This document shows positions 1 to 64,000 of a stretch of DNA of 64,000 nt, in pieces. A program made the position numbers and the translations under genes. The DNA comes from Bolinopsis microptera. Lineage: Eukaryota > Ctenophora > Tentaculata > Lobata > Bolinopsidae. Below the pieces are notes generated by a model, which was not told where the DNA came from, made no database searches, and saw nothing but the letters and a program-made list of their open reading frames with translations. The stretch is from contig NC_087078.1 of NCBI RefSeq assembly GCF_026151205.1, positions 11,825,118 to 11,889,117 on the forward strand. The letters run 5' to 3'. The first letter of the stretch is position 1; each line of letters opens with the position of its first letter.

Positions 1-858
1 AAGGTATATTTCCAGATGTCCTGAAAACTGGTAAGATAACACCTGTATATAAGAAAGGTAACCCTGAAGAAATTGAGAACTACCGTCCTATCTCCACACT
101 GTCTGTCTTCGGTAAAATCTTCGAAAAGCTCATTTACTCAAGAATATACGGATTTGTTAGCTCTCAAGGAGCCATATCGGAGACATAGTTTGGATTTAGG
201 CAATCCCATTCTACATCTCATGCAGTCAATTACTCTGTAGATTTAATTACAAAATCTCTTAAACTTAAGAATCGTGTTCTAGGAATATTCATTGACTTAA
301 GCAAAGCCTTTGACACTATCGACCATTCAACACTACTTATAAAATTAGAGGGCTGTGGAATTAGAGGAGTAGCAAATAACCTTATAAAAAGCTACTTAAC
401 AAATAGACTACAATACACCGAAGTTGTGGGAGAAAAATCAGACACCCTATCTATTCAATTTGGTGTCCCGCAGGGTTCAATACTTGGACCTCTCCTATTT
501 CTCCTCTACATGAACGACATCTCAAACAGTTCTAAACTAGGATCATTTGTTACATTTGCTGATGATACCAATATATTTGTTGTAGGAAAAACAAAACGTG
601 AGGCCTATGAACGTGGAAATAAGCTTCTTTCATCATTGCAGTCTTACATGCGAGCAAATAAGTTACATATAAATATGTCCAAGTGCTGCGACATACACTT
701 CAAGCCTCCCACGAAAGGTTCTAAGTCAGAGACTCTATCAGATGATGAAGTAGGACTTACTATAGACAACTTTCCGATAAAAAAGTTTCATCCACTAAAT
801 TCCTTGGAGTTATAATTGATGAAAACCTTTCATGGGAAGAACACATTAAAGCCCTTAA

Positions 859-2258
859 GGGGGCCGGGCAGGGGGGGTCTTTATGAAATTTCTCTCGAAA
901 TTGATTTTATAGTTGTTTCTGATAGAGGGGAGTGATATCTACCAGATGTTTTTGGTCCCATGGAAAAATTTTGTTCCTAGCCGAAATTATTGCCGGTCAA
1001 AGGTCAGCGCTCATGTTATCTTGAAATTGAAAATTAGCTGGGTGTGCATTTTCCTTTGTCTTACTAACGTGTGTGAGCGCAGTGTAGTGAGAAAGTGTTT
1101 TTAACAGATTTATTATTAGACTTAGGATTATGATTTTTAATATATTACATTGATATAAGATTTATTTTTGATAGGTACTTAATAAAGTTGATGAATTTCC
1201 CTCCCTATTAAAATTTTAAACCCATTTAGTGAAAATTGATAAACGAAGATCTAGATATTGATACATATTATAACCAACATTGCTTATATTCTGCCTTGTA
1301 AACAAAGAGCAAATCTTCTTAATGCCTTCTTCCTGTCCTAAAACTAAAACTTCATCCTATTAAAGTAAAGGCCAGTTGTTACCACAAGCTATTATACCGT
1401 CCCTCTCAAAAACATGCCTCAGCCTCCATCAAAAACAATTTTAGTTTTCAGTCCTTCTAGTTTCCAAAAATCTACCGAGCTAGTGTTCTGGTGTGCACAA
1501 AAGCCCCTAAGCCCGTGCATTCCTTGCCCCGCTAGCTGCCAGTCCTTGACAAACTTCCAATAGCAAAGATCAACTAGTCATTTACAAATTGAGCACTATA
1601 CAATTTTAATTGTTTTAAATATTTGACTTTGTAAAATGAGCTAAAACATTGATTTATTAGTTTCATTGATTTATTAGTTTCATTGAATTGTATTGCGCGA
1701 GCGATTTTCAATCGCGCGCCCTGAAAATCGAGTCTAAAAATCTATCTTCTCCTACAGTTTTTGAGCAATCACCTTGAAACTTTCAGGATATGTTCTAAGG
1801 ACCATTTAGAAACTTCTGGTCTATCAGAATTTTAAAATAGGCCTTAGAAAAGTTTTTATTCGATTTTGAAAATCTTGGACCTGAAAAAATCGTCAAAAAA
1901 CGAGGTCCAAGATTTTCAAAATCGAATAAAAACTTTTTTAAGGCCTCTTTTAAAATTCTGATAGACCAGAAGTTTCTAAATGGTCCTTAGAACATATCCT
2001 GAAAGTTTCAAGGTGATTGCTCAAAAAATGTAGGAGAAGATAGATTTTTAGACTCGATTTTCAGGGCGCGCGATTGAAAATCGCTCGCGCAATACAATTA
2101 CACATGAGCGCTGACCCTTGACCGGCAATAATTTCGGCTAGGAACAAAATTTTTCCATGGGACCAAAATTATCTGGTAGATATCACTCCCCTCTATCAGA
2201 AACAACTATAAAATCAATTTCGAGAGAAATTTCATAAAGACCCCCCCCCCCTGCCCCC
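859..2258. mobile_element. Palindromic DNA transposon flanked by TTAA, inserted in the RT gene
   Basis: The element is flanked by TTAA at 855-858 and 2259-2262. The left end (GGGGGCCGGGCAGGG) and the inverted right end match for about 155 bases, to about 1016 on the left and 2101 on the right. The stretch 1687-2100 is itself a near-perfect palindrome centred near 1886. If the nested copy at 1018-1686 is removed, the whole element becomes one foldback of about 730 bases. TTAA duplication is typical of piggyBac-type transposition, but no transposase is present, so the family is inferred only from the target site. The precise frame restoration of the host RT gene confirms both boundaries. Confidence 0.88.
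1018..1686 (+). mobile_element. 5'-truncated retrotransposon copy nested inside the palindromic element
   Basis: About 670 bases that interrupt the left arm of the palindrome. The right half aligns by eye with the 3' UTR at 3340-3577: shared blocks include the GTGTGCAAAAGC-like segment, TGCCCCG.TAG and TGTAAAATG.GCTAAAA, and both end in tandem TTTCATTG units. It carries no coding region, as expected for a 5'-truncated target-primed insertion. The exact left boundary and any target duplication are unclear. Confidence 0.7.
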
Positions 2259-2968
2259 TTAAGCGAAATCTAAATCATTCCACTTCCACCTTATGTCGAC
2301 TTCGCTGCTCCCTTCCAGAATTTCTACATCAACAACTATACTATACTTTGTTTGAATCCCATCTCTCTTACTGTATATCTGTCTGGGGTGGGGCAGCGAA
2401 GCATCGTATAAGCTCTCTGTTTACCGCCCAGAAGTACTGTCTTAGGGTTATGTTCAGTGATAGGGAGGCTTACCTTGATAAGTTTAAGACCTGTGCACGT
2501 ACCAGACCAATAGGGCACCAAAGACTTAACAACAAGTTTTTCATAAAAGAACATACTAAACCGCTATTCAAACATAATAATATCCTAGCTATCCAAAATC
2601 TCTATACATACCACTGTTACCTCGAGCTCTACAAGATAATGAAATTTCGTGCTCCAATATCCTTACATGAAGGCTACACATGCTCGACAAGGAAGCCGAC
2701 CCTACTTATTTGTCAGGCTGACCCACCTGATAACCATAATACAAGATCAACCAAAATTTTTAACATGATTACTCCAAAAATTAGAATGGATGACTTTACC
2801 ATGAGTGTGATGTGTTTGCGGGGAAAGCTTAAACGTGCACTATTAAATAATCAACACAGCCACGCCCCGCTTGATTGGACAATCAAAGATTTTGACTGCA
2901 ACAATATTGTCTTCGAAAGATCATTACTTGCTGGTCACACACATGTCAGCGAAATTCCCCTAGTCTAG

Positions 2969-3577
2969 TGTTTTCCAAGTCTTGTTCTGTGAGTAAAGTA
3001 TGTGTGAGAAAGTCTTTAATAAAATAAAATGAATGTATATTTTTGAATTTTTAACATTTAATTTGATAATGCAGTATAAAGAAATTTTTAATTAGCACTG
3101 TATAGTTTAAGATATTTATATTAGCTTATTATAACCATTGATACAACGACCATAATTTTTCAACAGCTCTCCAATATCCATCTTAAAGTTGCATCTTATA
3201 TCCTCAAACTACACAATTTAAACTTAGGCATATATATAGTGTAGACTTTCTGTCACAACAAGACTGTAACCCATAGTAACAAACACAAATAGAACCCCTA
3301 ACGTCTGTTAACAATTTTCTTCTGATCCTCATATGAGCCCTGTCTCTAAAAACTCAACTGAACTAGCGTTTTGGTGTGTGCAAAAGCTTTCAGGCACGCA
3401 CATTCCCTGCCCCGTTAGTTGCCTGTCCCTTCAAAATCAAACTAACAGTCAAGGACAAAAAGTCATACACCAAATGAGCATTATATTTTTATAAATTGTT
3501 TTACATCTCTTTACTCTGTAAAATGTGCTAAAAATTAAATTTCTTGTTTCATTGAAATTTCTTGTTTCATTGAAAAC
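2969..3577 (+). mobile_element. 3' UTR and tail of the same retrotransposon
   Basis: Noncoding AT-rich tail following the stop codon. It ends in two tandem copies of an 18-base unit, aaatttcttgtttcattg (about 3535-3573). The stretch 3340-3577 aligns by eye with 1440-1686, where a sister tail ends in two copies of gatttattagtttcattg. Short terminal tandem repeats of this kind are usual at the 3' ends of CR1/L2-like elements. Confidence 0.75.
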
Positions 3578-3709
3578 CTTTGATAATGATGAAATTACCA
3601 AAGTTGTTGTTCCTTGTTATATTAGTGCGTATATTGTATACTGACAGTGACATTTGAGAACCATATGAACAAAACCCCCTTACATCAAATGCTGAATGTA
3701 CACTGTGGT

Positions 3710-4297
3710 CAGTGGCGTAACGAAGGGCCCCCGCTGACCAGTGGCGTAACGTTGCCTGTTGGCGCCCCCCTGCCGAAAAGGCGCCCCCCTGTTGGCGCCC
3801 CCTCCCCTTTTGGTGCCCCTCCCTAAAATTGAACAAATTAGGTGATTTTAGAGAATACGCCGGTAAAATCTCTAAAAAAGTGTGTATCTAGAGCAAAACG
3901 CGCAGTTTTGCTAATACTTTAGTTAAGTTTTCGAAATTGTCCCACATTCAAACGACGATTTGGCGCCCCCCTAAGACGGCGCCCCCCTGCACAGCAGGGT
4001 CAGCAGGGCCCTTTGTTACGCTACTGCCGCTGACCCCGCTGTGCGGGGGGGGGGCGCCGTCTTAGGGGGGGCGCCAAATCGTCGTTTGAATGTGGGAAAA
4101 TTTCGAAAACTTAACTAAAGTACTAGCAAAACTGCACGTTTTGCTCTAGATACAAATTTTTTTAGAGATTTTACCGGCGTATTCTCTAAAATCACCTAAT
4201 TTGTTCAATATTAGGGAAGGGCACCAAAAGGGGAGGGGGCGCCAACAGGGGGGCACTTTTTTGGCGGGGGGCGCCAACAGGCAATGTTACGCCACTG
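3710..4297 (+). mobile_element. hAT-like MITE, outer copy (interrupted)
   Basis: It begins CAGTGGCGTAACGAAGGG at 3710 and ends in the inverse GTTACGCCACTG at 4297. Flanks are actgtggt (3702-3709) and actttggt (4298-4305), an 8-base duplication with one change. CAGTGGCG termini and 8-base duplications are typical of hAT transposons. A second copy sits inside it in the opposite orientation, so the two together read as a large imperfect palindrome. No coding capacity. Confidence 0.85.
3739..4026 (-). mobile_element. hAT-like MITE inserted into its own sister copy
   Basis: A 288-base unit beginning CAGTGGCGTAACGTTGCC and ending GTTACGCTACTG, in reverse orientation to the copy that surrounds it. 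Perfect 8-base flanks ccgctgac lie at 3731-3738 and 4027-4034, so this is a bona fide transposition rather than a rearrangement. It is the younger of the two insertions. Confidence 0.88.
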
Positions 4298-4812
4298 ACT
4301 TTGGTCATCGAGTTTAGCTCTATCAGTTGTGTTGGCTGTAGCCTGAAAGTCATTAGGATTGACAGGGAGTAAAATAAGGGGATTTTATCCGAACAGCATC
4401 TATGGTATAATTGAAATGAGTTAATGAGGAATTTCGCTTAAAGATAATTTCAAAATCTGTTGTTGCCTCAAAATATTACTTGTCAACACTCCACCAGATG
4501 CTAAAAATATCAAAAGATTTTATCTACGAATCAACCTTTTCATACAAACAATGGCTCGATCTGATGGCTTTGCGTTCCAAAAGAAAACAACAATTTCAAG
4601 AGAACAACAATTTTATTTAGTATCAATTAAAGCAAACAAAAATATATTTTATATATAACTAGCACAACCTTTAGACCAGATATCTTTGGGACTTGCAGTA
4701 GCAAGAGAGTGGCTAGAAGGTATATACCTTTTACAAAAATACCTCCAAATGAATCCAGGGTGATACAGGATCAGAGAGTGCAGACCATGAAGTTTTCGCA
4801 CCCACCCTTGCC

Positions 4813-5049
4813 CAGTGGCGCAACGAAGGGTCCTGCTGACCCCGCTGTGTGAGGGGCGCTAAATTGTCGTGGGACAATTTCGAAAAACTGTGCATTTTGC
4901 TCTAGAAACACTTTTTTAGAGATTTTACCGGCGTATCCTCTAAAATCATCTAATTTGTTCAATTTTAGGGAGGGGCACAAAAAGGGGAGGGGGCGCCAAC
5001 AGGGGAGCGCTTTTTGAGCGGGGTGCCAACAGGCAACATTACGCCACTG
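4813..5049 (+). mobile_element. hAT-like MITE, third copy
   Basis: A 237-base single copy of the family seen at 3.7-4.3 kb, CAGTGGCGCAACGAAGGG through GTTGGCACC-type sequence to TACGCCACTG. Perfect 8-base flanks cccttgcc lie at 4805-4812 and 5050-5057. This uninterrupted copy defines the unit length of the family. Confidence 0.9.
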
Positions 5050-5198
5050 CCCTTGCCTCCTGAATTCTTGGTTGGATGTAGACATTAATGCAAACTGTGA
5101 AAACTGGCCACGGGCCTAAATATTACATATCAATCAATTACAATGCATTAATATTACCAATATTAAAAACTATCGAAAATATTCAAGAAAGTATTCTC

Positions 5199-5933
5199 TA
5201 GCCAAAGGGCTCAATATTTAAATCTAAATCTTCAATATTGTCTGGTTTATATCGCAACTTGGGCCCTCTGTCCCCCCTTATCGAAATAACCGTTGTCTTT
5301 AATACCTCAAAGCGCAAGCGCTTTCTAAGATATGTAACTGAGTCTGCGTTGCGCTTCGACTCCCATGCCTCCTGTTGTGGAGAAAACTAAAGGTGTAAAG
5401 GTAGCTTTTTCCACTTCTAGGACCCTTGCATTATATGCTCTTTTCTTCTCAGTCTCGTAAGCCAAATACATCATAGGAATTGGTTTAGCGGCGTTGGTTG
5501 GGGCAGGAGCGTGAAACACTCTTACATCAAAAAATGCTCTTTCCAACGCATTCCAAACTGATCTTGCTGAAATATCTAGTCGGGCTTGATCTCCAGTTAC
5601 TGTACCTCGTGGTAATTGCATGCCGCTGACTGGAAGAAGAGGGGGCTCTGTCTGAACGTCTTTGCATTTGACTGTCCGCATGATATTAGCTATTGTATCT
5701 CGAAGTGAGTTATGCCTCAAGGTCACATAACCCCCAAGTTTACACGTGAGGGCATGGTTTGCGGAGTAGGAATCACCACAAGTACAAAGTTTTGGACAAT
5801 CTTTCAGCTTCAGGTTATATCTTAAAGCTATAGCATCTGAAAACTGTTGCTTATTCAGGAGATAACCATAGCTTTTGAGTGGTAAGGTGGTTAGCCAGGA
5901 ACTTGCACCCTTCTCTGCTGCTAGCTGTAACAT
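5199..5933 (-). pseudogene. C-terminal CCHC knuckle and restriction-like nuclease region
   Basis: Continuation of the RT protein. A CTCG-x6-H-x4-C knuckle lies near residues 49-65. It is followed by ARLDISARSVWNALERAFFDVRVF, whose spaced acidic residues fit a PD-(D/E)XK-type nuclease (given here only as positions; about 5560-5490). The block FTPLVFSTTGGMGVE follows. The frame stops at 5325, but in the neighbouring frame similarity continues as LRFEVLKTTVISIRGDRG to about 5199, so there is one more frameshift. The nuclease assignment is by pattern and is moderately secure. Confidence 0.6.
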
Positions 5934-7345
5934 AAGTTTAGATGTTCGTGGCAGAGACTCCTGAATTGCCTCCTGTCTTCTGGTGTAATACTCATTGCGA
6001 TCTTTACTGATGGATGTCTTGATTTCATGGCTTTTATCCTTGTCTTCAAGATAGTTTGGCTTAGTATAGCCGTTTTTAGCAAAACTGTAGCTTTGACTGA
6101 ATACAGGAACTCTGAGTTGGCCAGTTCTGTTATTATAGGGATACCCAGCCCTCCATACCTTGGTGGTAGAGAAAAGATCTCTCTAAGAGTGTCAGTGCAA
6201 CTAAATGCTCTATCAAGGATTGCTGGAATGAACTCCTCTCTGATGGTAAGTTCGAGTGGTTGAAGTCTATCTGCTATTTCAGGTGTAGTCCTACACACAT
6301 AGTTCCATCTTTTCGAAAGTCCATATACAAATGCAGAGTATGCAACTTGAGGCTCTCTTGATGCAATTCCTGCTAATTGCTTCACGTCACGACACCATTC
6401 CTCCACTTTCTGGTCTATAAAGCTGTGATGCCCTTCTATTGACCCAATAAAACTGCCTAAATACCCTTTCCTAACCGTTGTGATGTTGACATCAGGAAAC
6501 ATCTCTTTTGCAGCTTGTTCAAAATCAGGCTTCACCACTATCCATGTCTTGGCAGGTTTTGGCTGGTATCCAAACCCTGGTCCATTGCGACACAAAGTTT
6601 TCCACCATTTTTGCAGCCCAACTAACTTTCCTCCTGCAGCTGAGTCATCAGCATACCAAATCTGTTTGGTGCCTTCTATGTTGTGTGTAGAGTAGATTAA
6701 GGGCATAGTTGCACAAGCATAGAAACCCATGGCAGGTGGATCTCCTTGAGTAGTGCCAGATTCACTTAAGATCATCTCCTCTCCGCCAGATATAAATAAC
6801 TCCGCAGGGGATCTGTAGATGTTCATCAGATATGTTGCAGCCTCTGGGCAAACCACATACATGTTATTAAGTGCTGCTTCTCTGTTCAACAAATTGAAAG
6901 CATTCTCAGCATCAACAAAGATCATTGCTTCTGTATCAGGGGTTTCAAAGAGCTCTCTGGCTGCATGGACTGCAGCCTCCACTCCTCCTTGAAGGCCCGC
7001 ACAAACCTGAATAGGTGCTGTTGAGGTAGCAAAATCTTCTTGCAATGTCACCATAACTGATTTGCCAACAATTCTTCTGATAACCTCACCAATCCCTATA
7101 GGGCGCACCCCGGGCTTCTTATCCAGAGGCACCAGACTACAAGCAGTGAAGGATTTCAGTAAATCAGGGTCAACATATCTGACACAAAGGACTCTCACCA
7201 TGTTTGCAATAGCGCTACAAAGAGCATCTGACTTTTTCCCGAACTGCTTTGAACACAGAATCCGTTTCCACCCGTCAGAATCCAAGCCTGAAGGCCCTCC
7301 AGCACCCTGAACTTGCTTGGCTACATTCCTGATCCTGTCTCCGTC
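5921..7345 (-). pseudogene. Reverse transcriptase domain of the non-LTR element
   Basis: The palm motifs are intact in sequence: motif A MIFVDAENAFNLLNR, motif B GTTQGDPPAMGFYA and the catalytic WYADDSAAGG. Both aspartates of YADD are present, so decay is by frameshift rather than by active-site loss. The open frame runs from 7285 (first ATG) but coding similarity extends upstream in the same frame to about 7345. It ends at 5921 where the frame slips, and the C-terminal region continues in the overlapping frame at 5933. Confidence 0.85.
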
Positions 7346-7929
7346 TATGCTATCAAATAAATGACCGGTTCCACATGTCTAAATGGGCCATTAAGGCAAC
7401 TGCCTTCTGGGGCTGGGGTGGCTTTCGGATGTTTCTCCTTGAGGACTTTAATAACTTCTGCTGTGGGGTTAAGTGCACATGTTGCTCTCTCTCCTATCCA
7501 GCGCATTGCCGCAGATACTTTTCCCTCCATCATCAGTCGAGTGAACACCTTTTCAATCTGTCCCTTCTCGTACTTCCTTCCTCCAATCCTCCTCTGGATT
7601 TCTCTACCTTCTCTCAGGAGTTCAGTCAACTTTCCCTCTTGCCATAGTTCCATTCTTCGTTTCAAGGCTTTGCTGTGGTCTGCAGTCTTTGATTTCTTGG
7701 TTGGCTTCTGAAGCAGCAAGGCCGGCATTTTCATTAAGAGTGTCAAACAAATTCTCTCCATAGCACTGCCTGATCCAAAGTTGTTAACAACCTTGGTCAT
7801 CTCCTCTATGAACACCTTGCCAATCACCCCTGAGGGGAGAATAAATAGATTTCTCTTCCATTGAACAATCTCATCGTAAATTTCCTCACACTTAATCTTC
7901 ACTTCTTCACCTTTCCATGGACCTAACAA
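7345..7929 (-). pseudogene. Linker segment between PHD finger and RT of the element
   Basis: A charged, mostly helical stretch containing QWKRNLFILPSGVIGK and ending NGPFRHVEPVI just before a frameshift near 7350. The following sequence GDRIRNVAKQVQGAGGPSGL continues in the RT frame upstream of 7285. This organisation is familiar from a retroelement group abundant in corals, sponges and other marine invertebrates. I recognise no separate enzymatic domain. Confidence 0.65.
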
Positions 7930-8537
7930 AAGGAGGGGGAGATCTGTGAACTCTCGTAGTCAGGAAGTGAGCACTGAATAGCCGGAGCCTCAACCATTAC
8001 TTCTTGCTCATCAACTTCACTCCTTATCTCTTTAATCGCTGCCGTGAGTAGGTCGTCTTCTCTTTGGGTTCCTGTAACATCAGGGTCTCCTAGTTCCAGA
8101 AGGAACTGAGTTAACTGAGTACTATTTTCAGAAGTTGATTGTATATCAACACACTCGTTACAGAACCAACCAGTGGAAGTGTTTATAAGCTGTTCATAGA
8201 TTAGGCTACTCATGTTAATACAAGTACAGTGGAACCATCTTTCGCAACTATTGCAGCAAACTGCCGCATCAAGGTCAGTACACAGAGAGGAACAAACAGG
8301 GCAGGTATCATTGGTCTCTCCGGAGATGTCAGTTGAGGTCTGGCTGTCAGATGTAACTTCCCTTAGATTATCAGGCTGAAGCAGAATGTCTAATGTACTG
8401 TCCGAGCTTGATCCACTTCTGATGTCAATTTCTGGTACCAGTGTGCCACCAAAAGGAACCAACTGAATACAGTCTACTTCATTGTTAGATTTAGATCTGG
8501 TTTTCATCATTTCCAACCCAAAAACGGGGACCACCAC
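7923..8537 (-). pseudogene. N-terminal PHD-finger segment of the non-LTR element
   Basis: The frame contains a C4HC3 pattern at about residues 78-130: CPVC, then CCNSC, then WFHCTC, then GWFCNEC. This is a PHD-type zinc-binding finger, a fold that in cellular proteins reads histone tails. Here it may guide the element's ribonucleoprotein to chromatin, which is an inference. The chosen start is uncertain; ATG codons occur close to the frame's beginning. The frame stops at 7923 and the next segment of the protein continues in another frame. Confidence 0.75.
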
Positions 8538-8659
8538 TGTTTTCCGAGTCGATTACCAGCAGGAGCTGTAGCTTACCGCTGACAGTCCCTACTGGATGCG
8601 GGTCTCCTTAACAGTAGTGGATCCGAATTTGGGATCTGATGGAGTAATCTCGACACCAG

Positions 8660-8690
8660 AGGGTTTTAAGTAAGTAAGTAAGTAAGTAAA
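8660..8690. repeat. (AAGT)n microsatellite at the 5' end of the minus-strand element
   Basis: About six AAGT units directly abut the presumed 5' leader of the non-LTR element. A similar AAGTAAGTAA tail ends a GC-rich segment at 34793-34812, so the run may be a target preference or part of an element end. Confidence 0.7.
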
Positions 8691-9585
8691 GATTATGACA
8701 TTACATCATCGCAAGTGTCTGAAAAAAATATCATTGCACTAAATAGAAAAAAAAAAAAAATGCAAATAATGCAAACTTGGTCGTTTATACTCCAAGTAAA
8801 GTCTCTTGTTAAAAAAGTAGTATAATTTATCTCTGTAGTTAACTTCATTCAATAATAACAATATCTATATCAGTATCAATATCAATATCAAATAAACTAA
8901 ACTAACGAATAAATTATGAAATATTAATTCTATCTGACACAAATTTGTAAATTAAGGTGTTCAATAATTGTAACATTACATCAAGTGGTTAAAAACGCCC
9001 AAAATCGATCTGATTCAGTCCATAGTACAATCATGATAGTAATAGTATGTGCTGCTGCAATTAGATTACAGCAATTAGAAATTGTTTCCAAGTATCTTTT
9101 AAGTCAGCGGCCTATGATTGTATTAATAGTGCTTTGGCTCTAAATTTTATCAAGTTAACGCAAACGGAAGTTTCTAGGCAATTGCTTGAACTGAGAATTT
9201 TGTATGAGCAGTGTTCCAAAGCTTGGCTGCATTTAACAAAAAGGTATTTGATTTATTTAGAAAAATAATCGTTAGACTCGTTGTACGTTTGAAATATTGA
9301 TGGCCTCATAAAGGGAGTATTGGCAGTAATACCCTATGATCTTAGATAATTCTGAAATGCAGTTTTGAACCGTTAGAATTTTTAGTTTATTAAACATGAG
9401 TTTTGTATGCTCTTTTTCAAAATGTTTATTGCTTAATTTTTGTATGCCATATGGTTTAGTTCGTGCACATGTTGATTTTTTTATAAATATGCGTCGAGAT
9501 CACCAAAAATAATTTTTATACAGTGCTTCTGTATGATTAAAAAAATTAGTATTTATTTTTAACTATTTACTTGTCACCTGATATG

Positions 9586-9645
9586 AGGACCCCAGGCTAT
9601 TATTTGGCGGAATGACAGGCTGAGCGCGGCCCAGTAATTTACTTG
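9586..9645 (+). mobile_element. SINE body fragment
   Basis: Shares GGCGGAATGACAGGCTGAGC and GCGGCCCA with the fuller SINE at 31.0-31.2 kb, preceded by ggacc(c/t)caggctatta in both. The tRNA-like head is missing. The rest of 8691-11470 is AT-rich with no coding frame I can support; it contains one more MITE fragment at 11024. Confidence 0.7.
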
Positions 9646-11023
9646 TAGGTTTACAACCTACCAGGACGCGCGCCGAGTTGGACAGATATTTTACGAGTAT
9701 CACCCGTTAACTATTTACATACTATAGCTTAAATAAAATGCAAGCTATGCGCTATATTGTATACTATGCTGCTTCGGAAAATAATGGATGATTTGGATAA
9801 TAAGTAATTACTATACATTAACTACTAACATTTAATGTACAGCTTATGTTTTAAATAATCCTCCTCCAAGTTTAATAGAATTAAATGCCGCGCCACAGCT
9901 AATAATTTTTGAATTATTTGTTTAAGATTTCTGTACGCCGCGCATTACTCAGCACCGAAAATATTTTGAAAAATCGAGCGCTTCACCGAAATTTCCTCAA
10001 ATTAAGATTGTTTTGAATAGTTAATAAAGTGATCTGTTTAAATCGTGCTTTGCTTTGTGTCTATTATATGGATACCGCCATTTGTAAGGTTTTATTTCTT
10101 TTCAATTGATAGTCTGTGCATTACTTCCATGTCCATTTTTTTGCATCACTTACAGCAATGTAGCATTTGATTAATATTTGTTGTTCTGTAGGCTGAGCTT
10201 TTGCTACACATTCCATATCCCTTCATGACTTGTATATTCCTTTTATGGCTTGCCGGCTAAGACTGACACAGTTGTTAACGCTTATACAACTGTTCTGTAT
10301 GGAAAGCTTTCGATTTCATTTTGTTCCTAATTTGTTTTCTTGAAATTGTTGTTTTCTTGAATTGCTCTTAAATCTCTCCTAAATAATGTGCAGTTTAAAG
10401 GCATAGATAGTTTAAATAGTAACCGATCCTGAATATTGTATGGGTGCTCATTTCATACACACTTACGTATGCATTGGCAATCAAGCAGCCTCGCATGCAC
10501 TTCCATTACATGCACTCGACCATGCCATTCAGTATTCAGAAGTATTCAGATTGTTTGTATATTTGGAGTTCTATAGATTTTTATAGAAATTTAAATATTT
10601 TAGGGAATTTCATCTTTATTATCTTGAATATTATTTTGATAGGCTGATGAGTTTCATACAGAGATCTCTCTTGGTCATCATCCATTTTTCATATTTTTTG
10701 TAAGAAAACCTGCTAACCTTTCTTGGCTATATTCTTGTTAGCTGTATCTGCCTTATTTAGTCAGGATTTAATTTTCAGTTTTAAACTTAATAGTTTCACT
10801 CCCATCCAAGGCGAGATGCACAATCTCTAATGTCAATTAGGTATCATTTATAGCTGAGCATAAGGGTTAAATTTAAATTATTTAACCTTTTGGTGCTGTA
10901 TAAAAATAACATTAATTTATTATTATTATTATTGTGCATGCTCCAAAAATCTCACCTCTTAAACTTATTGCTTAGCTGATATTGAGCTTGGAATGAAACA
11001 TAGTATAATACAGTAATCTAAAT

Positions 11024-11048
11024 CAGTGGTGTAACGTTGCCTGTTGGC
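11024..11048. mobile_element. Fragment of the hAT-like MITE end
   Basis: CAGTGGTGTAACGTTGCC followed by TGTTGGC matches the terminus of the MITE family at 3.7-5.0 kb with one change, then diverges into unrelated sequence. A truncated relic. Confidence 0.6.
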
Positions 11049-11513
11049 AAAATGTAATCTTAGATTACTTAAAGAGTATGTTATTGCTCACATGAAGGGG
11101 ACGGTTAATAATAAGTTAAATTATCAGCTACTTGAGATTTTAAAATAAATGTAAGATTACAAGAGTATCATCAAAAAACTCATTGATAATTTCATAGTTA
11201 AAAGTTTTGTGATCAAAACTGTATTCCTAATAAAATAATTGAACAGCTTTTTATGAAAAAGAAACTTACTTCCGATACCGCACATTGACATATGGTGTAA
11301 ATTTTAATTCATATTACGTTTATGTCCACTTAAAGCTTCATTGGTTAATAGTCTCAGGAATTGATAAAACATCTCATCCCCACCATATTTTTAAAAAATA
11401 TGTTTAACATTGATGTAGAATACCAATTATAAAGTAATATGAGATGTTTAAGTTTGTGAACCCAGTCGGCACTATATTTTCTGCACTCATAGCAGTTTGT
11501 TAAATATCAGGAT

Positions 11514-13935
11514 TTACATTGGTAAGTCTGCAGCTTTATTTTCGATAATGTCAAGTTCTAGTCGCTTTTCTTTCTTGGCATCCTGCTCTGTTGCCATGGT
11601 TGGGTCTTTGATCCATTCATTCCTTCGCAGTGCTACTGCAAGAAATATTACTGCAATGATAATGATAGAAAGTCCTCCATTCATGTAGAAAAAGGTATTC
11701 CACCTTCTCTTGAACAAGTTCTCGTAGTCCTGTTCTGGTAGTCCTTGTTTTTTATCAATTGTTGTCATCCAAACTCTAACCAGTGGACAGAGAAAGCCTC
11801 CTAGTGTGCCAATTCCATTAAACAAGCCAAAGATCACAGCGGAATTTGCAGGATCAATTTCATAGTTGATTGTAACAATGGACCCACTAAATGCTGTTCC
11901 CCATGTTGCCCATGTGATGAAGATCATTGCTATTGCACCTGGTAAATTTGGAAAAAAGGGCAGCAGGAAATAACCCACAATCCGTATAAGTTGGGGGAGT
12001 ATCAAAAATGCAATTGATCTCTTGAGCCAGGTGACGTTTCTATCAACTAATGGCAAAAGAAACATGAACACTCCTGTTGTAATTGAGCATCCCAATCCAC
12101 CACCAAGTTGAATATAGGAGACATCAGGAGTAGATGCACCAAGAATCTCGTGCAGGTAGAAAGGAGTTCCAGTGAGGAGAACAAATAATTGGAAAACGTC
12201 AAAAAAGGCAAAGATGCAAAATGCCCAAACATATAGCCGGGTGGCAATATTTTTCAAGGTTGAAAGTGTTATTTTGTTCTGCTTTCCAGTGTCCAAGAGT
12301 TGCTGAGCTTTTATCTTTTCTACATAAAGTTCCCTCTCATCATTGTGCATTGCCCTGAAATAATTGAGTCTGCAGATAATCCATTGTATTGTAATCCATT
12401 AGTATTTAAATACAATCAGATTACAATAAACAACATTAAGCCACTTTATTGGAACTGTGTAACATATATATTAAAAAGGGTAATATTTCCAATCTGAGAA
12501 TAAACTCAGTTTTAGTCACTAGATTATTGCTTACCATGAATCCAGTGGGTTTTTCGGTACAAAGATGGTAAGCAGACCAGCCATGACGAAAAATGTGCAG
12601 CCATTCAGGTAAAAATAAGCTCTCCATCCGGCTCTACTAGAAAGGAGCCCTGCTATCGCTTGACCAATTGGTTGCCCAATCTGTATGGTTATTCCTGTAT
12701 GATAAAAATTAAGTTAAAACTTCTATTTTCATACTGGAAAAATTTCTCTGTGAAAGTATGAAGGATGTACACTTAACAGTTTACTGTAATGAAGATGAGT
12801 ACCAAGATGAAACTTCAATGAAACGAAAAGTTTTCAATGAAACGAAAAGTTTTATTTTACATTTTTTTAATCATAAATAAAATAAGAGCTTAAACCACGA
12901 ATTAGTTAGCTAGAGGTAAACTTGAGAAATATTTTTGGTGATTGTATATAATTATTTAAAAAACTTTATTTGGTTGTTAGTATTTTAATTATGGTAGGTG
13001 GTTGAATTTAGTGAGACAAGGTCAGTTTCTCTATTATCTTGAACTTACCAACAAATGAGATGAATGCTTTGCTCTCATTTCCAATGCACCAGATTGTGGC
13101 AAACTCCATCAAGCCTGACATAAAAATGCTTGCACCAAAACCCCTGACTGTCTGAAGGAATAAGACAGTTATTCATCATTTAGATATGAACAATTGCAAC
13201 AATGGTTTATTTTATACTGAATTTTAATCACAAATTCTTGAAATTAACATTCATCAATCTGATTTTTACTAACCTGCAGAATAATAGCTAGAGTTACAGA
13301 ATACTGGACAGTTGTAGCAAAAGTCAGTTGAATTATTCCAGAAACCACTGCTATAATTCTAAAAGCCCAGTTTATACCTGAAATTGGTTCACTTCATTTA
13401 TTGTCATCTAATTGAGTGAGTTCAAGGACTTTGATTCGTTAATAAACTAGTTTATTTCTTGAAATCATGTTTTGAAATATACATCTGAAGGCTCACCAAG
13501 CTTTTTAGCGATTGTTGTAGGGATGACCTGTAAACAATATCCGTAGAAGTAGCAGCCCAACAGCACTGCTTTAGTACTTTCCGACCAGCAGAATTCCCCT
13601 TTGTCTAAAGGATTCGTACAGTTTGTCTTTGCCATTCCACCGATCATGGCCAGTGCTAGCCCTTGACTGAAGAATGTGGTTGAATATGTAGGATTGTTAG
13701 GCGACAACAAATTATTAATGATTTACCAGCTGATGCCTTTATCACTTCGTATTTATACTTGAAAAACGCTACTCTTATCTATGAAAAGAATTGAAGGGAG
13801 TCTAAGTTACCTGGAAGTTTGATCGGTGAGGAAGGTCAGTATCAACAGTGATAGCACAACGAATCTGTATTTTGTCTTAACGGTATCTACCACTTTTGAT
13901 AGCAAAGGCTTTTCTATGATGAGCTCGTCCTCCAT
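11514..13935 (-). CDS. SLC17-type MFS anion transporter, six exons
   Basis: Membrane carrier of the SLC17 family, whose members move organic anions or phosphate (sialin, vesicular glutamate and NPT types); the substrate here is not predictable. Exons (minus): 13811-13935, 13497-13666, 13274-13377, 13049-13151, 12535-12694, 11514-12354. All junctions are GT-AG and phases agree, giving 500 residues, normal for the family. The start is the ATG at 13935. Diagnostic is the TM1-2 loop and TM2, FCWSESTKAVLLGCYFYGY followed by QVIPTTIAKKLG, matching the SLC17 W.S...G.ILG.FF.GY.....P pattern. Then come IGQPIGQAIAGLL and GWRAYFYLNG (TM5-6), a charged central loop after residue 220, and six helices in exon 6. 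The tail is lysine/glutamate-rich. No direct orthologue is assigned. Confidence 0.88.
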
Positions 13936-14176
13936 TTTAAGTACAACCTTGAAAATTGATGATTTTTCGATTTCTATTCACTGACAAGCATCAAACAAAA
14001 AAATTCTTAAACTCACGTATTATAGGTCCGCAGAATGCCATCCAAAATGGTGAAAAAACGAGACAACTGTAAGCAGATAAAATCATCATTTAACGATAAT
14101 ATGAGTATAGGTAGACAATACACATGGTTTCAACCATAATAGCAACATATCCGAAGTGAGGGGGAATATTTGGATA

Positions 14177-14225
14177 CTGTGCATACGTGGCTACTTTATA
14201 TAGTAGCCAAGTATGCACAGTATAT
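14177..14225. repeat. Short hairpin repeat upstream of the SLC17-type gene
   Basis: actgtgcatac-gtggctact is followed, after a short AT loop, by agtagcca-agtatgcacagt, a nearly perfect inverted repeat. It is followed by TA repeats. A second imperfect inverted repeat with acacgtgacagtga arms lies at 14477-14556. Both look like small foldback MITEs. Confidence 0.6.
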
Positions 14226-15079
14226 ATATAATATATAGTAACTTCATGTTGCAGTATACAAACATTGATTTGTTTAGTGTTTTCAGGCAATTGATGCTGT
14301 CATTCAATATCCATCATGATAAAAATAGCTATGGACACTAATATGAGTGTTAAATTAGGAATAAGTTTAAATATCACAGAGTCAATCTAAAATGCAGTTA
14401 TAGATATAGTTTGGGTTGATCCTAAATGTCATGGCTACCAATGCTCATGCTGGGGAGATGATCCATATTTGTTTTGACACGTGACAGTGATTCTGGGTTT
14501 TGATTGATCAATCCTGGAAGCTGATTGAATAATCGCTGTCACAGTGTCACGTGTAAGAATAACATGGTTATAGATTTATGAACTGCTAAAAATAAAAACT
14601 ATTTTATAAACGAATGTTGCCATCACAACCTAAACAACATTTCACAACCCAAGTAATTTAAACTTCTATGAATTTCTAACGGATCTAACGCATATAAAGA
14701 TAAGGCACCATAATTCTGACTGAACGAATGACCTGACACAGACTGCAACCGACTTTTGTACCTAGGTCCTACAATCACCAGATCCCAAACGAGCTTTGAT
14801 AGGTGCATGCTCCGAGGCGACATTCAGTATCTGTTCCATTTAATTATATCAAATTGGTCATATGAACATGATCAGAAGCTAGCATATGATTTGAGCGTCA
14901 GGATTTATCTTCTACCTCCAACCTGGCAACGCCAATTATCACCAATCTTCTGAAGACGTGAAGACGTCCTCGTGTCCCGTACATGTATGTGCTGGTGGGA
15001 GCACTGATGGTGGGAGCAGGGTATTTAGCCCTGTCTTTACTAACATATTTTCTTTTCTTATCTCCAGTTTAGTAAAGTT

Positions 15080-15175
15080 TGCCGGCCTGCGGAGGGTCTG
15101 GTCCAGGTTGAGCCAGAATGTTTCTAATTCGAGCCAGGGTGTTTCTAATTCGAACCAGGATGTTTTCAATAAGAG
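15080..15175 (+). repeat. Tandem 24-base repeat upstream of the PWWP gene
   Basis: Three diverged units of the type gtttctaattcgagccaggg lie a few hundred bases upstream of the PWWP gene's first coding exon. Nothing else recognisable lies between 14560 and 15474. Confidence 0.5.
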
Positions 15176-15474
15176 CGCCTCTTCCTCCAATCATACCAAT
15201 ATAAATGACGTCTTATCGGCTTTCATACCATTGTCTGTTAATTATATGATTGGAGTAAATTATGCAATTTTATGATAATCAAATTACTCTGCCCTTCTAA
15301 TTACCGGCAGGTGACTCCTCACGTTTAGTTTATCGGTATCTGATATCGGCATTTGGCAAGAAACCGTATATTTTAAAACTAAATTAATGTTTGGATTATG
15401 CGGGGAAATGTTGCATGGTGTGAGATTTTAATTTTATGAACAGTATTTTTTTAACAAAAATTATCTAATATAGG

Positions 15475-18400
15475 ATGTCTGGAAAAGAAAATAATTATAA
15501 AGTGGGTGACTGTGTCTGGGTCAAACTGAAAGGATTTCCTCACTGGCCAGCAAGAGTTGATAAGATAGAAAATAAGAAGTACACGGTAAGTTTAATTTGG
15601 TGAATTTGAACCTCATTTCCTTAGACGAGACTTGTTAAGTTGCTACAGTTATTCCTTTAATTTTCCCACCGACATACATAATTACATTATTTAATTATTA
15701 CATTATTTAATTACATGCTCTTTACTCTTCAGATTCACCGTGTTTGTTTGGAAAATAAAACAGTCTGACATTTTCTCTCAGACAAAAATAGTTTCATTAC
15801 AAACTTCACCTATCTTCACCTCGCAGATGTTTTACTTTGGAACACACGAAGTTGGGAAACAAAAGAAGAACACCCTGCTCCCTTTCGCGCCGTACCGGGA
15901 CAAGTTCACTCTGTTCAAGGGATCCTATCCCAAGGTGTTACTGGAGGGAGTGTTAGAGGCGGAGGTTAACCCGGGTGCTAAACCTGACGACACTCTTTCT
16001 GGTCTCAACTCGGATGCTCAGGTATAGTTCTGACGAAATAATTTAGAACATTTAGTAGCTCTAATTCCGGAGAATTTATAAAAAGGCAAGATTAACACCA
16101 AATGCAGACGTCTGGGTATAAAGAAAATAATCAACCGATTTTGAATTGTTCTAAATAGTTTTAAATTAATAAAGACCTGCATTTTCTCAAAATTATAACT
16201 TCAAAATCGTTTGCGTCGGTCCCAATTACTCTCCCAATAATTCCAAAGGGGGAAGCTAAAAGTAGTGTTTTACAGTGTATATTTTCAAGACATGTAACCA
16301 ATTCAGACCCTTTAATTTGAACCTTAATCTCCCAGATTTGGATGGTAATGGGAAAAGAAGGCCAAGAAGATTTCAAGAATCGATTCCCCGAAAGAGCAGC
16401 TAAAGCTATTAAAGAAGCAGTGTCTTATACTAAAGGTTTGTGACGTCTGGTATTGGTGTAAAATACTATTTACCAATTTATGAACCAGATGAGAGTTATG
16501 TTAGCTGTAATTTCGAATTTCTCCGTACCGAAGGCAAAAAGATCGTAGGGAATAAGTTATCTGGTTCGGATATATGAGGTTGCCAAACTAGGAACCGACC
16601 GGATATCCGGCTGAATCCGGATCCGGCCGGATATCTGGCTTCAATATATCCGGTTCCGGCTCCGGTTTTTAAAAATTTGCCGGATTTTTGCCGGATATTT
16701 CTTTTTTTTAAACGTATTTCTAAAATCTTGAAATGCATATTTTGTCGTCACATTTTAACTCGAATCCCTTAAATCAAACATTTTGTGACTTATAGGTGCG
16801 GACGTTGAAAAACCAAAAAAATATTTTCGGCTCATAATGAACAGGGTAGCATGAAACGTGGAGAAAAGTGGTTTTCAAAAAAACTTCGAAAAACCATTGT
16901 CTTAGAAAATTTTCGGTCCGAGTCATTCTCGATACGTATCTCCTGTATCGAGAGCTCCCGCTTCCGAGCTTGTGTTGCAAAGGGGAGGCCTACCTTCCGA
17001 GATCACATTACCAGGGGAAGCCTCGAGTCCAAAATTGTGTATCGAGGGGTGGGTGCGGACTTTGAAAAACCAAAAAAATATTTTCGGCTAATAATGAACA
17101 GGGTAGCATGAAACGTAGAGAAAAGTGGTTTTCAGAAAAAAATTTGACTTAACAATCGGTGAAAGGTTATAATATTCCCTGCAAATGTTACTACATGTGT
17201 CAAATCGGAAGTAGGGAAATAAAGAGTAACCTCAATAATGGACCTGTTATAACTCTGCACCCGTGTCAATATGTTCATTATATGCAAGCCTCTTGATTTA
17301 TAACCAGTAAATATCATGCAGGAATTGCATGTGTCAGAATGGTATTCAGAATTCTTGCACATTTCGTTTCCTAAACTCGGGTCAGACAGAGTTGATACAG
17401 AATAGGTAACAAGGATAAGTACGGACAGTAATGATTGGTTCCAATATTGGAATACTGGTCCCTGATTGGTTCCAATATTGGAAATTTGGAATACTGGTCT
17501 CTGATTGGTTCCAATGTATTTATCTAGAGAAATCTACTCTGTATACAATGTCACCTACTCAATCTACCGGGACTGAAACGTCACTAACCAGGTTTACCTT
17601 ATCACTAGACTACTCCCTCCCACTGCCTACTATCTTATCAGTACAGTACTGAGTACAGAGTACCGGTACTATTCTAGTAAACAGACACACTTAGTCGGGT
17701 AGGGAAGTGGGGAGAGACACAGACTTATCATATATATTGCTGACGTAAGCTACTCCTTCGAAAGAAAAAAGGAGCAATCAAATAACAAGTGTTTTACTTG
17801 AAGTGTTTTACAAGTGCATTGTCCGCATCCCTCTGTCACGCCTGCTTCTTCTTATCTCATATTATCTCATCGTTGCTGGTCTTTCATGATTCCTCGTCTC
17901 TTCACTGTCACAAAATTAACAATTCCTAAACAGAGTACTTGATGAGAGCATGACCGTATCTTAACTGAATTATTAGTTCCCTGCAAGTTACCATGGAAGT
18001 CCATGATACTTAATTCCTCGGCAGCTGTATACAATGAAATTAAGCAGTTCCACCTCCCAACTGGATGGTGAACTGGAACTACCAAAATGACTGTACAACA
18101 AAGTTTCAAGTAAGAAACAGAAGTTGCTTATACTGAAATCAATGTTCCATAAATATCAATGTTTACTGATAATCACCTGTTTTAAGAAATGAAGCTGGAG
18201 CGACTTAAAGAAGGTATAAAAGAAGACACAGATAACAGTTCCGCAGAAGATAACGAAACAGAAACAGAAACAGAAAGTGAAATAGAGGTAACTTTCAACA
18301 CATCAGCGGGGAGCAGTAAGATAGATACCAGTGATGGTGAACACGTGACCAAAGGCCACGTGGCCAGTGATCACGGAGATACCACTGATAAACATGATCC

Positions 18401-19247
18401 GAGCTCTGAGGATATGGGGAGAAAACACAGTGGAGAGAAAAGTCGGGTAACTGACGAGAAGAAACATAAACAGGCGGATAAAATAAAGATATTGTCTAGG
18501 AAAAGAGTAAACTCTGAGACAGTACCTGGGTAAGCTTTGCTTTGATTCAATCTGAGATCATAATGATATTTGGAAACTTAAACTGACGACTAAATATTTT
18601 CTCCTTTAAAAATTCATTATCCTTGTTTTTGTCATGAATGTTCCAAGCAAACTAAAAAAACAAAGCTTGAATTACAAAACTCTTACCCAACTCTGTGCTT
18701 ATAACAGTTCACACTTACGTCTCAAACAAGATCACTTACTTTCCTCTACATCTAGATCTGAAGATGTGGGTAGCCCCGTCAGAAAGAGAAGACGGACCCA
18801 GTCTGAGTCCCTGAGGAACAGTTCCTCAACTGGTACCCGACAAAACACAATCAGCGACCTTACTGACTGTCTCAGGTTAGTAAACACTGACTGTCTCAGG
18901 TTAGTACTAACAATATTTTTATTTCATCCGGTTTTTTTTTGTTTTCTTTTTCGTGACTGGCTTACAAAATATACTCATGGACCTGTACTGAGGAAATCTC
19001 CCCTAGTATATTACAAGTGTTAAATATTGTACCACCCAGGTATTCACTCAGACAATCCCACCTGAACGTAGGAGCTGCACACATGATACTATCAGACATT
19101 GAATCATTGCACGTGACACCTGCAGATAGCATCGAACTCTTAATATCGTCCTTGAGTTTAATTAGTCGCTTAGAGACACTCCCAAAAGTAAGGGACAGAA
19201 GCTCAAAACTTCTTTCAGAGATTGATGGTACTGGTAGAAATCCGTAG
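15475..19247 (+). CDS. PWWP-domain chromatin protein, HDGF/LEDGF-like
   Basis: Nuclear protein of the HDGF/LEDGF type, which binds methylated H3K36 nucleosomes through its PWWP domain. Exons: 15475-15585, 15827-16021, 16336-16435, 18187-18529, 18756-18875, 19040-19247; phases agree and give 358 residues. Residues about 11-95 form the PWWP: GDCVWVKLKGFPHWPARVDK, then MFYFGTHEVG and PFAPYRDKF, with the aromatic cage residues in place. A helix (FKNRFPERAAKAIKEAV) follows, then an acidic Glu/Thr/Ser-rich stretch, a basic cluster (VRKRRRTQ, a likely nuclear signal), and a C-terminal helical segment. That segment (VTPADSIELLISSLSLISRL, KVRDRSSKLLSEI) sits where LEDGF has its integrase-binding domain and resembles it weakly. 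The start ATG is in a good context just after a possible AG acceptor (15472-15473), so a 5' noncoding exon is likely. Confidence 0.87.
16795..17140 (+). repeat. Direct repeat pair in intron 3 of the PWWP gene
   Basis: Two copies of about 85 bases, at 16795-16880 and 17053-17140, share gaaaaaccaaaaaaatattt and gaacagggtagcatgaaacg with few changes. The 170-base spacer is unique. Just upstream, 16560-16680 is rich in CCGGAT motifs, and 17430-17520 holds a tandem tgattggttccaatattgg repeat. Confidence 0.7.
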
Positions 19248-19738
19248 GAATTATGTATGTTTAATAGGTGGTATGCTTTCTATTTAATTTTTATTTAAGG
19301 TTAACTTGATTATTTAATGTTATTATTGTGATTTTGATGTTATGTTCACCGGCGGAGGATATTGCTAGTATGACCCTTGTTTTCACTTCAATGTATCGTT
19401 TTAAAATTGTATTGAAATGAAATTGTTTGAACATTGTCAGCCGTATAAAAAGTTACAAAAAGAATTTTGACGTGTCATATTATGTATTTTCTAACTTCGA
19501 TTGTGTTTCAAATTATACACAAATGAAATTTGTAAGCAATTTCAATTCTATACTCCGACTTTACGGGCTTATGAATCATTTCATAAATATCTTTATTAAT
19601 ATTTCTGATGTGTTCGTTTTGTTACGTTGTATTAAACAGCACTCTCTTTAATAGGATCAGGATGTTTAGACACAATTAACCGAGATATACCGCTGTGTTG
19701 ATCCTAAATACCACTGAAATGTGAAGTTAACACTGAAC

Positions 19739-22700
19739 ATGTTATCAAGCAGCCGTCTTATCTCCAGTGCTAACCGTGCCAGATCAGACATTGACCAGGT
19801 AATAGAGTCCCTCAGTTCTGAGCAATCTAATTCTAACAGCAGTGACGCTAAGGGGCTCAGTGAGGATACATCTGATGTTGTGCCGGAGGATGGGTTGAGT
19901 TCCTCTAAGAACTGTTCTGTGGAGCGGTATCATGATTTGGATGGATGCCAACAAAAGTCAGCCTTTCATCTGTATTCGTGTGGGGAGCTATCCGAGACTT
20001 ACACTCAACAGCTGCAGTTTGACGATAAAAGTACGTTAGTTTCCGCGTTTTTTGGCGACGTTTTATTTCAGCTTCAAGACCAACATGATCGCACCAAAAT
20101 AGCACAGCAAAGTTACCATTTAAATGATAAGTAATCTACTCACCAACCATATTTAGCACCAGGTATTTGTTAATTAATTGATTACACCAGGTAATGATGC
20201 TGATGACGACACACCAATAAGCTCAATATGGGAGACCAGATGGTTTGATCACGCAGCTCTAGTGGGCCGCTTTATGGCTGAGGACAAGATACATTCCGAC
20301 CAGGACGCAGCCGGCTCTGATACCCTGCAATGTAAGTTGTAAAGTTTTAATCTGAGAAATGTACGGAATTTCCTTCAAACTTTGCCCTGAAATTTCGATT
20401 GAGCTGGTATGTTATGATCAACCCTGTAATAGATGTTAATATTTTCAGACATACCTGTACCTTCTCAAGAGATAACAATAACCTCCTTACTTGAGCCTCG
20501 TCCCGAAAGTACGGAAGTTAAAAAGTCCCTGTCAAAACAGAAGTCGAGGGTAAAAAGTAAAGTAACCGTCACCAGTAGCAGTGCGCCACCCCACTTCAAG
20601 TGTAGAGTACAAGATTGTAAAGCTTCAGTAAGTTTTGTAATGGTTTTATAATTTAGCTGATCTGCCAGAGAAAATAAATGTTAGAATAAAAGCGCATCTT
20701 CAGGTAAGTTTTACCTCGTCGTTGCTTAGCAACATCAAAAGATTGTACGTGCGCGAGCAAGCACAGATCATCATTGCGCGTTTTCGTGCTTTATGTTACG
20801 TCATGACTAACTCACATTACTCTCATTCTATGACTAATCATAACTTTGGCTGTGATCCATATTTTTTTGATGCGGTAAAAAGTATCGATTAGGGAATAAT
20901 TAGAACTTTGTCGTCAACGTCATATTATAATATAATATACGAGTTACATTATGTGCGTCAAAACCAATGAGCAAATAACGTATTATATTATGTTAAATAC
21001 CGAGTATTAGATGTTGCTGAGTTTTGTAAATCAACATGGAATTTACAAGCGACGAAGTTATTATAAGTAGCAGTTATTATAGTTTTTAGAAAAACAGTTT
21101 TTATTCCCAGAAGAATGTCGTTGTTATTTAAGATAAATGACTTGGTCTGACGGGGGGGGGGGGTACCACTGTCCATTTTATCCCTGCACAAAAAAAACTG
21201 AAAAAAGACAAAGACAAAAGGGACAAAAGGGACAAGAGGGACAAAAGGGACAAAAAAAGATAATAGGGACAAAAAAGACAAAAAAGACAAAATAGACAAA
21301 AAAGACGGGGACAAAAAGGACAAAATGGACAAAAAGACAGGGACAAAATGGACAAAATGGACAAAATGGACAAAAAGGACAGGGACAAACGAGACAAATA
21401 GACAGGGACAAAATGGACAGTAAAGAAAATAAGGTCAATTATCTGTTGAAATGCAAAAAATAAGTTCAGGCACAGTTCCAACAAGCTAATAAGTTGGGTA
21501 AATTCAGACAGAACAGTAAAGTCAATCTTGGTTAATGGTTATATATCAGCCTTAGTGTACTCACTGTTCAAGACAACTTGGTCTAGTCCGATATGCCTGC
21601 TCACTGATTCACATTTGACGTTTGAGCTGAGCTTGCATTGCAAACAACACTCAAAAAGCAAGACAACTAATATTGCACTGAGGGGATACAGAGGAAGAGA
21701 TATAACTACTCTGTTTGTTCTAGAGCTAGTTATTAGATTGAATATGGATTAAGGGCAGACATTGATGAGGCTGATTATCGGGATTATCTATTACAAAATC
21801 TTAAAATTCAGAATTATACATTGTTAACAATTTCGTTTTGCTAACAGCTCTCTTCGTCTGATGATCTAGAGAAGTCGCTGATTTCCGATAGGGTACAGGG
21901 TGTCGATTCTTTATGCTTCCTGTGTCTGAGGAAGCGTTCCTTCTTGTTCCACAGTTGTTTACATTTAGCTTCTTTTTCAGCTGTGTTTTTCAGTCATAAG
22001 TTTTTGTAAGTAATTGTGTGGGTCTGGGTATCTACTTCTGGCCGCTATGAGCGTTATGATATTAAAAGATTATGACTTTTTTGATATCACCACTTGATTA
22101 ATGGGATTAATGAAATATTGACTGAACCGTGTACACATTTATTTATGTATTGCCGTTGATGAATTCTGCTTATTTCAGTCCCTTCAGTGGTTTCAGTTGA
22201 TTCTAAGTACAGCAAAACACTGACATAAAAATCTAAATTGTAGATGTCGAGTAGAATATATACATTCTCTACATTTGAGCTTGTCTAATTTTTTGTCTCA
22301 TTTGTCCAAAATTTGTGTCCCTTTTGTCCCTTTTGTCCCTAGTATTGTCCATTTTGTCCCCAAAACACTGTCCTTCACAAAAAAATGTAAAAAAAGACAA
22401 AGACAAAATGGACAAAATGGACAGTGGTACCCCCCCCCCCCCCCCCCCCCTCTGACCTCGTAAGCTATTTAGAGAGTTAATTCTAAAAGTGTCCATTTTA
22501 ATGTTATAGCATTTATTTGAAATTAGTCAATTTATTTGATATCGTGTAACATTCCGTCATTCAATGGGGCGAAGTTTTATCAGTTTAGTTAATATGGTTT
22601 TAGTGTTTGCTTGTAAGGGGTCGTTCACATAAATTGCACATGAGATATTGGAAATCACAAAATAACCGTACCAGCTTTGTTCCAGATCAAATCTTTGATC

Positions 22701-25700
22701 GAGTAGGACAAATCATTTCGAAGTTAATTTTGTTTGATATCTAAGAGAGTCGTAGCTCAATTTTGGAGCTATAGAAACCTTTCTGTAGAAATCACGTGGC
22801 TTCCCACATGACATCCATTCGTTACAGAAACAAAAAGATCTTTATTATCATTACATTCTTTATTATGTTAGTTATAACCTCAACCGTGACCATCATATTA
22901 TTATGTGTCGTCAAAGTTTTATTATGTATTGTAAAAGTTTTTATTATCTGTCGTCTAACCAGAGCTCGTAAAAATTGTTATCATGTGTTGTTATACATCG
23001 TATTGTAGTCACTTTTAATTATTTATATTTGCATACATTTCATAGTTTCATTATGTATGTTTATATATCATATATTATATAATGACTCTTACTTGACTTA
23101 AGGCGGCTTCAGCGTCCGAGTATTGATGCGCTGTCTCCATAAAACTCTATCCGCCATAAGTCCGCCCATTTCTCCAGTGTCGTTGAGACCCGTGTCAGCC
23201 CGTATTATATAATGGTGTTATTAAATTTAAATTTATTATTATTATGTTTATATACTTGTTATTACTTCTGTTATTTGTTTCTCTCAGTTCATGACCACCC
23301 TACTGTTAGTCCTCATTACACTCCTGGTGTTCTGTCCTAACCCAGCACAAGCTAATGAGAGTCTCAGAGATCAAGATAACGATCTTAAACCTTGGGCAAA
23401 AAGAGAAACTCTTTCTGAGGAAGATAACGACGAAACAACAAACGATGGTGTAATCGGAAACAGTGGGTCAGGTGGTAATGATCAGAATAGTGGAAATGTT
23501 GAGAATAGTGGTAATGCTGAGAATGGTGGTAATGTTGAGAAAGGTGGAAATGTTGAGAAAGGTGGAAATGTTCAGAATAGTGGTAATGTTGAGAATGGTG
23601 AAGATGTTGAGATTGGTTTAAATATTCGCAATGATAATACGGGGAGTGATGATGACAACACTAACGATAGTGGAACAGGTGGCGATGATGATAGTAAGAA
23701 CGAGACTAAAAAGGGTAAATCTAAAAAAGGTTTATCCATGAGACTGTTGGCATTAATCATTGCATTATTTCTTGGTGTAGTGATATGTTTGTTCATATTC
23801 TATCAGTATAAACAGAGATTTATGACATTTGACTAATGATGCTTCAATCTTCATACGGAGGAGAACACGAATCGTATAACATGCTAGAAACCCGATGTAT
23901 ATTCGCGGAAATTTGAAATCAGTTATAATATGTTCTAATTTCTCTCCATCATCTAGCTCCGTTTTGTAAAAAATATGGATTTTTATTTGACGATGATAAT
24001 AAAGTTCCCTAGTCGATACTTTTTATCATAAAATAACAATCACAGTCAAAGTTAAGAATAGTCATTAGTCATAGCGTGAGTGTAAATGTAAGCTAGTCAT
24101 GACGTATCATAAAGGCTAAAGCATGAAAACGAGCAGTGATGATCTGTGCTTGCTCGGGCATGTGCAATATTTTTAGGTTGTTAGGGACGACGCAGTAAAA
24201 CTTAGCTAAAATTGTGCTTTTATTTTAACGTCTATTTTTCCTCACTTCCGATGTTGTTTACAAGAAATCTGAAGCCTAAATAAAAATTCTAAAAATGCTA
24301 TAATAGCTGCATATCCTTTTTCTACAACCTTGCTAATATTCGCGAGTTTTAAAATCCACTCGCGAGCTGTAATTGATCCATGTAATCACTTTTTGGCATT
24401 TTTCCCTATTTTAAGCCGTTGCTGGGAGATTTCTTCAAGTTTAAAATATAGTATCTAGATAAATACTGAATACTGGGTGTACGGCAAACATAATTGGCAT
24501 ACCTAAATCCGCTGTTAAATAAGCTCCACACATCTATAGTTACTGCTGCCTGTGCAAATCAATGTACAACTATGCTCTAACCGTTTATAAATGATGTTTT
24601 ATGTATGACGAATGGAGGCTCACTCTTGAAACACAGCCATCAAAAATTGGCCGGCTATGTGTAAATTTAACTATTGTAAATTATTGTCAGCCTTTCCAAT
24701 TGAAAGCACTAAATTGTTATTGACCAAAGTTAAGATACTGAATCGTATATTGAATTGTTGACAATTTAATTGATGGTAAAAAGGACTAAATAAAATTCTT
24801 TGCTAATTCTAGGATTAAAATAAAATACATTTTACAATCTTTAAAAACATCACGCACAACGATAAAAAAACCATAAACCTATAATACCACCGATTTCAAC
24901 TTGAAACGAACAAAATAAGCTTCATCACAATCTATAATTCTACTCTAAAAGTTGCCAGCTCATTTAACCAGATTGGAGAGGAGTAGTCCGATGAAAAGAA
25001 AGAAGCCCAGTCCTGAAATACCAGCCACAGTCGGTACCTCGCTCTCGGCTGACAAGGACAAGGCTGACATCACTGTGCCAACTGTAGAGGCTACGTTCAG
25101 AACGATGTTATAGAGCTTAGCTGCTTCTTCTCCCAAACCACTCTTCTCCAAGCCCCATTTGTCGTAGAGAGCAAACTTGCTTGGTATGCAAAGATTGAGG
25201 TGGCACGCCTCACCAAGCCCCATTAGGATTAATCCTATCAACAATTGGTGGGAAAAATTTAAAAACCTGAAATTACTTGTAGTTGCTCCGAAAGCCACAA
25301 CTGCACCAGTGTGATACAACACATTTCCAATCATCATTGTGTGGATGATATTGAAATTCCTAAACCTACTTGACAAATAACTCAAAGTTAAAGCAGAAAC
25401 AAACGAAACAATGCCAAAGATACGCAATAGCGGTACTGCCGAAGTCAGAGAATATGTGCTAGAATAGACTATCCTAGCCGGGAGCACATACCCTATTATT
25501 TCAGCTACCACGTTATTCAGGAACAGGACAATGTCTGGAAAGTAAAATGCGACTCTTCGTGTCCAGTTCGAGATAGGTTGGGGACCAGGGGTGAATTTAC
25601 TTTGCAGCTCCTTTTCTAGCAGCTCCTTTTCATCGCTAGAAACAACTTTCTGTTCGGAGCTTTTCTCAACATTTATGTTTCCTAGCAATGGTAGTAGTAA

Positions 25701-28700
25701 AAGAGGTAAGATATTAAAGCAAGCTACGCCAATACCAACCAATACCCATCCGCCAGCTACATACAGCTCAGTGCCCAATATTGAAGAGACGATTACCCCG
25801 ACTTGGATGAAACTGCTTATCAAGATCATCGACTTCTGATCTTCTTTGAGATACAGATCAATTACCTCCCCCTGAAATATATTATAGTAAACAATTTCAT
25901 TTTAGTGTTTTATATATTATATAGAACCTTAAAAATTAGCATGAAAACAAAATATTTCTACGAAACATTAAAGTAAAAAGAAACCAAACCTGGTTGATAA
26001 TCGATAAAAGGATAAATCTGCCACTAACCTGAACAAAGACATACATAATGCCCACTGCACACCCTTGGAGCCCCCTCAACAGTGCTATAGTCCCAAATAT
26101 CACAACAGCTCCACAGCTCCTATCAATAGTAACGTGGATTAAAGACATCAGTGCCGTACTGACCAGATTGAAGATACTGAGCCCGAGGAACCTTCGGAAC
26201 AGAGATGCATTCCTGATAGTTTTAGGTAGGAAGCTGTAGAGAAAGGGGCCCATTGGGGAGGTGATTAGTGTTGCAGATATGGAAACTGTACCTAGAGGTA
26301 AGAGCTGTGAAATTTATAAAGCGGCAATCAGACATTTAAATTTAGAAAAACTTAAAACCTCTAAAATTCTTGTTTTGAAAAATAATTGAACAAAAGAACA
26401 AATCAAAGCTCTTACCTATAATTACCTATAATTACCTATAATTACCTATAATCACCTATAATTACCTATAATTACCATAATTACCTATAATGGTGCTGAA
26501 GCCAGACTTCGTAACCCAGTCTAAATAGAATCCAGAGGGGTACAATCGGGTAAGAAAGACTATCATCATTCCGAGGCAGGCGAAAACAACAATCGTTATC
26601 CTATGCCCTCTTGTTAGTTCTGTAAAGTAAGAACATTCTTAACACACATTATCGAAATGAAATTTTATGATCTGCAGTAACTTAATTTTTTACGGATTGT
26701 TTACTAATTATTCATAAAATCTTAGGCCGTAGAATAAGCAGGTTTGCCTTGATTAATTGATTGGGTGAGTTCTGAAGGTCGCAATATACTAAGCATAATA
26801 TCAGAACAAGCTTGGTGCACTTCAAAATGTATTAAACGATAAACAATATAATATTAATATGTTAAAGACATGCTGTATTTACTATTTACTACTTATCTGC
26901 AGTTCAGAGTATATTTAAGGCTGTATTAATTTACTTCTTACCTGAACACGGTGGATCATCTTTCAATCGTTTACATTGTTCTGAAAGTTTACATTGTTCT
27001 GAAAGTTTACATTGTTCTGAAAGATCATCTTTCTCTGTAGTCATATCTCTTTGGCTGACTGAACAAACTTAAAAATCCACTAAAAACAAAATGAACAAAT
27101 AATTGAATAAGTTACTTTAATGGCGTCACGTATGGGGCTTTGGTGCCGTTGAGTTTTTTAGGGCGATCGTTCGATCATCTCAATTCAGGTGAACCGCTCT
27201 CAATCTCGTTGACAGTAGACCTACATTAGTGGGTGAGGCTAATTAGTATACGGATTTGCAACAACTTCTGACCTTGAGGCAGCTAGGCACACTTATGGGG
27301 CTATTCTTAAACAGTGCAAATCCATATTTATTATCGGACCCTAATGACCTCAGTAAGATTTAAGTTAAAATTATCATGTTATAATCAGCTGCTAAGTGTT
27401 AATCTGGACAAACCGTGTTTTTCGAGCATGATTTGCAGCTGAACCGTTTGTGTGCAGCTGATGAATGGCTGCAAGGTTTGCAAATCCGGTCATAATTTGC
27501 ACGTTGCGGCTAATACTGGTATTAAAGTGTTGGCTCTCTCAGCATATGGAGAGATAAACTTCTTTCTTTGGGATTTATAGTGACCTCATATAAAAGCACA
27601 GACCTTGTATTAAAATATGTAGATCAAGTATTCCTGTAATCCTTGCTGTGATATTCTGTCACTCTCTTAGAAGTTTCGTCTTTGTTTGACATACAAGGCA
27701 TTCCAATGAAACGCAACGATAAAAGATCGAATGAATTTTATCATTCCACGGAAAAAGTTGTTTCAAAATACGCCGAATTTCATTCCTAAGAGAAATGTGT
27801 GTTCAATTAAATGTGTGCTCAATTAAATGTGTGCTAACCGTGTCCATCAACAAATAACCAAATTATCCAGATATGTTTGTTCGCGAATTTCGTAGAATTT
27901 CACCTCATTATTTAGGGGATAATACCTGTTTAGGGGTCTCGAAAAGTTATAACTATTCTGAAAGTAGATTATTGGAGTATACCCCTACTAGTATAATTAG
28001 TACCTACTAATTATGTATTTTTAATTTTGATCCCTTTAAAGAATCATACCCTGAGACCAACAAAAAAATAGCAATCCAAAATAAATGTACCCTCTTTTAA
28101 CCCTCTAGTATCAGGTAAGTGACCATAACCAGGTACCTCTGGATACATTAACAGCAGATAATTATGCAAAACCAGATATTTTTGCGGGCACTCATTTTCG
28201 CGGATTTCTAAAATTAGATCATTTTCGCGCCATCAATTTTTCGCGAATTGAAATGATTCGATGGAGAAATGAGTTAGAGGCACTCAATTTCGCGGCACAA
28301 ATTGTCCCAAACAATTGCGAAAATAAATTCCCCACCAAAATTAATGGCTTTACAGTAGAAGGGGGTTTCTCTTTGCTGGAATAGCTCAATTTTCACTATT
28401 TGTTTGAAAATGGGGGAAAATGAGGGAAAATAGAGGAAAATGGGGTTGGAACCCCCAACAACTAATTATTATTACTTTATCCTCGCAGTTCAGTACACAA
28501 TGGCAGAGATGGTACCACCAGAAATCAGCTCACAGACAGATTCAGTTACAGTGCCCGGAATGTCACAAGGTATTCGTGAAACTGCAACAGCTAGAGGTGC
28601 ACCTCAGGTATTACAGGAATTTGTAGTTAATAATACGGAATAAGTTGATAAATAAGTTGATTACTTGTGTTTTGACACTTACACTAAACTTCGGTAAGTC

Positions 28701-30505
28701 AGAAAATGTACAATTTATATCTCATTTGTTATATAGTACATAGTAATGTTGAAAGTTTTAAAACTAACCTACATATACATTATACATTATATACATCCCA
28801 GGTCCCATCTGAAGCTAAAGATATTCAAGTGTCCAGAAGTAGAGTGTGACAAGTCGTTTTGTACACAGCAGCAGTGCAACAACCACGCTCTTATACATTC
28901 TGGTACCATTATCATTAATTCTTTGTAGTTAATACAGGGTGGGCCAAAAGTCAGTGGGCATACGTTGGCCTTAATAGCTCAGTCACTGATTGCCCAATTG
29001 AAATAATTCTTTCTAGTTTCTGGTATGACTTACTACCACCACTGGTTCGAGGAATTTGTCAAATCGAAAAATATTCGAGATCTTTTCTTTCAAATAAAGG
29101 TTCATTTTCGCATTTATTTGATAGTTTGAATAGTCGGATCGAACTAAATTTTATTGAATTGTGTTGGGCCATTCGAATTACGTTTGTCCTTAAAAAATTA
29201 GAACTGTAGCTTCTCAGATGACCGAGATATGAAGCATTTAAACGAGTTTATTCATTACGTGTGATCAGGTGATTGGTTTACCTAATCACGTGATTAGGTG
29301 AACCCGTTAACCACCCCGTTAAACATTATGGGAATTAAGGTGTCGTGTCACATAATCACCCAGTCAATTTTGTTAACGAGATACAGAAAATGCTTGATAA
29401 CTTCGTCATTTATGATCTGTTTTGCCTCATCTTTTCAGATCATATGCAACATTTAATACTCTACCGTCTCTGAAAAAATTAGGCGTTCAGCATGTTCAGA
29501 GAAAACAGTATAGGTGTTTTAATATTGAATGGGCGTGGTCTAAAATATTCGAATTTTCAAATTTTGACGACGGAATCCTCGAACCAGTAAGTACAGTATG
29601 CCATTTGCAAAGCAACAGCTCTCAAATATAAAACATGGTGCAGCTATTAAGGCCAACGTATGCCCACTGACTTTTGGCTCACCCTGTATTTGTACGCATT
29701 TTTGTTAGATTAAACGTTTTGGAGTGTTGCGAAATACTTTCAACCATTAGAGAATTAGATCAGCTAAAAATTGTAAACATAATTTCCACAGGAGAGAAGA
29801 ACTTTGAGTGCACGAAGTGTAGGAAGACGTTTCGAGAGAAGAGTACCCTGAAAAGACATTCTCGCACACATTCACAAATCAAACTCTACCGTTGCGAGGT
29901 CAGATGTAAATCTTTATTGAGGTTTTAATTCATCAACTAACATCAACTAACTAATTCATCAACTGTAAACATTTAGGTTGATTAGTAATCCCTCAATCAA
30001 TCTTGTCACCGAATTCTTTTTTTTTCCCTCAATTGATTGTACCATTCAACTTTCCAGATTTACTGTTTCCAATGTGCAGCGGTGTAGCCCCCCACGTGCA
30101 GCGATGTAGCCCCCCTAAATATGACATTCTTTGCAGGTCTGCCACAAGTCATTCTCCTACGCCAGTTCTCTGAGTGTACACCGCAAACATTTCCACGCCA
30201 GGTTAATAGCCGGTGTGGAAACTACTTCTGAAACCGGAAAATCTACTCAAACTGAGGTTTTAAGCGAGACTGAAGTTTTAACACGATCAGTTTCGGAGAA
30301 GGCGGATAATGAAATGGTTAGTTCCAGTGTTGTAAATAATGAGAGTCAGCGAGATAAACAACAAAAGTCAAAATCCAAGGTCGGTGGGCAAACTGTTGCT
30401 ACCCAAACTGATTCTTCCATTCGAACAGTGTGTACGGATTCTGACGGAATAGACAAGGAAAATGAACACGATAATGAACCAGAAAGTGCTAAATCATGTT
30501 CCTAA
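19739..30505 (+). CDS. Five-finger C2H2 zinc finger protein with TQT motifs, genes in its intron
   Basis: Probable DNA-binding nuclear regulator. Exons: 19739-20030, 20191-20331, 20449-20627, 28489-28607, 28802-28902, 29792-29898, 30137-30505; all GT-AG with agreeing phases, 435 residues. The N-terminal 200 residues are acidic and serine-rich. Five C2H2 fingers follow, and three are split by introns. Finger 1 has its cysteines (CRVQDC) in exon 3 and its histidines (HQKSAH) in exon 4, 7.9 kb away. Finger 2 spans exons 4-5, finger 3 is CPEVEC...HALIH, finger 4 is CTKC...HSRTH preceded by the linker SGEKNF, and finger 5 spans exons 6-7. Completion of fingers across introns strongly supports the model. 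The tail has KSTQTE and VATQTD, fitting LC8 dynein light chain binding motifs (K-x-TQT). The start ATG at 19739 is the first in frame, but an upstream exon cannot be excluded. Confidence 0.87.
20655..20905 (+). repeat. Left arm of an inverted repeat flanking the nested small gene
   Basis: About 230 bases that match 23995-24240 in inverse orientation with scattered differences. Shared blocks include gaacaaa-free stretches such as gatcatcattgcgcgttttc against gaaaacgagcagtgatgatc, plus aataaaagcgca and gtaagttttac. The repeat starts just after exon 3 of the zinc finger gene. Confidence 0.65.
21152..22450. mobile_element. G-run-terminated foldback element with GGACAAAAT arrays
   Basis: Starts with 12 G followed by TACCACTGTCCATTTT and ends with the inverse, AAAATGGACAGTGGTA plus a long C-run. 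The flanks are an exact tctgac at 21146-21151 and 22451-22456. Both ends carry subterminal arrays of a 9-base unit (ggacaaaat/ggacaaaag), at 21215-21420 and, inverted then direct, at 22310-22425. The interior 21430-22270 has no supportable gene. The family is unknown to me; a 6-base duplication does not fit the common superfamilies neatly. Confidence 0.78.
23291..23836 (+). CDS. Small type I membrane protein with Asn/Gly repeat, nested in intron
   Basis: Single frame of 181 residues. Residues 1-21 form a signal peptide (TLLLVLITLLVF, cleavage near AQA). Residues 22-60 are acidic. Residues about 55-115 are a degenerate six-residue repeat of the GNVENG/GNVEKG type. An Asp/Asn-rich stretch and a lysine cluster (KKGKSKKG) follow. 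A single transmembrane helix (LLALIIALFLGVVICLFIFY) is near the C-terminus, with a 10-residue tail. I do not recognise the family. An AG acceptor-like ttctctcag sits three bases before the ATG, so a 5' noncoding exon is possible. It lies on the same strand as, and inside, the 7.9-kb intron of the zinc finger gene. Confidence 0.65.
   Translation: MTTLLLVLITLLVFCPNPAQANESLRDQDNDLKPWAKRETLSEEDNDETTNDGVIGNSGSGGNDQNSGNVENSGNAENGGNVEKGGNVEKGGNVQNSGNVENGEDVEIGLNIRNDNTGSDDDNTNDSGTGGDDDSKNETKKGKSKKGLSMRLLALIIALFLGVVICLFIFYQYKQRFMTFD
23995..24240 (-). repeat. Right arm of the same inverted repeat
   Basis: Inverse counterpart of 20655-20905. The pair encloses about 3.1 kb containing the G-run element and the small membrane-protein gene. 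It may be the ends of one composite element, or two independent copies of one MITE in opposite orientation. Confidence 0.65.
24960..27044 (-). CDS. MFS transporter, SLC18/SLC18B1-like, four exons, nested in intron
   Basis: Twelve-helix carrier of the major facilitator superfamily. Exons (minus): 26942-27044, 26485-26619, 26029-26291, 24960-25871; GT-AG throughout with agreeing phases, 470 residues. The N-terminus holds three tandem LSEQCK hexamers. Helix 1 begins RGHRITIVVFACLGMMIVF. The segment GFSTIIGTVSISATLITSPMGP and the later ALLRGLQGCAVGIMYVF, IQVGVIVSSILGTELYVAGGW resemble the drug:proton antiporter group that includes vesicular amine carriers and SLC18B1. The central loop is acidic (SSDEKELLEKELQSK). 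Substrate is not predictable. The gene runs antisense inside intron 3 of the zinc finger gene; the donor of its second exon lies in a tandem array. Confidence 0.83.
26413..26490 (-). repeat. 10-base tandem array that repeats a splice donor
   Basis: On the minus strand the array reads as repeats of ATAGGTAATT, seven or so units, and its first unit is the actual donor of the MFS gene's exon 2 (ATAG|GTAATT at 26485). Each further unit therefore presents another potential 5' splice site downstream in the intron. Confidence 0.85.
28935..29686. mobile_element. mariner-like nonautonomous element in the zinc finger gene
   Basis: The termini CAGGGTGGGCCAAAAGTCAG and the inverse differ at one of about 46 positions. 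TA lies on both sides (28933-28934, 29687-29688), as for Tc1/mariner. At 752 bases it has no transposase frame. Its right end is only 105 bases from the acceptor of zinc finger exon 6. Confidence 0.88.
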
Positions 30506-31013
30506 TTATAATTAGATTTATCATTGAAGGTTTTTGCTTTTTGTGTACGTTTTAAGATCAATAGTATCTACTTACTTTAGGATACATTATTCATAGCAAA
30601 TGGTGTGACCAATACAAATGTTTTATGGTCACAAGTTGGACTCTTCGTTCTATTCCAGTATTTCCTCGTTGACATATTCGGAACGAAATCGATTTTGTCA
30701 ATATCTTCAAACTTTAAAAGAGAGAAAGACGAGGTTTGAAGAATAATACATCTTGTATTTAAATTAGAAAATGTTTCTTGTTGTTCCCAATTATATTCTG
30801 GAGATCAAAGATACAGTTTTATTGTCCAGGTCACAATGACTCAAATCACAAAGCATAAAAACAGAACGCTCGATCTCCGGCCTCCCAAAACTTAACAACA
30901 GTAGAAAGTCCTTAAGATGGTCGCTTTGATTTTAGCATGTTCTGTAGCGCGCGGATACCTTTATGTGATAAATTTTCATTGTTGTTGGTTTTGATCACAA
31001 CATCACATGTGCA
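30506..31013. other. Intergenic, no feature seen
   Basis: 3' flank of the zinc finger gene. AT-rich, probably containing its 3' UTR; I see no clear polyadenylation context, gene or repeat. Confidence 0.4.
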
Positions 31014-31178
31014 GTGGTCGTGGTGTAACGGCAGTATCTGCACTTGATAGTATTAACCAAGCGGGTTCGAATCTACCCAGTGCCACCTTCCTTAGGGGTT
31101 ACCTGGGGACCTCAGGCTATTATATTTATGTTCAGAGATTCGGCGGAATGACAGGCTGAGCGCGGCCCATTAACCTTA
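31014..31178 (+). mobile_element. tRNA-derived SINE
   Basis: Box A TGGTGTAACGG at 31021-31031 fits TRGYNNANNNG, and box B GTTCGAATC at 31065-31073 fits GWTCRANNC exactly, 44 bases apart. These are an internal RNA polymerase III promoter. The acceptor stem does not pair, so this is a tRNA relic rather than a working tRNA gene. The body has GGCGGAATGACAGGCTGAGC, repeated without the head at 9.6 kb, so the family is dispersed. Confidence 0.82.
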
Positions 31179-31327
31179 GGGGTCTTCACATATTACGTAA
31201 TCAGCTGAGGGGGGGGGGGGTTTCCGAATGATTACGCTAGTGTAATTTTGACACAATAGGTATGTGTCAAACTGATTACGAAGGGGGGTTGTTCCCAAAA
31301 ATGATTACGTAATATGTGAACGACCCC
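31179..31327. mobile_element. MITE with GGGGTCGTTCACATATTACG ends
   Basis: 149 bases with terminal inverted repeats of about 25 bases (GGGGTC.TTCACATATTACGTA). The flanking trinucleotide is tta on both sides. It abuts the SINE. A sister copy is at 35585-35758. Confidence 0.82.
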
Positions 31328-31816
31328 TTATTGCCACAAGTAGCCACTAAATCAGTCACCCAATTTTTTTAAACCTTGTGACTTTGAAACGTCGTTTATC
31401 CTAACAGTGCAATATCATTTGTCGCAAATCAGAATAATCAGAAACTATTTGGAAAAACCCAAAAACTGTCTTGTGAAAAGACCTTGAGGTTATATAGTAT
31501 GAAAATGACCAACATCGAATTATTTTGAACGCTGATTCCGAATCGGCGAATCACTCATAATAGGGTTGGGGTTTTGGTTTAATTTATGTAAAATCTCTTT
31601 TTTTCCCCGGCTACATAACCGTAAAAACTCAAGTCAAGCGATACTTTTTGGGCGAGCGAAATAATAAGAACCCACAAATACAAAATAGTGATGCTGGAGA
31701 TCCTCTAATTTGGGGGCAAAAAGTCGCCGGAAGGAACCATCATATCATATATAACTTTACCGAGCTTTCTTCAGTCTTCTACTGCTAGAAATTTTTGCCA
31801 AAAGCCATAAATGCCA

Positions 31817-32574
31817 ACACTATATAGTGACAAGCACTTTATAGTGACATGTCACTATATAGTCCTGTCACTATAAAGTTGAAAGTGCGTTTTGCACACT
31901 ATATAGTGACATGTGAGACGGCTGCAAATTTACCTAAAAGGATGTGACCCATGTCTTCAGATGGTAAGGTCGCGTAACATTGAACGTGCTACAGATCATA
32001 ACTAGCTGATCCGTCATCTCAAATATTTTATGGCAAGCTGTAGAAAGGTTGTGACCCAAGTACTCATGTGGAAACATGAGTACTTGTTGGAGCTCGTAAT
32101 TGGAGTCGTTGAAGGACAAGCTATATCAATCATGGCTACTCCCTCTGTTGAATACACTACTGGTAAACTAGGAAAGGACAACGCTCTCGCGGATGGTCAA
32201 CGCTATAACACCTTAAACAGAAAGAGGAACGGTTAACTGATGGAGTCACGAAGACCTACAGGACCTGTGTAAGTGTTGTTCGTGGCTGTCTGGCTCAACT
32301 GCAAACTGGTGCTTCATGAACAGACAGTAAAAAACTCTCCGAACCACAACCACGATGAACAAAGAGCAGAGATCTTGGTCGACCGCTCTAAGAAGACGAT
32401 GAAGGAACGTGCAGCGACATCGGACACATCAAGGAAAAGTCGATATAAGATAAACTTGTCACTATATGTTTCTGTCACTATATAGTGCGTTTTGCACACT
32501 ATATGGTGACAAAGATCAGCTGTCATTATAAAGTGCTTGTCACTATATAGTGTTGTCACTATATAGTGCGATTA
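31817..32574 (+). mobile_element. MULE-like element with long inverted ends of CACTATATAGTG repeats
   Basis: Both ends consist of repeated, self-palindromic CACTATATAGTG blocks sharing acactatatagtgacaagca and gcgttttgcacactatat. The direct flanks ccataaatgcca at 31805-31816 and 32575-32586 give a target duplication of about 9-12 bases, a length used by Mutator-like elements. The interior holds FLYWCH-like coding remnants, a domain often joined to MULE transposases. No transposase remains. Confidence 0.72.
32120..32485 (+). pseudogene. FLYWCH-type zinc finger remnant inside the MULE-like element
   Basis: Pieces of one domain are spread over three frames: LADGQRYNTLNRKRNG (about 32190-32237), then TYRTCVSVVRGCLAQLQTG, then NSPNHNHDEQRAEI (about 32336-32380). 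The order RY..., C...C, HNH matches the Cys2-His2 layout of FLYWCH fingers, which bind DNA in MULE transposases. At least two frameshifts separate the pieces. The assignment is by pattern only. Confidence 0.5.
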
Positions 32575-32589
32575 CCATAAATGCCATTA

Positions 32590-34086
32590 CTGATTACACA
32601 ATACACATTGTCATTAGGAAAACAATAACCTAGCTGTCCATCACAATGCTGGCAAGCATTACCGTCGCCCTTATATTCACAACACTATTTACCCCCTATA
32701 CGATTATATCCCCTTTATTGTTTTCCAGGCATTAAGACTCATCGAAAGTAGTTCAGCAGGTACATTTAAGTTCAAAACATTCTAATTCAATGTTGAAGAT
32801 GACAGGAATAAGAAATAGTTGTATGGAGGTTTTTGCGGGAAATTTGCGCAAAATACGCGCCAGCATGTTATACGAAATTAGGTAAAAAACCCAAAATCGC
32901 CATATTCAGGTGCCTTAAAAACCATGTTAAAATTGAGTTAGAGATCTGAAACTTTGCAGGGCGTCTAGACCTTGTCCAAATCGACTGTAAAAAAAAAGTC
33001 ATGTTTCAGGAGTATCGGGAAGTGGGTTTTCTGGAACCCCTGTTTTACAACAGATTGTCGTGAAGATATATATGTATGTATAGACGCTTTTTGCAGTCAA
33101 TTGTAGCCTACATTTAAGTGTCCGTAGATTCAAAAGTATAAACGATACAGTCATTTCGAACCACAGGTTTTAAAGATAATTGTTTAAGCTTTAGTTTACA
33201 TTGTATTGAAAAATAATTTAACGTCATCATCATCACTTGATGACGTCATCAAGTTAAGTGTTTTTAAAACTTGACTTTTGACAAAGTAACAACTTTTTAA
33301 ATCGATTTTACACTATTAAGGAGTAATTTTATTCAAAATCTGAGGACATTTTCATCTTAGATAATTGTTCAAGCATTCCGAAAATCTACCGGAATAGTTT
33401 CCTACCTTGCTCCTTCATAAAGATATTTGCTATTGAAGTTAGTGCTTTTTTGAAGAATAATTTTATAAAAACACAAAAGTTGTGAATTAGTATTCTCTGG
33501 TGTTGGGCCATCCCTTGGGTTGTGGAGCTCAATTTTGCTTCTTAAAGGTGTAAATTGTGTTATAGGCTAGTTTTAAAGTTAAAAATCGAAAAGTTGCACA
33601 CGTGGGGACACGCCCAAATTCATTTAAAATCGCTAAAATCGCTAAAAATTTTGATTTTCACGATTTTTATCAACTTTGGAGTCCCGCTGTGATCCAAGTT
33701 CTTTTTGAAATCTTCTGAAACTTTGCATGCTTATCAAACTATATATTAAATACCACTATGCAAAAATTTACGGTGATTCAATATTGTATGCGCACGCGAC
33801 GTCCGCTCAAAGTTTGCACGTGCGAAAGGTGAGAAATTTGCTCATTCGTGATTTCGAATATATTCTGCTTTCCACGATATTTAAATGGCATTATATATGA
33901 ATTTAATGCCAACTTGAATGAGTAAAAAGTGCCATATTCAGTCGGTTATCGACAGAAATACCTAACTAAACACAAGGAAACGTTTTCAAAGGCAGAATTT
34001 CGAAATCGTCGAAATTACCTCCTTGTTAATGAAGTTTCGACTAGCTGTGTAAATTATCCTGACATTATAATCAAAAAGAGATGATA
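32590..34086. other. Intergenic, no gene seen
   Basis: AT-rich sequence without a supportable frame. It contains a small palindromic gatgacgtcatc near 33239 (a CRE-like core) but nothing around it to support regulation. Confidence 0.4.
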
Positions 34087-34413
34087 TTTGACCAAAACCC
34101 ATAATCATGGGTAGAGTGTACCGCTGCCAGTGTCTCTCTTTTCCAAACAAAAGGAAATGATATTAATTTGAGGAACAGTCCGCTAATGCAAATTGATACC
34201 GAGAATGAAATCGGTCGCTCGCTTTTTCCATTCGATCACGGCTTACGAATTGTAATAAAGCTTATTGATTTGAAAAAGCGAGCGACCGATTTCATTCTCG
34301 GTATCAATTTGCATTAGCGGACTGTTCCTCAAATTAATATCATTTCCTTTTGTTTGGAAAAGAGAGACACTGGCAGCGGTACACTCTACCCATGATTATG
34401 GGTTTTGGTCAAA
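34087..34413. repeat. Perfect 142-bp inverted repeat with a 43-bp loop
   Basis: 34087-34228 and 34272-34413 appear perfectly complementary over their full length, starting tttgaccaaaacccataatc on the left. The absence of mismatches indicates a very recent origin or conversion between the arms. There is no coding potential and no obvious target duplication. Confidence 0.9.
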
Positions 34414-34714
34414 TCACTTATATTCTTTTTAATAAACCCTTCCTCAAGTTCCCGTCTTGAACATTGAAGAAATTTACAATTTAGATTTGCATCGGGAAAA
34501 AATGAAATATTATAAATTTTTTGTTGTTCATGCCGCAGAGTGAAATTTCAGTTTCACCCGCAACAACAAACAACAACAACAATGTAAAAAAGCTTGTTTT
34601 CTCAAATTCTTTTTTAATTGACGATGTCAATTTCGCAGCTCGGCTAGGCCCAGTGGCCAGTCTAGTAGCGCATCTCGCCGATCTATTTTTCACAGAAAGA
34701 TTCTTAATTTAATA

Positions 34715-34812
34715 ATGTCTTGGCACCAAGGCAGCGACCTCGCTGTCCGGGTGTGGGGTGGTCAGCAACTCTGATGACCCGATAGAAGCACACCAAAGTA
34801 AGTAACAAGTAA
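34715..34812 (-). mobile_element. GC-rich segment ending in AAGTAAGTAA, possible element end
   Basis: A GC-rich block (cagcgacctcgctgtccggg) in AT-rich surroundings, ending in aagtaagtaacaagtaaa. The same kind of run marks the 5' end of the non-LTR element at 8.66 kb, so this could be a truncated 5' end of a related element. Tentative. Confidence 0.3.
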
Positions 34813-34973
34813 ATGATGGCTCATTGTTTCGCTCGCCTTAAAATTATCACGTCAATTTGTTTTTTTACGGTTTTGCAGCCGAACAATACGGTTTCAGTAC
34901 ACTTACAGTAAAGGAAATGCCCGTAACCAGAACTGCTCCCACCAAACCAATGCCGTAGCATTTATTATACAAG

Positions 34974-35120
34974 AATACGTTACTGAACCTTCCTGCCTTT
35001 CTGAGGGACAACACACTTCCACCTCCCACCATTGATGAGAAGTTGTTTAACTTGATGATAGGAAACCTGGATCATATTAATTCCAACCCTTCCATCAATT
35101 CCAACAAAGAAACTGGACAG
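34974..35120 (+). CDS. Isolated candidate exon
   Basis: An open 49-codon stretch reading NTLLNLPAFLRDNTLPPPTI and ending KETGQ before a consensus GTATGT donor, with an AAG acceptor-like start. Composition looks coding, but I find no partner exon on either side and no family. The stretch lies between two copies of a direct repeat (34861-34905 and 35217-35262, sharing tttacggttttgcagcc), so it may be captured sequence in a mobile element. Confidence 0.28.
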
Positions 35121-35272
35121 GTATGTGGGCTGATTCTACTGGGATATTAATATTATCATTATCAATAAGAAAATATCTGATTCACATTTTTTTATAGAGG
35201 AATAGGCAATGTTTACTTTTTTTTACGGTTTTGCAGCCAAATTGAACAATACGGTTTCAGTTTTACATAAAC

Positions 35273-35300
35273 TGTCCTAACCCTAACCCTAACCGAGTAA
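35273..35300 (+). repeat. Short interstitial telomere-like repeat
   Basis: ctaaccctaaccctaacc is two to three TTAGGG-type units, with further ctaacc-like words up to 35345. Too short to be more than chance or a small interstitial seed. Confidence 0.4.
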
Positions 35301-35584
35301 CCACAACCTGAAGCTAGCCATAACCCTAACAGTAACAACAACACTAATTTAACCCCAAACAATTGGATATGTGGTTTACTGAACTGCCAAATCATTTTTG
35401 CTCATACAACTCCTCAAGACAGTATTTTTACACTAAGTCGTGGATTCGGAATTATCGCCAAAACTAAAAACACATCGTATCAATTAAGTGTAACTCATAC
35501 TAATAGAGTAAAACTTTCATGCCCTCAGGGCCTTTTCACACGATTTAAAAAAATTTGGGCGAGCAATTTGGTGGAAGTGGTTGA

Positions 35585-35758
35585 GGGGTCGTTCACATAT
35601 TACGTTATCACTTTTTGGACAATTTTTAACCCCCCCCCCCTCCCCCTCCATAATCAGTTTTACACATAGCTATTGCCTATTGTGTCAAAATTACACTAGT
35701 GTTATCATTTGGAAACCCCCTCCCCCCTCGGCTGATTACGTAATATGTGAACGACCCC
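35585..35758. mobile_element. MITE with GGGGTCGTTCACATATTACG ends, second copy
   Basis: 174 bases, same termini and same internal tttgacacaata-type block as the copy at 31179, in reverse orientation. The flanks are tga and tta. Solo ends of the same family occur near 22617 and 35855. Confidence 0.8.
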
Positions 35759-36468
35759 TTATTCTCTTCAATTTGCAATTTGGTAGCTCCTGGATAATCA
35801 GGAGTTTGATTTTTTAACTTCGTGGTACTAGTTTCCATATCTTTTTTATAAGGATCATTCACATATTAGGGGAAAGGGTTTGGATAATTTTACGTTGGTG
35901 CAATGTCTACACAAAAACCATGAAAAATAACGAGTATCTGTCTTTACTGTATTAAACTTTAATTTACAGTAATTTTAAGACAATATGTATTTTAATTTTG
36001 TTTCCTGAATAAAACTGTTCCTTCGAGTCATAATTTGAATCATCAATTACTTATAAGAATCACAACCAAGAAATAATTTAGATATCCCCACGGACCTGAT
36101 AAATCGAATTAATTATTTTTCTGTTTTGTTAACAAACACAACGAAAAAGTGTTAGATACGGCGGGTTAATCAATACCAGCATAAACTTTTTATTATTGAT
36201 CCCACACAGAAATAGGAAGACTGTTTCATGCTTCACGTTCAACGGAGATTTGATCGAGAACCGTAATTTAAGATAATCGGATGGAAATGTTTAAAGTATC
36301 ATAGAAAGATAGAAGACGCTGAAATAACATCAATAAAGACGATGGAGTTGTGTTGATTTTGAGCATGGACTTCCTGCCCTTTCAGTTTCAAACGACAAAA
36401 TAGTTACATTCCCTGATGATCTTCTAAGGTACATAGTTCAGGGTCGTACATATTCAATATTCATATAT

Positions 36469-37007
36469 GAGGGACCACATGCAAAACTGGTATATCTGTT
36501 TTTGATAGTTTTGAGATAAATGTATTTTACTGATTTAAAAGATTCTATATCATGTGTAAAAAGCACTTCTAAAAATGGTATATCTGTCTATATACCATTT
36601 TAAAAACTAGAATTGTACTTAAACTGGTATATCTCACGATATACCATTTTTTCTATACTATAAACAATAAAATAATTTAACTGAGAATGGTATATCTGAA
36701 GATATACCATTTGGAGTGGCTAAAGTCTATAAAATGTGTATAGATATACCGGTTTTATAGAAAATAAGTTTCTTGAAGGTGGTATATCTGCAGATATACC
36801 ATTTTGTTTTCATGATTGTTAAAAGCTAAAATGGTACATTGTAACATATACCAGTTTTGGAAAAATAAAATTTCACTTTTTTTCAAAAATTTCTTCAAAA
36901 TTGTTCAAAAAAAGTTCCAAAGATGCACCTTTTCACCCTGAAGACTATGTGCTACCTGTGCAAAATTGGTATATGTTCAGATATACCAGTTTTGCATGTG
37001 GTCCCTC
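36469..37007. mobile_element. TA-flanked element made of repeated GGTATATC palindromes
   Basis: Perfect 30-base terminal inverted repeats starting GAGGGACCACATGCAAAACT lie in TA-rich flanks. Inside, at roughly 50-60-base spacing, lie about six small palindromes of the form TGGTATATCTG...GATATACCA (36578, 36625, 36690, 36782, 36832, 36966), several nearly perfect. No open frame. Confidence 0.8.
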
Positions 37008-37019
37008 ATATATATATAT

Positions 37020-37883
37020 ATAATACCGAATACCGACACCATCTTATGCCAGTTTTACACTGTGCTGACCGGGGTTCTCTTTAAGCGATCTTATCAACTT
37101 TGATAATAAAATTAGGAGCATTATTTTTTGATAAACCAAGAGGGTCACGAACAGTTTAGTGTTGCTATTAACATCATTTGAGTACCGTATCCGTGAGTTG
37201 CAACAGTTTTTGCACTCGAGAGAATATATAATAGCACGATACAGCACGAACACAACTCCATGGTCCATCTAATTTTTGTATTTAATTGTTACTGAACATT
37301 ATGTTCACGTACGTATAATCCATTATAATATTCTTCTACTGCACTCACTCTCCCTGGGCCACCTAAAATCAATGTTTAGCACATTCTCCACTTACAAGTA
37401 TTTAAGTGTAAATGATCCGATTCAAATCCAGGTAGCTTCTTATACGGACGAATATATTACAGATAATATGATTATTTGATCGATCACGCCAAATCAGGTT
37501 AGTAACCTGATTTGGCAGTCAATAACCGGCTGGCTCTGGGAGGATAGTGCGGTAAAAGCTTAACCTAAATCGGAGGGTATCTGTGTTTACAGACAAATAT
37601 ATGTACAATCTCCATGATATCGCTAAAATTATTCCTTAAAAAGTAAAACCTTGTCTGTGTTTACAGGTTGCTATGTCAACGCGTCAACCTCATCGGGTTT
37701 GGATAAAATCAGTATCCAGTCGCGACAACAATATAAGCTAACGTCTTAGCAGTTCAATAGATAAAAAATAAATAAAAATCTGAATCGTTGATTATTTGGT
37801 TAAAAATCTGACGCCTTTCAGCTTTAATGGGAGCACGGGTTACCATGCGTACAGTTTCAGGAAAACTTCCTGTACATCGCAAA
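37020..37883. other. Intergenic, no gene seen
   Basis: AT-rich stretch downstream of the receptor gene. A 19-base inverted pair (caaatcaggttagtaacctgatttg) near 37492 is the only structure noted. Confidence 0.4.
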
Positions 37884-40800
37884 TCACTTTAATCTCTTTA
37901 AACCCAGTGATAGTTTCAGTCTTAGCAGAACATTACGAGACGGTTTGACAGTAGTTGCTTGGTCGTGATTGATGTGAATAATTGATATATCGTCCTCAAG
38001 CGCGTCGCTAAACACATTCTCTCCGGTTGGGTTCATGGTGTATGTGTACATGGCGTCTTTTCTTCGTCTCTCCACCAGGACACACACTGAAATAATTACC
38101 CGGTCACACTTTGGACTCCGCGGAGGTTCCGCAATCAGGTATGTATCATGGTAAATCAGGGATGTTTGGCAAAAAATGTGAGGTATGCAAGTTGTGTATT
38201 TATCAATTGATTACTAACTTATAGTTAGTCGTGTATGGTAGTTAAGGGTAATGGAATGGAATGATTCCAGTCTAATTTCCTCAGTTCATCATTAATCACG
38301 TCAGAAAAGTTTGTATATGTTAAAATTCAAATAACACGCGTGAAATTACTAAATTACATTTATTTACCTACACGTCCAGTATTTAAACAACATGTGACAA
38401 ATTAAGAAGTATACCGGAAGAATTTGGCACACAATTTGTCGCATTTTGTTGAAGAAATGTAAGAAACTTGCAAGAAACTTTCAATCTGTGTTGTAATAAC
38501 TAAAACATATTTGGAAAAGCTGAGATGAACAAAATCAGGACCAGTCGAAATTCTGCTGCAGTGCAGAGGCGGTCTACTTATTCAGTAGACGCACAAACAC
38601 AATATTTGCATAAAGGGCTGCATGCAACTGTATATTTATGATAGCTTGACAATTCATAAATGGCGTCTATTGAAGGTACAGGGTTTTTCAAAAGTATCAA
38701 CTTTCTTCAGATATATTTACGCATCATGAAGTATATTTTTCCTAGACAGCCTCACCCCTTTTCAAACTTTTCAATGCAAAATATCAGGTAAAGCCTAGAA
38801 TCCTCCGTGTACAGGACATAGCCTAATGACGTTGATGTTGTCCAAGGTAATTATTGTTGGCTATTATGACCATTGACCGAGCTTGTCTGAGTCACATTGA
38901 CGTCTGACATAAAGATCGATTGATTCAGCGGCAAACCGATTAACGATAAGCGCCCAGACAGGAGTATAGGGTTTTTACTAGGATAATAGCCTATCAGTAT
39001 TATATTCTCCTCTTAACTCGGTCATATTGTAAAGAATGGCGACTAACAGAGAGATATTGTAGGCACTTAAATAATTTTAAAAGCAGCGATCATGCTAACC
39101 GATCTTGTCGGTAGCAAAAAGGATATAACAGCAAAGTTCGGATAAAAATGTAAAAAATATCCATACCCATGACTCCGATGACGACTAAGATGAAGGCTAA
39201 GATGGTAACAATTGTGATTTCCCTGGCACAGAACGACTCCGTCTCAACAGGAACACTGATCAGTGGAGTATTGCTGTTCCTGGAGTTAATACCCCATATC
39301 TTTAGGTTGTACCTCTTTCCTTCTTTGAGGTACTTCACTACGTTTACACCCAGCGATACTGAGGAGTAATCATTTAAAAAGGGCGCGTAATATATTTGAA
39401 CTACACTTGAATGGTATGCATTATTTTATGTGGATTTATAAAATGATTTGATTTGAAACTTTTAACAAATTATACAGAAATTTACAACATGGAAACTTAA
39501 AGTCAAATGGCAACGAAGGATTTTTAAGCTGGGAAAATATTCGGACTGGTTAAGGCACAAGTAAGCAGAATTTGACTGTAATATATGATTGGGGACACCA
39601 GTAACATCCATGTTAGAACACATGTGCTCTGGACTCTTACTCTGGCCCCCTGAAACAATCAGCACGGATAAGCTAACAGTTGTATGGCCAGTTGTTAGCA
39701 GGAGACGGTAGAAAAGAATAAAATTGGTGTCATTGCGAACCAATTCGATTAGCACCAAGTGTAGATTTGGTTATTGAATTAATCAGATGGCCCATAAGTG
39801 GAGGTACTAAGCAGCATTTAAAAACTTACAATATCCTGTAAGGTGAACTGTTGGCGATGTAGTGTTAGATCAATCTAATATACTTGAAGTGGAGGTACTA
39901 ATCCTCCCTGAATTTATTCCCTTTATTTATAAGCATCGGGAAATTTGGGTTGGAAAAGGAGCATTAAAAACTTACGATTTCCTGTGAAGAGAACTTCTGG
40001 CAATGTAGTGTTGTCTTCAGTGTACTTGAGCACGCCATACCTGCATACATTGAAATCAGATATATTAATGTACTTTATATACTCCACTAGATAAGAAATA
40101 CATACACATTTCTTCAAACTCTATATAAAACGTTGTCATATGTCAGAAGAACAAACCTTCGGCTTGATTTTAATCATCCTGCAAGACATAATCGAATTCA
40201 AGAAATTAGAGATTGGTAGGAATAACTTAATAACTAACTCCTTACCTATATTTGCTGTATGTTACTGTGTCCTCGTTAGACATATTTACCTTCAGTTCTC
40301 TGCAGCCAGACTGAAGAAGAGAGGGAGTCAGTGTCCTATTTCAGATTGTCTATATTTATGAAGTAAGTGGGTTTATAAACTTATGGGCTAGAGAGAGCTG
40401 TGTTAATATTTCATGATAAGAAAAATCATATCAGATTTGTTCAATTGTGAAAGGGGCTTGAAACTTCAAGATCCATAAATCTCGAAGTGTTCTAGTATAA
40501 TTAGAAAAAATAAAAATCGTGCCGCAACATTTTGTACATGAGATTTTTCGTTCATATAAAAGTTTCGTAGATTTCATCAACTTTCGCGTTTCTTTAGCCA
40601 ATGAATGTATAGCATGGTGAGTTGACCAAGCATCAAGCTAGATTGCCGTCACCATTTAGGCCTTATTAGCCAAAGGGGAAGTTTCCAACTAGTATTGTGT
40701 GGGTAAACAACTTTTTATTTTTATAGAGCCTGTTGATTTGTATACCACATACAGGGCATTGCCTGACAATTCAGTGACCCTCTGCAAAGTGTTATCTTCA

Positions 40801-43800
40801 GTGTTCTCCAAAATAGTAACCCTGCACCATAATGCCTCAATACATCTCATAGTTCTCAAATGGACACTGTTTTTTAGGGGGGGATGCAACGTCAATTAAT
40901 GTCAATTAATGTCAATTAATGTCAATTAATGTCAATTAATGTCAATTAATGTCAATTAATGTCAATTAATGTCAATTAATGTCAATTAATGTCAATGTCA
41001 GTTTTGCAAAATTTTGGAATACTGACATTAATTGACACGATATTTTTCGACCAGAGATTATGTAGTTCTATCATATTTTTAGCACTTTAGAACGTTTATA
41101 TCATCAATTTATTCGCTACTATCACATATGGAAATGTGAAATGTGAAAAAAATTCAGATCATTAAACAATAAAACTAAAATAATACGGTTTTCCTAAATT
41201 TGATTTTCTTAAATGGGCGTGGCCATCCAAGGGCGTGGTTCTCAACATCATCAGAACTTAAAACCCACATTAAACGAAATGCCTTCATGACATTTATATT
41301 TGAATAACGAATCTTAAACAGCTAACATTACTCCTTCATACTAAAAAAGCCGATTCTAGATATTTTACCTGTATAAGAAACCAATAAAATATGGGCGTGG
41401 CCGGTGGGGACCGAAGATGGAAGAGTTGGAAGCTGAAATTTTTTTTGGTGGTCTTTGAACTTAAGGATCAACAGATAAGAACATACTCATAATTATTCAA
41501 GGACATTTTGTTTTTTTGAACCGGTCTAACTACATAGATGTGAATATCTTGAATATTTATCGAATAATGATAATCTCAAATTTCAAGACAAATTAATGTC
41601 AATTAATGTCAATTAATGTCAATTAATGTCAATTAATGTCAATTAATGTCAATTAATGTCAATTAATGTCAATTAATGTCAATTAATGTCAATGTCAGTT
41701 TGGGGTTTTTATGGAATACTGACATTAATTGACGTTGCATCCCCCCCGTTTTTTATTGGGGACCAGCTTTGCTGACTGGCCAATGTTTACTTCAAATATA
41801 TGATATATATTATTATAGATACAAAATGAACGTAAAAAGTAGCACAAAATACTTAATAACTCCTAATCTCTATGTCTCTATATGACTGCTAAATGATAAA
41901 TGTGATCATAAATCAGGTAATATGTTAAAAGATAAAATATAAGTTATTATGAACACTGTCATTGAGATGAATGTTAACTAGATGTGCAAGTTAGAAATTA
42001 ACTATGCTAAATAGGCTCTCGAGAATTGTTTAATCCTGTATGATCACTTAAAAAAGCAAAAAACTGAACGTCAAAACATGTTGCAAACACTCAAGCTAGC
42101 AACAATCAACTAAAACCAATTAATTCGCCACAAAATATATTTGACCCATACTATCCCTCGGCCTTAGTTTCAATCTTATCCTGCAAAGTATTTTACCAGC
42201 CTTTATGAAAAACACTTTGTCCTTCTCTTCTGCCGCTCTGTCCTTCATTTCCTTGACTATAAGTCTCTTGTAATCTGGCGTGTTTTAGGAGACCGATCTG
42301 GACAGACGAAAACAGTTTTAAACTTTTCTGTTATCCTCAGATTCTTAGCGTTGGCAACAAGCTGATCAACAACAATTGAGCTTGATACTTTCACTTTAAC
42401 AGGCCGGGCGTTAACTGAATTGTCCTTCGATTTCCTACCAATTCTGCACGCTTCAACGATCTTTCTTCGGTTTCTGTCCAATGTTTTGGAAAACCTCGAT
42501 AACTGTGTCAACAAGTTCGCTATCGCTCCCTTCGGACAGACCAAATACAACGAAGTTGCGACTGCGGTCCTCTTCCTCAACAACACGTTTGACTACGCTT
42601 TTAAGCGTTTCCGAGCCGATGACCTGCTCAGTTGGCTGTGAATTCTTCACTATTGAGCTGTACGTTTGAAATTCGGTTTTTTCAACAGATGTCTTAACGG
42701 TGTTCTTCAATGTGTCAAGTTGTTCAGTCTTCTCAGTCTTACAGTTCGAAAGCTCTGCCTGAACACTGATCAACTGTTTCTGACTCTCTAATCTCTATGA
42801 GATTGCTCTGCATTAAAATGAACTCGTTCCACAATTTCTTGACAAGGTCTATAATAAACGTATCATTGATCTGAAACGAATCATTTAGATAACGGACTAC
42901 ATCAGGCTTGGTCAACTAGTTAATGTCCCACCATTTATCGCAACAATTTCGACATAAGGTTTCTTCAACTCCATTCTGAAATCTTTGCTGAAATTTTTGC
43001 TGAAATCTTTGCTTATTATGATGAAATCTTGGCTGAAATCTTGGCTGAAATCTTTGCTATAATATGATGATGCGTTATAACGTATATGGATACGTTATAA
43101 CGTATCCATCAACAACACATCAATATCGTTAAGTAATTCACTTTGCATTACAAGGTGAGGCTGTAGCGGTTAAAACAAGCCGTGTTGGATATTAATTAAC
43201 AAAGATAAGCTAAGCGATAACAGAGCTACAATTTAGCAACGAATGTAAAAGTGTAATATCTGTGTAATATCTGTTGTTTACTGTTTGTTTGGGGACCGGT
43301 TTTTTGTACTGTACCTCAACATGACATTAAAAGTGAGACAGGGACACGTTATATTTCAAGATAAAAATGTAACTCTGTCCTCTGTAGTCTATCACTTAAA
43401 AGAGTTACAAATTGTAACTAACAATATCTCACGTTTCAAGTGTTTTATATGAAGTGACAATAACTCAAACTACAAAAGACGTTACAAAATAACAATAAAT
43501 CACATTTAAAATTAAAAAGAATAACTCACATCGAGCAGCTCGACTCGTGGCTTGTTGGGCCGGTACGGGACTGTGACCAGTATTTCATGATGAAGAGAAC
43601 ACCCAGCCGGATTACACAGCCTCATCTGTCCGTACCTCATGATCTGTGCTTCAGGCAGCAACTCATCCACTACAAAGTAAGTCCGTCCGCTTATCTTGTA
43701 AGTATCAATACCTCGTGTTATCTCGAATGTTAGTGTGTCGCTCCCCCATGATACTCGCTCTGGTGCTGTCCACCAAATCCTGGAGCGAGGGGCGGGGTTA

Positions 43801-46800
43801 ATACAAGGAAACTTGTAATATTAAGGTGAGGCAATGTAGGATAATATTTATAGAATGTAGATTGTAGATATGAAGATAACTTAAATATGGATAAGAAGAT
43901 TAAATTTATAGATATGAAGATCACATGTACAGATATGTTAAGTTAAGTCAACAAAATTACTTTCAGTAAACAGCAAGTCAAGCAAGTGGTGATCGCAAGA
44001 TATGTGAGTTTTGGCGTTAAAATGAGGTTGTTAATTGTTTCACAACTTCTAATGAACCATAAATACCTGAGTTTATCGTTCTGGTAGTATGAAGCGTTGT
44101 ATTGCATAGACAATGTCGATTGTGCTTTCGGAGGAACCTCCCACGTTTTGAAGTCGGAAACCTAAAATTCGATAATATCATTAATATTTTGAGATTTTCA
44201 CCTTTGAAGATGTATAAAATAAAGCGTTTTAGAGATAATCGTAACCGTAACAGCCCGCTACATTTTCTCCAGTTTTCTTAGAAGTCGCTGATTTGCCTAA
44301 ATGGTTAGCCTAAGGGTTAATTGTAACCGTGCCAAAATACCGAACGATAGCCATTATATATACTATATAGGAGTATGTAATTAGTTATATTTATGTGCAT
44401 AATTAGCACTGCACCGGCGTGTGTTATGTATTTTCAGATCTCTTAAAAAATTTGAATGGATAATTACCAATTCTAAGTGCTAAACTAATGCACATTGTTT
44501 ATCTGCCTTATTCAATGGTTTAAGTCTTTTCTTAAAGTGAAAGACTTAAGACATAAACATCATTCATTACATGAGGGTAGATGACATGTCACGAACGAAA
44601 AACTGTCGGAAAAAACTTCATTTTATGTGAATAATAATGTATCGCACAATGAAATTAATAAAGTTGCATCAAAATATGAATATGGAGATTAATAAGAAGC
44701 TTCGCTAACTCAGCTGGTGTAAATAATAATCAGTACTGATTAATTTATACGATCTATAATACAGATAATGACACATAATAATTAATAATCATAACAAAGT
44801 ATATTCTCATTATATGTATCTTCAGAGAACAGCTCAGAATTGAATTGAGCCAAATTCCATTGTATAATGACTGGTCTCTGTCCACTAAACACATTAATGG
44901 TATTGGTAACAGAATTACAGGGAACAGAGTGATACTTTACAGCATTACCGTGCGTGCTTCACATATTTTCATGGGGCATATTTCACATATTTTCATGGCA
45001 CGGCGTAACTATGGCGCGGTGTATCCCCTACCACGTTGCTAAGTGCTGTTAGAACCGGAAATCGAGCTACTTTATAGAGCAAGAGAATAGTTTAACATCA
45101 CAGAAATATGGAAAACATTGAAAATGAACCCACTTCTTTATTCTCGGCCAAGACAGAGCCGGAAGATTTGGTGACGGTGATACTGTAGCAACACCCGGGT
45201 GTCAGGCTGGTGATGTTGGAGAGGTTCTGGGCGGAGGTCAGGAGAACAGTCACACTTTCACCACCACACTCTCTATCACCTGCGATATTATGGGTGTCAC
45301 TTGTTATGTTCTGGGTATCACTCGTCCTGTTCAGTGTGTCATTTGTTGTGTTCTGGGTGTCACTTGTTGTGTTCAGGGTCTTACATTACCAGATATCATT
45401 TAGACGGTCGTGATCATTTTGATCTCTGAAGCTCTATAAGTTTGCATGATTAGGGTAGACCTTTTTTAGTCCAACCAAGGGTCATTAGAATTGGTATTGG
45501 TTTTAACATAAGAGAGCACTTTATATAGGCACAGGAAATGTTTAGGCCTTAGGGCGCTAGAGATACACTCATTATATCAAACAAACGATTTATATATTTC
45601 AGTAGTCAGGGAGGCAGGTATACCGAGTAAAGACTTAACTAAAGGCGAGGAAACGATACAAATCTGCTTTGAAATTGAAGCGCATAACCGCTCTTAATAG
45701 CCGATTATAGGCCAGTACACACCGAACGTACCCGGGTGACAGGGGTAGGGTTGTACGACCAAATCCTGTTGCGTTGTGATTTTGTCGTTTACAGACGACC
45801 AGCTGACCAGCAGTGAGGTGGTAGTCCTGGATTGGAGGGACACTTCGGCCTCCGTACAGCTAAACTTATCAACACCTGTAGGAGGAGAATTGGGGTTTAG
45901 CAAATAAGGAACGGATATCCGACTGTACGTGAAATTTGATTGATGAGGGTGGATACTGGATAGTGGATAATGGTCTGGGTACTGATATTGATTAAAAAAA
46001 GGTGAAACACATTTCATGAGTTTATGTCCATATACTTACATACAATCATTTTAACTTTCATGGAAACCTGTACACGACATAATGTTATGTAGTTGTTAAC
46101 CGTTTGTACAGCATGTGTTTTTACAAGAGTTTTTGTAGATTTACCTACGACAGATGTATGTGCAGACAGGGATATCTGTCCAGCTATGTCTGTTATTTTA
46201 CAGTAATAGTCTCCTATATCTGCCCTCATCAGACAGTCCTGCAAGTCATATCGATCAGTAATATTAAGCGATTATTAGGTTATTATAAACGTTTATAAAT
46301 TAGGTTATTATAAATAAAGAAGCTTCAGAGATACTGGCAGTTGTTACTGTCCATGTTGTTGTTAACTAACTAGTTGTTTAAAAAACTAACTAATTATTAA
46401 AATAGTATCACAAGAGACTGAGAGTTAAATTTATTGACTAGACTACCAAAGAAGTAGTCTGTCTGATTAAATCTGCAAACCTTATTTATTGAAAATAATA
46501 TTCTGTCATTTTTTCTGTCTACTATTTTAGTGACGGAGGTTCGTTTATCCGGTATGATCTCCTTGTTGTTTTTGTAGCAACTAAAATAAGATCATACTTT
46601 AAGCTGTAACTGTGGATATAAAAATGCCAGAAAAATCCCAACCTTCGAGAAGCAGTAGAAATATATAATTGATCTGTATTTAAAACATTTAAAATATTTA
46701 AAATATTTTTAAAAAGGGACCACCCACGCCCTGTAGGAATAATACTTACTATCAAAATATCATTTTAAAACTGTCTCGAACATTCCATTTAAAGACAAAA

Positions 46801-49800
46801 TGCAAATATGAAAACTCACGTCCAATCTCTCATGTCTCCATGATCTATATCTTTTCTACTTGTGTAGAATTGAATTCTTGTGGTATTCTGAGTGAGTGTA
46901 ACCACTTCTTCTAACCTTGATAGCTTGATATCTGGGGAAGAGTGACATAATTAGCCTGATTAATTACCATATCGTGAGAGGGAAAATTTACATATTATTA
47001 GATTAGAATTTGCATATAATCAGATTAAAATTTCGAGGAATGATTACCGTAACGGGGAACGAAGAGAGTAATTTAAATTAAATTTGGATCGAATTAAAGC
47101 TATTTTTTATACTCTACCTGGTACAAATTTGAGGTTGTTGACAGCGATAGCCAAGAACTTTGAAATGTTCACATGAACAGAAAAACAGTTTGTAGAAAGC
47201 TCTTCACCAGCTTCTATATTAGTGCAGTCCATCGGCCGGATGTCGACAGCCGTACTGCCCAATTCTTCGCTCGAACTGGAGTGAGAGATTTGTTTAGTTC
47301 TGTCATCAATAAAATGCCGGAAGCTTAAAAAAAGAGAAAATATCTACTTCAACTCTGATATAGAGTGTGATTTGATGTAATTAAATATATAAAATTATCT
47401 TAAAATCCCTGTGATAAATCAATCCCAGCATAAACATTAACATTTCATGATTGTACCTATTTTTGAGACATTCGAACATGCAAATTCCAAATTCATTCGT
47501 GCCATAGGAACCATCGACATCATCCCCTGGGTATTATTACCATATAAGGGCACCGTGTAGGTATTTACACTGGGTATTTACATTTTACACTCGGGAATGT
47601 TGGGTATTTACACTCGGGAATGTTGGGTATTTACATTTTACACTCGGGAATGTTGGGTATTTACACTCGGGAATGTTGGGTATTTACACTCGGGAATGTT
47701 GGGTATTTACACTCGGGAATGTTGGGTATTTACACTCGGGAATGTTGGGTATTTACACTCGGGAATGTTGGGTATTAACACTCGGGAATGTTGGGTATTT
47801 ACACTCGGGAATGTTGGGTATTAACACTCGGGAATGTTGGGTATTAACACTCGGGAATGTTGGGTATTAACACTCGGGAATGTTAGGTATTTACACTCGG
47901 GAATGTTGGGTATTAACACTCGGGAATGTTGGGTATTTACACTCGGGAATGTTGGGTATTTACACTCGGGAATGTTGGGTATTTACACTCGGGAATGTTG
48001 GGTATTTACACTCGGGAATGTTGGGTATTTACACTCGGGAATGTTGGGTATTTACACTCGGGAATGTTGGGTATTAACACTCGGGAATGTTGGGTATTTA
48101 CACTCGGGAATGTTGGGTATTAACACTCGGGAATGTTGGGTATTAACACTCGGGAATGTTAGGTATTTACACTCGGGAATGTTGGGTATTAACACTCGGG
48201 AATGTTGGGTATTTACACTCGGGAATGTCAATCGCAACATAAACAGATAAAACTGTTTTATCTTGGTAGAACGTGTTAGACCTCTATTTTATCATCTCTG
48301 CAACGTTGTAAGGGTAAACGGGGACCTCTATTCTACGCGACCTTTTATTTCACATAAAATATAATTCTTAAGTTTGGAGAAAAGCACCAAATCACATTAA
48401 ATTTTCAAATGACAATTAAATTTCGGCCGAAATTTGGTTCGCTTAACTATAACATTAACCGCGTAAAATAGAGGTCTAACTTTATTTTTAGCAAATAAAA
48501 GAGATAACAATTAATTTTAATTTGACGAACAGCTGCATTCGCTTAATATAATTTCTTATTATGTATATCCCCTGATAAGGAGAACTCCAAAAAGTCACAA
48601 AGAGGCAAGAACTATACCATCACGGTGTATCATGCATGATATTTGGGTAAGACCGAACAATTGCTGTCCGACCTCGTAACCTAACGACAATTGACTGAGT
48701 TAGAAGACAAGGGCCTTTCTAGGTTTTACATTGTTTCAATGTTCTACCAAAAAATTGGAATTGTCCCATGGAACAATCGACAGTAAATTGTTCGATCTTG
48801 CTGGAATCTCTAAAAAGCAAAACCCGGGGGAACCTACTGTTTATACTGGAGAAGTTAGCATCACCAATAAACACAGCATCAATATTACCACCAAACTGTC
48901 TCTTGGAGAACTGCCTCAAATAGAGACACTGTGTCTCGTTGTCACCCATCAGACAGCTGTACCAATGAGTAATATACTCTGTGTAAGGATCCAGCTTGTT
49001 GTTCAAGTTGAAGGCTTTGTTAGGGTGAACACTGTCCAGAGACACGGTTATGGTGATGGGATCACCTGTGGTGTTCTGACCGGTGAGACAAGTGTCCTGG
49101 GTCGGACACCGAGACCCACACTCATTCCACCCCACACACCTGCCGGGAGTTAGAGTTATCGGGTGGAATGTGGAGCTATATTGATGCGAGGAATTTATTA
49201 GGATACTTCGCGGATGGAATAATCATATCAACATTCAACATTGCAAATAACGCATATTTTGTTCACTTATTCCTGTAAAAGTAGGTAAATTACAACTGAC
49301 TCAATCTCCTAGGATAGCGTACACTGTACGCCATACTGTCCACTTATGAAAGTTCTTAAAGGTACAGAGGCAACATCTGCATACTTTTATAGTTATACGT
49401 AGCAACTTAATCATCTTGATCTCATTTAGTCATTACGTCCTGCCCCGTAGGGGACAGTTTACCCGCTCAAAAACGGTGGTTAATAAGGCTAACACAGCAC
49501 ATATCATGTGGCCATATAGCACATATGTGCTAACACAACACATGTGTGCTAATATAAATACACCGCCAGGTTTTGGCAATATTGACGGAAAATTGCCAAT
49601 GTCTACTGATGTGTGAGACTTGAAAAAGAGTGGCGCGGCCGGATATTGCAATATTAACAAGGTCTGAGGTCCTTGGAAACTTTCGAATGTTCTACCTTCA
49701 AAAATGCAGGTATCAAACTGGAAAGATCGGTGAAAAAATAGCCGGTAAAACATTTGCTTCGTACCTGTAAGTTCCAGAATCAGTTTCTGCAATATTCTTT

Positions 49801-50803
49801 ATAATAAGATGATTGTTGGGTGACATAAAGTATCGTCCATCTAAAGTTAAATTGGAGAACAGCCCATCCACCAGGACCTGCCACCATATCGTAGGTTTAG
49901 GTTGTCCTGTAGTGAGTAAATTTAGGAACATCAAATTAAAAGTCCAAATTCTAAAATTGCCAATATTGTTGATGCCACTTTAAAAGTAAATGATTTGTAC
50001 TATGTCAAATTGTGGTACGACTTTATACATAATATATTTTGTTAAATTGTGGTGACAACTTTTCAAATTTTCATGCAATCAAAATAACGGGCATTACGGA
50101 TATACTGCTCGTCACCTTTAAGTCACCTTTAAGGGCAGGTTACTGGACACACACACATTTCTCACTTACATATCCTAATTTACTTATAAATCACAGGACA
50201 AGCTGCTAACTCAATAAATTAATTACCTACGACCGCACACGGAACTACCGCTGTACTGCCGGGACGAAACAGGGTGGGTGGGACATCCCGCAGTACATCC
50301 GTCAAGTTGTAACTACAGAGACTAGCAGAGCTGAACCACTGGGTCTGCTCGGAGAGGATGTGGGAGTGGGTGGAATTTCCTACTATCGGACTGTAGATAC
50401 CCTCGTCAGATGAACCTGGGGATATTGGTGTGTGAGAAACTTTAATGTTAGTGTCAGAGAAACATGCACGTGGAATTTAAAGCGTAAATTGGGTAAAATT
50501 GGTAAAATGATACATTTAAAGTAGCTGAGACAATATGACGTCACAGAACATCCAGTCTCCGCTTAGTACGTTGTTGTATAAATCAGAGTGTCCTGCACCC
50601 AATTACCACTTACTTGTGAGAGTCAGGGTGTGATTCACAGTGTTGATCACTGTTGTAAAGTCTTTGAGATACGCCTGTGATGTGCCCGCGTATAGGACTG
50701 TTCTGTGGCCGGGAAGGAAGTAGGTCAGATCCGCCAGGATTGGGCCGCCCAGCAAGAGCAAGCTGATAAGACTGTGTACCGATGTACTGACATAGTTTAT
50801 CAT
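37884..50803 (-). CDS. Type I receptor with Ig and fibronectin III domains, about 15 exons
   Basis: Cell-surface adhesion or cytokine-receptor-like protein. Exons (minus): 50614-50803, 50227-50415, 49765-49906, 48748?-49139, 47118-47323, 46820-46931, 46145-46238, 45732-45875, 45134-45279, 44067-44161, 43530-43779, 40246-40310, 39976-40040, 39167-39358, 37884-38086. The signal peptide is MINYVSTSVHSLISLLLLGG. Ig features include PCAVVGQPKPTIWWQ...DSGTYRC across exons 2-4 and DIGDYYC in exon 7. FN3 features include LTPGCCYSITV and LKEGKRYNLKIWGINS. The transmembrane helix EITIVTILAFILVVIGVMV is split across the last two exons and followed by VERRRKDAMY. The cytoplasmic tail is about 65 residues with no kinase. 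Phases agree everywhere except exon 4 to 5 and exon 6 to 7, where an exon may be missing or the frame may be damaged. Confidence 0.8.
39823..39900 (-). pseudogene. Decayed duplicate of receptor exon 13
   Basis: On the minus strand it aligns by eye with exon 13 (39976-40040): ctcaagtacactgaagacaa against ttgaagtatattagattgat, then caacactacat.gccagaagtt and a following GTAAGTTTTT. In-frame stops and changes leave it noncoding. It is bounded by direct repeats of aagtggaggtacta. Confidence 0.6.
40745..40835 (-). pseudogene. Second decayed duplicate of receptor exon 13
   Basis: Minus-strand reading RVTILENTEDNT...GN parallels the exon 13 peptide YGVLKYTEDNT...GN, including the shared TEDNT. The splice donor is lost. 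Together with 39823-39900 it shows that this FN3 exon was duplicated locally and that the extra copies decayed. Confidence 0.55.
40877..41747. mobile_element. G-run-terminated element with GTCAATTAAT arrays
   Basis: Begins GGGGGGGATGCAACGTCAAT and ends in the inverse. The flanks gtttttta at 40869-40876 and 41748-41755 are an exact 8-base duplication. The left end runs into about ten tandem GTCAATTAAT units (40892-40994); a second array of the same orientation (41588-41695) lies near the right end. Each array is followed by a tcagttt...ggaatactgaca segment. The interior has no gene. It lies in an intron of the receptor gene. Confidence 0.85.
42126..42790 (-). pseudogene. ORF1 relic of a CR1/L2-like retrotransposon
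   Basis: RNA-binding ORF1 protein fragment, read in three frames: SRNFVVFGLSEGSDSELVD, then VEACRIGRKSKDN...ARPVKVKV and TVFVCPDRSPKTRQITRDL, then a C-terminal VKEMKDRAAEEKDKVFFIKAG ending near 42126. The order matches the RRM-plus-C-terminal-domain layout of CR1/L2/jockey ORF1 proteins. Frameshifts lie near 42480 and 42275. There is no reverse transcriptase next to it, so it is a fragment in the receptor intron. Confidence 0.72.
42970..43115. repeat. Tandem gctgaaatctt repeat and ggatacgttataacgtatcc palindrome
   Basis: Units of ctgaaatctttg repeat between 42975 and 43060, followed by a perfect 20-base palindrome near 43090. Intronic. Confidence 0.6.
45285..45385. repeat. Tandem repeat of about 28 bases in a receptor intron
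   Basis: Three to four diverged units of the type gttctgggtgtcacttgttg, immediately upstream (on the minus strand) of the exon whose acceptor is near 45281. Confidence 0.55.
47595..48226. repeat. 23-base minisatellite, about 27 copies
   Basis: Unit tgggtatttacactcggga plus atgt, nearly identical throughout, with two main variants (ttTaca and ttAaca). It lies in a receptor intron. A rarer tgttaggt variant occurs at 47885 and 48161, exactly 276 bases or 12 units apart. Confidence 0.95.
48275..48480. mobile_element. Short MITE with GTTAGACCTCTATTTTA ends
   Basis: 206 bases with 17-base perfect terminal inverted repeats. No clear target duplication. Adjacent to the 23-base minisatellite. Confidence 0.65.
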
Positions 50804-51090
50804 GGTTTGTACCTACCTGGAGAGTGGCGTGCTCTGTTAATTATTATAGTACTTTTGACTATCGTGATACTATTAAAACTAAAAGTGATATGATATGTGC
50901 AACGTTAATTTCTAAAAACTCTTATTTTGAATAATTCAAATTTTTGTAACCCACGCAGGTTGTGAATATAAAAATACGAAAGAGCAGGCAGCAGTCATAC
51001 TTTGTAAGCTGTTGAACGACTAAAAACAATTTTAAAAACGAAATTGTTTTGATCAGAAAGTAAACAAAATCGCTGTGAAACCAACAATGT

Positions 51091-51091
<1 letters not shown>

Positions 51092-51122
<31 letters not shown>
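51092..51122 (+). repeat. C31 homopolymer between aatgtt direct repeats
   Basis: An uninterrupted run of 31 C, with aatgtt on each side. Assembly length may be unreliable. Confidence 0.9.
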
Positions 51123-51126
<4 letters not shown>

Positions 51127-54100
51127 TTATAATTTCGGGGCCGTACATCATCCAAATTAGCAAATCAGAAAGTGTCTGTAAGTAGAAATTGGCCGCGATG
51201 CAGACGAGAAATATGTGAGCTGTATAACATGAAGCATGTGCAGAATACATCACAGGATTAATTTAGGACCATTTATGGTAAACTAATTGTAATCGATCCC
51301 GAATCAAGTGCTCCGAGCCACTGCGTTAACATTCACGACTCACGACAGTAATAAAGCTGATAAAACGATAAAGACTTAAGCTCAAAAATAACCCGACTTA
51401 CCATAACTACCCCGGCTATTATAATGAACCATACACCGTTACAAAATACTGACGGTCGGCCGTAAGAGTCCGTTAAGTTGCAGTCCGGTCACCGAATTAC
51501 AGGAGCGGCAACCCCTGGGGTCGTCGGAATGAACCCCGAAAATTGCGACAATCGCTACAGAACACACGCCAAGTTATTGGTAAAGCATCCAGCTACATAT
51601 TTTAGGAGAATTCAGGGAGCGTTCAGTGGCGCGTGCAGCTACCAGCTTCACCGATCCAATCTCTTTACTACCACGACCGTACGGTAGCTATACTGGAGCT
51701 AACCATTCAAAACAAACGAGCAGCAGATAAACAGTTAGTAAACTGCGGGGTAATTCCTATTCCCCATGTAATAGTGAGGTAGCTGAGTGTAGAGAAGGGG
51801 GGCCGGTAGGTCAGTGCGTGTGCTATTCCCGGATAATCAAATTTTTTTCCATTTTGTATGGCACCGGTCGGAGTACCTCATATTCCACAACAACTCGTAA
51901 TGTTGTTATGTGATTATCAGGCATGTAAGGGAGGGGGGGGGCACTGGGGTCATGGCTCTGGTGTCTTTCAAGGTGGGGGGGGAGGGCAAAGTATAGTTTG
52001 GCCCCCTGTGTTTAAGGTCCAAACATTTTTGACCCAACCAATGTTACTAATGACCAGGAATTAGCTTTCAGTGCTCTGGAAAGGGTAAAGACATATAACT
52101 TCGAAATCTTTTGATGCAAGAACTTCTCAATTATTGTTTGATTCTTCAATCATATTACATATTTCCGGACGATATCGATCTGGAGACTGTTATAAACAAA
52201 GAAGAATGCGATATTTTTGGAAATAAGTAAGATGGAAGTAAGATGTTTATGATTGTCAAAGATCCATAGCTGTTGCTAACTTGCCAAGTGTTAATTATAC
52301 GGTGTCTGGCATAAACTTGCAGAAACTTTTTGGGTACCAATAAACTGTCTGTGTTTGTAGTCAATAAAGATACCGCGGTTAATGTAATTCAAATGAAGTC
52401 TCTAAATTGTAGAACTAGACGGTCGATGGGGATTGGAAAAATGGGAACCATTCATATCACAGAACACAAATAAAATTAGTTGTTGTATTAGAAGTGTTGA
52501 AAGTATTAAAACCATGTGACCAAAATTATTGAAAGCTTCTGCAAAATTATATTACGAGTAAAATATTCGAAATGAAGAAGTTTAGCGTGAAGAAGATAGC
52601 GTAAGGCTCGGGATTTGAAAGATGGTGAACTAGAATTGGCCCCCCTGTTTTAAATGACGTTTTATTATGAATTATCATATTATGATTGGTCTAAAAATGA
52701 AAGGAATGTGAAATGCGTTAGATCATTGCTATCCCGGGTAATTACACGTCACCCTAATTTCATGGTATCTTGTAGCAATCCTGCACATATTAGACAAGCC
52801 ACATCGCGTACACTGAACACTCCAATGATTATAGGATACAGGGAGGGTGGCTAAATATACTGATAAAGTATAAACTGATAAACCGTATTGGGAAAGAGTG
52901 AGTACTAACTAGTGAGGTAGTTACTAACAAAACAGGTAGTTACTAACAAAACAGGTAGTTACTAACAAAACAGGTAGTTACTAACAAAACAGGTAGTTAC
53001 TAACAAAACAGGTAGTTACTAACAAAACAGGTAGTTACTAACAAAACAGTGAGGTAGTTATTAACAAAACACTCTTTCAGGAAGTGGGCAAGGTTCTTTC
53101 CTCAGAAATTAAAACAGATGAACACCTTAATTTTGGCAATTAGACAATTAATTTTGGCAACTAGCCAAATTGGTGCTCTGCCTCCGGGAGCCATATAGAT
53201 CGTATTTGTTGCATGATGTCACATCTTTGGAAACCACTGTCCAAAATCGAACGTAATATTACTTTTATTTTAGCTCTCTTATCCTTTTCTCTAGTTTAAC
53301 ACATACTGCATTAATCTCATTTTCTCGGGCTCAGAAACCCTAATTTATTTTCACTTCTTACCACCAGGCACCAATTGAAATAAAAAATGCGATTGTAATT
53401 GGTATGTGCATTGTGTGCAGAAAAGAACGTTTGGGGCTGAGTATGTGATTTTCTAAGTAAAATAAAAACATTTATTAAAGCAAGTTTCTGGTTTCGGGAT
53501 AGCCTGTAGCAGGCAACGCCCGATACTAATGCTTCTACAGACCTACACAAGTGCAAGTAAGTAGGTAAATATTCATGCTAGGCATGTGGCACCCATTACG
53601 GTGACCATCCATTGAAGTTAAACTTAAAATAAAAACATGGTATTTGCAAATTCAAGCCGGAAACAATCCTCAGATCATTTCTTGAAAGTTAAAGGCCTCT
53701 TTCCCATCAGGTATCCAGGCGTTGTTAACTTTGTAGAAGATCACCAGTAACTTTGTAGGAGATGACCAGTGGTACATATTTGATATTCCAGCGGTAGCTT
53801 ATGGATATCTTTCTATACTGATATACTGCGATAATGGAATGTTATATAAACACCGTACTAATTTAACCTGGTACTGAATACTATAATAATAATACTGAAT
53901 ACTATTAATAAGTATCAATGATCTGTAGAGCATGGTACTGTAGAGACGTATTCTAGACAATTTACTGAGATCTCAACTTACTAAGGGCTCTGTTTACTAG
54001 TAACGTATCTGTTTACTAAGGCCTCTGTTTACTAGTATCTGTTTACTAGTAACGTATCTGTTTACTAAGGACTCCAATATCATCGGCTTTGATGTTTACT

Positions 54101-55077
54101 GTTAAAATGCTGCACTTATCTTGTTTGTACGATGGGATCGAAATTTATTATGGCTTTGATCTCAACAAGTCAATATAATGGCGTACACCGCCCTGGTAAA
54201 CACACTAAACACTTCCTCAAAATGACGAGGCGATGATCTCGGGGGAGTAAATCACCAGGGACAAATTAAAATAAGATAATATTCACTCCATATAATCAAT
54301 ATCGACTATTAAACATCGTGTACGCTGCACTGTATATGATAAGGTTACTTCCACAAATCAAATATAAAATCAGATGTCGCAGACTTACACCTCGATTTAT
54401 ATAGTGAACCGAATATGTGTTAACTGCAAGATACATCTTCGATTATCAATGAACTTTGTTGATGAGCCATTTCAAGCAATTTTGTTGGAATTTTTATTAA
54501 TTACATGCGGTCGTAGATGCTTTGTCTCTGCACCCGATATAAACTTCAAGTTTAATATTATGTGCATCTTTGTCTAAGTTATAATTGCATATATTAAACG
54601 CTGCAACTATTTATAATTAATCTACGAATACAACCCTAATGCTCGTGGAGATATCCCTGGGATGAATAGATCATTTTATTTTATATGTATAGCAAACTTA
54701 TCTTAAAATATACCGGAAACCGGATAAAATCTGGCAATAATTGTAAACCAAGAATAATCTAACAGTGTTGAAATCTTGTGACAAAATTTGAGCCCCATTT
54801 ATGTTTAACGTTACGTCATCCTTATCCACGGATAAATTTGATAAATATGTTATCCAAGGTAACATATTTAACATAATAATACGGCAGTGTGCACGTGTCC
54901 TTTACGAGTGCGCTAGCTGTGAACTGTGCTACTACTGCTGTCAAATATCAACTAAATCCACCGGCACTACTTGAAACCTGTAAAGGGTCTAATGTGGCAC
55001 TGTGGCAGGATGACTCCTTAGACCAGTATTTAAAATAAAGAGCACTTTCGAAATACAAGGTGGCCTGATCAGTAGTA
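51123..55077. other. Gene-poor upstream flank of the receptor gene
   Basis: I see no supportable gene. The stretch 51470-51690 is comparatively GC-rich and contains several CG dinucleotides and an open frame on the plus strand; it could be a promoter-proximal CpG-rich region or old element sequence. The stretch 53985-54075 repeats ctgtttactagtaacgtat several times. Confidence 0.4.
52913..53055 (+). repeat. 19-base tandem array
   Basis: About seven units of aggtagttactaacaaaac, nearly identical. Confidence 0.9.
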
Positions 55078-55259
55078 CAGTCAAATCCGTCCTAATTTAA
55101 GCCTTTGTCGGACAAAATTCGCAACAAAGCGATTTTAACGGGATATGGTCGGGACAGGTCCCAGGAATCATTCCAGAGAGTTCCCAAAATCCTCGACTTC
55201 AGGAAAATCCACAATTACCTTTTGGTCACTTTGGTCCGACAAAAAGACGGATTTGACTG
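55078..55259. mobile_element. mariner-like MITE
   Basis: Ends CAGTCAAATCCGTC and its inverse, with TA on each side (55076-55077, 55260-55261), the Tc1/mariner signature. A second internal inverted pair (tttgtcggacaa and ttggtccgacaaa) supports a foldback. 182 bases; the open frame across it is a by-product. Confidence 0.85.
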
Positions 55260-55714
55260 TACTACAGACAAACTAGCGAATAATGTGTTCGATACACAGT
55301 AACATACACTCACGTACACGATTCGTGGAATAAAAAATGGTTTGGTCAACCTTAAGTGATGCGGAGGCAAATTGAGCCATTGGGCTCGAACAATGAGATA
55401 ATATCCGGAGTCATAAACCTGGGTAATCTAATGCAGGGATTAGCTCATTATGCCCTAATATAACCGAGCTTGTCTACGGCTATTCACAAATAATAGTTAC
55501 ATTAAATGCGTCACTTTTCGTGAAGATGACTCACCCACTGCGGCTGATGGTAACAAACAACGTACAAAATGAGCATGCGAGTTGCGACTTAAAGGCATGC
55601 CAACGGATAGTGTCACGGTTTACACCAAATGGGTTTTGAATTTCAGGCCCACTGAGAAGCCAATATTGAATGACACCCCTCTTTCGAACCAGATATGTAA
55701 ATGTGCCGGACATC

Positions 55715-56418
55715 CCACTTTAAACTAGATATGGTAATGTGCCGGACACCCCACTTTTAAACTAGATATGGTAATGTGCCAGACATCCCACTTTAAACTA
55801 GATATGTTAATCTGCCGGACACCCCACTTTTAAACTAGATATGGTAATGTGCCGGACATCCCACTTTAAACTAGATATGTTAATCTGCCGGACACCCCAC
55901 TTTTAAACTAGATATGGTAATGTGCCGGACACCCAACTTTTAAACTAGATATGGTAATGTGCCGGACATCCCACTTTAAACTAGATATGTTAATCTGCCG
56001 GACACCCCACTTTTAAACTAGATATGGTAATGTGCCGGACACCCCACTTTAAACTAGATATGGTAATGTGCCGGACACCCCACTTTAAACTAGATATGGT
56101 AATGTGCCGGACACCCCACTTTTAAACTAGATATGGTAATGTGCCGGACAGCCCACTTTTAAACTAGATATGGTAATGTGCCGGACATCCCACTTTAAAC
56201 TGGATATGTTAATCTGCCGGACACCCCACTTTAAACTAGATATGGTAATGTGCCGGACACCCCACTTTTAAACTAGATATGGTAATGTGCCGGACACCCC
56301 ACTTTAAACTAGATATGGTAATGTGCCGGACATCCAACTTTAAACTAGATATGGTAATGTGCCGGACACCCCACTTTTAAACTAGATATGGTAATCTGCC
56401 GGACATCCAACTTTTAAA
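55715..56418. repeat. 36-base minisatellite, about 20 copies
   Basis: Unit of the form aaactagatatggtaatgtg followed by ccggacaccccacttt, with alternating 3-T and 4-T joints and gtgcc/ctgcc, acacc/acatc variants. Confidence 0.93.
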
Positions 56419-56544
56419 CTAAAAACAGAAAATTAAACGTAGTCGGGGAATGAGTTTTCTCAGCCTCCTAGTCATTGGCTAGTAGCCAAGTATATTGTAA
56501 GGTATAATCTAGTCTTGCAGAGCGTACAGTATCGTTAATGGTCA

Positions 56545-56590
56545 TTGGTCACATGATAAGTCACGTGATACTGATGAGTCACGTGCAACT
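56545..56590. promoter_or_regulatory. Cluster of CACGTG E-box sites
   Basis: cacatgataagtcacgtgat and gagtcacgtgcaactg give two CACGTG and one CACATG core in about 45 bases, the type bound by bHLH factors. No gene start is visible nearby, so function is speculative. Confidence 0.25.
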
Positions 56591-56682
56591 GTGACTTCTC
56601 TGTAACTTGAGATGTTGGCAATGTGATGGTAATTGAATACAATCAAGACCTGATAGGACACACAAACGCACTGTTACTGTGC

Positions 56683-57111
56683 TAACACTTTGTGGTAACA
56701 CTTTGTGGTAACACTTTGTGGTGACACTTTGTGGTAACACTTTGTGGTAACACTTTGTGGTAACAATTTCCGGTTACACTTTGTGGTAACACTTTGTGGT
56801 AACACTTTGTGGTAACACTTTGTGGTAACACTTTGTGGTAACACTTTGTGGTAACACTTTGTGATAACACTTTGTGGTAACACTTTGTGGTAACACTTTG
56901 TGGTAACACTTTGTGGTAACACTTTGTGGTAACACTTTGTGGTAACACTTTGTGGTAACACTTTGTGGTAACACTTTGTGGTAACACTTTGTGGTAACAC
57001 TTTGTGGTAACACTTTGTGGTAACACTTTGTGGTAACACTTTGTGGTAACACTTTGTGGTAACACTTTGTGGTAACACTTTGTGGTAACACTTTGTGGTA
57101 ACACTTTGTGC
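56683..57111. repeat. 13-base minisatellite, about 33 copies
   Basis: Unit aacactttgtggt, near perfect with a few variants (gtgacactt, gtgataac, tttccggtt). It ends in a hairpin, tgcaatataac-tttgtg-gttatattgca at 57111-57138, whose loop is part of the repeat unit. Confidence 0.95.
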
Positions 57112-57139
57112 AATATAACTTTGTGGTTATATTGCAGGA

Positions 57140-59621
<2,482 letters not shown>

Positions 59622-59702
59622 ACCTGGTAACCTGGTAACCTGGTAACCTGGTTACCTGGTAACATAGGTAGTAACCTGGTGACCTGGTAACCTGGTAACC
59701 AA
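59622..59702 (+). repeat. 8-base tandem repeat (ggtaacct)n
   Basis: About nine units with variants. The same unit forms a longer, cleaner array at 62916-62999. Confidence 0.85.
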
Positions 59703-59725
59703 TTATACCAATTCTAACTGCATAG

Positions 59726-60224
59726 CAGACGTGGGCGCCGCACCGGTACGCCGCACCGGTACGCCGCCGCCGCCGATAAATTCGACACGCCGCCGCCGCC
59801 GATAAATTTCGATCGGCGCGCCGAATGTCAAATTTTTGCCTAAACAGTTTTTAAAAAATGAATGACACGCGACGCGCTTTAAAATTAATCAAAATTTAAT
59901 TTGGCCAGCCTCCAAGTCTTGACATTCGGGTGTTACAAAAGAATTTGAAACTACATTTCGTAACATCAGTTGTGCCGTTATCGTAGCCAAATATCTGCTT
60001 GTTGCTGAACAGAGTATAAATAGTTGCTCTTTCAAATCGTCATTCAATTTTGAAATGAACCTTAGCATACAAAGTGTACATTAGCTTATAAGATGTCAGT
60101 CAGTGGTACAATGAGTATGACTATGTTGCCAAAAAATTGGTTCCAGCCGCCGATACGCCGCCGCCGCCGAGTGAAATACGGCCTCACGCCGCCGCTGCAG
60201 CATTTTCGGCGGCGCCCACGTCTG
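59726..60224. mobile_element. hAT-like element with CGCCG-rich ends
   Basis: Begins CAGACGTGGGCGCCGC and ends in the inverse; an exact 8-base duplication ctgcatag lies at 59718-59725 and 60225-60232. Subterminal regions on both sides are arrays of CGCCGCCG with cgccgataaatt, unlike the AT-rich interior and flanks. 499 bases, no transposase. Confidence 0.88.
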
Positions 60225-60531
60225 CTGCATAGCCATATCCGAATTTTCAGTGAACAAACTGATATGAATCTTATCAGCACAAAATTGTATGTTGTCTGCA
60301 CACTAATATATTCTCAAGGCATGCATTTCGGTGTCTCCATTATATAGGACCCACAAATTTGTACGAAAGGTTCATAAATCAAAAGACAATAAAAATGGAC
60401 TGAACATTGAAAGCCTAACTTTTGAAATATGTACTGAGATTTTTATAATTATTTGGCATCAAATATCCAATATTCGCCGATAGCGGAGTTTTGATGTTGG
60501 TGGCAAATAATTGAATAAAAAAAAAGAAAAT

Positions 60532-60645
60532 ATGTTTAACATTGTTTAACAATGTTTAACAATGTTTAACAATGTTTAACAATGTTTAACAATGTTTAAC
60601 AATGTTTAACAATGTTTAACAATGTTTAACAATGTTTTAACAATA
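60532..60645 (+). repeat. 10-base tandem array (tgtttaacaa)n
   Basis: About eleven units. Just downstream, 60652-60680 and 60712-60740 are a direct duplication of tcgaactccaa.cagtctcaaataaat. Confidence 0.9.
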
Positions 60646-61280
60646 CTATCGAACTCCAAACAGTCTCAAATAAATCCTACAAAAAAAGGCCACGATGTTA
60701 AACATTCCCTTCGAACTCCAACCAGTCTCAAATAAATTTTGATCAGCTTCTCTCGTATTGCAAAATAACGATCTGGAGCTGCACGAAGAAGTAATGAACT
60801 AAAGGTAAATAAATATACCAGCAGGTTGATGGGGAATATCAGCTTAAAATCACGTGCAAGGGTAAACATGTGGCCAAAAGTCAGGACAAAGAATTATCCC
60901 GCTACCTAACAATGGCTGGACACAGCCGAAATAATAACAGCATTGTTTGGGCTTGATTTTTAGTAAACAGATGAATAGAACTCTTAAGTATGTAATTGTA
61001 ACCCAACATTATCGACCATAGATCCGTGCATTATTCACTCCTTTAATGGAAGTAGGGAGGCTGTGTTAGCAGTCAGAAACTGCCCATGACGTACGCTTCA
61101 AAACACAACCCAACTACATCACGTGATCACGACTACATCACGACTCACTGGAGTAGCGTCTTCCATTAACCCGGCTATAAATTACTTACGCGGTATACAA
61201 TTACACGATATCATCAGCGATTGTAGCATTTTAAACTGAAATTGCTCTTTTCCATTAAGATTATTTAAGAGACACAGAGG

Positions 61281-62066
61281 CGGGGGGTGCAGGTACTTTT
61301 TTGATGGAACATATGCTGACTTTTCGAAATTTCTGAAAATAACCACCCACCCACCTCCTTCAAGAATGGAATAACAAAAAAGTACCACGGTACTTTTCGA
61401 AATTGTCCCGAATGACCCCCACCCCCTCCTTTTTTTTCAAAAAATTCCTGTTCATCAGTTTTCCTAAACTGAAGATGTTCTGACACCTCGATGTGACTTG
61501 TGAGCAGGGTTGCCGGCATTTTTGAGAGTCATTTTTAAGGTTTTTTCAAGTCTTTTAAGGCCCCTTTTGACCCATTTTTAAGGTCCAAAACAGTTAAATT
61601 CAAGGTTTTTTAAGGTCCACAGTGCGAAAGTTTGGACAAACGTAATGCAATAAAGTGCAAATTTAAGGTTTTTTGAAGGTCTTCCGCTACAGAAATTGCA
61701 ATCATATCTAAAGGGGGAAGGTATAATTTCAGAAAAAACCCAATTAGATCTACACCGACCTAGGTATAATTTCAGAAAACCCCAATTAGATCTACAACAA
61801 GCTAGGTATAATTTCAGAAAACCCCAATTAGATCTACAACAAGCTAGGTATAATTTCAGAAAACCCCAATTCTAACATTTTGGTAATGAAAAAGTACCAT
61901 GTACTTTTATCATCATGTTTTGGGTACCCCTTCTTTTTTTGGGACAAAAAAAGTACCATGATACTTTTCGAAAATTTCATAAAACACCCACCCACCCCTC
62001 GGGTACTTTTAGGGTTATGTTCCATCAAAAAAGTACCTACCCCCCCCCCCCCCCCCCCCCCCCCCG
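61281..62066. mobile_element. G-run-terminated element with internal 42-base array
   Basis: Left end CGGGGGGTGCAGGTACTTTT, then ttgatggaacat; the right end is the inverse, finishing in a run of C and a final G. The flank acagagg lies at 61274-61280 and 62067-62073. Internal blocks of gtaccatg.tacttttcgaaa repeat in both orientations. A 42-base tandem (aggtataatttcagaaaacc...) runs about 61720-61870. No gene. Confidence 0.72.
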
Positions 62067-64000
62067 ACAGAGGCACTGTATAGTGTATAAGAGTGTAAAC
62101 TGTAAATTGTAAGTTCAGAAATGACAGAGTAGTCGCAATTTTTATGATAATCAAGTACGAGACCTCTGACCTACACTGCAGTTATATTCACTGTGATCAT
62201 AATAATTTAGGGAGTTTAAATCTTAACCACCTCATCCATATATCATATTTTTATTGCTCAAATATACGATATATCATTAGCAATGATGTTATGTTGAGGT
62301 TAAATAACTGTTAACACTACGTAAAGTTGCTATGATCTGTCACCAATTTCTCTCTCTAGACACCAATATTCCATACCATATAAGGACAATACAATATGGA
62401 ATATTAGCCATTGGTTATGTGGCATGCATTGTCTGAGTTTGGGTGCCATTTCAATTAATCTAGTTCAAAGTAAGGTAATACTAATCCTAGTTTAAATCTG
62501 ACTCCTGATAATTAATTATCTAAACAGCTATCAAGCCTCATTGACACGAGTAAAATTTGAAAAGATCATGCGAAAAATAAGAGCAGGATCAAAATATCGA
62601 CTTCGTGGTCAGTCTATCTGAGTCATTGCGGTCGGTAGTGGTACAACGTTGACCATTGGACGTCCAATATACAAATCAATATTCAGTAACAGATACAGTC
62701 CAGTGTGTTTGGTTGCAGTACCATACTGCATGATGCAAATGCAATCAATCTGAGAAAATCAATGATCAGTACAACTAGTAGCAGTTCTAACCCTATGCCG
62801 GGTACTTTCGGTAATTATCAAAATCATACCTTATTTTATGTCGATTGTGTACGTGACAGAGGAAATGACAGCAGATCAGATCAGAGCAGAGCAGAGAACG
62901 AATTGTGCAGACAATAACCTGGTAACCTGGTAACCTGGTAACCTGGTAACCTGGTAACCTGGTAACCTGGTAACCTGGTAACCTGGTAACCTGGTAACAG
63001 TTCAACAACAACAACAAATAGTTACAGACTCTAGCTGACACGATCAGTTCTCTGGTAAGTAAAAGCGGAATTTGGGGAAGCCACGGTAAAATAAGTTAAT
63101 CGGGGTTTAAGCAGTTTAAATCGGGATTTTGTCAGTTCAAATTATTAAATATGTATGTTAACACCTGTTTGATAGAAAGGAAATAGCCGCGGTTAATCAG
63201 GTAGAAGTAAGGCGGGTTTTACTGTACCGGAAATGGAACGGGATTTCAAAGGGATTGTAATGGGATTCCAACAACTAGTTGGAAGTTTAAAAGAATATAC
63301 ACGTGGAAGCCCGCTCGACGCATTAGCCAATCACGTATCATTATCAATCCGATAATTCCAGGCATTGTAGTTTATTCCTTTTCTTACCCAGTAACCTGAG
63401 TACCATTTCTTATCTCTACAAGCTTGAGGTGTGTTTCGACACACGTCACATTAGTTAGACAATTCTGGCAACAGTCTGAGTCACGAATATTTCTAAGCAG
63501 AGAAACAATGTGTTTGAAGGAATTTAACAAATATAAGACGAGGTAAAAAGCTTTAATTTTGACATCAGTTCTTAAAATTATTAGTTAAATAGTACCAGCT
63601 ATTATGGTAGCGCTGAAAGTTGTAAAAGTTATGTTAAAAGTATTTAAAAGCGTCAGGTCAAACCCAAACAAGATGTTGCCCTTCCACCCAACACATTGAT
63701 ACGTGTCGTGATAAATTGTAGTCTGGTACGTGATAAATAGTAGCCTGGTCATTTTGAAATGTTTCTGGAATCTGTATTATATATAGTGATAGAGTTCGTT
63801 ACCGGACACTGTGAAATAAACTAGGTACGATCTTAACAAATTTAAGTCGGCAACAACCCCCAAAATGTGCCTGATCATGGAAGAGAAGACGATGAACCAC
63901 TTTAATGGTCATTGCCCAATTAGGACTTTAGTTTTGGTTTTGGTTTGGTTTAGGGAGCAAACATGCCACATACGTCCAGGTTCGAGATCAGAATATACAA
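62067..64000. other. Right edge of window, no gene seen
   Basis: Apart from the 8-base array at 62916-62999 I find no gene, RNA or transposon boundary here. Confidence 0.4.
62916..62999 (+). repeat. 8-base tandem repeat (ggtaacct)n, long copy
   Basis: Ten or eleven perfect taacctgg units. GGTAACC is a palindrome, so the array can form many small cruciforms. Confidence 0.95.

Follow-up and report, generated by a model that had tools for sequence, protein, structure and literature searches.

Guanine-run ends on several apparently nonautonomous DNA transposon families with differing target-site duplications in the ctenophore Bolinopsis microptera

Among described DNA transposons, those nearest to the elements considered here differ from one another in their ends and in the duplications that they leave at the target site. 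Merlin elements, which are reported from ctenophores, have ends beginning 5'-GG and duplications of 8–9 bp (PMC8101967). Kolobok elements duplicate TTAA and have termini that start with purines and end with pyrimidines (RR..YY; PMC9587614), and TTAA is also the target of piggyBac. In the hAT element Herves the transposase binds a short motif at both ends (PMC3143072), and the hAT groups include some with duplications of 5, 6 and 7 bp (PMC12730594). IS3EU combines a 6-bp duplication with TAYGG..CCRTA ends, an end pattern published for fungal members, and Dada, with a 6–7-bp duplication and no terminal inverted repeats, inserts in small RNA genes. Within the open-licence literature we found no description of transposon ends made of G-runs. 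Here we analysed such ends in 64,000 nucleotides of the B. microptera genome (contig NC_087078.1, positions 11,825,118 to 11,889,117; hereafter the window), and followed them through the genome.

Three elements of the window, here called F1, F2 and F3, look like nonautonomous inverted-repeat DNA transposons, having inverted ends, target-site duplications and dispersed copies, with the duplication less regular in F3 (window positions are given without strand). F1 (21152..22450; 1299 bp, G12...C21) lies between copies of TCTGAC at 21146..21151 and 22451..22456, and F2 (40877..41747; 871 bp, G7...C7) between copies of GTTTTTTA at 40869..40876 and 41748..41755; these duplications were read directly and their flanks rechecked. 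F3 (61281..62066; 786 bp, CGGGGGG...C26G) is bounded as given because a C stands outside its G-run and a G outside its C-run, and it is flanked by the 7-bp ACAGAGG at 61274..61280 and 62067..62073. An 8-bp reading, ACAGAGGC, would be possible on the window copy of F3 alone, but three further copies (L029, L042, L045) favour 7 bp. Read base by base, the words inside the runs match as inverted copies in all three elements, with a two-base difference between the ends of the F3 window copy (TGCAGG / TAGG). F1 carries a left subterminal array of roughly 9-bp GGGACAAAA-type units (21210..21419) and right subterminal units with inverted GGACA (22303..22373) ahead of the terminal outward units, and F2 has 10-bp arrays on the left (40891..40996; 10.6 copies) and right (41591..41693; 10.3 copies). 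The F3 array, of 3.6 copies of a 42-bp unit (61719..61871), is internal and does not contain the terminal word; GGTACTTTT occurs seven times in F3, in both orientations, against 0.01 expected under simple shuffling. Direct reading thus confirms what the first-pass annotation had described: three elements with a G-run start, a C end, inverted ends and tandem arrays, the arrays lying just inside the ends, in units related to the terminal word, in the first two elements, the only ones it had named in this respect. The differing duplications that it listed as 6, 8 and 7–8 bases are read here as TCTGAC (6 bp), GTTTTTTA (8 bp) and ACAGAGG (7 bp).

The same ends are found well beyond the window. When the end words, each with four G attached, were searched for exact matches across the 264,652,675-base genome, a search to which copies without the G's are invisible, F1 gave 41 matches, F2 100 and F3 21, while the reversed words used as controls gave none for any of the three. 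Ends facing inward no more than 10 kb apart made up 12 pairs in F1 (39 of the 41 places being taken in), 42 in F2 and five in F3, and no outward pair was seen; in 34 of the 42 F2 pairs the ends lie 729–898 bases apart. Extending 16 single F2 ends by 1.5 kb showed that 12 of them have an altered but matching partner end (L053, L054, L057–L064, L066, L067). At L052 the sequence reads N, at L055 the similarity gives out near 640, L056 consists of an isolated end word, and at L065:1-1400 (minus strand) the end passes into a long tandem array whose unit measures roughly 120 bases. Partner ends found without demanding the G's still bore G's or close variants. Separately, one segment of F1 (query 739-936) occurs three times at a spacing of 903 bases at L020 (C2:12908020-12910023), as if captured in a satellite.

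Duplication lengths were read family by family. In F2 the duplication is 8 bp in 15 of the 16 copies read (from 42 exact pairs), three of the 15 being readable as 9 through a further match at a run base or an adjoining base; in copy L016, seven of the eight bases match. The F1 sample comprised 12 copies, ten with exact ends and two (L022, L024) with altered ends, and ten of the 12 fit 6 bp: exactly in five (window, L007, L019, L024, L051), and with more allowed through run bases in another five (L018, L022, L047, L049, L050). The exceptions are L046, with 5 bp, and L048, with no duplication; L048 shares its left flank with L049, and the two may have originated in one insertion. F1 and F2 therefore clearly differ in duplication length. 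The duplication of F3 is probably 7 bp, less firmly: four of ten copies with both ends show this length (window, L029, L042, L045), L031 shows 9 bp and L026 6 bp, and no clear repeat is present at the flanks of L017, L030, L043 and L044. Both families fall outside the 8–9 bp of Merlin, F1 with 6 bp and F3 with mostly 7, apart from the one copy with 9. Since hAT groups include duplications of 5, 6 and 7 bp, the length by itself is not enough to assign F1 or F3. As IS3EU, F1 would fit in its 6-bp duplication but not in its ends, as far as the pattern of fungal members goes, and Dada does not fit F1 and F3, which have inverted ends.

Going inward from either end of the copies read, the G-run comes after the duplication and before the end word, and is therefore part of the element. 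In F2 it is 6–8 G long at 28 of 32 ends, with a mode of 7 (17 of 32), while the range is 6–36 in F1 and 6–39 in F3. Left and right runs of the same copy show no positive correlation in length (r = -0.05, -0.20 and -0.47 over 11, 16 and 7 pairs), and places that share flanks differ in run length (C18/C30 at L018; G14/G17 at L048/L049), which points to slippage after insertion. Slippage looks to account for part of the variation in run length, and the homopolymer lengths may include assembly error. The doubt attached to the first-pass annotation, that boundaries might prove inconsistent or the G-runs independent expansions, is thus answered in two ways: the run lies inside the duplication and is the element's own, but its length varies between flank-sharing copies. 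A link between the run and the GC-rich loop-anchor motif of ctenophores was considered and set aside; the motif contains two CpG (PMC12221973), whereas the run contains none.

Further families with G-run ends were recognized. In an inverted-pair scan of the window and the loci L012–L031 (205,209 bases), 26 rows began with G, as against six control rows beginning with C, none for A runs and one for T runs; the contrast is biased by the choice of these loci for their G-run ends. The window alone gave six G rows, in which one element makes up two rows and 31209-35720 is unconfirmed, and five control rows, every one within 3765-4993. Two families were read from one copy each: F5 (L013:7523-7926; end TTCACAAC) and F6 (L028:6593-7290; end AGGGAAT or AGGGAATG), the latter with 246 exact ends in the genome and no reversed match. 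We dropped F6 as a family with a 7-bp duplication, the flank of the copy allowing 8 bp, and likewise the idea that the 10-bp arrays at 26412 and 60532 belong to transposon ends, since none could be seen next to them.

Other G-run elements are flanked by TTAA. These are F4 (L014:531-1889), which is located within an F2 array; F7, a window element with long inverted repeats at 859..2258 and TTAA at 855-858 and 2259-2262; and the element at L088. In the genome, TTAA followed by 12 G occurs at 988 sites and the reversed string at 58; the corresponding figures for 12 C are 197 and 157. The 69 TTAA sites listed on one contig (C1) form 11 pairs that face inward and none that face outward. The 988 TTAA-flanked runs of at least 12 G are enough to matter for repeat annotation and for the origin of homopolymers in this genome. 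In their TTAA duplication and RR..YY ends, F4, F7 and L088 agree with the published features of Kolobok, the purine start being here a G-run, and the TTAA families thus have ends of Kolobok type. The TTAA target is also common to them and piggyBac; the piggyBac nested in L013, which has its own TTAA, starts with CCC and ends with GGG, and so has a polarity opposite to that of the G-run families.

F1, F2, F5 and F6 have an end layout in common, namely G-run, short word, outward unit or units, spacer, and inverted units; the array may lie before or after the spacer. The unit is about 9 bases long in F1 and 10 in F2, F5 and F6, as read for F5 and F6 in one copy each. F3, which has no 9–10-bp array, bears GTACTTTT in both outward and inverted orientation. 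The end words are unrelated between families. With Herves and other hAT elements that bear repeated subterminal sites, the G-run families share a short motif at both ends, binding being known for Herves. hAT ends are not known to begin with G-runs.

The search for transposases took long or single-ended members (L012–L031) and compared their frames with Pfam. Of 145 non-repetitive frames of at least 85 aa listed, 95 were scanned, along with 20 proteins in two partly overlapping sets of ten, and among these fetched long copies no transposase of F1, F2 or F3 was found. The scanned frames yielded nothing beyond retroelements, a piggyBac nested in L013, and host-like genes. Nested LINE frames are present in L012 and L020, L017 contains other inserted sequence, and the TTAA-flanked element at L088 has no frame longer than 93 aa. 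The long member with a transposase and matching ends, which the first-pass annotation had proposed to look for, was thus absent from the fetched copies. Adjacent long frames at L027:3-7961 (minus strand) comprise a 2OG-Fe(II) oxygenase frame, a frame with endonuclease and reverse transcriptase, and a NERD nuclease that also has helicase-like matches.

Across the genome, 58 Merlin and 88 MULE matches were obtained, together with 150 hAT matches scored out of 365 candidates. Measured from the exact F1, F2 and F3 ends, the closest of the 58 Merlin and 87 MULE matches compared lies at a distance of 31 kb. No Merlin (IS1595-type) gene was found with F2 ends, the nearest of the 58 matches lying 94 kb from an exact F2 end, nor a MULE transposase, the nearest of the 87 of 88 matches compared lying 64 kb from one; the scored hAT matches, compared with the end positions by eye only, gave none within an element. 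A search for P-type transposases returned no match, but neither did its control genomes.

We consider it probable that the window holds members of several separate nonautonomous cut-and-paste families that have a common end design, with G-run...C-run ends and, in F3, an extra outer C and G. The G-run ends look more like an unusual feature added to transposons of known kinds than the mark of one new group. Against this explanation stand the lack of an autonomous member of any family among the copies fetched, the varying duplications of F3 and its missing 9–10-bp array, and the F1 and F2 copies that depart from the length of their family (L046, L048 and L016). Of the undescribed set of nonautonomous DNA transposons that the first-pass annotation had suggested, the nonautonomous character and mostly consistent boundaries are supported; the single set is not, the duplications being 6, 8, probably 7 and, at TTAA, 4 bp. 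Each family would be moved, now or formerly, by a transposase encoded elsewhere, which, to judge from the layout, may bind the 9–10-bp units that lie outward and, past the spacer, inverted behind each end; the tandem arrays would then be multiplied binding sites. The run may derive from the short GG or purine stretch with which known superfamilies begin, and may have lengthened partly through replication slippage. A common end design across differing duplication lengths would mean either convergence on one architecture or a mutation process acting on transposon ends, and it makes the terminal homopolymer a poor character for grouping transposons.

One alternative, which we regard as doubtful, is that F2, F5 and F6 are nonautonomous members of Merlin proper, cross-moved by a Merlin transposase of the same genome. 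They resemble Merlin in the GG start, the 8-bp duplication and the arrays of short units (F5 and F6 in one copy each), in keeping with the published 5'-GG ends and 8–9-bp duplications (PMC8101967). Moreover, four of 20 Merlin loci retrieved from this genome (L070, L072, L074, L084) have 8-bp duplications beside GGCAGT-type ends, and two Merlin groups, starting GGCAGT or GGTAACTCGG, bear repeated short subterminal units. On the other hand, the Merlin ends read here have GG and no long run, whereas F2, F5 and F6 usually have at least seven G's; the sequences after the G's are unrelated; and, in the places compared, no Merlin domain comes closer than 94 kb to an F2 end. As sequence likeness is lacking and no Merlin gene accompanies F2, these families are not filed as Merlin. 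Among the Merlin copies themselves, repeated short units stand just inside GG-starting ends at L073, L075–L077, L068–L072 and L084, and an array upstream of one Merlin group (L089–L092) has a unit of about 79 bases common to the loci.

That F1, F2, F3, F5 and F6 make up a single undescribed superfamily, marked by G-run ends and by a duplication flexible within 6–8 bp, seems to us unlikely. The layout common to F1, F2, F5 and F6, the placing of no known transposase in any family and the F3 copies with 6, 7 and 9 bp speak for it, but F1 and F2 each keep a duplication length of their own, the end words are unrelated, and the TTAA families also have the G-run, yet use a different target. Also unlikely, in our estimate, is that several unrelated superfamilies converged on G-run ends through a shared cause, for instance G-run binding by a host protein, a shielding of the cut ends or the adding of G's in the course of transposition, so that the run would function as an end signal, beyond mere slippage of an ancestral GG. 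The window does contain long G/C runs with no element to be seen (e.g. at 51092), but the run's place inside the duplication and outside the end word at both ends, and its recurrence at partner ends found without demanding it, make independent microsatellites adjoining inverted repeats by chance barely credible.

The window also holds inverted-end elements that do not begin with a G-run. One, at 59726-60224, starts with CAGACG (CAGACGTGGGCG), has the 8-bp duplication CTGCATAG and appears hAT-like by its ends; another, at 31897-32487, has CACTATATAGTGAC ends (start CACTATATAG) and the 9-bp repeat CGTTTTGCA on both sides. Related flanks of the TCACATATTACGTAATC type, perhaps another inverted-end repeat family, occur beside G/C runs in the window at 31209-31320 and 35630-35760, and around position 9406 of L030.
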